NCBI RefSeq assembly: GCF_003073045.1
Contig: NC_037593.1
Coordinates: 2,843,525 to 2,907,524, forward strand
DNA: 64,000 nucleotides
Source: Pomacea canaliculata
Taxonomy: Eukaryota > Mollusca > Gastropoda > Architaenioglossa > Ampullariidae
Direction of reading: 5' to 3'
In this document: positions 1-64,000 of the stretch, in pieces
Position numbering within the stretch: position 1 is the first letter of the stretch
Layout: every line of letters starts with the position of its first letter
Made by a program: the position numbers and the translations under genes
Notes under the pieces: generated by a model
Seen by the model: only the letters and a program-made list of their open reading frames with translations
What the model was told of the DNA's origin: nothing
Database searches by the model: none

Positions 1-1
1 A

Positions 2-3000
2 ATACGGACTGTCATCGATTTTATAGTCAAGGATCCAGAAGAAATTGCAAGAACTTGTGATATCGCCTATAAAGTGAGCATAAGTTTGCTCCCACATTCT
101 CAGATAACGCAGTGGGCGTGGCATCCATTCCATTGCTGTTTCAGGAGATGGTTATTCGATGTTTAAATGGGTTCAATGTTCAACTTATGTTTTGTTTGCC
201 AGTGGTCACGACAAAAAGTTTGTTTAGGAGGGTAGAGGAATGACATAAAACGCTCTGACAGTTAATATTCGTTTGACTATGTTGAATATTCATTATATAC
301 GTTCGATCGGTCGTACGTTGACACAGATAAGTATCTCTTAGGCGAAGCTGCTGCTGAGTATGATTTACAAATATACATTAGGGTTTTTGCTAAAGCATAT
401 AGTAGTAGTAGTAGTAGGGGGACTGGCTATCATTTGCTTATACCTCACGACCTATTTAACGTCCCCTCTTAAAAGCAATTGAAAATTGTCGGGAGCTGAG
501 TTTTAAGCATAATACAATGTTTTGTTAACCATCAAAACTGTGAAACAGTTTGATAAATTTTGGATTGTAAAGAGCTCTTGAAGCTTTTCAAATTTGGTGC
601 ATATTTAGTAGGTAGCAACTGTACGCAATATTTGCATCCAGTAGTTAAAAATAATGGCTGATAAATACAATTAATGTTTGTGGTATTAAGAAAAAAATTA
701 AAGCACACATGAATCTAGGGTCAGGTGGAATATCAGTTCATTATTTTGTCATCTGTTTTCAACTTAAGTGTTCTTAGAGTATGACATTTCTACAAGACCA
801 CAAGTTTGCTTTTTATCATTTATTTACATTTCAATATTTAGGATTTGATGTCTGTTGGGTCAACAGTTCTCATTTTCATTCAGGAAGCTGTTTCACTGTT
901 GGGTGGTGTATTTATCTCTTAACTATATCCAAATGTCAGTATTTTCAAACTTTGATTTCAGTTTACTGTCACTTTATAAAAATAATTTATTGGTGACATT
1001 GGTGTAATAAAACTTTAATTTGTTGTGTTTTTTTGGTCCTTGTGTTGGGCAGGACCTACTGTCCATTCGGCGTGTACTGTTGGCCCAGTACTCAGCCTTT
1101 TCAGTGACAGCATCACAGTTGTATTCCAACTCCCTGTCTTGTCTTGCCATTCTCAGTACTGGAATTTCAAGGTGAATCAAGTTTAACAAAAGAGTAATAT
1201 CTGAAACCAAGTTTTTAAAAAATAAGCATCTTTTATAACAAACACTTTTTGTACAGTGTGAATATCAGATATGCTAGCGATTTCCAATAAACTGGGGCTG
1301 GTGCAACAGAAAAATAGAGGTTATTTTTCCTTGCTCTGATTTTTAATTGTAAGTAGATTTTAAGGCACTTTGGGGGAATTTTTTAATATCCTAATGACCT
1401 AATCAGTACTTGCTAAGCCAGAGCCGGCATTTACAAAATTTTCTTATCTTTGTGTTAGCCTAGTCTGATAGAGAAGAGTTTTGAATATTTGCAGTTTGGA
1501 TAAGCTACTTGACGGTGGGCTGTATACAGCTGAAATTTGTGAAGTTGTTGGAGAGGTAGCAGTAGGTAAAACACAGGTAAAGTTTGAAATCAACAGTGCT
1601 TAGGTGTTCGTTTACATAACAAAACATAAGTTTTTGATGAATTTTCATTTTTATGTAGACTACTCCAAGTACTATAAAGTGAAGTATGAATTGTTTATTT
1701 TGGGTCAGATAATTTATTTCACAAATCTATTTAAGAGTGATGGGAAAATGTCGTGTGCAGTTCTTGTAAGTTTCTCACATTTGCAAAGAAAGGAAAACAA
1801 GTGACAGAAAGAGAAAGCATAAATAGAAAATAATGGGGAGATTTTATTGTTAACATCTGACTTGGAAATTGTTATACATTGCAGATATGTTTACACTGTG
1901 CATCATCAGTTGCCACTGTGCACTCGCAGAATGTAGTCTACATTGACACTTGTGGCTCTTTCAGTGCTGAGCGGTTGCTTGATTTCATGCCTGAGATGGA
2001 TGACAGTCATGAGGTCTTTTCAATTTTCTTGAATTTGAATAATATAGTAGAAAAGTCTGACTAGATCAGTCATTAACAGCAATATTTTGTTGTGGGCAGG
2101 GAGAGAACTCAATAGTGATGTCAAGAAAATGTGACTGATATTAATACTGTATAATTTTGCTAACCTCCCATGTTTATTCATTTTTTTCTCCCCATGTTAT
2201 CCTCTTTCTTTTCCTTTTGTGTGTATGTTGCACTTCTTTGATTTGGGGTCAATGAGGATTTTGAAATCTTACTTCGCTGACTGTCCCTCGTGGTTTGCTA
2301 AACTTCATTTGTTTTTTTTTTTGTTTTTTGCAAACTGGCCTTATATGCAATACTGAGTACTATTAATAGTATTTGCACTTAATTAACTATGCCTATAATT
2401 ACTTCTGGATGGATCATTTGAAAACAACATTTCATTTTTAGTTAATCCTTTTGTTTTGGAAGCTGGAAATGTCAAATGCCTGGTTTTCTGTTGGATTTGT
2501 ATGTTGTTGCCTTCCTACATATCCTATATAAATACACAGCTTCCTAACTTTAGAACTCTTTATTCCATGTTTAATATTTTTGTCCTTTGCTGTCAGTTTT
2601 GCCTTTATTTTAAAGTTATCCACTGTTACATGGCCATGTGACACTTTTCTTGTGATTTAGTTTTTTGGTTTTTGTTTTGTTTTTCTTGGGTGAGGGAGAG
2701 GGTCATTTTCATGCCTAAGATAACTTGTGCTTCACAATTAAAACAGCTTAACTCATACTTTTTGTTGTGCAGAATAAGGCTATAAAAGATTTCATGCTTT
2801 TCAGTCACATCAGAAAGCTAAAGAGAACTTGTCACGAATACACTGCGTAAGGGCATCTGATGTCTTTGCACTTTTTGGTGTTTTGGATAATCTGGTATCA
2901 AATCTGACAACAAAAGTAAGTTTAATGATGAAATGTCATGTCTATTTGAGCAATAGCTGTGTGATTGTATGTATTTACCAAGATTTCTTTATTCATAGCA

Positions 3001-4707
3001 ATTTTGAAATCATTTTATTACATAGGCTTGTTAGATTAATTGCAAAAACATTGTTTTACATTTTTACATGTTTGTAAGTTACTAAGAAAAAATGTAAATT
3101 TTTGCTTATTTTCTGTTAAAATTCCGCTTACTTAAAAGGAGCATATATTTTTCAGATGTCATTCTTTCATAGTGTCAAGCTTGTGGTAGTGGACAGTGTG
3201 GCTTCAGTCTTTCACCCTGTGCTTGGAGGAAAGCAAATGGACAGTAAGTTTCATTTACCAACTGAAAAATAATCTGCAGGAAAAAGTTTATCTGCTGTCA
3301 TTACATTTGATATACACTGGTGTTTTTCTGCTTTCATTTAAATGTAAAAAGTCATCAACTCATTCTCATGCCTTGTCCATTTTTATCTGATTGATGCAGG
3401 TTTAGCCTTGTTAGAACAGCTGGGTTTGCAGCTTAAACAGTTGGCAGTTGACTTCTGCTTAGCTGTTTTGGTGGGTACAGTCATGCAGTATTATGTCAAT
3501 CATTTTCATTCATACAGCTTGCACTCTTGCTTTCTGTCTGTTTTTGTGTGCATTATATGTACTTAGGTTCAAGCCCTCTTATATGTGATATATATATACA
3601 AGGGCTTGTATATATATATATTCACTTAAATATAAGTAAAACCACTCCCAAAAAAACCTTGAGTAACCTTTCTATCTATCCTGGTTCATTATCTTCAATA
3701 CAAAGTCTCTACCTCTCCAAATAAGACTGGTGTTGATTCATATAAATATTTGTGCATTGTTAGAGGCGCATGTCATGCTTGAGTGGCATGTGTTCTTTGC
3801 ATTTCGACTTAACTAATGTCAGAGATATATTCCCAACAAGTGAAAATCTATGCTGCAAGAATTTTAAGTTTCTTCATTGTAGGTGGATAAGATATATATA
3901 ACTAGCACACAATTGTTTTTGAATATGTAGAATGAAATTATTGATGTTAATCAACATTTTCATTAAATTAACAAGTATTATAAAAACAAATTTAGACAAT
4001 ATCTTAACTCATATGCTGTAACCACTGACCTTTTTGTGAAGTAGGCTGAGTAAGATATGATGCATAGGTTTTGTGGTATCTCAAGGTGTTTTGAAGATAT
4101 TTAGATAAAACTGTTTGCAGGTGTCCAACAACATGACATCTGGATTTGAAGGGAAGAAGCAGCCCAGTTTGGGACGACTTTGGTCTCATGTTCCGCACAC
4201 TCGAATTATTTTAGAACGTGAAACCAATTCTCTGACCAAGACCTCCCACAGAAAGGCTGTTCTTGTGAAAAGTATGCGCCAGGTGGGTACAAGTTGACTG
4301 TTATAATGGTGCTTACTGTATCTTCTAGCAAAAACCTTTAGTCACACGGTGATATTTTAACACTTTGAAAAGCAGTACAAGTCTAATGGATCATGGATTT
4401 CATTAACTGATTACGTGCCCTCCATCTTATTTGACCTGACCAATTTCTTCTAAGTGTGTTCCATCGATGTAATATGTAGGAAAGGAAAATGATTTTGAGG
4501 TATTACTGAAACAGAAAATACATTTTTTTATTTTTGCTAAAACTGTTAATGCCAAAGGGAAGATAATTGCACCTGTTTAAAAGGCCAAATTTCATTGGTT
4601 AAAATAGCATAATTTTTAAAGTTTTTTTAAAAAACACAACTTAGTTTTTCTTCCAGAAAACAGAGTCATCAGTCATATTTGACCTGGCCTGCAGAGAGAA
4701 AGGATAA
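2..4707 (+). CDS. RAD51D: DNA repair protein RAD51 homolog 4 (RAD51D), 5' end cut by window edge
   Basis: RAD51 paralog of the BCDX2 complex, acting in nuclear homologous recombination and replication-fork protection. Exons: 2-73, 1053-1171, 1495-1576, 1885-2013, 2805-2915, 3156-3243, 3400-3470, 4121-4282, 4657-4707 (stop TAA). They join in frame into 294 visible residues; the first roughly 25-30 residues lie left of the window. What I see: an N-terminal helical segment (VLLAQYSAFSV, human VLLAQFSAFPV), the linker LDKLLDGGLYTAEICEVVG, Walker A GEVAVGKT (exon 3), Walker B LVVVDSV (exon 6), and a SLGRLWSHVPHTRIIL block matching human ALGRSWSFVPSTRILL. The donor after exon 4 at 2014 is GTCTTT, which is weak but gives the best match to family length. 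The gene is convergent with NUDT6. A possible poly(A) signal AATAAA lies at 5468-5473. Orthology is very secure; the exon 4 boundary is the least certain point. Confidence 0.95.
3590..3626. repeat. AT-rich imperfect palindrome in a RAD51D intron
   Basis: Two (TA)n runs flank a short core (acaagggcttgt) and could fold as a hairpin. It lies in the intron between RAD51D exons 3400-3470 and 4121-4282. Simple-sequence origin is likely; no function is implied. Confidence 0.4.
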
Positions 4708-5547
4708 AAGTCATCAACACTGTTTTAAACTGACAGTTTTTGAACTGTTTTTCCTGATGCTTGACCAATAAGACTACTGCAGGTTCTGACTTAAGTAAAT
4801 TTTGTTTTCTTTGTGGTGCAAATGCTGCTAGGTTTCCTAGCTGGGGGAAAACCTTATTTATCTACCTTAGCACTGCCACTGTCTTAACAAGCCTAATGTG
4901 TTGAGCACAAATATTAGCACTTTTCACTTAAAATGAAAACAATGCATAACCCTGCAGACAATTGATAGAAGAAGTGCTGATCGAGCCATTCTTAAAGAGT
5001 TGTATAGAAGAGAAGGAAATATTAAAAAACAAAGGATTGAGCTTCTTCTGTTTGTCTATGAAGTTTTCGTAAACCCTTTTTTCAAGACTTACCATATGAC
5101 ATGACCTTATGGGAAGCATAATCTACTTTTAGAGATCTGTAGAGCTGAATCCATCAACACCCCACCTGCCATTAGCCACTGAAAATGCACACATCAGTCA
5201 CATTTTGATAGCACAAATTCTTAACACACTTTTAAAACAGTTGTCTTATAAGAGCTCATCTTCAGGCATTTCTGAATATGGTATTGATTAACAGTTGGTT
5301 CGTGGCGTTTGTTCCCCAGTGGTCTGAAACCAAACTAGATGGAAGCACCTTATCAAACTGGTTGAACCCTGACACATGAAGCTCTGCAGATGCTTTCAGA
5401 TGAGACAGAAAACTCCAACCTAAACCTGAATTTAAGAAATATATAAATATATATCAGAAAAATATTCAATAAACAAATGATGAACCTAATTCCCAGACAC
5501 ACATTAAAACACGCTAAATTTGCAAGTTTAGTGATAAAAGTCTTATA
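4708..5547. other. RAD51D 3' flank / intergenic
   Basis: No coding signal seen. It contains AATAAA at 5468-5473, a possible RAD51D poly(A) signal about 760 nt after the stop. It ends at the Tigger-like element. Confidence 0.5.
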
Positions 5548-6360
5548 CAGTGGAACCTCGGTTAGCGAACGCCTCGGATAGCGAATATTTCGGTTAACGA
5601 ACAAAAATTTCGTTAAAAGTTTGTCTCGGATAGCGAACAAAATTTCGGATAACGAACAGCCACGTGAACCACACGTGACCGACCAGCATGTCATCATTCG
5701 CGCTCGAGACACAGTTACGATTAGTCGTTCCTTACCTGTGCGCATCCTTCTTATTTAGTGATTGTTGTGCTTTATTTTAATAAGATAATCCTCAATCATG
5801 GCTCCAAAGAAGATTAAGAGCAATTAATAGTAGTGAGGTAATGACAAGGAAGCGGCCAACAAATGAATTGTAAAAGGAAATGATTTCAAAGTATGAAGGT
5901 GGCATGCGTCTGTCGAATATGTGATGTATTACCGAAAAGTTTTACAAAAAAGGCAGAAGCAACAGACACTGGACAAGTTTTTACCTTTAACCTCAAAGCT
6001 ACAGAAAAGGGAAGTCAGCCCCGGTTTTATACTGTCACGTGCGCTCATGGAGGGGGAATCAAAGCAGTAATACCACCCCTTCCTCCCCACACCTCCATCC
6101 ACCCAGTTTTCTGATGTTTTAATGCTTTCGTTAATGTTTTTATGTTTATTTAACTCCATTTATATTGCATTATAACTGTTCTCATTAAAACCTACCTATA
6201 TAGCCTGTAACTTTCAAATATTAGCGAGTCATCAGGGGCTGGGAACCAATTAAATCTATTTCCTTTGTTTCTTATGGAAACAATTGTTTCGGATAACGAA
6301 CATTTCGGATAACGAACAGCTTTCCAGAACGGATTAAGTTCGTTAACCGAGGTTCCACTG
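5548..6360. mobile_element. Tigger/pogo-type DNA transposon relic, non-autonomous (TA target duplication)
   Basis: The 813-bp element begins CAGTGGAACCTCGGTTAG and ends with the inverted copy, flanked by TA on both sides (5546-5547, 6361-6362). The roughly 23-bp terminal repeats are followed by repeated subterminal units of the form TTCGGATAACGAAC (left in one orientation, right in the other). Inside, at 5798, a start MAPKKIKSN followed by pieces such as KYEGGMRLS matches the N-terminal helix-turn-helix part of Tigger transposases (typically MAPK..., KYEGG). That reading is interrupted by several stops and the DDE catalytic part is absent, so the copy is internally deleted and dead. Short reading frames on either strand here are not host genes. 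Confidence 0.88.
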
Positions 6361-6723
6361 TATTACAGTCACTTCCGTTGACAGTCTTCTTTGAAGCCCT
6401 TCCATCAGTTTAAGAGCTCTAAGATGACAGACACGAGTCTTTTCATGGTTGCTGTCTCTCTTCAAGTCTTGCAAATATCTGGTGCAATAATTTACAAAGA
6501 ACACACAGATAAAAATAAAGAAAAGAAAAACTATAAAAATACCCTCCTGAAAATCTAATAATCATTTGTTTTTAAATTCACTATGCTACTAATTTAATAT
6601 TCTCCAGTTACATTACAAAAACTTGCTCACTCCAAAAGATTCGAAAACTGACATGGACTCGCCTAAATAGGTTTTCACATGAATCACTATGAACTCTTTG
6701 AGACCATTATTATTCTGTTTTTT

Positions 6724-6799
6724 GTCAAGCACTTTGAACTAGCCTTTGATGCTAGGGTTAAGTGCTCCATCAATTAAATTTATTATTTTTATTATTATC
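6724..6799 (+). repeat. Retroelement-type 3' tail
   Basis: A short inverted-repeat-like motif (agcactttga ... ttaagtgct) followed by a TTATT-rich run. It is the same style as tails at 23005, 33949, 48345 and 60065 and typical of 3' ends of truncated LINE/SINE copies. The body of the element cannot be recognised. Confidence 0.35.
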
Positions 6800-8263
6800 T
6801 AACACTTTTAACAAGTCTGGTCTGGATTTTACAACACAGCACTGAGTAAAACTGTCATATTGCCCCTCCTGGTCAAGGACACAAAATGGCACCAAAAATC
6901 ACTCATTCTTCCTCAACCCTGATCGTCACAATTTATACTAGTGGAGCCTCTCAGTAATGATGCTTAAAGAAAAGATGCTTATCAAGATATGTTAGCACCC
7001 ATGCAAATTATTCGTCATCCGCCCACCTTTTTCATTTCCCATTCTCATCCAAGCAATTAAACATTAAACCCCCCTCACCCCCAACAGGTTTGTGACAAAC
7101 TAGTTGCGGTATGTTGTATATTACCAGACCACAATTATTTATATTCATTAAATGATATACCATAATAAGTGCATCAGGATTTTATTTTTTTCTTCAGTTC
7201 TTGATGTACTTTTCAGATTCAGGTTTGATGGAAAATCTGTCTTCCTTTGTAAATCTAACTAAAAATATATGTTTAAACCAACACAGGGATATGAGTGCTT
7301 TCTTGCATGTGAACACCACAAAGTCTGCTACAGAAAAAAAAAATAATTTGAAGAAACAGTATTGAACAGATTATGATAGGTACTGCAACTATGGAGGGCC
7401 AAGAACGACACAAAAAAAAACCAACTCTTGTATTTCATTTCATTTATTTTATTGGCTATTAGCCCAGGGGTAATTTTTAGCTATAACATCAGAAAACATA
7501 CTGGTTAATCAGAACTAGTCAGTATTCAAGCAATTTAACAATCTGAGAGCTGGGTTCAAACTAAACACAATGATATTGAGAGACTATTTGTATCCTGCTG
7601 CATAACGCTGAAACCATCACATACGAAGGGAGGGTCACTAAACAGTGAGATAAAAACTGTATGCACTATAAACATTTTACTCTACTTATATGTGAATTTC
7701 TTCCTGATATAGCAATCAGAATAACTATCATCACCTCTCTTTCCCCTCTATCAAGAACGAAACTATCTCACCAACATCATTTATATAATTTAAATATATA
7801 ATTTATTAATGCTTTGATTTTTTATTAAAAGCATCAGTTTGAAGTTTATCAGTTTGTGAAATTATGTAGATAATGCTGAATGCTGCTGATCTGATTTTTG
7901 CATAATTAGAGATTTATAGACACATGATCCAAAAAGGCACAGTAATATTCTGTGTATATGGAAGAGCTGATTTTGGTGTTAAATGTATCAGACTGCAGTA
8001 GGTACAAGTCTTTAATCACCATACAACCCTGCATTTTAGAATAACTGTCATATGAATGAAATTACCCACACTTAATTGTTAAAATTGGTTTTTTGTCAGC
8101 ATGTAGTGACCTTGAAATGGATTCATGCTTTCAACAGCCAGTGACATAGCAAATGAAATTATTTATCACAAGGTCCCAGTCCCAAACATTTCAGTGAACA
8201 CCAAATAACAAAAAATCTTATAGTCTAATGACATCAGTGTTTCTGAGTAACTATTGTTCCTGG
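6800..8263. other. Intergenic between convergent RAD51D and NUDT6
   Basis: AT-rich, with no supported coding exons on either strand. Vertebrate NUDT6 overlaps FGF2 antisense, but I see no FGF-like reading frame in this stretch on the plus strand. Confidence 0.4.
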
Positions 8264-11200
8264 TCAATGTCTATCTTGTATATTCTTGATGCTGTAAATA
8301 TTATTTAGAACTCGCTTGTCAAATGACAGAACTTTGGATGGTATGATGGAGAAACCATTCTCAATGTTCTCCTTGTAGCATAAAGCAAAGTGACGATTGG
8401 CATCAGAGATGGTTGGATCACTGATGTATTCATCAAGCTGTGGAAAAGAATTGCAGATTGAAGCAATAACACATTTGCTTTTTCAGAGCTAAATGTTTTG
8501 GTCTGTGTCATCAGTATGTTATATATATTTTGAATCAGTTTGAACACGTGCTTTCAGTGTTTCGTATTCTGACAATGTTTGTAAGTTTACAATAAAGTGG
8601 AGGTATGCGCTATGTAAAACTGTATTATTATTATTAAAATACTAAGTACAACTTGCAGTGTCTCAGACATGCATAATACAGTGTGAGCCTGACTTTTGTA
8701 CTAGTTTTGTTCTGTTTTGTTGCATGCTCCTCTGAGGAGAAGAGATCCTTGCATGCTGGAAATATAAAACTTAGAAAAATGTCAGTATCATTTCCATGCT
8801 GAAACGTGAAAACTTGCGAGAAGTTAGTAACAATATTAGCTCATGTGAAAGAAGAAGCATCTTCTTCCTGACCAAATGAAATAATAATTCAAGACTGGAA
8901 AAAGAAGAGATGCACCTACATCCATCCACTGACAATCGGAGACTTCTCGAGGACATGGTTTAATTTCTTGAGTAATTGGTCGCATGACGCAAATGAAATA
9001 GATGTCAGAACAACCAAATCTGTAATTGTGCTGATGTCGGAATGCTAAAAGGGACACAAATTCACACTCCACACCAGTCTCTTCTAGCACTTCCCGTTGA
9101 GCAGTGTCGATCAAATCTTCCCCTACACACAGATTGCATCCCATTGACTGAATGCATTATAATCAGAGAAATCAAAAATGATGTTGAAAATTATAGAAAT
9201 GGCTTTGTGAAGGTCTAAATGGTCTCCACTACCTCAGAGTAACCATTATAGATGTAAATGGAAAGCAGTGTTGCCCAAAAGTCTCAAGAAAGGCTAGATA
9301 TATATATTGCAATATTGGAAAAATTTGTTAAAGCATCTATATCTATGGTGGAAAACATTTAAACTACCATAGCTAAAGGTGAAAAAAATATAGGCTAAGC
9401 TTTTTTGAAAACAGCTATGGACGAAAGTTTTTAAGGTTTTATGAGCTTTGTACCCTTGTTTGCATGTCCACCTGGTAATTTCCAGGGTGATTTCTTATTC
9501 TGCCCATACCGCTCCTGCATCACAAGTAGCTGGTTCTTTTCATTAACCACAAAGCCACCAACACCTTCAAGAAGAAAGATTTGTGGTTTTATGAATGAAG
9601 TCTTGTCACTTCTACAGGCACATCTACATTCTCACATTCTACATTCTCTAAGAAGTACTGGAACTAGAAGACTATTTTATAGGTTACATTGTAGTTTTTT
9701 TATATTAATGATCTGCATATTATCTGCCAACCAAAATGCTTGTTTTAAAGGGTCAATCTCAGAATGATTTCACCAGCCAGGTGAGCTGACCTGTGTGCAC
9801 CGCTACAGGTGCTTACATCCAACTCAGTCTGACGAGACAGGGGTGTACTAGGTACATAGCCAAGCTACTCACTGTCCATTTGAGTTGCCTACAGTTTACA
9901 AACATAAGTTTACATCTATGTTGATGTTTGCAGATGCAGATTAGATGGGAGCAGTAAGGCAGACAAATGTAGTTTAGACATAGTTTTTAACATCAGCATA
10001 TCTCACTTGACTGATGTGCTTTATAAATTTAAATCAAACACCTACTAACCTGATGTTTGTGTTTGCTTACCTATATACTGATTGGCATATTCTGGTAATT
10101 CATTGGGATGGTTATCGCACATCCACAATGTCATCATGACGTAGCCAGGCTGAGCATGATGAAAGTCAAAACCCATCTTTAAAAGAAATGGACAAAAGTT
10201 CTTTTTTCACCTCAAAAACAAAGTTTTCATCAAATGGATGAAGCACTAAAGATTTTCAAAAATTACAGTCAATACCAGTCATTAAAAATATTGGCTATTG
10301 GAAGTAATTGTCCAGCTCCACTGTTAATCACTCCTAGTTCTCCTACCTCTGTAAGCAGTGGCACTAGACTGGAGTGAAGAGAAGCCACTTTAATCCAAAG
10401 TCCTCTCTTTCCACTTACTTTCCATTCTGACACTGCACCTGCATATTTTGACACATAGGATCTGTTAACATTTTTAAGTGAATGCTGTGCACTTGAAAAT
10501 GTTTCAGATGGTCATGCCTAGGCTTAAATGTGCCATTTATACTTTTAATACTACATCTCTTAAACAGATGCAAGTGATGAAGACTTGATGTTGAATACCT
10601 TCAGAAATATGTGATGCTGACACTTTTGCAGCATTTATTAACCAAAGTTGCTAAAGCGTCATTATCAGGAAAACCCATATTACACCTGCTCTATGTCCCA
10701 TATTTTCTTTGATAAAAAAACAACCCATGTACACCAAAGGACAAAGTCACTAGTTTGAATTTGGACCTTCTCTGAACTTTGATGTACTAGCAACACACTT
10801 GCCAAACATCTCTTTGATGCTTACATAAAACATCTTGAAAACTGGAATTTATTTTCAACATACTCCCATATTTGGAACTAAAGTGGGTTTTTAATAAAAT
10901 ATTTTAAATTGAGTATACCATGTCAAGGAATGCTAAATTATAATTCTTTAACATGACTATTATGGCATGCTACAAAAAATATAATCTTTTAAAATACTTT
11001 AATCAAAATTCATTTCCTAACCTTGAGACATTTTTTATGATTGATCCCTCAAATCTAAAAGCTGGGTTGTATGTAGTCATTAATATCAGTCTCCTCAAAT
11101 ACTATCAACAAAGATAACAGTATCATTTGGTCTATGATACCTTTTAGGTTTTGCAAAAATACTGCATCATCCTTGAAAGACTGTTGAGCAGTATCTATGG

Positions 11201-11961
11201 TGATGCCATCATACCTGCAGAGTAGGTAAACCAGGGTTTTACAAATTACAGCAGACCTAAAATATAACCAACTCAAAAGATTTGCTAAAAGACATTTATA
11301 AGGAACATAACAGTTTTATTTTGTTAAATGTTTTCTTTGTTAATGCATGCTTCTAAGTATATAACACTGTTCAGCGATGATTCTATTTCAGAAAGAGAAA
11401 AACAATAAAGTGGAAGACATGAAAAAAAGAGCCTTATTACTCATTTAATTGAATACATATAGATATATTTACAAGCAAACAATAAAAATGGCACATTTTA
11501 AACAGAACCGGTATATTTTGAGATAGTCCTGAACACTATCCACTTAACCATTTTAAGCTCGTCATTTCAAATGGCTCCACATATTTTTTTAATATTGCTC
11601 AGAGGAACAAACCCAGAGAAAGTTCTTGTGTCCTGGCTGCATTGGAAAATGCACACAACTGAACAAAGTGTTCTCTAATAAAATTATATAAGCCAATTCC
11701 AAATCTTGCAGTGGCAAGCATAAGGGCTTAATGCTTAAAATTATTTTATCGTTGTTTAAATAAAACATGAACAATCACAAACACATAAATCTAGTGGGTG
11801 TCTGGTATGTTATGTAAGCAAAACCCACTTTATGTCATCTCAAACTAATTATGGTCAACAGCAGCCATTGGTAATGGATTTATGAGTCTTTTTTTAACAT
11901 GGAAAAAATATCTGACTTTATCCCTCTACCTGTCAGTCACCACTTTGAAGAACTCGGCCAT
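8264..11961 (-). CDS. NUDT6: Nudix hydrolase NUDT6
   Basis: Nucleoside-diphosphate-linked moiety X motif 6 family. Coding exons in gene order: 11961-11930, 11214-11141, 10438-10347, 10176-10071, 9564-9454, 9122-8920, 8437-8264. Together they are 792 nt, 263 residues, in frame throughout; human NUDT6 is 316. The start MAEFFKVVTDR is the only ATG of the first exon. The N-terminal NUDT6-specific region contains FDFHHAQPGYVMMTLWM (human FRFHHAESDSSTLTLWL). A complete Nudix box occupies about residues 134-156 and is split by an intron: G-HANKG-E-DLIDTAQ-REVLEETGV, fitting GX5EX7REUXEEXGU with all metal-binding Glu present. The second-last exon ends WMD at a GTAGGT donor. The gene lies 463 nt downstream of the MTRFR stop on the same strand. 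The substrate cannot be told from sequence. Confidence 0.94.
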
Positions 11962-12424
11962 TGTGTCTCACAGCACACCACCACTATGCTGAAAATTAAA
12001 ATAAACATCTAAGTCGATGCTCTAGTAATGTTTATTGTGCTTTTGATGTTTATTATAATCTCTCTCTATATATATATACAAGCATAACATGTATATTTAA
12101 ATTGTTATGTTTATGGTTTGTAGCATTGTTTTTGAATGGAATATCTGTAAGCACAATTAATTATCATACATGTAATGATACCAATGCTCTTTTTGCCTCA
12201 TGCAACTTGATAACAAATCAATGAACATATTTCAAGACAGGAGACATACACTACATGAAAATATAAAGTATATGTTTGTATGTGTTTGGGTTTGTGAGCA
12301 AAAGAAAAATTTCTGTCATGGACTTTCTTGGACAGACATAAAGTTTGATTTGATAACAATAGCTCTCATTGCCCATCAGCATTTTTCTGTACACAACTGC
12401 TTGGAAAATGTTTTCACTAATTTA
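11962..12424 (-). promoter_or_regulatory. Short spacer between MTRFR stop and NUDT6 start
   Basis: This 463-nt gap must hold the MTRFR 3' end and the NUDT6 5' end. On the minus strand AATAAA occurs at 12036-12031 and 12054-12049, only 70-95 nt upstream of the NUDT6 ATG. No promoter motif is convincing. Confidence 0.4.
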
Positions 12425-13803
12425 TCAGTCCAAGCCTTCTCTATCTTTAAAAGCTTTTTTCAAGTCTAATCTTTTCTTGTTTTTGCTTTTCTTTTCTTGG
12501 CGGTTTAGGGATTTCTCCCGCTCCTGCTGTGAGAGAAAGCTTTCCTCTTGGTGAAGGAACAAATCCACCCTGTCTTGTAAGCGTTCTCGTGCCCGTTTCC
12601 GATTTGTCTCCAGTGAACGTGTTTCGTGACACTGTCAGGACATAATCAAACAGAATGAAGAGTGAAAAATAAGCAATTTTTATGTTCTGTTCTTTTCTCA
12701 AACACAAGACATACATTGCATAAAAATTTCTCTCCCTTGCCTCCACCCACATACATTTACCCTTACACATGTGTGCACATAGGTACACATATCAAATTAT
12801 TCACTTTTTGTTTTATGATATTCAAACCCTTTGAACACCATAGTTTTCACCTGACTTTTGACAAGATGTCAAGATCTCACTTCCCTACAAGTTTAGCATT
12901 TAGTTTATTGCAGGATTTGAATTCCTTTAATTTGCGTAAATAGTTATGTTCTGAGATACACATCTCGACTCAAACAGCATCAACTATCATGTAGAAAGAG
13001 GCCAAGGCCAAGACCATGACATCACTGATGTACAAAAGCTACTTCGGCTATGCCTAACTGACCAGATCAATTGGTTCTTGTAAGCTCACTAGCACTTCAG
13101 TCATCTAAAAATTTAGGATGTGCTGAATTGAACACATTATTTAAATAAAAAATCTACATCATCAACACATTATGATAACATTGGTAACATCTTTTGAATT
13201 ATCAGTAACTTTCAGAGCTTGTGTTTGAAAACATTTGATGACATCTCTAGGGGAAAAAGCAATCACCTTGACAACAATTCCTGTGGGTTTATGCTTGAGT
13301 ACAACACAGTTAGCAGTCTGGTTCACTGACTGCCCTCCAGGGCCACTTCCTCGCACAAACTCCTCTTCTAAATCAGCCTTCAAGAGTTCTGGAAACTGGT
13401 AAGTCTTTCTTGACACAAATCGCACATGTCTCTGGGTGGGATTACCTCTGGCTCCAGTAGTTTGCAGAAGTTGAGTGCCAACTGATAGGATCCTTGCACA
13501 GAAATGCCTAAACTGTTCCTCTCTCAAACAGCATGTTGAATTTGAATTTCCCAAGTTTAACTGTTTCTCACTGACAGATCTCTTTTGAAAGTGTGTGCCT
13601 CTTGAAGCCTTATTACATGGCAAAAATAGCTGTCTTTGATTTCTAAGATTTTGCAGAGGAGATGACCTTAGATACTGGTAATAAACAGGAACAGTGCATT
13701 TCCTGTTCAAAACCATTATAGACCCAAGGAGCAGTGACATTTGAACTGTGAACAAAGGATTCCGTTTGAAACTAAAATCTATGTTTTTTTTAGCATATAA
13801 CAT
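12425..13803 (-). CDS. MTRFR: Mitochondrial translation release factor in rescue (MTRFR, C12orf65)
   Basis: Class-I-type peptide chain release factor homolog that rescues stalled mitochondrial ribosomes. Two coding exons: 13803-13267 and 12631-12425; 744 nt, 247 residues. The first ATG with a purine at -3 is 13803; a second in-frame ATG at 13740 ([10 protein letters not shown]) gives 226 residues. The N-terminus is basic and poor in acidic residues, as expected of a mitochondrial presequence. The core [20 protein letters not shown] carries the catalytic GGQ and matches human [20 protein letters not shown]. The intron falls after GIVVK. Exon 2 gives [18 protein letters not shown] and a Lys/Arg-rich tail, which is the ribosome-binding C-terminus of the family. 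It lies head to head with MPHOSPH9, as in human. Identity is secure; the start is uncertain. Confidence 0.93.
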
Positions 13804-14579
13804 GATATCTATAACAAAATACTTTATAGTTTTCACCTCAATAATAACTGTTTTACAATCACGAGAAGTTTTGTAAACTTACAGTTCATCAACATTACAT
13901 TTGATATAAGCAATTCTCATGTACTTCACCTGTACTGTTTAAGGTCTGCAAGTGTGGAGATATGGTCAGTACAAGATACTACAACCCCAAATCTGACAGA
14001 ATAGACACTCTTCCAGTCTCTAGAAAGAAGCCAGTGAACATTACTATGCACAGAAAGTGGTCAAAACTGTGACATGACCATATGTTGATCATGCCTATGA
14101 AGGTATAACTGTTTTAGCTCTCTCACTGGAAAAAGCTTTGATAATTAATCCTTTCCTAATATCTAGATTTTCCTCCTCTTTCTGCGCTCTTGTATTTTGA
14201 GGATGGAAGAGGTGGGGGATACTCACTTTGATTTGGGGAAATATGCTCAATCATTTGAAAGATTTTTTGTACTTTAGCAGACCTTTGAATAGAATAACAA
14301 ATCATTTTAAAATTCATTCAGAAGTGTATTAAAATTAGTTGTGAATACTTAGAAAAAGATACACCGTTCTTTTACTACTTTTTTTTTTCATCCAAGATTG
14401 GTTTATTTGATAGGAGTTACTTTTCATTACTGAAGGATGGGTGGGTAATAAAAATCCCCAACAACCATCCCTCACGACTAATACTGCATCCAAATTACAA
14501 CTGAGTTTAATAATTTATAAGATAGCATTTAATGAAGAAATGACAGTACTCGTAGTAAAAAGCGGGTTTTAAATGGTAC

Positions 14580-14900
14580 AGTCGTGTGTACGGTCCGTCA
14601 GGTGAGCCGATGTATCTGTCGGCTGCTCTTCGGCTTCATTTGATCACGTGATTTGAGTGGTCACTGGTTTGTTTTTAACTCGATAATTTAACAGATGTCT
14701 TGTTCGATCGTTTTAGATTATAAGTAGTATTCTTAATACCAGACTTACACAAACTGTTTGTGAAATTCGTAATTTAGAAGAAAGGTCACATCTGATCCGC
14801 GTATTTACATGTTCTACAGTCTACGGTTGTAACGGGCCCAGTGATCTCCCTTCGTTGTTCAACTTCCGGGCCGCCAGAAAATACCAACAAGTCTCAGCAA
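14580..14900. promoter_or_regulatory. Candidate bidirectional promoter, MTRFR / MPHOSPH9
   Basis: Within the 3.8-kb divergent gap this is the most CpG-containing patch. It holds an E-box TCACGTGA at 14644-14651 and an ETS-type CTTCCGGG at 14863-14870. The rest of 13804-17577 shows no coding signal. A non-coding first exon for MPHOSPH9 probably lies here, because its first coding exon begins at a splice acceptor. Assignment is inference. Confidence 0.35.
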
Positions 14901-17577
14901 GAAAATAAAAACTTTAACTTCAGTCTGGTTCTGAAACTCAGACCGTGTTGGATCTAATCGTGTTACCATTTGACTCGCATACTCAAATATAGTGTCTTGC
15001 AATGCTTTACTGCTCACTTGAGGTAAACGTTGTTTTGTATGAATGTCAGCTTACCAAAGTTCGTCTGCAACAAATTACGCAATGACAGTAGGATGCCAGT
15101 GTGATTGTCACGGAATTCCAAGTTATTGCAGATGTCATGAATAGATGATGTGATTGACATAATATAATAAGTTCAGGGTAAATGTTAGTAAGGCAGTCGT
15201 AGCATGTGGAACGTTGTTGTTTTAAAAAAATAATTTGATGAAGACTTTTTGATCATTATTATATCTCGTGAACTGGTATCAAACAGTGGTAAACACGCGT
15301 TTCAGAAAATTTGATAATATTTCTTCTATATTACTTCAGTTAACAATCAGTGATGATAACAAATTTAACTATATGTAAGCATTATTGAATGTCTTTGTTG
15401 TTATTGTTATTAAACAACATGTTACAACTATTTAGTATACAACAGTGGTGTTATGTAACCAATTCATAACAGATGAGAATATGTACATGCATACATATCA
15501 TAACACTTTCCATTTAATCTCTGATTTTTACCGTGCTGTTGATAAACCTAAAACAGAATCTTAAAAAGGACATGCATGTTTGGAACAGAGCTTGCTTTGT
15601 GGTTGAATGATAAGAAGCAGAAGTCACTTTTCAGGATGTAATTTATGGATTTTTAATGACATCACATGGGTAGTGTTCCACTCCTTACAGAGGAGTTTTA
15701 TCTCCTGCTCGTTCCATTCCAGCTACATTCACACCAAGTATAATTCACGTTACAACCTGTTTAATATGAATATGAATGAGGGAGTTAGTAAGAAAAGGAC
15801 ATTCATTGGTATTGTTAAAGAAAGTAGTTTTATAGATTGTTGGCTATAGGTCCAAACCGCATGAAAGTGAATGTGGTTTTTTTCCATAGAACTTAATACA
15901 TGATTTCATTAATATATGCTTGACAGCAGTGAATAGCTGTAGAAGTTTTTGAGTTCATGTACCTGAATCTTTAAATTCTTTTGTTGCCTTCAATTTCAAG
16001 TTCAAATACAGTGACAGTTGATATGCCCTGCTTAAACTAAATTTTTGTGGATGAAAAGGAGCCACAGTGCAAGCAATTTTTTAATCCTTTTACAGTGTGA
16101 ATATGTAGCTTGTTGGAACATGTGTCATAAACTGAAATAGAGTTCTGTCATTGATCTGTTTCCTGCAGCATTAATATATAAGTGACTTTACGTCATGTGT
16201 TTGCTCTTTAAACCGTCTTAGACCACATAAGTATTCAACTTCTGCTTAATTCGTTCATTTTTAGCAATCATTAAGTCATTACTAAGTGAAAATATTTAAA
16301 ATGATGAAATAAATTTTTGCCAGAATTGGTACATCAAGTGGAGTTATTTTCGAGAACAGGTTTGATAGAATACCTTTCAAAGACAGAAGAGATTTATATT
16401 ACAACTAGAAAATGGTTTGTAGTTTTAATACCTTGACAATAGTTTCTCCTATCATTGTTTCTGTTAGAGAAATTTAGTCAGATTAAAAATGTAATTTTTG
16501 TTGAGCCACACTCTTGTGAGCAATAGTTTTGTATCTGCGATAAAACAATAGGTATCTGTTGACCTTTTGTGTCTGCACCCATCTGGTGTAAACAGTATCA
16601 CACATTGGCAGGTATCTGTGTGCTGTGTATATGTCAGCTATTTGCCCCAAACATTTTGTTGAAATACTGGCAGTAAAAAAAGAGAGATGAGAGTGTGTGT
16701 TTATGCACTTACCCTTCATCCAGAATTACCCTGTTGTGATTATTTAATTTTTGAAAAAAAAACTAGCTTTGATCTTGTCCTATAATAGACTTTCAGCATC
16801 TTGTAAATAAAGCAGGGTGGTGATGGTTGTGGCTAATAATAATAATAACACTAAACATTTATTATTGCTGTTTTTGAGCATTCCAAGTTATTTTTTTAAG
16901 TTCCTTTACAACTGGTGATTAAGAGCTCTAAAAGAGCAACGGCAGTTGTGATTTGTGTGTTATGAAGATACATTGTAGAAATGTTGAGCTATGGAAATCA
17001 GGTGCTCGGACAGAGGTATCAGGTAAAACCCATTAAACAGAGGGGAGTAGAGTTGAACAGACTGAACTGAAAGGAGTGAGATGGAGAGGTGTGTGCTGTT
17101 AATAAATTGCCTTTAATGAACATGGTGAAAAGGATATTTTAGGGAATTATTACTATTTTTTTTGTGTGTGCATGAGTTAAAATTAGACTCAGGCTTTGTA
17201 AAGTCATGCTACTAAATTTGAAACATCCTCCAGTTTTGGGAGGAGGCCATCCTCCCCAAAATCAAAGTTGTTGGCTCAAGACCCCAGGTGGTAACACCTT
17301 GCAAGTGTCTAATTAGGAAGTGACATCATGAGCACAGGTATTTCAGTTTTACTACAATGCGTAGGAATAAACTTGACCAAAATGAAGTAGCAGAACAAAA
17401 GTTGCCAATAAAATCAGAATCGGATAGTGTGGCTAGTTGCTTTTAAAACAAGGCAGAATCACTGAAGGGAAATAAATTCTTATTATCTAGATTACTCCAT
17501 GCGTGAAAGCATTCATGGGCAATTTGTTGATATTGCTTTGTAAATTATTTTCTCATGTCCTTTTTTTTTCATGACAG
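14901..17577. other. Probable first intron(s) / 5' region of MPHOSPH9
   Basis: No recognisable coding exon. AT-rich, with a short AAT-repeat at about 16838-16850. Confidence 0.35.
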
Positions 17578-17578
17578 G

Positions 17579-20500
17579 ATGGATAGTGGAGAAGAGAGAG
17601 ATGTTAGTCAGGCACCTGGTGATGAAGATGGTGGTGACAGTAGCTCAGCATTTCCAGAACAGGATGGTGACACTGCAGCACTTGACGGTCAAGTGCAAGC
17701 AGGAGAGGATGCTGAAACAGATGAAAATGTTGCTGCTTTAGATCGCTGTAGTGAAGCGGATAATGCACAAGAAGGTGATGACAAAGATGCGCACAGAGCT
17801 GACTCTCACAAGTTACTCAGGACTGACTTAGACAGCAGCGAAGAGGAGCTCACAGAATTGAGTCCTTTACGAGATGGTGGTGGAGATAGAATTCATACCC
17901 CTCTCATGACTTATCAGCTTTTTTTGGAAGAGGACGATGCTGAGAAACATGAAGATATTGATGTAGGGGATAAAGATTCAGAAGCAGACGGCTCTGTAGG
18001 ACAGGAAGGTCTAGAACATCATATAGAGGTACATCAAGAGAGAGAGGAAGTAGAGCAAGAAGGTGTACCACCCCCTGCAGAGAGTCAATTGCTGAGTATT
18101 GTTGATAACGAAAGAAAAGATGAAAAAAGCGAGGATTACAAAGACAACCAAGAAGACAAAGGCATGCCAATGTCTGATGATTTACCAGGCTTTCCTGCTT
18201 CACCGGGCTTTGCTGTGGACATAAAAAGCCCCCTTGTACTTCTTGGTCACGAAGGAAATGATCTTGAGTTTGAGAAATACGGCAAACAAGACAATGATTC
18301 ACAGAACAGTGCATCAGATGGATTAGAGCAGCCAGTCACTATTGCACAGAATGTGTTATTAGATGTTTTGGAGAAGGTTCTAGCAAGTGAAAATAATAAT
18401 GTGGAGAGTGGAGAAGAGGAACATCTTGGGGGAAGAAAGTCATTGTCAAGCAGCGAAAGTCCACTCCAGTACCCTGAACTAGAAAAAGTGCAGTTGTGCA
18501 GTGATGACAGTGAGTATGATTTTGAGCAGTATAGGGTGCACAGTGTACCAAAACAGTCTGTACATGACAAAGATGGTCTTGAAGGACAAGAGCTTACTGG
18601 TGACTTTCAGGAAGACAGAAAATTGGAAGTGGATCAGTTGTGGGCTTATGATTCCGAAGATCACAAGAGCGATGATTCTGTACCCTTGGGTATGCGTGTA
18701 GCAGGCTCTGATGTTGAGGAGGAGGAGGAGTTGAAAGGAGAGTCAAGAGTGGTCTACCCTGTGAATGAGATGGCAGGTGCCCAGGGTGGTGATGCTTGTC
18801 AAGCCCAAGGTAAGATCGCTGACCACGAGGCTAAAAGCACAGGTGGACTACAGGTAGTAAACATGGATTCTCCAAAACCTGAGTATCCACTAAATTACGA
18901 CAACTATAAAGTGTGCAGGGTGTTGTCTCCAGGGGTCAAAGAGTGCCTTATTCTGGAGACGGGCGAGCATGTGATATGTAGGAACAGGGGAACACCCAAG
19001 AATCCTCCTGGAACTGGCGATACAGGTTCAGCACATACAGGTAGTGGGTCCAGCTCTGTTGGCAGATTCAGCCGAGAGGGAGTTAGAAGGAAAATGTGTA
19101 AGTTCATGCATGCATATAAGGCAGGTTGTGCCCTCCTTCTCTTACCTGAATTAACTGCATGAGCAGCATGTCTTTCCCATGCATCCCAATCGTTGTTTTG
19201 TCTAACATAGTGTTCAGCTTAGCTTCTGTGTGTTCTTCACACCTTTGCCTTTCTCTCTCCCAGATTCTTACTGTCACTGAAACATTGCATTCTTGTTGGC
19301 TTCTTGTCATTTTCAATTCCTTCATAAATCAAGGGAGGTGGGGTCATGTCCAGTCTTTCACAGTGATTATCAGCCCTATTGTTTAGTATTTAAAATATAA
19401 CCCGCAGATTGTGGGTTTTACTTTTGCATGCATAAAATGAACTTACATATTATTGATTTATAAAAAGTCAAGATGAACCCTTGCTATTTTTCCTCTCTCT
19501 GTTTTGCTTGAATTTTTTTATGAACAGAAATCTTTGGAAATTAAGGGAAAATGATTAAGGAAAATTTTAGCAAGTTTTTCAGTAATGCAGCTAATTATTA
19601 TATATATTAATACAAATTAGTTTTCTTAAACAAAAGTAATATGACTACTACCTGAAATTTTACTGTAGCCTGGATGTTTACTAGCAGGCTTTTTTCTTTT
19701 TGTGGTAAGCATGGACAGTGCTTATAGCTTATGACTGTAAAATCATAACTTTTACTTTTTTGACATAGAGGATTAATTGATCCATTTATTTATTTTAATA
19801 TGTATGCTTGATGGAATTCCTTGCTGTTGAGATTTCCAGTATTTACATGTGGCTCATCCACACTCCCCTTGTATGCTTTATAATTCTATTCACTTTTTTT
19901 TAATTGTTTAATACTTTCAAAATTTATTAGAAATAGCTGTAAATAATGTAATAACTTGGTGTTCAGTATTCTACATTTTTGCATGACATTGCTTCCTAAT
20001 CTGTAGGGTACAAATCTCTGTTAATAAACGTGCTCTTGGTCAGTTGTAGATAACTTACTGCTCTTCAAACATGTTTTATAATGTCAATATTTGAAAATGT
20101 ATTACCAAAAGACTGTTTCTTCCACCTTCCTTCCATTTTAATTCTGTAATTATTATTATTTTCGTGATGCTGTTTTTTACCAGTTCTTCAAGCATTCTAA
20201 ATTTTACTAGCACTACAGAGTGTATAAGAAGCTGCAATAGCGGGGCTTAAAAACACAAAGTGAGCTAAAATGCAACGACAACTGTATTTGCATAATGTAT
20301 CATTTTTTTTTTATACAAGTTGCAGATAATGATACAAAAGGGACAACACCTAAAAGAGTGCCAGCTGTCTCTGATCATCTATCTAGTCAGGAGAATCTCA
20401 CATTGCCAGTCAATCATATTTCTCAGCAGCCAGCTAAGCTCCATTCTGTTATTCACAGCAAAGGACAGCCCGATGATAGAAAGAGTTTTGATGGGTCCTA

Positions 20501-23500
20501 TCTTCAGAGACCTCGCATTGGTGAGGAATCAGTAAGCCTGGAGCTCAGAGCTTCAAACAGTTTTTCTGGGGACAGGTTAAGTTGTGCCACCAGGGAGATG
20601 GTGTCACAGAGACAAAATGATATGACCCACAGACTGAGCAGGCACCAGGAAAATTTTGTGCAAGATTTTGATGGCAGAAGACGAGATGGTGGTGGTGGTG
20701 CCAGCCTTGAGGGTTCTGGCTTATCCTTTCTGTCAGGTTCGACAAATGCTAGTGGATCAGTGCCTAATCCAGGAGTCATTCCAAACTTTAAGACTTTGCA
20801 AGACCAGCAGGTAAGCTTATATTATTATTATAAAATGTGTTTGTATGCTTAGTTTGGCATATGTGTCTGTGCATGTGGATGTGTGCATTTCTTCTTTGAC
20901 ATTGCCAGATAACATTACCATTGGAGATAAAGGGTTACAATTACTTTTTAACAATCGAAAGTCATCGTCCTGAAAGTGAGCTAGCACATGACCAGTATGC
21001 GTGGCGTTCCTCTCATCAGATGAACAACAGCTCTCAGACAGCTATATAGGCAAAAAGCAATTCTGATATAGCAGTTTTTCAACCAACACTCCAAATAAAC
21101 AGCAGGGAGGTCAGGAAGGTGCAGTCATGTCATCTAGTAAGTCTCAAGAAAAGAAGTTTTACAATAAAAAGTTGATTTCCTCTTTGTACACTTCCAGATG
21201 ATATGACCATAGGAGAATAGAATAGGAGAACTTGGAGGAAACCAAAACAACTCCTTTGCAGTAACAAGCCGTTATATGTTGGGCTGCAGAAATGGGGTCT
21301 AAAAGTAGCAGAGGGGCAGTGTGAGATTTAAAGTCTCACAACCAACTCTTTCTGGGAGCACTTTCTGGAAGATGCCTTCATTTTTCTGCTGAAAGTGATG
21401 GTGAAGACATTCAAACGTGAGAATATGATGGACCTTGAGTCAAATCTCATGATTCCTGCTCTGCAGTATAATAATACCGACTCAAAAACAGAGTAGGGGA
21501 CCAAGTGTCCTCCCCTTTGCAACAGAAGCAACACTCTTTGACGGGTGATTGATGTGAAAGGGGATTGTCCTGTGTAGACTAATTCACCAGAGGTAACTGG
21601 TACTAAAAAGAGAACTCCAGGACTGACCATCATCATAACCCCAATGAGCCAGATGAGGAACAACTGCCTACTCCTAGGGGTGGGGGCACCAGCACCGAAA
21701 ACCTTATCCCATTGTAAGGGTTGGGAAAGATGTGCACATGGTGACGAGAACAGCGTTCAGGCACACAGGGGATAGGTCAGGTCAGGGGTGGGGACGAAAG
21801 TCTTGCCTCATCTAAGGCAGATGAACAATTTCCCTGCAACTTAGATCCCACCTAAGGAGGCTGATCATGCCAAGCTTGTGTCTGTCGGACAGGACAAGCA
21901 CTGAATGCACAGAGGATGTGAGGAGGAGATAAACATTTGCTATTCCCATGTCAGACAGAGGCAGCTGGCTGGTGCAACAATACAAAAGATCTCTGCAGCA
22001 TGAGCAGAAAAGGTTGGTAGAGTGAGGAATCAAGCTGAACACATGACACTGATAGGTGGTTGGTAGAGTGGGGAAATCAAACTGAATGCAGGACACTGAC
22101 AGGTGGCTGGTGCAGCCTCTGTCTCAAGAGCATCAAAGTGCGTGGCTGAACACCGCTGTAGACATCAGAATAACTGCTGTCTTGGCTTTGCTTTTGCCTT
22201 TATAGCTAAGGAGCTGTTGCTCACCTGACCAATGGATGACCCACCTGCCAGGTAGGTGCTAGCTTGCTCTCAGTAAGAAAACTTATGATGGCTAAAGAGC
22301 AGTTTTAGCTCTTTATCTCCTATGTTCATGTCAAGTCTCAAAGAAAGAAAATTTACAATAAAAATTTTGTATGTGTATGGGTGTGCGCATACATGAGTGC
22401 ATAAAATAAACAATATTATTTGGCAAATCATTATCAAGTCTTTTTAATGTTTTCTTTGAATTATTTTACAAATTTTTTCTTTATTCATAGAAATATATGT
22501 TTTTCTGTCACTTATTTTTTAAGCATAAAATAACAATTTCTAAGAAATTGCTTTAAAGCCATTGCCATGAGATTGTAATTTTCAAACTTTCAAGCTGAGT
22601 TGGCTAGCCATGTACAGACTGCTTGAGGACCAGCACCGTGGAGAGCTACAGGCCCAGCATGCGGAGCACCAGCGCATGATCAACAGAATGCAGCAGCATC
22701 TCGAGAAAGAGCTGACGCGACAGCAGCAAACTATGAAAGACAAGCTGCATGCTCATAAAGAGGTTAGCATACTTCTTCTTCCTGTCTACTGAACTCTTTG
22801 TCACAAGTGATAAGCCACAATCACACCTTTAATTAATTAGCATAGTTTCAGCACAATGCTGTATTTTTTTTTCATTGTGTTATTGAAATTTTTACTTGAC
22901 AAGTATGAACTGCAGTAACGACACTTAAGGTCATCATCCAAAGGGATGGTTAACCATAGTGGTGAAAAACTTAAGCAGAAACATTTTAAAGTCCTGAAAC
23001 TCTGAGTAGTAGTAGTAGTAATAATAAAGCACTTACATAGAACATTTCCTTGCGTGCTAGTGAGCTCGATGCACTCGGACTTAAGAGCAGCATGAGAAAC
23101 AAATAAAGCATCCCACAGTGCAAACTATGAAAATAAAAGGATGAAGAAGAGGGAGTTAACGACAGAAAAAGAGAAGAGCCTGTGTAATTAACATGTTCAA
23201 AATAGAAGGAATAGGGTTAAATAGACATAGGGCTAACGTCTTGTCCTTCATAAACTGAAATTTGGCATTGTTTTGGTTTTATAATGTCTTAGGTACTGTC
23301 AGAGCTGCATTCACCAAAGGAGGTCAGGACCTTGCCAAGAGGTTCTGACCAAAGCTGGGATAGTGCCAGAGTTGGCCGAATGCGCTATCAAGACATGCTG
23401 GAGGAGGAATACGATTCAGGGGAGCATTACTCCAAACTCTCCAGCAGCCAGATGCGACAGGAGCGTAGCTGGAGTGCTAACCATTTGAGTAGCCAAATGA

Positions 23501-26500
23501 AGATGGAAACCACCTCAAGTAGTGGACGAACCCCAGATAATCTTGAACTTTCAGGGACCTCGTCCTTGCAGCACATCCCACTTGCCTCACTGGAAACGAG
23601 ACCAAGGGCAAAGTCTGTGAAAGAAAGTCATTCAGTCTCTGAAGTTGGATGGGATAAACAACTCCGTGGAGGTGTTTACAGTACCCCAATGCCAATCAGC
23701 AGGATCAAAAGTACAAGTGTAAGACACTTGATAACGATTCTCTGGTTAAGTTAAACTGAATTGCTCAAGCAAAGTGTATACTGATGTGACAATCTTATTA
23801 TTCACAGACCAAATCTTTTAATTTGTTTACTAATGTATACACAAGCACTGGCTGTTCCAGCAGTAAAAATACTTACCGTGGTTGTCTTTTGATTTCTCTA
23901 GTCTGCCAGTGGGTTGAGCCTAACAGGTAGTGTGGGAGAAAGCTGTGCTGTTGATGAGACCATTAGGAGCAGTGAGCGCTGGCCTCGAGAACCCATTGAC
24001 TCTAGGACACATGTTGAAGGTCCAAGGCACAGCAGGGAGGTGTCTTTCCATGACAATGATCAATTGTCACCAAGGTAAGGGGAAAGCCGATGTATTAAAT
24101 AAATACCTAAATAGTTTGTCAGAATAGTCCTTCAGCTGTATACTTGAGAAAGAATTATATATTTTTTACTGAATGCATTTTAAAATTTATTATGAATAAA
24201 TACACTTTTGCAATTTACCATTGGCCAGTTGTATTAGTTTAATTTAGTCCTTGCTATTCCTTGAGGAGCAAAGGGCCTCAACATCTCTCCAGTGAACCCA
24301 GTTTTGGGCAGTACCCCTCATTTTAGCTCATGTGGTTCTGACATCCTTTGCATCACTCTCTGCTGTTCTTTTCCAAGTTAATTTGTTTAGCTCATTCAAT
24401 ATAGACATATCAACATAATTGAGTTGTAGCTATGAAGATGTTTGCATTTGCAGTTGCAAGCACTCACACATGCACACAAAATACTGATTCACTGGGGCAC
24501 TATATAGACTGCTGCCTTAAAAAAAAAAAAAATGCCAAGATTTTGACCTCTTGCTTTTTTCTTTTTTGCTTCTAGGTCACAATTGTCTTTGCGTGAAAAG
24601 CATGCCAAGCATTTAGCTGATCTTAGAGCTTATTATGAGGCGGAGCTCAAGGATTTGCGAGAGAAACTAAGCTTAGTTACAGATGGGCAGAGAATCTTTG
24701 CTACGTCTACACAAATGGAGAGTGTGGAGGAGCGAATTCTCAGGGAGGAGAACCACACACTACGACAGCATTGTCAGGATTTACAAGATGTCCTGGATGA
24801 TGCCAACATGTGAGGCTGAAAATGAGACCTTTTTTAAGCCACATTCTTGTTTGGTCTTTGTATAATGCATTGTTTCTTATTTACCTGGGTTAGTTAACTG
24901 GATTTTATATTTATCTCATCCACATCTGGTCTTTGGCATGACATATTTTCTGATGATATATAGGTGTCATATTTCTTATAAATTGGACATATGTTTACAT
25001 ATTGGATTGTTTCTTTGTTTACAATGTTTGCACAATGCATTGTTTCTTATGTATGAATGCAGAGTTCATTCTTTCCTTTATTTATGGTGTTCGTATAAAA
25101 CATTGAAGGTATTTTGATCTATAAATAATTGTTATTCTGCATATACTTGTGAGTGAGATTTCATTTGTTGTCAAACTTCATTTTCAGTCAAAATAGGGAG
25201 CTGCAGCAGAAGCTTCAGGGCCTTGAGATCAGAGCTGTGAGCACTTTGTTCAACTTGTTCATTTTAGGATGTCTCCTTTTGTCTGCTTCTCACTAACATG
25301 CCTGCCACACATACAGACACAAACACACATACGCTCAGAGACACAAACACTCTCATTCTCCTCTCATCTCATTCACCTACAATTCACTTGCCTTATCCTT
25401 CTTGATATCTTTTGCTATCAGGCTATGATCATTCCATTGCAGGCAGACTATGCAGAACGATACGAGGAGTCTCAAGAGAACGTCTTAAAGCTGAAAAATC
25501 GCCTGGAAGAATTACATGCCTATGCCAAAGAAAGGGAAGCAATGCTCGAGGAATCTCAGGCCAACGAACACAAACAAGCACTTATAATTCAAGATCTGTA
25601 TAAGGTGTGAAGAGGGGTCAAATATTATTCATGAAATCTCATGTGAACAATTACATCAAAACAGACTTGTGAGAAACATAATGTGAATAATTGCATCTAG
25701 ATGCTTCTGTTCCTTGCCCCTCCACCCACCCCAAAAAGTAGAATTTCAAACACTTGATAATTTTGTCTTCAACTGTTGGATGTATAGAAACATTACTCTT
25801 GAGTATGCTAGTCTCCCGGAAAATGTTGTCCCAACTAAAATTAATTGCAGAACAGCTTAGAGCAAGAAAATGGAATTGCTGAAAGCTTTTTTTTATTAAT
25901 TATAACAAAAGATTTTCATAAATAGATGCAATTAAGTATGAAACAGAATGATACTGGGGATATTTTGCTACCCATTGACTCCTGGAATAGGAATGTACTT
26001 GGAATTCAAAGAAATTAGAAATAAGTAGTTGATAGTTGGCGTCTTCGTTTTTAAAAAAGGTTTTTATTTGCAAAACTGGTTTGCCTCAGGCTTTGATGAA
26101 GTAATGATTACCACTGTTACCCAACTTGTAATGTTGTAATAATAAAAATAACAGCAACAGTAACATAATTTACTTTCGCTCTCTCTCACACACACATATT
26201 TGATTAGAAACTTCTTCTCTGAACTGTGCCTAGAACTTGTTGTGAATGAGAAAGACATCTTGACTAAGCAAAACAAAAGATAAGTTTGTTTCAATGTTGA
26301 TTAGGTACAAGAGGAACAAGCTGAAAGCATGCGAAGGGATAAGGCTGCTTTGAACAGAGTGAGTTGTGGACGGTTAATACAGGGTGGCTGACCAACATTT
26401 CTGTTAGGGATGGTGGTGGTGGTGAATTTACTGCATTTGACACCACCAGTCCTTTATGCTTTACTTAGTTTATCATACTTGTTGTTAAGGTCATTCTGTT

Positions 26501-29500
26501 CAGGAGGAAAACTTGCTAGAGCCTCAGCCCTCAGTCTTGGTACCTACTGACATAAAAAGTATTTCATTAAAGAGGTTGTTTATGATCCAGGCTTTAATAA
26601 CAGTGATCAGTCTCATCACATCTCATGCATCTAAAGAAAGGCTGCAAGCATAACTTTAAAAATGTTGAATTCTGTTTTAAATTCTGAAATGTCTGTTTGT
26701 GCAGCTTCTTGACAAGTATGAGAAGATGGAGAAAGAATACAATGCCCTCAAGGTTGGTCATGTTTTGTTGCTTTAGTGTGGACTTCCATACCTCTGTTAC
26801 AAACATCTCAATGACTCTGCCTCCACCTGTCTTCCTCATGCAGATCTCTGCACTATCTCCTCTCTCAGCCTGTTTTGATTCCCTATACCTTGCATTCCTT
26901 GAACCAGACCTGGTATATTTTGTCTTGTTAACATTTTTTGTTTCTGATCTACTCGCCCTAAATACATTGAGATCAGTTGTAACCCACGGAACAAATACTT
27001 GAATTTGAACCCTTATGTTAGCATGAGGTAATGCGTAATGTGGGAGCTGCTGGAAATTTTTATTCTTGTCTTTGAACGAAAGTGTCGTAACGGCAGAAGA
27101 CATTATTAAGACTTTCTTTGATGTTAATGATGGTAGTAGGATCAATACAGTAATTAGTGTGTTTTTGATTTTAGTTCATAAATCTGATTCATTCTCCTCA
27201 GTACGATCTGTACATTAAAAAAAAAAAAAAACAAACCCCAACTGACATTGCACCAAAACCCAAGATTCAGTTTTCAATGTACTTGTTTAAATCCTTCTTT
27301 TCTTTTTCAGGAAACCACTGCAGACCTTGACAAAAAGTTGTATGAAACACGAAGTGAAACTGTGGATCTGAACAAGTATGTTACAATAGAGCATTCTATA
27401 CATGTATTTGTTTTATTAAATGGCTATATTCTTGTTTTACTCTTGGTATTGGGAATATTCCGCAGTTTTCTTCCATGCATAATCCCTTTTTATTTCATTT
27501 TCTCAACATTTGATTAAGCATTTCTGTGGTCTTTTGACATGCCTGATGACATGTCTCTTGATAAGCATGTTTCACACCTCTGTCATTCTGCATACAATGA
27601 GCTCTGGAAGATAAGATCCATTCACCATACTCTGTCGATCTCACCATCCAAAATTCTCATCTGTTCATTTGCTCTGTCTAAACTAGACTATTGCAACTGT
27701 CTTAATTCTTGCTGGCTCTCCACAGTACCTCATTGATAAGCTTCAGAAAGTCCAAAATTCAGCTGCTTGTCTCATTAACCAGACTTGCAATTTGAACATG
27801 TCACACCATTTCGTCACTCTCTTCATTGGCTACCAGTTAAAGCTAAAAAAGACTACAAGCTCTGAACTCTATGCTATGATCATGGATTCTTTGATGGCTT
27901 CCCCCCCCCCCCCCCACTACTTTACGGATGTCTGCCCACAGTCCTATCCAAAACCTTGGCTCCTCATCAGATTCGCGCATTCTGATATGGACAACAGACA
28001 TCCTCCCTCTGCGCTTCTAAGCAGTGGAACTTTCTTCCACATCCCATTTGCCACTCGGACTACAAGGCTACATTTAAACGCTCTCTGAAAACATGTCTGT
28101 TCACTAAGTACTTTCCCTGAATTACTATTCTTAACTTCCTGGCAATATTGCCTGTCATGCTAACCATCATGTAACGACTCCATCTTATACTGTTTATAGT
28201 ATCTACATCCCTTCATACCTTCATCCACTACTTTACCTTTACCTCATCTTTATGTTGTTCAGTGTGTCGCACCTCACTGTCCACTGGCTGTTATCTTTCA
28301 TTTATCATTACTGGCCTGTGCAGTGTGATCTATCTTGATCGTGATGCTGCGTTTTATAAGTACCCATTATTATTATTAAGTTTGCAGGTGTAAACATTAA
28401 GATCAAAGGTACTGGTTCTTAGCCATCAGCTAGTCTCACCCTATGAATACTGCTGCTTGTAAAGCAATTTACAAGACAAAAAGGCTTGTACTTAGGGAGA
28501 AGTAGTAAGTGGTGTTAGATGGAAAGATATTAAGAAACGATAAGATCTTCCCACTTTGTTGATTGGTAACATGCGACTTGTACAGATTGATCTCACGGCT
28601 GGAACTGGAGAACAAACGTCTACAACGGGACAATGATAACCTCAGGCAAAGGCTTAGTGTCAGCAGCAGGTAGGTCTTCGGTTGTCTGTTTTTGTATGAA
28701 CTTCTTTTAAAATTCTTGCCTTCAAACTTCAAAATAGAGGGTTATTTTATTTTTATGTTTTTAGTTACAACTTACCTTGGCTTTCATAGTTGAATGCTGG
28801 ACCGTGATCAGCTGAGATCAAGCTGGGAAGGAATGGAGTTCATGACAGGCATATGCACTTATGGCATGCACGTGCCTGTCTTTTTAAGAATTTCCTTACA
28901 TCTGGTCAGTATTTGTGCAGTGGAGAAATAATAGAATGATTCTTTTTTTCAGCTTTTCAATAATGGGCCGTGAACCACAAGATGTGTCCGAACCATCTGC
29001 TGACCGATCTTCAAGTCATCTGGCAAACAGCACAGGTAGCTTGCCATCTAGTTCTCACCAGAACACCTCGGCTGATAAGAAGACAACAAGGTGATTACTA
29101 TTTTCTGTAAAATAGTAGAACACTTCTTGCAGCTACTTTAATCAGCTAACTGCCATGCATATCCATGATTCCATTTGGAACATTTCTTTGTTTTCATCTT
29201 TATGTAAACTTACCATATTATGAATTTCAAAAATGATGCCCGTAATGTGGTTGTGTTATGATGTTAGCTTTTTTTTTTTTGCTCACAGTTTGAGAACACC
29301 TGAAAGAGCTATGCCCAGGGTCATTCAATCGGATAGGAGCTGTGATGGTGACTCGTCATCCTCACCCTTGCTTAGGGCTGAAATGGAGTTGCGTCGTCTT
29401 CAAGAAAACCTGTCTCGCTCAGACTTTGCCCCGAAGCTGCAGCCCAAGAAGTACAGCTCCACAGAGTCTCTAGTAGCACAAAATGGCTACTCCAAAGTCA

Positions 29501-32349
29501 CTATCATTGACACTTTAAAATCGCCCCAGAGAGCATCAAACCCGACACCTGCATCCATAACAACTTCACAGAAACCTAAGAGCAAAAAGAGTTCTAGTAC
29601 TGCTTCATTACAGGCAGCTAGAGATCTGTCAGTACAAAATGGGGATGCAAGTCCCCAAAAGTCAACCATGCAGAATTTACGACCAAACACTTCTTCTTAT
29701 CCTACTGCTCTTTCTTCACCAACTCGGTTTGATGTGGGAGTGAGGCCAGAAGTTTCTCAGCCATCTTCATCCAAGGAAAAAAATACATCTATAAGGGAAA
29801 AGGAATATTCAAAGGAGAGAAGTGTATCACATGGTTCTCTGATAGGTGAGGAAATTTTGCTATTTCTCAGAGCTTGTAAACATTATTTCTCAGCACAAGT
29901 ATTGCGGAAATAAGATCATAGTTCTCCTGACAGTAGATTTGATTTTCAAAAAAGTTGTACAGCTTTAATGTCTTGTCTGAATGTTGCTAAAGTATTTTAT
30001 CAGCTTTCTTAATCACTGGGATTTTTTTCATTTCACCTTTCTGGGACACATAGCACACATACATACATGATACCCGCATGTTCTTTAAAACAGCAAAACA
30101 CAAAGATCTACCTGTAGGTTTCTTGAATTTTATGCACCTTCCCTCCTCAAAAAAATGACTTTGTTCCCTTTCTTGTTCAAATTCAGGTAGTAGAATCACA
30201 AAGTATACACAAATATGCAGTCATAATAAATAATGAAAAGGCAGCTCTTACACAGACTGTTATTCATACGACACAACTCTACAGTCTGAGACTTGATATT
30301 GATTAAGAAATATATTGTAACTGGTGGTTTACAAAACCAAATTCACCAACAAAAATTTCTTTGGCCAGTTGCACAGTCATCCGCACACCATCCAGTCAGA
30401 TAACTATTCACTGTTCCTTTGATATATCTATATGAAAACCAGTCCAAGGTTAAGTATGTTTTACTTTATGGTGACTCACAAAGTATTCAAGTACCACACA
30501 CACACACTCATACGAGAAAACAGCATCGCATGCTATCCATGGGTAATGGTGATATGGTCTGAAAAACTTAGCAAAACATACATCCATAGGAAAAGGAGAC
30601 TAGGATCCCAAGCACTGGCTAGGACACAGATTTGCCAGCAAATTACCAAAGGTGAAGCTACTCACACAGAGTGCACTTGGCTCTCCCTGATGCTCACAAA
30701 TAACTAGAGAAAAATGAGATGTTGCAATGTAAATCTTGTGAAAGTAGTTTGTCCTGTAAATAACATGGACTTGTGAAACTAGTTCATCATATAAATAACA
30801 ATGGACCTGTGAAGAGGAACAAAAAGAGCTTTCTATGACAATGACAAACATTGGGCCAGTTTTGCTGCATACAATTTGTTTCAAGCTTATTTTTGACTAA
30901 ATTCCAGGTAAAAATAGATAAAATGTTCAAAGTGCTTACAATTACATAAACCACAAAATAAAATATTGACATTCTTAAAAAATGGTCATATGTTTATCTT
31001 TACTATGCAAGGAAAGGTCTTCAATTTGATTGATATGTTACCTCTGTTCAACTATTTTCATACTAAAGTGTGCGGTAAGCTCTCGTGAACATTCTAGTCA
31101 CCTGCATTGGTTTCATGTATGCACAATACAATACTATCATGCAGACATACACATCTGAGGGGAATAACTCTAGTCCCTGACAGACCTATGGTTATTTGCA
31201 GAGGGTACTAAATCAGTGGACACCATGTTGGATCGTATCCGCACTGGAGAAATTGTGTCACGACCACAGTGGGAAGATGTGTACACATCACTGGCCAGAC
31301 CAAGACAAACAGACGGATCTTCTCTGACCAAGGTGAGAGTAGTTAAATAGCTGATTGATTCTTATCATGAGAAACATTTGTTTAGAATTAGTGGCTAACT
31401 GAACTTTTCCATGATTTTATAAAAGTAGACAAAGGTCATGTATACACAATGTAATAATACTATGCACATCTCGCAAGTGTCACAAATTGGAGAAAATGTC
31501 AGTCTATACATGATTTTCTCTTTTAAACAAATCTGTGAATATTTAATGACATTAGTATTTTCTTTTAACCTGTCTGCAGTTTTTAACTTAATTTTCATGT
31601 TGAGTTTTGTGCTTTGGGTTAGCCTGAATGATTGAAAAAAAAGTGTTTTATTTACCTTTCATTTTTGCACAGACCCAAGAGGAAATGTTACGGGAACGGC
31701 TCAGGACCATAGAGGAGATGGAGCGACATTATGATGAGCTTCAGGTAGAGAAACGAAAGGTCAGATATGTCTTTGTGTTTGGTTCTTCAGAATGATTTTG
31801 TCTATTGGTATATTCTTAAATGTAGAAGTGTTTCATGGTTCTAAAACTTAAAAAAAAAATTAAGCAGCTATATCCTGTGCACAGTTTAATGAAAGCATAT
31901 ATGTTGTTTAAAAACGTATTTTCTTTTCTTTTTGAAAAAGCGCATATTTAATTTCGTTTAAATATTACTAGGGTCTGTATGCATCAGTGCATGGATACAT
32001 CTGTATATTATTTGTTGATGTTGATAGCTGGAGTCAATGTTGAACAAAGTCCCATCCCATGGTCGAGTAGACCGAAAGTCCAGACAAAATAAGGTGAGCT
32101 TGAGATAATACTTTGATTTGCATTTAATTATACATGTGTGTGATTGCTTCTACTATTAGCAACATTCAAACACATACATGCTGTCACAGATCTTGAAAAG
32201 AGAATTAAAACTTAATAATCTAAGCAGCATTAATTGCCATTTCTTTTGTTTAGGAGGAACTTGAGAACAGGCTGGACAAAGTTGACCGAGAGCTTGGTTC
32301 TCTCCGCATGACTCTCAAACGCTTCCAGGTCCTCAAGTCCACAGTGTAA
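17579..32349 (+). CDS. MPHOSPH9: M-phase phosphoprotein 9 (MPHOSPH9), centriolar coiled-coil protein
   Basis: In vertebrates MPP9 sits at the distal centriole with CEP97/CP110 and restrains ciliogenesis. Eighteen coding exons: 17579-19097, 20320-20810, 22595-22762, 23293-23718, 23902-24074, 24576-24809, 25188-25236, 25443-25604, 26305-26358, 26705-26752, 27311-27375, 28586-28669, 28953-29090, 29289-29845, 31202-31332, 31673-31759, 32028-32093, 32254-32349. The sum, 4548 nt, is an exact multiple of three: 1515 residues (human 1183). The diagnostic block LREKHAKHLADLRAYYEAEL (about residue 931) matches human LKEKHARHIADLRAYYESEI. The C-terminus LDKVDRELGSLRMTLKRF matches human LERINRELGSVRMTLKKF. 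Exon 3 and exons 6-12 are coiled coil; exon 4 and exon 14 are Ser-rich. The first coding exon (about 506 residues) is acidic and low in complexity and accounts for the extra length. The ATG is the first base after acceptor-adjacent G at 17578, so upstream exons are probably untranslated. The acceptor at 20320 could also be used 6 nt later (NAG choice). Confidence 0.93.
20922..22320. repeat. Pair of diverged inverted repeats in MPHOSPH9 intron 2
   Basis: The stretch 20922-21085 and the reverse complement of 22160-22320 align over about 150 bp. Shared blocks include ggagataaag, gctagcac, caacagctc, agctata and ggcaaaa. About 1.1 kb lies between them with no recognisable protein. A separate direct repeat (aagtctcaa..., ttacaataaaaa) occurs at 21139-21173 and 22333-22367. 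It could be a fold-back element or two copies of an unknown SINE in opposite directions. Confidence 0.45.
23005..23110 (-). repeat. Dispersed-repeat 3' tail, MPHOSPH9 intron 3
   Basis: An AGT/AAT microsatellite (about 23008-23025) followed by agcacttacatagaaca and a GAGCTCGATGCACTC core. Read on the minus strand this is the GAGC...TGCT...ATT-rich tail seen elsewhere in the window. Confidence 0.3.
24235..24420 (-). mobile_element. Possible 3' fragment of a non-LTR retrotransposon
   Basis: On the minus strand the sequence reads like the C-terminal end of a LINE ORF2, ending with residues similar to CTGWTGEMLRPFAPQGIA. It lies in the intron between MPHOSPH9 exons ending 24074 and starting 24576. 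The family cannot be assigned; the call rests on style only. Confidence 0.3.
27535..28380 (+). mobile_element. CR1/L2-like LINE, 3' fragment with broken RT C-terminus
   Basis: Lies in the MPHOSPH9 intron between exons ending 27375 and starting 28586. It encodes the post-RT region typical of CR1/L2-type LINEs: DKHVSHLCHSAYNELWKIRS, then FALSKLDYCNCL, then a second frame with the HHFVTL..LHWLPV-type block. The frame is shifted several times. A C run at 27901-27915 interrupts it. It ends with tttataagtacccattatta and a TTA repeat. Parallel copy at 47225-47580. Confidence 0.75.
27901..27915 (+). repeat. Poly-C run
   Basis: Fifteen C inside the CR1/L2-like fragment. Confidence 0.8.
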
Positions 32350-33333
32350 CACTTTGCTGATTGTAGAGTGACAGCAGTTTCCATGGCAGCACATATTGTT
32401 TTGATAAAAGTGACATAAACTACCCCTTTCATATGGAGGAGAGGCGAGGCTGATTTTTAGGCTCTCACTCATGTAGGGTGGTTAATACTGACCATTATGT
32501 CTGCTCTCACCTTGTGCCATAACAATAGCAAACTTTCCAAGATTCTGGGGAAGGGTACCTTTCAAAGATGATGTTGGTTGCATGACGGCAAATTCATGGT
32601 ATAGCTGACTCTTGTTACTGTTTAAGCAAACCTTTTTGTAGCATGGTAATTTTTTTTATTAATTCAGAGTATTACACTGACTTCTCTGTAATATGGTTCT
32701 GAGTTCTCTTTGTGTCGTCTGTGTTCATCTTTTGTTACTTGTGTACATAGTTTTCTCTTTCCGTCACTTGTATTCTGTCCATGTCTCCTACTTCAGCTGA
32801 GAGCATGTTCCTTCATCAGCATGAGTATGTGCTTTATAATCATGTTTCTTATCGTTATATTGCTTATCGTTTAAGATGGTCTTTTGCCAGAATAACCTTG
32901 CTGTCAAATTGTCAGGATGCTGTACTAAGTACACTCTTGCCTTTCATGCCATCTAGACAGACAAAAGAGGCAGGGACAGAAAAGGGAAATGTGAAAGACA
33001 TGCATGTCAGTGTTACTTTATTTTTACTATGAAAATATTTAAAATTTGAGATGCTTTTTTAATTTTGAAACATCTGTAATATGAAACTTTTTCATATTTT
33101 TATGCAGATCCCATGTTAAAGTTCCTATTTCCTACTTTTATTTCATGTCATTGCACTTTAAAAAAAATAGCAATGCTCGTCTTACTTATTATAAATGTGG
33201 TTTGTTTATTGTAATGTTCACGGGGCATTGTAAAGTTAAGCCAGATTTACTGTCTAAAATGTAAACTTTTTGCCTGTATATGACAATAACATTATTTCTA
33301 GCTAATTTTTGTTGTTTTGAACAATTATATAAA

Positions 33334-33662
33334 GACGGAAGGATGAATGGCCTCCTCTCCAACCTGCAGTGTGGCTTCAGAAAATGCCGCAGCACCATGG
33401 ACTATTTGGTCCGGCTTGAAACTTGTCAAGGATGTGTTTGTTGCAAAGAACATGTTTTAGGGGTAGAAGGCCTACGACACTACCTGGAAGCAAGGTATTC
33501 TGTTGGACCTTCACACCCTTGGCTTCCGGGGACATATGCCACTCCTCATAAAAAATTTCGAGTAGGGTCTATCCTGTATCAAGCCCTGGTCAGCTCCAAC
33601 TTAGACTACGGATCCATCATCTATGGCTCGGCTCGGCTCGGTTTTTTTTTTTTTTTTTTTTG
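33334..33662 (+). mobile_element. Jockey-like LINE reverse-transcriptase fragment, internally deleted
   Basis: RT block LLSNLQCGFRKCRSTMDYLV followed by VRLET; after a shift of frame KAYDTTWKQGILLDLHTLGF; then RVGS fused directly to LVSSNLDYGSIIYGSAR. These parts are normally separated by most of the RT palm, so a large internal deletion is present as well as at least one frameshift. It ends at a T run (about 33641-33661). Copy is dead. Confidence 0.78.
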
Positions 33663-33948
33663 CTCATCTCCAGAAAAACTTTAATTTTTCTCACAGATTA
33701 CAAAGAATCACAGATGGGGATTTCTGTCAACACTCGACATTTTTTTAATGTATTTCCTTCTCTAATTCCCTTCTTCTTGTTTTGCTAAGCCTCCTCTCTT
33801 AGACAACTGCTTTTGTGGAAGTAATGCGTATTGAGAAAGGAGCTTTGAGGTTTTAGAAAAACAAGAAAATTCTTTCACAATAAGTTGAACCGAAAAAATG
33901 ACAAACAGATGTTTGTGTGTCCCCCCCCCCTTTTTTTTTTAGTATGCA

Positions 33949-34000
33949 CTTTGAGCCTGCCTTTAATGATGGGGGAAAAAAAACGCTATACAAATTCAGT
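33949..34000 (+). repeat. Retroelement-type 3' tail
   Basis: Sequence of the form gcactttgagcctgcct...aaacgctatacaaat, a common LINE/SINE tail style. It sits after a C10T10 run and just before the second copy of the local duplication. Confidence 0.4.
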
Positions 34001-34252
34001 TGTAGTACCTTATCAAGCTTTTTCATGTTTTATGCAGGTTCCATGTTCCTTCTGTTTTCTACCTTCACGTCCTTGTACTTTTACAAAACAGCAAACCTCA
34101 TGCGTTATTATTAAAGTGCTTCGTTCATTGTAATGTTTAGGAGGCATTTTAAAGTTTAGCTCTTTACTGTCGAAAATGTAAACTTTTTACCTGTATAGGA
34201 CCATAACATTATTTCTAGATACCTTTTGTTGTTTTGAGCAGTTACATAAAGA

Positions 34253-35986
34253 ATAATGTGTGGGTTGATTTCCTAGATGCTTAAGAGAATGTTGTTATCT
34301 GAACTCCATTGCTCTCAACATATTTTACTTGTATTTTATGTAAATGTAACCTATAGAAAGACTTCACTGTCCTGACACTTGAGTCATTATGGTCCACAGT
34401 GCCATGTAGTGACAGCTTTGCCATTCACTGAAGAAGACATGGGAGTCGATGCACACACACACTAGATTAAAGAAGGTGTTTGTAAGTCTGACTGAGAAAA
34501 TATTTCATCGCTCCAGATCAACAGCTACGTTATTGAGAGCATCACTCGCTCTGTGTTGTTTAGTAACAGGAGTAAAGTCCTAAATATTCATGAAACGTCA
34601 CTCTTACATATTGACTGCATCTTCCCTCATGTCTGCAAATACTTTTACACATACTTTAAGGAAGTCAAAATCTCCATAAACATGAATTGTTTCCTCATCT
34701 TTCATAACCATTCAAAATTCATAAAAAGTCTGCACCAGCAAATAATAGGAGAATAACAACAATAAAATGGGAAGAGTTTAGATAACAATACTATATCATG
34801 TTTATCTTCACAGTCATGAAAGAATTTGGCATGGAACATGCCTGAAAAAAGGTTACACTGAAAAGTATGATGAATGTCTAATGAAAAACAGTTTGATTCA
34901 GCAAACTTGCCATCTTGTTCATGAGACCTTGTTTCAAGTGAGCATTTAACAATGCACATCTAAAAAGAATACTTACCGTGCATTACCGCAGCCTTTGCTA
35001 ATAGACATAATTATTCTGTCTTTGATTCCTTATTTCTTCTGTAAACATTCGGAGTAAAATACAATTTACAACATTTCAGCACATAAAACCAGTAAAATGC
35101 ATGCTTTAACATGCAGGGAGTAATAAATGAGTTGCATCTCACAAATGCATGACAAGAATGGCTTTTCTTTTAAACAAATGTTGCACTACCCACAAATAAC
35201 ATTTGAATATAATGACTCTCGGCCATTATATGTACACATTTGCATATCTGACATACGCATCCATTACCAAAAGCCAGTAGTAAATCTGACTTAAAGACGA
35301 ATCAGATTTACCATATAAGTAGCCAGTTATTGCAGGCTTAGACTAACACAGACCAAGTTCTATTTTATCCTGCAGACGATATAACCTATATTAAATTTTC
35401 TTATAAATATGGTGAATATAACTTCATGGCAACTTGAAACTGGCAGAGTGAGAGCTATCTCTGACTTATCCTAAGTAAAGGATGACAATGACCAAAACAA
35501 GTTTTATAATTAGGTCTTTTTATGGGAAAAATCTTATGAACAAGAAGTAAGGAAAAGTGTGTTTATTACATTATATGACATAAAATAATTCTGAATAATA
35601 TTGCAGTCAATAAGTCTTGCACAAATGTGTTTTGTATGTACAATTGAACATATTACACAAATACTTGGCAGTGTAAGAGGAGGGGGGAAACCTGTAAAGG
35701 ATTTTTTTTAAAAAAGAAATACTTTAAGTTAAAAAAAAAAAATGGAAAGAAAGGAAAAGAAGCCTTTAGTGATCACAACTCTGACCTATTGAAAGACCAT
35801 GCACATCAGTCCCTTTAGAGAAACTAAAAAAAAAAAAAAATCAGTAAATGCAAGAATATATATACACATGCACATAATCACACTCACAATTTCACACATA
35901 CACAACCAAGCAAATATAAACAAATGTTCTTTCATTTGCTTGTACACATACTCATACAAAGGATGCTTTTTTAACTAGGGGCAATG
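34253..35986. other. Intergenic between convergent MPHOSPH9 and ANAPC7
   Basis: No coding signal. AATAAA on the minus strand at 35567-35562 lies about 420 nt past the ANAPC7 stop and is its best poly(A) candidate. Poly-A/T runs occur at about 35701-35742 and 35826-35840. Confidence 0.45.
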
Positions 35987-38900
35987 TCAAGGCTGACTAA
36001 ACTCTGTGTCTGACCATGTACTCTCCATATCACTGCCATCAAAGTCAGGCTGTCGACAAAAGAAACACAACAATCACTTTGACCGCCAAATATTTTCCTG
36101 ACAAACATATTTCTTATAGCTAGATGTAAATATCTGTATTTATTTCTGTCCTAAGCGATTTGTTAAAATATCTCTACAGTTGCTAGTTATCATGCTTATG
36201 TCTGGTACAATATCATTAAAGTTGCCACTTAACATACTTTATCTGTACATCTACTCCTTCATAGCTTCCAGTTTTAACTTACCTCTACAAATACCTATCC
36301 TGGTCTAGCTGACAGCAATTAGGCCTACTCAGCTGCATATAATGACATACCAAAATAGCTAGTATTAGGTATAAGGCTATAAATTTCTTTAAAAATGCAA
36401 ATTCTTCACGTGTATCACAGAGACCAGCAATACAATGTTTTCATCTTAAAGTTGTCATACCTCATTGTCACTGCCTGGCACATCTTCCACCTCGACATCA
36501 TAACTTCCCTCAAGTCCCATTTCATTATGTTTCTCAACTCGCTCCATGCCTTCTCGTGCTTGAATGCTTGATGGGTCCAGGCTAAAATTAAGACAAATGA
36601 CTGCTTTTATTGGATGTTTGTGAGGGAAGGGGCTAGAAGAATGATGTTTAATAGACTTCTTTGGTGTTTTAAGAGCTGTAAGGCAGCAATTCACTGATTT
36701 TGTTCATCAGGTTAAAAAATTTATTTGCATGATGCTGATCCCATGAGATGTAATGTAATGTAATTAAAGACATGTCTATTTCAAATCTATGCATTCAGGT
36801 ATGAAAATTTTTAGATAAAAGTTCTGAGAGGAAAAAGTTTACAGCAGAAAGAATTTGTGTGATAATTTCTTTTCTTTGCTTTGGTACTGCTGCTTCTCTT
36901 TTTCCTGGAAAACAGTAGAATATAGCCATGTGGCCTGGATCATCAGAGGATAATGCAACAGCAGCAAAATGCTTAGTGCTTACATTACCTGAGTGCTATA
37001 TGGTAATGGTCCAAAGCATCCTGATACTGATTGGTATGTGTAAGGAAATCCCCCAGAAGAACATGCAGTCGTGCATCTGTCTGTGTTTGTAATGCTTGCC
37101 GCACACTGAAAAGTACCAGTTCCGCTTAGGACCAGATGAATGGCAATCAATCATAATGGTCTAAACATGATTTTAAAAATTATGCTTTAAGAAACAACCA
37201 TAAAAAAGACAGTAAAGTCACTGTGTCATCTGTAGTCTTAGTTTTGCTTGCAAATCCCTTTAAGTGTGAATAAGGTTTTATGTGTTCTTTTGCTAGAGAT
37301 CAGAATATGTCTTACAGAGCAATTCCCCGATCATAATCCTGCTCTTGGGACAGAATGTCACACATGATGTACACAGCTTCCAGATAAAAGGGATCCATTT
37401 TGAGGGCTTTCTCCAAATAGGGTTTGGCCTGAAACATTGACGCATTGCAATTTTAAGGCTTCTTTGGAAGTCTCAGTCTCTCTCTCTCACACACACCACA
37501 TTTTCACGTCCCAATGTTCATATACAAACACCCACCTTGGCAACTGTGGTTGGACTCTTGGCTAAAACTGAAGCTAAAAGCTGAAAGAAACATGCCAAAA
37601 AAAAATAAGAACATGGTTAAACAAAACTGAGAGTCAATGTTTTAAGTGACCTGCTTTTGCAATGCTTATAAAGATTGTGTTTAATTTTTACACAAATTTT
37701 TAATTGCAAGTTAATTGTTACAAGTTAAACTGTTAGTTTGTTTGGAGTACAGTGAGCACAGAACATGGAGCTTGCCTCCATGCAATGCAGGTGTAATGCA
37801 CGTATAAATTCTATTATTAACATCATTACTATCAAAGCTTTATTTCCACAACATTTGTAATAAGCACCAAAAATAAAAAGACGAATAATTTTAACATTTG
37901 ATATTTAATAAAAGCAAGTAGACTTATAAACTTTTGAAAGCTCTGGTACCAAGCTTACAGATGTTACTAGTTCTTTTAGCTAAAATATGAAGGAATAAGC
38001 TGTACTGCAAACACACCGTGCTGGTACGGGCTGTACAGCCTAGATGGCTGAAGGCTCGTGTGGCCAAAGTGACAGCATCACGTAATCGATGACTAGCAAT
38101 GTAGCAGTCTATAATACCTGTTTAAATAATGATGAAAAAATGTAATGGTGAGGCTGGAAATTTTAAGAACAAGTTCAGCAATCCAAGCATTTGTGATAAA
38201 AATTGTTTATAAAAGCACGAATCACGACTGTGCAAAAGATTATATTAAAAATGTTGATGACCTTGGTATGTCTCAAATCTATCGGGAGCTCGGCTGACAG
38301 CCTCATGGAAATGCAAAAGAGCATCTTGCATGCGATTCAGTTCTTGAAGAGCAGCACCCTTCAATAACAGCGCTTGTGTGCATTGAGGGTTGATAGAATA
38401 GGCCTACCAAAAAGAAAAACAAAGTCAAAAACCATAAAAAATACATAGCTTTACAACTCTACATTGAAAATCAAAACAAATGTCGATCTAATGATTGATG
38501 TTTATTCACGATACCTTAGTTGTCCAGATCCGAACTTAAAAAAAAAAAGCAAAGGATTATAGCTGAGTGATATCCCTTATGACAAGCGCTATTAACTTGT
38601 ACTCAGTATTCAATTGGTGGTTAATAATGATTTCATCAAGACTCTTACTTTTTGTGCACAGTAGACTGTGCGGACTAGGCGTTCATTTTGTTTGTTGATG
38701 CTGTTAAGGGAGTAGTATCCCATACACACCCATGGTTCTACTGCTTGTTCGTTCACCTCCATCAACTGCTGAGATAAGCTAAATAAGATTGCACACATCA
38801 TGCACCCACATTCCCAAGCACACACACACCCCTTCAATCTTCACTTCTGAGGCAGTATGCATGTTTGCCAAATATACTGTACCATACTATACAGAATCCA

Positions 38901-41900
38901 TATCAGAGTATTTATCATGCAAAAGATGTTACCATCAAAGACTATGGCAAACTTACAAAGTTTACATCATAAATACATTTTTTAAATTAAAATACTTTCC
39001 AAATCTCAGAATTAAAAAATACTGATGATTTCAGTAAATGAAACTTAATTGTCTGCACTTCTCATGTAACTCACATTTGTAGATCTTTGGTACGTTTTTC
39101 CCTGGACAAGGTGTATGCATAAAGGTCCATGTTCTTCATGTGAAAAGGATCAAGAGCGCGAATCTACAAAATTAAACAGATCAATTAACATTTTCTCAGT
39201 TCCCAACCATAACTTGAAAATATTCAATGTATCATAAAAAAAGGAGACTTCTAAATTAGTATATGTCTTTCTTTTTGTGTTATCTTCTAGATAAAAACTT
39301 GCTTTCATCATAGACTGAAAAATAACACTTCTCCTAGTAAGTCTGGGCATCACCCAAGGACATTCTTTTCAAATAACTGTTTAGACCATTATGAGATATA
39401 AACTCCCCAAATCTGACTGAAAATCCATTCCCATTCTGGAGTGAGATCAAGGGATTTCCCCCCCTGAAGCAGAAAGTAGATGCTGCTGGGTATCACCACA
39501 TAAGCATTTGCTTCAAGTTCTTGGCTCTTTCAACGAAGTTAGAACTGAAAAAGTAGTTAATCTATGAGTGTTATACCCCCCCCCCCACACACACACACAC
39601 ACAAAATAATCACAGCTCATTTTTTTAAAGACAATAATATTGCTATAGACTATTAATTACCCCCTCAAGCTAATGGCAATAAAGGGAATTTTATATTCTA
39701 ACTTATCAGCAACTTTCAGCTTAATTTCACATTTTCTTTGATTAGCATTTAAACTTTTTATAAACATGAAGTACTTACTCGCAGAAATGCCATAGCAGCT
39801 TCAGTGTATTGGCCAGCCATAAACAGTGCTTCAGCCAGGCAATCCTGTAGGTGAATGTTGTCTCGCAGTCCTGGCTGTTTTATAAATAAAATTCATGCAT
39901 TTATTTTATTTATTTACACTACATGTATTTATTTTTTCCTTTCCTGTTTCAATAAAGAAGCTTAACTCTAAAATGTGTTTTTTCCTTTCTGTCATTTACA
40001 TTTGTTCAACAATGCACTCACACAAATTAAACAGACATAGTACTTTGTAGCACACTTTACTGCTAGAACAAATAAAACCTTTCTAAAATTCAAAGGCAGA
40101 CAAACCTTAGTTTCTAAGCTGCGAAGAGATGAAATGGCCATAACATGTTCTCTTGTGGCCATTGAAGCATAGCAACGAATAAGCCCTGTCAGCCTTGGTA
40201 CAAAACAAAACAAGAGAGAATGTTTCTACCATTTTAATATAATTATCAGTCTATGACATTTTTTTTGTTTCGCATGAAAAACTACTCTGCTGCTATTTTA
40301 ATATATATTCTTTGCTTCTGTTGCCAATATTTGCGAAAATATATTCCAAATCTTTTCAAATAATACACCTTCATGCACAATCATGCAAGACTTCTTTTTA
40401 TAATCAGTCACTTACCATTCACAGTTTGAAAAAAAAGGAGCAGTAGCCATAATAGCCGACATGACATCTGGACCACGCATGCCCAGAGTCAAAAGTTCTC
40501 GAACTGCTACTAATCCTAGTGGGTGTTCCCTACACAACAAAAATCACAAGCATGTACTACCAAGGAAAGGCATGAATCAATGAACCCTAGGCAGTAACTT
40601 GTTTACAGAACAAGCTCTAGCAGCTCCTACACTCATTCTTGTAAATCTCATTTTTCAAGCTCATTGTAACCTCTATCGCTTTTAAAACTAAAAAAGAAAC
40701 TATCATCACTAGGTGAAAACAATACAGAATGTGCTTTGATGCCTACGCTGTCCTCAGTGTGTCTTTTCTTTATGTCCAAGTAACTGTAAATAATAGTCAG
40801 AAAGTACAAGTATCTCCGTCAACATTGAAGCACCTGAGAACTTCCTTGTAACATGTAAGTGCTGAGCGATCACGGCCATCATGCTGGTACAGGCGAGCAA
40901 GAGCCAGGTTGATTTTTGCTGTTCGCTGTTTAGTGCTGATGCTCTCCAGCTGAAGAAGGAAAGCCAAAAAGGATCGTAAAAAGGATGATTTTGATTGGAC
41001 ACTTTGGAACTATTTCGAGAGTATTCAAAAGTCTGATGCCTAAAATGGCAACAAAGAATACAAGGCAGGTATCCTTGATATGTAAATTAAAACTACCATT
41101 TCTAGTAATTTAATGCCCTCATTTGTTACTGCATAGCAAAGAAAGGTGAGATGCCCAAATACATTTCACATTTATTTTTTATATTTCATTATAGTACTAC
41201 AATATCCTACAATATCCTATGTTCGAATTTGGCTCTATTCAGAACAAAGGAACTCAACAGCCATTTTTTCTCTCATATCATATATCACGTGTAAACACCA
41301 GGTCAGTCTGGAAAGCTGTGCATAACTATCTTCAGATTATATGAACAGTGAAAAAAAGTAAAGAAATATGAAGTTTATATAAGTGGGTAAGGTGGCTGCA
41401 ATATTTCTAAATGTGTACATTGCAAGTAATTAACTGCTTCTCACCACTTGTAAGGCTTCCGAAGTTTCCTTGAGTTTCATGTGACACTGATAGACACGAA
41501 ATTTTACGTCTACCTCTGATGTCAAATCCTGTCCACCATAAAATAATTTATGGCCAAAATATTTTTTAAATCCTTGCAGTATATTAATAGAAAAACAATC
41601 TTAAGACAGCATCATATATGTATACTTTATAACACAGTTATCTTTTGTTGACTAGGATGATTTATCCTCCAAAAGGATTAACAGGAATGGCAATCGATCC
41701 TTCTCTCACAAAAAACATTGTATCCTCAGAAACATGCCTGCCTGCATGTACAGGCACACAATTGCAATTATCATTCGAAGTGTTCTGTTTCTGAAACTTG
41801 GTTATATACTTTTATATTGTGGTAACAATTTTTTCACTTATAAATGATGATATATATATGTGTAAGTGTGAGTGAGAAAAGGAAGGTGGTGAGGATTTCT

Positions 41901-43940
41901 TCCATCTCTCCAACCTCTGCGCAATTAAAAAAAAACCATATCAACTCACTTGAGTGGTCCCGCATTTTCCCTTTACTTTGTTGATGGCTTTCTTCAGTAG
42001 GAATGACTTCTTGAAGGCTCTCTAATAATAATAAAGAAGCCCTACAAATTACATTTACTTTCACGACTGAGAAAAACAGGTTTACATGACTTCTTACTAC
42101 TTTCTTTGTGTGAAGTTTGAATTCAGATAATGCATCCAATTAGACCAGGATACCAATGTAGCTGGACAAAAGTGATAAGGATGACAGATGTTAATCTACG
42201 AAATAATAATCTTTAAAAAAAAACATAAGAATAAAGTTACCAAAAAAAGTTACCAAATTTTCTGACTAGACATATTCCATTTTGACAAAATGTTTGTCCA
42301 GTTTTTCTGTTTATATGCCTACAATAAATATGCCTCTTCTGCAACTGTTCATCTTGAAATCCATAACTAGAGTGCTCTGATGTTTCCATAAGTTGTTTTA
42401 TTTTGTGCATGTGCAGATATATATGTGCGTGTGTGATTTTAAAGTGTCTACAGTTTGCATTCTTCTTATTCCTAGTCGCCCCCAGTGGAGCATACGGCTG
42501 AAACTACTACCCGCCATTGCACCCAGTTCTGGGCGTCCCTTTCCAGATGGGACCATGTCATGCCAGCTGCCTCTGCTTCTCCATGGACTGATCTCCTCCA
42601 TGTCTGTGTGGCTCTACCAACCCTGCACCTTCCATGTGGGTTCCAGCCCAGACCTTGTCTTGTTAAATTGTCGGCTGGCTTTAGCAGGGTGTGACCGATC
42701 CAGCCCCACTTTCGCTTCTTGATGTCTTGGCTGGCAGGCTTTTGGTTGGTTCTCTCCCACAGGTCTGTATTGGAAATCTTCTCGTACCATCTGACATTGA
42801 GGATGTGGCGCAGACATCTGTTGACGAATGTCTGAATCTTGTTGGTAATGGTGTTTGTCATACGCCATGTGTCAGATCCATATAGGACTGACCTTACATT
42901 TGTGTTAAAGATGTGAATCTTGGTGTGTAGAGGTAAAGCCTTTGAGTTCCAGATAGGTCACAGGGTGTGAAACGCAAGCCTGGCTTTGTTTATTCAGCCT
43001 GGATGATGGCAGTGAGTTTTGGTGGAAATCCGTAGTGTGCATCACCTTCCAGATGGTTTCCCTGTCTACGGAGTCAAAAGCTTCCTCAAAATCCACAAAT
43101 GTTATGTAGAGTGGCGACTGTCATTCAATAATATTTCGTAGCGTAGCATGGATGGATACATAAAGAGAATATCCCTGGTTTACTAGAAAAACAAAACTGT
43201 GTGTGTGTGCATATAATTGTATGAATTTGCAGGTGCTGTGTTATTCTTTGATACATTATTATTAAGAGACAAAGTCATTTCCTTACCACTGCCTTTCGGT
43301 ATTCACCAAGTTGAAAACAAGCATTGCCACAGTAGACAAAGCACTGGTATTTTTGTGCCAGAGTCAAAAGCTCACATTCTTCATTGTTTTCACTTAAAGA
43401 CAGCACCAGTGAAAACTAAAATCCCACAGAAAATACAAAATGTTACAAGTAATCTGTATTTTTTTTGGATGGTAACGAGGTTTACTATTATTAGAAATAT
43501 TTATCTCAAGTCAAATGTGATCACTAGTTGTCACATTGTAAATGCAAGAAGAGACTTTACATCGCCTTACTAGTAAATGTTTTAAAATCTCAATACGATA
43601 TGAAAATAATAGGCATCTGGGATAAACAACAAATTCCCGGCTACATGTACGATTGAATAATGATACATTGCTCATTTGATCTGTTAGCAGCCTTCTGCTG
43701 TTTACCCCCATGAGTTTGTGTAAACGTGTGTATGTTATATGCACGTGAAGTTTGTTTAACATTATTTTTTCCCATTCACAACCTGCACAATATTTTCATT
43801 TTAAAATGTGTTATGCTAAATAATGTTTACAATCGGTCAAGATTATCTCATGACTGAAAAGTCAGCCGTCTTACCAGATGGATAAAGTCTTCATACAACT
43901 CTGCTTGGTACAGTTGACGAATATGATCGAATAGGTTCAT
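35987..43940 (-). CDS. ANAPC7: Anaphase-promoting complex subunit 7 (ANAPC7/APC7)
   Basis: TPR scaffold subunit of the APC/C ubiquitin ligase, which controls mitotic exit in the nucleus/cytoplasm. Seventeen coding exons in gene order: 43940-43875, 43415-43287, 42021-41950, 41528-41445, 40949-40834, 40529-40416, 40193-40106, 39874-39779, 39163-39075, 38778-38649, 38403-38262, 38117-38017, 37580-37536, 37428-37316, 37105-36989, 36581-36461, 36049-35987. Total 1686 nt, 561 residues (human 565). The start MNLFDHIRQLYQAELY aligns with human MNVIDHVRDMAAAGLH. RQRTAKINLALARLYQ, LDPFHMKNMDLYAYTLSRE, QALLLKGAALQELNRMQDAL and YLEAVYIMCDILSQEQDYD each match the human TPR blocks in order. The C-terminus is acidic (DVEVEDVPGSDNE, then DFDGSDMESTWSDTE), as in human. 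A LINE fragment sits in intron 2. Acceptor of exon 7 is set at 40193 because it alone keeps frame (WLTGLIRCYA). Confidence 0.96.
39576..39603 (+). repeat. C run plus (AC)n microsatellite
   Basis: Eleven C followed by an AC repeat in the ANAPC7 intron between exons 39874-39779 and 39163-39075. Confidence 0.8.
42462..43170 (-). mobile_element. RTE/endonuclease-RT-type LINE, truncated copy A
   Basis: On the minus strand it encodes an RT start (LYITFVDFEEAFDSVDRETI), then after an internal deletion the family's C-terminus: NVRWYEKISNTDLWERTN, IKKRKWGWIGHTLLKPADN, LTRQGLGWNPHGRCRVGRA, then TWSHLERDAQNW..WR. The stop lies close to the 3' end. It is inserted in ANAPC7 intron 2 (between exons 43415-43287 and 42021-41950), in gene-sense orientation. 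Copy B of the same family is at 53370-53810. Confidence 0.85.
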
Positions 43941-44099
43941 TTCTGTTAGCTCGATAATCCCTCTTATCTTTTTTTTTCTTTGTATAAAATATGGTCTTTC
44001 TTGATGTGATCAATCAGAATGTGGTTTCGACCCTTGGTACGGCACTAGAAATTGAAATACGCGCAGAAGACCCAACTTCCGCCTCTTGCAGCCTTTATA

Positions 44100-44175
44100 T
44101 TTTCGCTCTTTCTATTGGATTAAGTTTTATATTTGGGTCAATATTAAACCAATCAAAAAACAGCATCCAATTGTA
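44100..44175. promoter_or_regulatory. CCAAT-box cluster, candidate bidirectional promoter of ANAPC7 / PTRH2
   Basis: CCAAT at 44149-44153 and 44167-44171 on the plus strand and ATTGG at 44114-44118 (CCAAT on minus) lie 160-230 nt upstream of the ANAPC7 ATG (43940). They are 660-720 nt upstream of the PTRH2 ATG. Both-strand CCAAT clusters are usual in shared promoters of housekeeping genes. Function is inferred. Confidence 0.4.
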
Positions 44176-44829
44176 GCGATTTCAGGGAGATAATTCTATC
44201 AAAACACGCTCGTCTGTTCGGCGTCGCACGAGGTTTCATTCTGGTATGGTATACAGAACCCATGTCTTTATTAGCTTGTTGGATGCAGACGTTTGGACAA
44301 GATTTTCTAACCTTTCATTTCTTAGTTTAGTCTTACAGACTTTTTCATGCACTGTGCTACTCTACAGCATGAACTAGCAGTAGACTGTATATCGTCGATC
44401 AAGAGTTGCGCAACAAACACCAACCACCACTTTAGCCACAGTTACTAATAAATAAAGAAATAAAACATTGTTTTTTGTGTGACGTCTTGTGATCTGGGGC
44501 GTAATTGTATCAACAGCACATTGGGGGCTCCGTTTCCGAGAATTAGACATACTCATCTAAATAAGCATGTAGCTCAGGTTTTACTCCCTTACCTGGCATA
44601 CCTTTTAACTTGCCGGATTCTCACCCTCATACTAACATCTCCTGGCTGGTACCAGCTGACGAGCGCTTATTCTGCACCCTTAGTGGTGTTTAGAGGTACC
44701 ATATCTACTGGGCTACGCATATTAACAACTTATTATGGAATGCCCATGAGTAAGCTAAATAACTTTTTCGGTCTGAGATTTGACAAGCAGTTGAAACGGA
44801 AAAATTTCTTTCAGATTGCAGCAAACCCG

Positions 44830-47760
44830 ATGGGCAGTCCAACAATGGAGTTTGACCGGACTGCAGCCATGATCTCAGCCACCATTGGTGTGGGGCTTGG
44901 CATTGCTATCGGCTGGGGTTTAAAGGGCCGTAATTCAAAAGCAATCACAAAAAACGTTTTGGAAGATGTAAGATGCTTGACTTTGCATCACGAAGCCTGT
45001 GATAGAGTCAATGAACCACATGCCCACTGAAAATTTAAATGCATTTGGCCATAAATGTTAGCAAACTGCATATATCATAGTGAGAAGTAAGAGTAACAGA
45101 TTAGTTCCCTGCCCATTTTTATAAAAGGTTGCCTAAAAATAGACCTGATTTGTACTGATTGCGTGGAAGGATTGCACAACTGCTCGACATCTGCACATAA
45201 TTTTTAAGCTCTTTATGCTAGTAATAAGTTTAAATAAGGAGACAGATGTCTTTTATAGTGTGTCATTTGGGGAATATATATAGTTTTAGGGATGTGTTCT
45301 GAATGGACATTTCAGGTGACAGAAACTGTAAAAGTCATGGGAGATAGCAGGGACCGCAAAATGGTGCTTGTGGTCAGAAATGATCTGAAGATGGGAAAGG
45401 GGAAGATTGCTGCTCAGGTAATATTGCTGATAATTTTGTAAACTTATGTTTACACTGGTTTCATAAAGAAAGTATAGTAGTATATTTCACTTAATTACTT
45501 CTCAGAGACCAACAACCAAGCTAATCCAGGAGTTCTGACCACACAATCTTGTATAGGCTAGGCTAAGCTATGATTTTTGGTAGTTACATGTATTATATGC
45601 ATTTTAAAACTAAGGAGTTTAATGGGACATAACCCCATAAGTTGAGCAGTATCTGAATTTGTAAAGATGAATAGTATGTTAGTCTCTCTGCACTTAGTTT
45701 TGAAAAATATAATTTGATATGTATATATGAATTTATTGTAGTGTGCACATGCAGCTGTAGGAGCTGTAGAGAAAGCCAGCCGAAAAGATCCCAGCAATCT
45801 TCGACAGTGGCGCCTTACTGGGCAACAGAAGGTTGTTGTCAAAGTAGAAGATGAAGCCTCTTTGTACGTATGACGGTGGTTTTTGTTTTTTTCATTTAAA
45901 CCATTATCCTCTTTGGATCTAGGATTAACTTATGTTCACAGAGATATGTGAGTAGGCCTGTTGTGTTATACCCCAGTTTTTGTCACCATGTGACATGTTA
46001 TTGTGGATCAGAAACTTAATATCTTTGCATCCTAGTTGCCACATTGATCATTTACAGGCATTGCATGAAATTTTGATTATTCTGTGTATAGTAAGAAACA
46101 GATGTCTTAAATACATAATTCTTATGTATAATGTGTATTATTCATATGTAATTTTAAAATTGAATTTAATCATAGCACAAAAAACTATGAACATCATACA
46201 AGAAACTTGTTACAGCATTTAAAAGAGTTTCTTGCATTTTACCTAGAATGATCTAAAAGAGTGTTTATTTCTTGTTTATTTTTGTTACTTATGTGTTCTT
46301 ATATTTAATATTTATTTAACATGTTTTAATGTAACTGCATTAAGACAAGTGATGTTCTCTGCATGTGCAGGCTAGATCTGGCAGAGAAAGCTATAGCATC
46401 AGGACTAGTTACCTGTCTCATCAGCGATGCTGGTCGTACACAGATAGCTCCTGGTTCTAAAACAGTCCTTGGTGTTGGACCAGGTTAGAAAATAATGATG
46501 CAAAAATTTTTAAAGCGCATACTCACACTGCTAAGGAGCATGCTTTTAGCGCTTAAGAATAAGATCGAGCCATGGACAACATACAATGGACAGGAAAAGA
46601 AACTACTTATGAAATATGAAAGAAGAAACAACAGCACTGATAATGAGTATAAAAGAATACAGAAAATGCAAAGAGGAACCAACTAATAAAGACAGAGTAT
46701 CATGATTTTGCTTAAGGAAGATGAGCAGGAAAGTAGCAGTAAGCGGAAATGTGTGTGAAAAAGGACTAGCATTGTGGGAACTGGTGTTAGGAGTAATGTT
46801 TAAGGAAGAGGTGCGTTTTCAGTTCATGAAAAAAGAAGGGAGAGGAAATGAGCATGCAAATAACGGAGAAAACATTAAATGCCATGAATGCTGTTTTTTG
46901 TAGACCAGGAAATAATCATGTGTGTTAAAAGATGCTAGTAAAGTACAGCGTCATGCTCATTTGAGTGATCTTGCTATGCTTTACATGCAGTGTTGATATA
47001 AATTTGGATGATCATGAAGCTTGAAGGAATATGCAGACTGAATTGATTGTTAATTCCCTCCCCCATATTTTGATGTCTATGCCCATATAGATGCTAATTT
47101 AAAGAAGCTGGGTTGATTTTTATTAGTCATTTATATTATTATATTAATTCCAACTAACCTAATCATTGACCCTTCTATTATGGGTTTATACGCACCATAT
47201 GACTAGTGCATTCTATTCCTCCCTCCCATAAAGACAGTCACATACAGGCAACGGATGTTCTCCCACTGTGCTGGTAGGCAGTGGAACACTCTTCCACATC
47301 ACATTCGCCACTCTGACTCCAAAGCTACGTTCAAACGTTCTCTGAAAACATATGTTCACAAAGTACTATCCCTGAAATACTATCCTTAACTCCCTGGCAG
47401 TACTGTCACGTGAACCATCAAGTACAGCTTCAACTGTTTACAGTGTCCTTCATACCTTCATCCATTGCTTTACATTTTGCACCTCCACGTATCTCACTGT
47501 TCACTATCTGTTCATTTATCATATCTTGGTTGTGTGCTTTGCAAATTATAATTTTAATAACCCATTATTATTATATGAATCTCAGTCCTGGGGACATTTA
47601 ACTAGGGATTGAATAATAATTTTATTTATGTGTAATGTTTAAAACTGACAAAAAAAGTTGACAGTATCAAAGAGTTAATTTGAAATGTTACTTTTTTTCT
47701 TTTGTTTTAGGACCTTGTGAACTGGTGGATCAAGTGACTGGACATTTAAAACTACTGTGA
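44830..47760 (+). CDS. PTRH2: Peptidyl-tRNA hydrolase 2, mitochondrial (PTRH2/Bit1)
   Basis: Pth2-fold enzyme that cleaves peptidyl-tRNA, anchored in the mitochondrial outer membrane; in animals also called Bit1 for a role in anoikis. Exons: 44830-44967, 45316-45417, 45742-45863, 46371-46483, 47711-47760; 525 nt, 174 residues (human 179). The start at 44830 ([10 protein letters not shown]) precedes a hydrophobic anchor, [15 protein letters not shown], about residues 15-30. A longer upstream open frame exists but lacks similarity. The catalytic core is intact: [16 protein letters not shown] followed by [14 protein letters not shown], then [30 protein letters not shown] and the C-terminal VTGHLKLL. 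Every residue of the Pth2 signature ([22 protein letters not shown]) is present. It lies divergent from ANAPC7 across 890 nt. Confidence 0.96.
47225..47580 (+). mobile_element. CR1/L2-like LINE 3' fragment, second copy
   Basis: Aligns with the 3' part of the element at 27535-28380 (blocks such as gcagtggaac..cttccacat, cgttctctgaaaaca, ctccctggca) and ends in an ATTATTAT tail. It lies in PTRH2 intron 4. Confidence 0.7.
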
Positions 47761-49634
47761 ACTGTGTGCATTTGTGTGTTGGGAAGGTATATGTGTACAT
47801 GTATGATGTATGTATCTTTTGTGAATGCAGATCTGTCCATAAGTGTTAATTTATATCCTGTAGCAAAGGTTTTTTTTCAAGTGCAAATGGTCACCAACAA
47901 TCTCTCATTCCTCAGTCTGCTACCACAATGTCCACAGCACTAAAATAGTCTTACTGGATATGGGAAATCTTGATGTTTACCTTGTTAGATAGTGATCGTT
48001 GATGTGATTGAACATTTTTTTCTTGCTGAGACAACTCATTGATATTTATAATATTTTGGGGTCTGCCTAGGTGACCTTTGTGTCTTTCTTTGGTAGAACT
48101 CAGGCTGTGCTAGTGGATGGCCATCTATTGGCAAGCACACCTTTGGGATCCCTCAGAATTTGTTTATGCACAAAGCTTTTATCTCTGTTGGTTTGGTCTT
48201 ATGCTATTTCCAGTCAATTCTTTGCCTATAAAGCTCATCTCTACAGTTCTGTCTCATCTTAGATGTCACAAACTGCTTTTCAGAATTAAGAATCATGCAT
48301 CTTAGAGGTGAAATTTTGGATGGTTGCAAACAATTTACAACTTAATGATAATAAAAATAATAAAAAGTTGGCTTCTATAGCACCTTATTCTCCCCCGTGG
48401 ACAAGCTCAAGGCTCTTCACTGCTGAATGAAATGATAAGTGCACTTCACACTTTGGCAGATGGGGTGGTCCAAAGACATCTGTGGGCTGTACTTTGCCCA
48501 CCCTTGTAATAGAGGCTAATGAAGCCATTAGGGGTGAACCTACATCATGTCTACTTAATGATACCTAAAGCTAGTATGTTAATAATAAATAGCTAAGGGA
48601 ATCGTATATTGTCAACCATCACTAGACATGAGTGTACATTAAAAAATAAAATTGACTTCCCGCATTACCAGTCAAAATGGACATGTTAAGAATTTTTATT
48701 ATTGTACATTAAATGGACAGATAAGAGTATGTTTGTATACAAAAGGGGAGAGAGTGATGCTGATAGAAAATGATATGCACTCACTTGCTTGTAAAGTTTC
48801 TAATTAATGTTGGCTTTGAAAGGTATGCAATTTGTCAAGTTTATTTTTTTGAGAGTTTATGAACCTACAAATTCGATGTTTTGACCAGTTTTACATGCAG
48901 ACCACACTTTCTTGGTGAGTTGTATGTTCTGCATTTGTCTGTATCTGTACTTGAATACATTTCTTTAATTCAGTCTTGCAGTGTTGCGTTGTATATATTT
49001 AGTGACTAAAATATGCATGTCTAAGCACATTAATGACCAACATTCCTTTGGTTTCCCCTTACCTGTAGAGGAAATCCCACCAAAAACTTAAGTTTTAACT
49101 TGTGATGGGAAATAATTCATGGTCTATCATCTAAGCCAGTAGTGCCAAAGGTCTTCATTGGACATGAGATAAAATCTTGCTGGCCAGAACAAGGTGGTTT
49201 TGCCAGTATTGTGATGTGAAATTATTTTGTGTCTGGTTAAAATGAGTGGGCTAAACTTTCTGGTTTATCAGTAAACATGGACATATTTACAATTGTCACT
49301 ATTTCATATGAGCAGCTAACCATTTTTTTTTTTTAATATGCTGATAGTTGACTCAGAATGCTAAATAAGTGGTAAAGATAACTGGTTATTTCACATCCAC
49401 TTCTTGTAACATGAAATTTATTTATGGGAAAATGGTCAGGTAACAGGCATATGCAAACTTTTGAAATTATGCAACTGTACATATATACACATCCTTTGCT
49501 CTTCTGTTCCACCCCAAACAACATTTCTGTACAAAAGGAAAATTTAACACTTACACCAGTGCTTATGGTGGAAAGTATGTTCAGGACATAAATAACAGTA
49601 ACTCTGCACCCAGTTTTAGTTCAGTCTATTCAGT
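47761..49634. other. PTRH2 3' flank and intergenic, convergent with KptA-LRR gene
   Basis: No coding signal. Minus-strand AATAAA at 49422-49417 lies about 215 nt past the KptA-LRR stop and is a good poly(A) candidate. A repeat tail is at 48345-48440. Confidence 0.45.
48345..48440 (-). repeat. Dispersed-repeat 3' tail
   Basis: An AAT-rich run followed by ctatagcacctta...gacaagctcaaggc; on the minus strand it reads GCCTTGAGC..TGCTATAG..ATT, the common LINE/SINE-type tail. Confidence 0.35.
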
Positions 49635-52151
49635 TCACATTGCCATGCCTCTAGGGTAGACAGGTTGTATGTGCACAGAGTTTCCATCTTTATCCTGCTC
49701 TTCCAGTCCACTCAGAATCACCACAATCTTATGCTGTGTACGCAATTCACGAATCCTCTGCCTGCCTTCAGGTGTTGTTTCCAAACAGTAAACATCCAGA
49801 TGTTTCAGCGCTGGGGCCGTTTCCAGTAGGTAAATCACTCCAGTTTCACTGATTCCTTTGTTTGAACTAAGGCCCAGCACCGTAAGTTTAGGTAAGCTTT
49901 TGGCAAGCATTTTAATGCTTTTGTCTGTTATATGATTGCACCCAGTAAGGTTCAGAAAGTCCAGATTTGGTAGCTCCTGCAAGTGTATTTGGAGAATAAT
50001 ACTTTATCATGAGTATAGATCAGTTTTATGTACAAATGACTTAAATTCTCTCAAGACTTAGAACTGCTCTAATAAAACTGATTTTATTTATGAAATAATG
50101 CCACTGCAACATATAAATAATTGAGCTGTTAGTTTAGAAGCAGATATTTCTTATAAAATATTTTACACCCAGATATGGGCTGACAGCTTGATTATAGAAG
50201 TAGCAGAGGATGTTTACTACTGTAGGCTTTGACAGGCATTTTTGTTTTAGTGATGACTGAAGCTTGGAGATTACCTGAACAGTGTCTAAAATATATAAAA
50301 ACACTACCTTGCACAGCTGTGTGAGTACATTGTCAGTGATGATGTAGCTACAATTACGTAGGCTGAGACTCTTCAACTGTTGGCACTGGTGGTAAATGAT
50401 CTTCAAAATGTTTGGGGTCAGGAACACATTTTCAAGGTCAAGATGTTCTACTGCTGGTACCAGAAGCACCTTCAGCTTCTTGTTGTTCAGCTTTTTGGTC
50501 CTTGCAAGTCTTCGCAGCATTGATCTGTGCACATTATGTGTTTCAAATTATAATGTCAGTATAAGACCTAACAATATGTGTGAATGCCTTTGGATGCCAA
50601 GTGTTACTGAGAAATAATCTGCTTTACATTATCTTCTTCTTTGCTCATATTATACACATCAGGTGTTGGGGGGGGGAATTGGTGTTTTACGCCGTGTCAG
50701 CAGCTAAGGCTATATTACGGCAAGCAGCCAGCCCTGTAAACAGATGCCACGTGCAGAGAAAGATCAGCGTGCCCGAGACGAGAAATGAACTCAGGGCAGC
50801 CAACCTTCACTGTATTGGTGACAGGCGCTAACAGCGCTAGCCGTTGCGCCACCGGACCGCTCACATCAGGTGTTAGCAAAGGTTAAAGAAAGTAACTGGC
50901 CAAAGACATTGAAAGACACTGCAGCTGTAATGAATGATTTTATGAATGGACTGACCATAGGAACTACTTAACAGTTACATTATGAAGTACTTACGTTATA
51001 AGGTACTCGTCAGGAAGGTCCTGGAAGTCATAGTCCTGCAGGTTGTCAAGAATAGTTTGCATAGACCTCTCAAACAGGGTGAGCACCTTACATCCATCAT
51101 GGTATGGATTCTGTTTGGGTGAATACACAGAGACTATCAGAAAATTGTGTGACAAAATTTTCAATGTGACTGACAGAACTTATTTGACCAAAAAGCTAAC
51201 GTAGGTGTGATTGGACATATCTGCATTAATTAACTGTTGCATGATAAAGGACTTTCCAAAATGTAGTGTTCATGATTTTTGTGCAGTAATTATAGATTTA
51301 GGACGAAAAATTTTAACGACATAAAGTTTATCTAATAATCAGGCAAAATCATGTTGAACATTACTTTTTCCATGTTCCTCCCATAAGCTGCCCTTACAAG
51401 CACCTTCTCATTGTTTTTATGAAGAGTGAAACGGTTTGATCCACGATGGGAAGAGGAATTCTGAATCTCATTTATAACCTCTGCCTCTGAGTATTGAGAG
51501 AGCAATGGCAATGTCATGAGCTCTCTGAAATCTACAAAACCTGCAGAAAATGATGTGAGAGGTTGATCATTTGGTCATACATTTTAAATAATAAAATAAT
51601 ACTGTGAATTTATATTGTGCACTTCAGTACTTAACAGAAGGCTCAATGCACTTGATAAATGAAAGGCAAATACACTAAAAAAGACAAACATAAATGCATA
51701 AACACTTGTGGGCATAGACCGAAACATGTCAGCAAATGGACAGAGATTAACAGCCATAAACACAGGACATACAGACATTGCACATGCACCAAAGAGAGAA
51801 AATATTGCACCACAATCATCATCAATAAAAGATAAATTCTGAAAAATTAAAAGGGACACGAAGAATATTCATGTGATTTTAAGAGATGTTAAATGGTCCA
51901 CGAGGCCTAGGCAAATGATAGTCACTATTACTATTACTACAATGACTCTTCTGAGAGATAACTGAATTACATTCATCGTACTGGTCCTTACCTGAATCAT
52001 CCACCTGTAGTCCCTCTTTCCTCGCTCCGTAACGAAGTACGTAAGTCAGCCGCTTCGACAGTCGTTCTCTTGCTGACTGTTCGTCGTGTTTATCGGAGGA
52101 AGAGTCTGCTGCCTGTTTATGTGGCAAACTGTCGTAACTTTTGTCGGACAT
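49635..52151 (-). CDS. KptA/TRPT1 N-lobe plus leucine-rich-repeat fusion protein
   Basis: Function unknown. Exons in gene order: 52151-51992, 51540-51365, 51110-50995, 50524-50308, 49976-49635; 1011 nt, 336 residues, phases compatible at every junction. Residues about 28-112 resemble the N-terminal winged-helix lobe of tRNA 2'-phosphotransferase (TRPT1/KptA): ERLSKRLTYVLRYGARKEGL, GFVDFREL, RFTLHKN and VLVRAAYGRN against human LSKALSYALRHGALKLGL, GFVPLGTL, RFALQ and LLIRANQGHS. The catalytic LRH is LRY (Tyr41), GH is GR (107-108), and the ADP-ribosyltransferase C-lobe is missing. Residues about 113-165 resemble the helical start of zyg-11/FBXL-type proteins. Residues about 172-312 form cysteine-containing LRRs (VEHLDLENVFLTPNILKII, LKSLSLRNCSYIITDNVL, LDFLNLTGCNHITDKSIKML, LTVLGLSSNKGISETGV), AMN1-like. 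A pseudoenzyme or adaptor role is inference. Two genes read as one cannot be excluded, but the shared reading frame speaks against it. Confidence 0.82.
50655..50874 (-). mobile_element. tRNA-derived SINE with perfect 13-bp target duplication
   Basis: Target duplication CACATCAGGTGTT at 50655-50667 and 50862-50874. The body, 50668-50861, read on the minus strand begins GAGCGGTCCGGTGGCGCAACG (shown to 20: gagcggtccggtggcgcaac), with an A-box-like TGGCGCAACGG. A B-box-like GAGTTCATTTCTC follows, then the 3' part ends ...cggcgtaaaacaccaattc and a C/G run. It sits in the intron between KptA-LRR exons 51110-50995 and 50524-50308. Perfect flanks suggest a fairly young insertion. Confidence 0.85.
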
Positions 52152-52439
52152 TTCACCAGATACTTGGGGGAGAAGGACCCACAAGAAAAGAATAATTTCA
52201 AGAAATCAGTAACTGTTGTTGTGTAAACGAAAAAGCCTCTTAATGTTACAGGATGTATTCGCGATTGTCAGTATCCTGATTGTCATGGATCCACAAGGCT
52301 CAAACATTAATCGTATAATGCAGGCACAAACACTCATACTTTTTGCCCACTAGAGATCTTCACACGCAATGTGCGTTTCGTTACCCTTTTATAAATCCCA
52401 CTTGTCACTGAACGGGAAAACGACTATTTCAATATGATT

Positions 52440-52560
52440 GTGTAACAGGGTGTAGCGTCATCCAATGAACGGGTCGTTTTCAGTCATGTGATACACGTTA
52501 GCAACGAGATGCTGCCCGCCATTTTGCTACCGTCACGGTGCAAGATTTTAAGCGACTCTC
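52440..52560. promoter_or_regulatory. Candidate promoter upstream of the KptA-LRR gene
   Basis: CCAAT at 52462-52466 and a YY1-like CCGCCATTTTG at about 52516-52526 lie 300-375 nt upstream of the ATG at 52151, in a locally CG-richer patch. Assignment is inference. Confidence 0.35.
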
Positions 52561-52666
52561 ATCTGTTTGTTGCCATATCTGATTTACTAACTACAAGTTC
52601 TCACTGCCACCCGATGTGAGACTTAGACATGAGTCAAAAAACGAAAGGAATCGGCGGCTTAGATCA

Positions 52667-52866
52667 TGGCCAGATGTGACCGACATATATGACGTGTACG
52701 CCTATATATATATTGCCCGCAGACGAGTTTCTTGAGCAGTAAAATGTGATTAATAATTTTCTTGTTGTGGCCAGATGTGACCGACATATATGACGTGTAC
52801 GCCTATATATATTGACTGCAGACGAGTTTCTTGAGCAGTAAAATGTGATTAATAATTTTCTTGTTG
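52667..52866. repeat. Tandem duplication, two units of about 100 bp
   Basis: 52667-52767 (101 bp) and 52768-52866 (99 bp) are nearly identical, differing mainly in the length of an internal (TA)n and in tgcccgcag versus tgactgcag. They lie between the divergent KptA-LRR and NPRL3 genes. Confidence 0.92.
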
Positions 52867-53369
52867 CGCAATATTCTCTGCTAGCAAAACATTTAATTGT
52901 TTACTTCACTAGAACAACACTTGCTTTAGTGTTTTTTCACTACTGCAGGAAATAACGAAGTGTATTAATTTATACTTTCTACAGATTTCATACTTATATT
53001 AAAATTAATTATACGTGTGCTTGTAATTGTTATATGTTTTTGTATACATTATGATTGAAACGACTTGGGGAACAAATGTCCTTGTTGCTAGAGTACTTAA
53101 TTGCTGTCCACCAGAGAGAGAAAATATAACGTCCATCTTGCAAACGAGTTGGAAATTAGTCAACGGATCAGTTCTCACAGTTAGTGGACTAGCAATTAAA
53201 GATGTACTATATATAGCAAGAAGCCGACATTGTGTTTAGGCTACTCATTATATTGTTGTACAACTACTTAACAATTATGCTAGCGTTCTATTCGACCACT
53301 ATATGTGTATCTCACTGTCCTATTCAGTTACTTAATTTATATCTCACTATAATATCACTAATTTCACTT

Positions 53370-53810
53370 CTTCTTATTCCTTTTCGCCCCCAGTGGAGCA
53401 TAAGGCTGCAACTACAACCCACCATCGCACCCAGTTCTGGGCGTCCCTTTCCACTTATGGGACCATGTCATGCCAGTTGCCTCCGCCTCCCTGTGGACCG
53501 ATTTCCTCATGTCTGTGTGGCTCTCCCAGCCCTGCACCTCCCCAGCTGTGGGTTCCAGCCCAGCGAGCTTTTCTTGTTAAATTGTCGGCTGGCTTTCGCA
53601 GGGTACATGTGACCGATCCAGCCCCACTTCCGCTTCTTGATGTCTTGGCTGGCAGGTTTTGGGTTGGAAAATTCTCTCCCACAGATCTGCATTGGCGATC
53701 TTTTCGGGCCATCTGATGTTGAGGATGTGGCACAGACATCTGTTGACGATCGAATGTCTGAATCTTGCTGGTGATAAAGTGTTTGTCACACGCCAGATCT
53801 CAGAGCTGAA
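53370..53810 (-). mobile_element. RTE/endonuclease-RT-type LINE, truncated copy B
   Basis: The same family as 42462-43170: minus strand NIRWPEKIANADLWER, IKKRKWGWIGH, then PAKASRQFNKK and NPQLGRCRAGRATQT. It is shorter (C-terminal region and 3' end only) and has several frame breaks. The 3' boundaries of the two copies agree (cttcttattcct...gcccccagtgg on plus). Confidence 0.83.
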
Positions 53811-54879
53811 TGTTAATAATATAATATCATGTCATCAATAAACATCTACAACAAAGAAGTATCCACTTATAGGAAGCAATTTTTTTTCATATTTGAAATC
53901 AGTATAGTAAATTGCACATCACAACACCCTATATAAGCTGTTGGTGCATTCATGAAGAAATTTAATCCCTCGGTGTCATAAACACTTAGATACATATAGT
54001 ACACAGTTATGGTCGGTTGACATAATTTCTATAATTAATATCAACTATTTTAATGCGATTTCACTTCTTTTTTTTTTTTTTTGGTCTTAGAAATTTTGGG
54101 CAGACAACACAATATTTTCCCACCATTTCCTTGACGTCCGCTAAATAACACTTTATATTTATCCCAGAGGGCGATTCGGGGAAGCTTGATATAAAAGCAT
54201 AAACTATACCATAACCTATTCATATCCGCCAAACAGACACAGTAACATTCAGAAGTCACACGGCCGCTGAACCAACGATCGAAGGATCGACAGCCTGCCT
54301 GCTGGTCCTGCTTGCAGGTACACAGAACAGGCAGCCCGATGAGATTTGGAAAAATTCTCCCGACAGGATCGGAGACCGTTTCCAGGTATATTTAAAAGTA
54401 GGGACAAGTTCCACCTCCTTGTTGTAGGAATTGGTGGAGAATTCCAACAGAAATCAAAGACAAAATTAATTCTTTGGTATTATTACCTTAAGAAAGAAAA
54501 AGAAAAGGAATTATTAATTTTAATGGGCATTTACTATTTACTTAAGATATTTCGGACAACTGAAATTTACTTTTGGATTTATATTGAACATTAAAGCTTG
54601 CATTTTCTATGCAAATTTTTGAAATCGGACAGCTCGGTGGTGAAAAGTTCTTTGTGCACCGCCGTGTATAATTCGCGGTGAAAACGAAAGGACAAACAAG
54701 GGTAGGAAGAGTTCCGTTTGAAAGGGAGGTAACTGAAATCACGCACAAGTTACGTCCCCTAAAGTTGTGAGTACATGTATGTTAAGACACAAACAATTGC
54801 CAGCATAGTGCAACCAATAAAAAGTAAACAAATTTAATAGAAAAGCTAATGTTTCATGCGGGAAATTTTCAAATAAACA
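53811..54879. other. NPRL3 5' flank
   Basis: No coding exon seen. A T run lies at about 54067-54082. An ATG at 54880 begins NPRL3; no clear core promoter motif. Confidence 0.4.
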
Positions 54880-57800
54880 ATGTCGGAGCTGAATCCAGTG
54901 GCAATTATTTTGGTTACGTCAGGTACAAGAGGAGACCGACTTCTGTTTCGTTATCCCTTTGAGTCTGAAAATGTCAAAGAAAGCTCGTTCATATCGCGGC
55001 AAAATCCATACGCCCTTAAGATTTCTGAAGACAGGTTATCCGAAGGAAGAAAGCAACAAACATCAACACTGATTCACAATAGCATGTTAGTTGGATTTGA
55101 AGACAAAACTCTTGCAAACCTGTTGGCAGTTAAAACAAGACTTTGTGGCAGCAAGTTCAATGTAAAGATCGACGAAGTCAGATTTGTGGGGTTTCCAGTG
55201 CAGCTAGAACATTCACCGAAGTCCACATCAAAACAGCAGCAAACACAGGTAAAGGCTTGCACACTTGTGTTTACACTATCAAAGGATTTTAGAGTTATTA
55301 TTTTAATTACGATATTCAGCAGTTAGTAAACTATGTAGGTTGCTGGCATTGTGCTGCACATCATATATAAATATAGAGGTTTAGGTTGTAGTTTCAACAA
55401 TAAATGAACTGTAATTGTCATCCAAGTCATAAAGTTTTTTAAATTAAAAAAAAAAAAATTGAACATTTATTTCATAAGGTAGGGTGCCCAGTGTCATTTT
55501 AAATTTGTAATTGGAAAAACCCAATTGTTATCATCTTCTATAAAACAAAGCAAATGCACATAGTTACATGGACATTTGCACATACACAAGCACACATATG
55601 TATATTAATTTGTCTGATAAACATGCATAAGTACACAGATCAATAGTGGTATCATTCTGTTCTAATGGTTATATACTACATCAAGTCTTAGAATTTATTG
55701 CATCCTTCTGCAGAAAGTAAACATAATGTGCATGCACACACAGGTGACAACATTTCTTTTACTAAATTATGCATGTATGTGTAGTAATTAACATTGAACA
55801 AGATGATGATTTTCTGAATTTTTTTGTTTCTAGAATGTCACAGGGAAACACCATCGGATCAACACTGTCAATGCTGTATTTGCCTTGAGAGCCAACATTA
55901 TAGATTCTGCAATAGACTGCTACCATACTTTGGCCAAACAGCTTATAGTTGCTTTGCGCCATGAAGAAGAGCGGTGTCAGTACCTATCGTTACAGTCCAA
56001 GATCATTCGCTCAGTGTTTGATGAAGTAGCAGCCCTACCAGAGGATTGTATTAAGAATCCTTTCCGCCTCATCCTTCAGAGGAGTCAGATAGCCAAGGAA
56101 CTCAAGCAAGTTTATGTGGGTCTTGTTGAGAGGGGAATGGTTTCTCTTCATATTAACAGATGGATTGAAGTTAATTTCTGTATGCCTCACAAGGTTTGTA
56201 TCACATAGTCATATAGTCATTAGCACTAAAGGGTAATATTAATAAGCATGTTATGTTTATGCTTACATACTTTTCTCTTCTATTTTGAGGTGAGGGTTCA
56301 ATCAGTCAGCTGCAAAGATGAATGTCAACACCTTTTAGGAACTTTTTCCACTTTAAACCTTGTTCATGACCATGTTTGAGCCAGGGATTGAAATACCCTT
56401 TTCTCTGGTTAAGGAAAAAACTGCAATTGATTCTACTTGTTGATTGCAGTAAAATAGGTTGAAACTGAGAATCTTTCAATTGAGGTACAGCTTAATGGTA
56501 TCCAAATGAATGGCAGTTTAATAAGATAATCTTGTCTTGTTTTAGGCTTGCTATTTTATTTTTAGATTTGACCTCCAATTTATCTAAGTATTGCTTTGCA
56601 CTTCGCAGGTTCATGTGATTGTCACAGGATCCCATGTAATACATCTTGAACCAGAGGACATGAAACGATGTCTGTCATCTTTGCGGCCATATCATGGACT
56701 GCTTTTCCTACAGCCAGAAGGTGAAGTCTTGGACAGCCTCCCCATGGATGCATCCCCAGCTTTGGTGCGGATGATCAAGATGGTCACTCCACTAAAGAAC
56801 TTGCAAACGTTGGCCCTGGACTGCGATCTTAGCCTGTCACAGGTCAGCACAGAATGGACTTACAGGATGATAGATTCTTAACAGCTCTAGCATTCTTGGT
56901 CAGAAGCCCTAGAATCTAATTGCAGATGCACTAGCTGATGGTAGGTGCCACATCCAGAGAAAATTCATCTGCTAAATAAGGAGGCTATTACAGGGGTGGG
57001 AGCTCTCCATCCTGAGGATGGATTTTCATCCTGAGAAAAAAATCTTAGGGCAGAACAGGGACGGAAAGTAAAATTAAAATTTTTTTTTTATATATTACAA
57101 AGAGCCATGGACTATGAATCATAAAGTGATAATTCATTGTATTGTGGCAATAGATATCACTATTGTGTCCCTTGCTGAAACGGATGTTTCACAATATTGT
57201 GAACTATCAACGACAATGTATGACTTGTAATATGTGTGTTATAAGAGTGAAAACAATGAAACACAGATGCGACCATATGTGTCATTTAACGTTTTATGCG
57301 TATGCTTTAGTGCTACATGGTTCTCGAAAAGTCTTCAGTCCCAGAAAAATTTCTGGCTCCCACCCATACTATTACTACACATCCAAAGCTGAGAGAATCT
57401 GTGATATTATGTGATCATTAAGAATAAAGAATATTACTGAAAAACTTACTATGTATGTAAGTCTATGTTTTACAAACTTACCAGAAGTCAGAAGTAGTTT
57501 AAGAGCACATTTAAAAAGCTGGCCTTCGCATGGAAGCAGAAATGATATCCTTGGCTAAGATGAAGTATAAATTAGTGGGAAATATTTACTTATATATTAT
57601 TTTACGAATATTGTGAATATAACTAAAGATGCTAGCACAATATTTTTTTGCATTGTGAACTTGTTAATTATGAAATGTTAAGAAATGTTTCAAGTCTTTT
57701 ATAATGCATGTCTACATTTTACAGGTATTTGCACTGGCATGCCATCTGGTGTATTGGGGCAAAGCTAGAGTCATCTACCCTCTGTGTGAGAGTAATGTTT

Positions 57801-59802
57801 ACATTCTGTCACCAATGGCTAACACGCTGGTCAACTCCACATTGGTGGAAGATTTTGTGGAGCATTTTCCAGGCAGATCACTGCATCTGGAGCTCTCTGA
57901 GTTCTCACTGCCATGCCTGCTGAGAGAGAAGCGAGACATGCTGGAGCATCCACAGCTGCAGGCACAGAGAGTGCAGATTGTGGTCTGGATGCTGCAGCAG
58001 GGGCTTCTCATGCAGCTGCACACCTACATATTCTTTGTGCGCCCAGACAGAAAAGGCCAGGGTTCTTTTGGAGCCAGTATCTCTATAGCAGAATTTTCAT
58101 CTTCTAATATACACGTATGTTTAGTATGCATTTGAGTATGACTTTTCGTATACCTGTGACTCTGATGTGTGAATGTGGGAGAGTTTATTCAAATTTTAAA
58201 CATTTAATAAACTAAGATAATATAAGCTGATACAAAAAAGTAGGTTCATGTCAGTTGCAACAGATTGCGGGAGATAAGAGAAAAGGTGTATCAAATTTGA
58301 CAGAAATGTATTTTTTAGATGGTTTTCACATAATTTACTATAATTGATTAAAATTTGAAATCCTTTAGTCTAAAAAAAAGTATTATCATCATCAGCAGAT
58401 TGAGAAAGCAGGATTTTTTCCCCTGATTTGTGGTACATGTGTATGTATTTTTAAAGTTTTTGTGTGTTAGTGGGTCTCAGAAAGCCATGTTTTGTGTGTG
58501 CATGTGCAAACACACACACATAAGTACACACATATGCATGCTGGAGCTATTTCAGTGATGACTGAATTAAGTAACAAGGGTATTTGTCTCAGCCGCAGGT
58601 AGTTGAGGAGTCGTTTTTTAGTTACGTGATGGATGACCATACTAACCTGGAACGAGCACCAAGTATGTCTGATGTGGCATCCATCAATAGTGATGAAAGC
58701 GCAAGTGGATTACCTGTGCCTTCAGCCATGATTTTACCTGGCTTATTGTCTTCCATGACAGGCAAACATTTATCCAAGTCTCCATCTCTTGAGGTATGAT
58801 ATGAAAATTGCTTTTGTTCCTTCATGTATGCTTTATGAACTGTGTGTCATAAATTTAATTTAATCCCACTATAGTGTTCATAATATGTTCTCACCTGATG
58901 TTTTGGAAATTGCCTAAAGAAATGAAAGAATGACAATTCTGTAGGGAACGATCTTCTTGAATTAATGAAAAAAATTTGAAAAGTGCATGACAGAGAAATT
59001 TTGGAGCTGTTGAACGCAGGTTTGACATTTTGTCACACAGAATAATGAGAAAATATACAAAGCTGCACATATTATCTAAAAAAGCTACTTACACAAAACT
59101 GTCCATATACACATAAAAAAAAGTAAAAAGGCTGTTCCCTAACTTTTTTAAATGTTATTTGGGGAGTGAGGTGCTAGAAACATTTTTTTCCTTGGGGCCA
59201 GTTGATTTTTTTTTTCTTGAGGGTGGTGGCCAAATCCCATACCTCTCATTGACATACCTTCTTCAAGCCTCTGTCAGTCAAGTATCCATTGTTGACAGCT
59301 GGGTTGACAATGGCAAGTTTACTGTGCCACACTGGTACTGAACTGAAACCAGTACTAACCACTCGGCTATCCATATCCCTATATTATCACGTGTGTGCTT
59401 AATTAGAATTTTAAAGGATAAAAAAATTTTAATGTTTAAGTTTAATTTGCTAAAGTGATTTTTTGACATTGATTGTCATCATCTTGATGGCAGGTTTCCA
59501 GTGATGGAACCATTGTTACAGAGGAAATGAAAGCCCAGTGGCAGAAGCATGGCACCCTGCTGAAAGAATTGAGTGCTGCTGACAAAGCAGCTGTGCTTAA
59601 GTGCCCAGCAGCCAAAAATCTTGATGATCTGCAGCTCTTTGCCAGACTTTTTCCTTACTTCAATGGCAAACATCATTTGGAAGAGATAATGTTCTATGAA
59701 AACATTCGCAGATCACAGTTACTGACCTTATTAGACAAGTTCAAGGATGTGTTAATCACATGCTGCCACCAAGATCTGGCGACAACTTTTTATGTGAGGT
59801 GA
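54880..59802 (+). CDS. NPRL3: NPRL3, GATOR1 complex subunit (nitrogen permease regulator-like 3)
   Basis: Subunit of the lysosome-associated GATOR1 GAP complex (DEPDC5-NPRL2-NPRL3) that inhibits mTORC1 on amino-acid shortage. Exons: 54880-55248, 55834-56193, 56609-56842, 57725-58114, 58593-58793, 59494-59802; 1863 nt, 620 residues (human 569). The N-terminal longin part begins PVAIILVTSGTRGDRLLFRY (human [20 protein letters not shown]). Then come LCGSKFNVKIDEVRFVGFP, HEEERCQYLSLQSKII, LKQVYVGLVERGMVSLHINR, DASPALVRMIKMVTPLKNLQ, ACHLVYWGKARVIYPLCESN, VVWMLQQGLLMQLHTY and, near the end, LFARLFPYFNGKHHLEEIMF and RRSQLLTLLDKF. The stop at 59800 follows HQDLATTFYVR, close in length to the human end. 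A GTGAGG donor at 59794 and an in-frame exon at 59865-60020 allow an alternative C-terminus of 52 codons. Confidence 0.94.
59205..59385 (-). mobile_element. Eroded tRNA-derived SINE candidate
   Basis: On the minus strand ggatagccgagtggttagta (59372-59353) is a good tRNA A-box match; a weak B-box-like agttcagtacc follows closer than usual. It lies in the last NPRL3 intron. No target duplication could be fixed. Confidence 0.45.
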
Positions 59803-60064
59803 ATATTGTGTGGCTTTCACCTATCGCCATCATCATAAAATTTCAATCAAACTGTGCTTTTCAGGCAAGACGTGCATTTAAATTCTATCAGCCAGAGTGG
59901 ACATTGAGTATGGCTGTCATGAGAGCCAACTGCGATGTCGTTCATGGTGAAGGCAGCATTGTGCCTTTTATTTGTGAGAGCCAAATGCGAGTCCTTATTG
60001 TGATGAAGTTATTGATGTGATTTTATGGGACTGTCCACCTTCACATTTTATTAATTTATTAACC

Positions 60065-60160
60065 TTTTATATAATAATAACAATAATAATACAGCTTTAT
60101 ATAGCACATCTTTCCAATGTACAAGAGACTGTGCTCAGATCCTTACATTACTGACTGGTC
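60065..60160 (-). repeat. Dispersed-repeat 3' tail
   Basis: (ATA/CAA)n followed by agctttatatagcaca...tgtacaagagactgtgctc. Same tail style as at 23005 and 48345, minus orientation. Confidence 0.35.
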
Positions 60161-63100
60161 AAGTGCTGATTTGGAAAATGAACAAAACTGGTTACACAGA
60201 ACATTAAAATACTGATAAAGACAATTACAGTCTGTGTCTGAAAAACAATGCTATTGTTTACATTTTAGAAGGAAATGGTGAAAGAAGAAAAAAGTAAACA
60301 AAACACTGGGAAAAGAATGATTTTGTTCAATGGTCTAGTATGGGCGTAGTAAAATATTCGTAGTAAAAATTTTTGGTGGAAACAAGAAAGTTCACAGAAA
60401 ATGCTTTGAGAATCTTACCAAGAATTGGGATGCTGTTATGTTTAGAAGAATACTCTTCTGCCCAAACAGAGTACTGAAAAGAAGAGGCACTGAACTATTT
60501 GGAATTACTTGCAAAGTTGTACTTGCTAGTGCTATTGTGCTATTTGTACATGTAAAATGGAGACTGCTGTGTACAAAGATAACAGTCTAGGATCAAGGTA
60601 TTAAGTTGAAAAAAATCCCCAGAGAATGGTAATGATTACATGCTTGTGAATTCCTTGTGTCACAAAGTTATAAATATGAGTAGCTTTTAAGTTGAGCATT
60701 TACTTCATATGTGCATGCTTCTTTAGTGATTTGAAAACCATTTGGGCATTTTTGTTGAATATGAGAAAGATTAATTTTGTGACGGGTTGTGTAACTTCAT
60801 GTCAGCATTTTGCAAAATTGGTCCAAGATAGTCATGACAGTCAGTAGAACACAATTCACTTTAAGATAACATCAGTGCCACATCATACAAACATAGGGCA
60901 GCATTTTCAAGTTTTATAGAGAATGGCAAGATAGATACAGACCTGAATGCCCAAACCAAACAATAACAGCTTCAGTTGACCCACTCATTAGACTCCTGGC
61001 CATGTGATGTGTAGCTAATCAATACAGTGTTCCTACCTACCCTAGCCAATCAGTTCTAGACTTGGATGCTGACCAAGGCCAGGAAACAAAACTAATGTGA
61101 ATTGAGATGTCTTAGATGGGCATTGAACAAGACTAGGAGAGACATGATCAGAAATGAAAAAAAATCCAAGAGATGGTAGGGGCTATGCCAGTATATGAGC
61201 ACATTCAGCAGCAGAGTTCACATGGCCACGCTGCACTAAACCATCAGCTGCCTTCTCAATGTCCCTATGATACTTCAAGAGTATTAGCGGATGATAAAGA
61301 AGGTGATAGGCTAATGCAATGTTAATTTATCTGTTAAGATGGTCAGACAGTTCTGGGCTTAATGTCTGTGGAGAATAATGGCTAGTCTTGGATTGTTTGT
61401 TAGCGTTGTAAGTCTTAACCGGTGAAACTGAATTCAATAGCTTAAAGATATGACCTTTATCTTGTAATTGTTTACCTTGCATTACCATTACTCCATTCTA
61501 TTCCGATATTTTTTAGAACTTATTTGTCCATTAAGTGAACAAAATTTGTTACCCTCTGTGGTTGTTGACTAATAATTTAAGAAAATTACTACTACTACTT
61601 ACCCATCCTACACTAAAACAAATCCTGTTTTTATCAGTTTTCCTCTTTAGTTTCCAGTCCTTTGTGTTACAGGCTAGTGCCCATATAGCAGAAAGGGTAC
61701 TATCAAAAGGAATTGTAGGCTAAACATATTTTGATATTTTGTGGTTCATAATTTTTAATGAAATCAAGAGGTGGGAAACAGCATAATACTTGACATGCAG
61801 AGCTTCCATGGTATCGTAACAGCTTTTTTCCCCCAAGACTTTCATGTTTTCTTCATATTGTCAGATATTACTGGCTCCTTGTTAAGTCAAAGAAGACCTT
61901 TACAGAAGAAGGTGACTTACATTCCAAATGGAGATAGATTGTTCACTTAAAAAACATTAATAGGTATTGTGTGTGACTTGTTTCATTAAAGGCAGAACTT
62001 TTTATGGGTGGTTTTTAAAATGGTTTTGCCCGGGCAAGGGAAGGTAGGATTAACGGGGTAGTATTGGAGACAACTGACCACTAATTGTCATCACTGTGTG
62101 TACACCTACATTCCCTCACGTTCGAAATCATTCTTTTTCTACGGTCCGAAGAAGTTCTGTCTTTAACAGTCTTTCATGAAAACTCTGAAATATTGATTGA
62201 GAAGATGAGGCAGGGGCAACAAAAGGTTAGACAATCAGACTAGTGAGATGATTGTGGATGATAGGGTTAGCACTTGTGCAAATCGAATATTTTTATGTAA
62301 AATAACTTTAACTAGTTCTTTATTCTTTATATGAAATGTATTCTCAAGTATATCAATAAAATTCATTGATGTACAGTTTAGCATTAATCATAATTAGCTA
62401 ATAAGAAAAATTTAGATAAAATTAAATGGTTGATTACATCTTTGTAAAGTCTGAATATTTTTGTTACCTTTGGGTTTGCATGAGACTTCCACAAAGTTTA
62501 TCCATATTGGTACTAATACCATTGCATGATGGATGGGCAGAGTACTAATAGGGTGACTGAATGTCTACATGTACAAATCACAGATTTGTGTGTCATCCTC
62601 AATTTCATTTAAAGACTTGCTTTTACAAAAGATATTTTGATAAATGGAGCATTTGTCATGACAAATTAAAGTACACACTATTTTTTTTTAACCATGAATA
62701 CTTTTATAGTTATTTTCTAACTTTCTAACTTAAAGCACACTGGTACATTTTCATGACAAGGATATGCTAGGTGTTTCTGAAGTATTCAATGAAAATAAAT
62801 GTTTAAAAAGCGTAAAGCCTTAGATGAGACATTTGCAAATACCCACAAAGAAGTAAAAGGAGCTTGGTTCTTGACAGCTAAACTACTTTACAGCTTGAGA
62901 ATTATAGGGATTGGCAAATGTAATACCAGATATGATGCATATACAAATTTTTTTGAACTAGTTACCCTGAATTTGTCTAGAATGTTATTACTATCCACCT
63001 TTGCCTTCAATTAAAAGTGAACAGAATTCCACTGCTCTTTTTCCTTAAGTCTTATGACAGTGTCTCTTCCAAGCTAAATATCACTTTTAAGATGGAACAG

Positions 63101-63236
63101 CAAAGCTAACATTTGTTTTCTAATATCTGTTTAGCACATACTATTTGAGCATTTTAATACAAGGTCAAAAATAAACCAGAAGATTACTCAAAAGTGGTCA
63201 TGCTAATTGTATACTCAGTCATGGTAGTAACCTTAA
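60161..63236. other. NPRL3 downstream region
   Basis: About 3 kb of AT-rich sequence in which I find no coding exon, RNA gene or recognisable element. AATAAA motifs occur at about 62355 and 62793. Confidence 0.4.
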
Positions 63237-63240
63237 TTAA

Positions 63241-63804
63241 AGACCAACCTGAATGGTTTGCATTTTTTTCAGATATCAGTAGATATAGGCGGTATAAAAG
63301 TAACCTGTAAATTTCATCCTCTAAAATCCATCTGTTAATTATCTGCTACAATTCGCACCTGCGACCAATGAGTGCCGTAACACTGTACTACATCACGCTA
63401 GTGCACCATTCACAAGGTTGCCAGCAGCCAAGACCAATCAGAGAGAATGAGTGAGAGTTTGGACTATTCCGATACTGACAGTCTGCATTTCTCGTGGTTC
63501 TGAACTACTACTACCTTAGCACGAGAAATGCAGACTTTCAGTGTCTGAATAACTGTCGCTCTGATTGGTGTTGATGGCTGGCAATGCTGTACCAGTGTGA
63601 CATAGTACACTGTTAGCAGCGCTAGTTGATCGCAGGTGCGAGTCACGTACTTTGGTAGTGGATAATTAAGGGATTGGTTTTGGAGGCTGAAATTTACAGA
63701 TTAGGTTTATATTGTCTATATCTACCAATTGCGGCTCTATGCTCCACTGGCGGTGATTAGGAAGAAGATATCTACAAAAAAACGCAAACCATTCAGGTTG
63801 GTCT
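63241..63804. mobile_element. Long palindromic MITE/fold-back element flanked by TTAA
   Basis: The left arm (from 63241, agaccaacctgaatggtttg) and right arm (ending 63804, inverse) pair over most of their length to a short loop near 63505. Blocks that pair include tgtaaatttcatcct/ctgaaatttaca, ttcgcacctgcga/tcgcaggtgcga, ccaatcaga/ctgattgg and gtctgcatttctcgtg/cacgagaaatgcagac. The right arm carries about 50 extra bases around 63720-63765. TTAA lies at 63237-63240 and 63805-63808, a piggyBac-type target duplication, although the terminus AGACC is not the usual piggyBac CC(C/T). No coding capacity. Confidence 0.82.
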
Positions 63805-63808
63805 TTAA

Positions 63809-64000
63809 AGTCATCATAACTGTGATGGTCTTTTGCAATAAAATTTGGCAAGTTGGGAGGAGGTAGAGCTAGGATTATGCTACCCAAAACAGTTTTTCAG
63901 GGATGTGTGATGGGGCAAGCAACACCAAGGAGTGGACAGGTTTCCAGCTCGGAAATCTACTGAAAGGGGTGCAGAATAGGTCCCAGTGGTGTGTCTTCAC
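63809..64000. other. Right edge, nothing recognised
   Basis: No coding or repeat feature that I can support. Confidence 0.3.

Follow-up and report, generated by a model that had tools for sequence, protein, structure and literature searches.

A predicted gene of Pomacea canaliculata joins the N-terminal RNA lobe of a tRNA 2′-phosphotransferase (Tpt1/KptA/TRPT1) to a series of leucine-rich repeats (LRRs). The gene lies on the minus strand of the window, the whole stretch of 64,000 nucleotides that was analysed, and from its sequence we consider the gene model, and the fusion itself, very probably real as a predicted gene. Our overall reading, held tentatively and at rather less than even probability, is that this is a real, intact shuffled gene whose product would tie a non-catalytic binding lobe to an LRR adaptor.

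The predicted gene and its two halves

Five minus-strand exons within positions 52151–49635 can be read as one gene of 1011 nt (336 codons and a stop), in which all four introns, of 451, 254, 470 and 331 nt, have GT–AG ends and the exon phases are compatible (1, 0, 2 and 0). The reconstruction, which gives a product of 336 residues, thus reproduces the five phase-compatible exons of the original prediction. The features, in window coordinates, are:

51992–52151, minus strand: exon 1, residues 1–54 with the last codon shared; N-terminal tail and first half of the Tpt1/KptA N-lobe (LSK...LRYG)
51365–51540, minus strand: exon 2, residues 54–112; second half of the N-lobe (GFVDF...VRAAYGRN), ending in phase 0, no more than one codon from an intron site of TRPT1
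50995–51110, minus strand: exon 3, residues 113–151; pre-LRR segment with the BC-box-like TLFERSMQTI (123–132), first Met at residue 129
50308–50524, minus strand: exon 4, residues 151–223; AMN1-like cap and first LRRs
49635–49976, minus strand: exon 5, residues 224–336 and stop; LRRs, then a C-terminal tail
52388–52393, minus strand: TATAAA 5′ of the start codon, a consensus match only
49417–49422, minus strand: AATAAA polyadenylation signal, a consensus match only

The Pfam family PTS_2-RNA (PF01885) matches the product at 5.3e-12 (46.6 bits; the curated cut-off is 26), and the match extends over residues 28–112 and only positions 3–85 of the 177 in the profile, corresponding to the RNA lobe without the NAD lobe. 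The best phmmer matches in the PDB to the first part of the protein are two tRNA 2′-phosphotransferase 1 chains (1.2e-06 and 1e-05). Among NCBIfam models, three for RNA 2′-phosphotransferases match (best 1.4e-09) and a further two hit the LRR part; all five score far under their full-length cut-offs. A tblastn search of the window with the C-lobe of the snail's own TRPT1 returned nothing better than E 1.5. The KptA/TRPT1-like N-lobe that had been proposed for this gene is therefore borne out by the profile check set in advance on residues 28–112, and the proposed absence of the whole C-lobe agrees with the end of the profile match at position 85 and with the tblastn result. In the second half, residues 177–302 match LRR families in Pfam, with LRR_At5g56370 (225–302) above its cut-off and the others, which begin from residue 177 on, below theirs.

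The frame used in the gene model is the best of the three sense frames in each of the five exons, in exon 1 by a margin of only 9.2 versus 8.8, according to a small codon model trained on 2118 codons, some of them from open frames of the window that are unverified. Absolute exon scores are within the spread seen for open stretches of the window that are non-coding, and codon usage by itself is therefore no proof of this gene. The predicted fold of the open stretch containing exon 4 has a mean pLDDT of 43.7, too low to be informative, and no gathering score was reached in an Rfam scan of 46000–56000. The predicted gene is presumably transcribed. By eye, a possible 5′-UTR intron would run from GTATGAG near 52340 to CCCCCAAG before the ATG, and its removal would strip out three upstream ATGs.

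The two halves might instead belong to separate genes or transcripts, with exons 1 and 2 forming a truncated TRPT1 copy that ends with a stop codon at 51332, and the LRRs a second gene that begins at Met129 or Met153. The reading frame of exon 2 does run on for another 10 codons beyond the donor, and each half is recognisable alone. However, intron 2, where the fusion would break, contains none of the AATAAA, ATTAAA and TATAAA sequences sought there, the exon 2 donor and exon 3 acceptor agree in phase 0, and the end of exon 2 is placed within one codon of the TRPT1 intron site. We regard two separate genes as improbable and continue with the single fused gene.

Several other elements were observed in the window. 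A SINE-like, tRNA-derived stretch (GGTGGCGCAACGGCTAGCGC...) is visible by eye at 50670–50860 in intron 3, and two near-identical direct tandem copies of about 100 bases each (52667–52866, with starts at 52866 and 52767) lie 5′ of the promoter region. A PTRH2-like peptidyl-tRNA hydrolase gene, recognised in pieces (44464–47760, plus strand; PTH2 at 2.6e-10 over 46330–46488, the start piece at 44464 and the end piece at 47662 by eye), is arranged tail to tail with the fusion gene. Upstream and divergent is an NPRL3-like gene on the plus strand from 54877, its end untraced (NPR3 family at 2.7e-07 over 54877–55323), whose first ATG is ~2.7 kb from that of the fusion. On the minus strand are an RF-1 domain stretch with GGQ (13165–13878; 3.8e-11), which by eye resembles the mitochondrial release factor MTRFR, and a NUDIX domain stretch (8839–9156; 4.2e-12).

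Resident TRPT1 and the origin of the N-lobe

A search of the animal's own genome (440,159,624 bases in 24 contigs) identified a separate, canonical TRPT1 on contig C8, with LRHG and RANQGHS, as the sole match to PF01885. Open stretches downstream of it encode the C-lobe (HGTYYKFW, RTHIHFA, MRNSCDLMIYLD and NVILSSGDENGVIAP), although its start codon is untraced and its last splice joins are provisional. The question of a separate full-length TRPT1, raised with the original prediction, is probably answered by this gene with its QGHS and C-lobe exons. Because the same search missed the fusion's own exons, it gives a lower bound on the number of copies. Residues 1–162 returned five matches in the genome, three of them the window exons and two at E 0.8 and 8.5, and did not recover the TRPT1 on C8; in these protein searches of the genome no second copy of the fusion was found.

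The intron positions connect the two genes. The first N-lobe intron is in phase 1 in both, within the Gly before Gly-Phe in TRPT1 and within the Gly before Phe in the fusion, and its place in TRPT1 is ambiguous by one codon because the acceptor, CCAGGAG, is tandem. The second is in phase 0 in both; it directly follows RANQGHSLV in TRPT1 and RAAYGRNMEK in the fusion, a difference of one codon. Since both introns match in phase and to within one codon, the N-lobe appears to descend from a TRPT1 that already had introns. Phase 0 is likewise the starting phase of the next exon in TRPT1, and a swap of the downstream exons would therefore preserve the frame. The intron agreement suggests that an LRR gene captured two exons of TRPT1 through a phase-0 junction. 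In the exon-shuffling event that we propose, these two exons, encoding the winged-helix RNA lobe, would have been joined at this intron to an LRR gene of the AMN1/FBXL type.

Between the N-lobe of the fusion and the resident TRPT1, identity is limited to 21 of 83 aligned residues, and the alignment score is slightly higher against human TRPT1 (100) than against that of the snail (94); these values suggest that the split from TRPT1 is old. The human TRPT1 sequence, like those of human AMN1 and ZYG11B used below, is provisional.

Tpt1 ligand-contact positions in the N-lobe

In CthTpt1, the ligand is contacted by Ser10, Lys11, Arg18, His19, Lys66, Arg68, Tyr80 and Arg121 (PMC6333775). An invariant Arg-His-Arg-Arg tetrad, His included, is essential for Tpt1 activity, whereas Lys66 is not, and replacement of the His by Ala in RslTpt1 slows step 2 only threefold (PMC6333775).

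Of the six RNA-lobe contacts compared (those listed other than Tyr80 and Arg121), the fusion retains four, with S32, K33, R40 and R103 at the positions of Ser10, Lys11, Arg18 and Arg68. His19 is replaced by Tyr41, Lys66 by Leu101 and QGHS by YGRN. The tetrad is thus incomplete: R40 and R103 are present, the His is Tyr41 and the lobe carrying the fourth Arg was not found. Arg121 of CthTpt1 we take to be part of this missing lobe. In the provisional human TRPT1 sequence, Leu likewise occupies the Lys66 position. The alignment agrees with the original prediction on all four of these points (R40, R103, Tyr41 and YGRN). Given the overall identity of 21/83 to snail TRPT1, the hypergeometric probability of keeping at least four of six contacts is 0.033, and that of four of five, with the non-essential Lys66 omitted, is 0.013, although in both cases the sites are conserved family-wide and so are not independent. 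The N-lobe is basic in both proteins (pI 9.45 in the fusion and 9.23 in snail TRPT1).

With no NAD lobe, and with two tetrad residues missing (the His and the fourth Arg), the fusion cannot transfer a 2′-phosphate in the known way, and judged from these sequence features its product has almost certainly lost 2′-phosphotransferase catalysis. The earlier view of this lobe as a pseudoenzyme accordingly stands, given that the C-lobe was not found and the tetrad His is replaced. The orphan N-lobe would most likely be a binding module, either for phosphorylated RNA through S32, K33, R40 and R103 or for a protein partner. That it binds RNA or phosphate is a doubtful proposition, though one worth keeping in view: the changes of the His, Lys66 and QGHS indicate that the phosphate site has been remodelled, and the residues that are kept may serve the fold.

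These same changes are what would be expected had the lobe been kept only as a winged-helix fold for protein docking or nucleic-acid binding, with no phosphate ligand. Other winged helices, foremost that of La, are similar to the Tpt1 RNA lobe (PMC6333775), but retention of four of the six named ligand contacts argues against a lobe with no phosphate ligand, a reading that we consider unlikely. We retain the binding module as our preferred reading of the N-lobe.

The LRR half and known proteins

The best phmmer match of the LRR half in the PDB is FBXL2 (1.8e-23), followed by FBXL17 and SKP2. In the snail genome, the LRR half has 30 matches, namely the three window exons and 27 others at 23–42% identity, the best of which, on contigs C2 and C1, are 28–32% identical. 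By eye, two of the open frames behind these other matches (L006 and L007) have the look of F-box/LRR proteins. An AMN1-like gene, found with the human AMN1 sequence, is present on C6 and is separate from the fusion. In our proposal the LRR arc would recruit a second protein, and the fusion protein would have an adaptor role. The lack of a close paralogue of the LRR half in the genome (best others 28–32%) also bears on whether the gene is a non-functional duplicate or a decaying chimera. Such decay would fit unremarkable codon scores and a basis of one genome, but 336 codons and four splice pairs are intact and the low identity of the N-lobe to the resident TRPT1 implies an old split, making decay very improbable.

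The original prediction likened the helical segment to zyg-11 and FBXL proteins and the LRRs to AMN1, and suggested a possible link to an E3 ligase. As far as the first LRR, residues 113–200 are colinear with human AMN1 (score 43, with 5 of 1000 shuffles as good), whereas the pre-LRR part alone (113–172) gives a shuffle fraction of 0.38, which is not significant; the AMN1 likeness thus holds for the whole of 113–200 and not for the pre-LRR part by itself. The ZYG11 likeness was not recovered, as comparisons of the fusion with a snail ZYG11-like protein and with human ZYG11B gave shuffle fractions of 0.15 to 0.83, not significant. Kinship of the AMN1/ZYG11 kind is within reach of this pairwise test, since the control pair of AMN1 and ZYG11B stands out (score 54, matched by 0 of 1000 shuffles).

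On a more specific form of this idea, the fusion would be a substrate receptor of an Elongin–Cullin-2 ubiquitin ligase (CRL2), with a VHL box in exon 3 and the target held by either the LRRs or the Tpt1 lobe. TLFERSMQTI (123–132) fits the BC-box consensus of PMC4878042 and lies just before the LRRs, as does the BC box in ZYG11B (PMC13201589), and the colinearity of 113–200 with AMN1 is in keeping with such a role. By shuffling, however, a motif of this kind arises by chance with a frequency of 0.32 in the whole protein and 0.035 in residues 113–170, and no strict match to the Cul2-box consensus quoted in PMC4878042 occurs anywhere in the protein. The AMN1 comparison is not significant for the pre-LRR part, nor are the ZYG11 comparisons, even though their control succeeds. 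No F-box family is among the eight Pfam families at E up to 1. With residues 113–194 as query, the PDB gave eight sequences at E up to 10, and none of their names is that of a VHL-box protein; the matches to YSP2 (0.0071), LAM4, a sterol-binding protein and NIPBL were taken as chance. For the suggested E3-ligase connection there is a BC-box-like motif whose chance frequency is not negligible, but no strict Cul2 box and no F-box match; the ubiquitin-ligase link is weak, and a CRL2 receptor rather unlikely. An LRR adaptor joined to a non-catalytic lobe remains our favoured description.

Compared with Tpt1/KptA/TRPT1 (PF01885), the fusion has the N-lobe by profile, LSK, LR-G, R103 and intron sites within one codon, but it differs in the absent C-lobe, the Tyr for the tetrad His, YGRN for QGHS and LRRs in place of the NAD lobe. 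With AMN1/FBXL proteins it shares LRRs, and with AMN1 colinearity over 113–200, but it has no F-box family match and carries an additional N-terminal Tpt1 lobe. ZYG11B, a CRL2 substrate receptor, has a BC-box helix followed by LRRs (PMC13201589), as the fusion has a BC-box-like motif followed by LRRs; the fusion, in contrast, has no Cul2 box, no significant pairwise similarity, no ARM repeats in the Pfam scan and the extra Tpt1 lobe. The closest published idea that we found is LRRC9, an LRR protein with a putative ADP-ribosyltransferase pseudoenzyme domain (PMC7955679). In human LRRC9 (1453 aa), this ART-like domain lies between LRR blocks (PMC7955679), whereas in the fusion a Tpt1 winged-helix RNA lobe is at the N-terminus. 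A mimivirus protein likewise links KptA to another domain, which is Nudix rather than LRR; it is termed a KptA ART domain, and LRRs are absent from the available text of that source (PMC9503650). A Tpt1–LRR fusion did not appear among the open-licence papers listed in the literature searches, and may sit unremarked in protein databases or other papers. The same architecture was confirmed in none of 41 pattern stretches from prokaryote genome contigs and none of 20 from viral contigs, and phages gave no match; these collections are uninformative on animals.

Tpt1 homologues occur in animals, even though the ligation of tRNA exons there creates no 2′-phosphate at the junction (PMC6333775). A CNPase-family gene is present in the snail genome. 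Enzymes of this family leave 2′-phosphate ends, and such RNA ends may therefore be made in this animal. Yeast-type tRNA ligase families had no match in the genome, but control genomes were equally silent, and this negative therefore carries no weight. One can imagine the fusion as a reader of 2′-phosphorylated or terminally phosphorylated RNA, in which the lobe would recognise the phosphate of splicing or repair but leave it in place, and the LRRs, perhaps with an Elongin-binding helix, would recruit a protein or ubiquitin ligase to places where RNA is cleaved or repaired; this is speculative and improbable.

The fusion looks like a clean case of exon shuffling, with the shared introns still in place. 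If nature has indeed parted the RNA lobe from the catalytic lobe, that would hint at a use for binding by itself, and the separated RNA lobe would offer a route to asking which phosphorylated RNAs exist in an animal.
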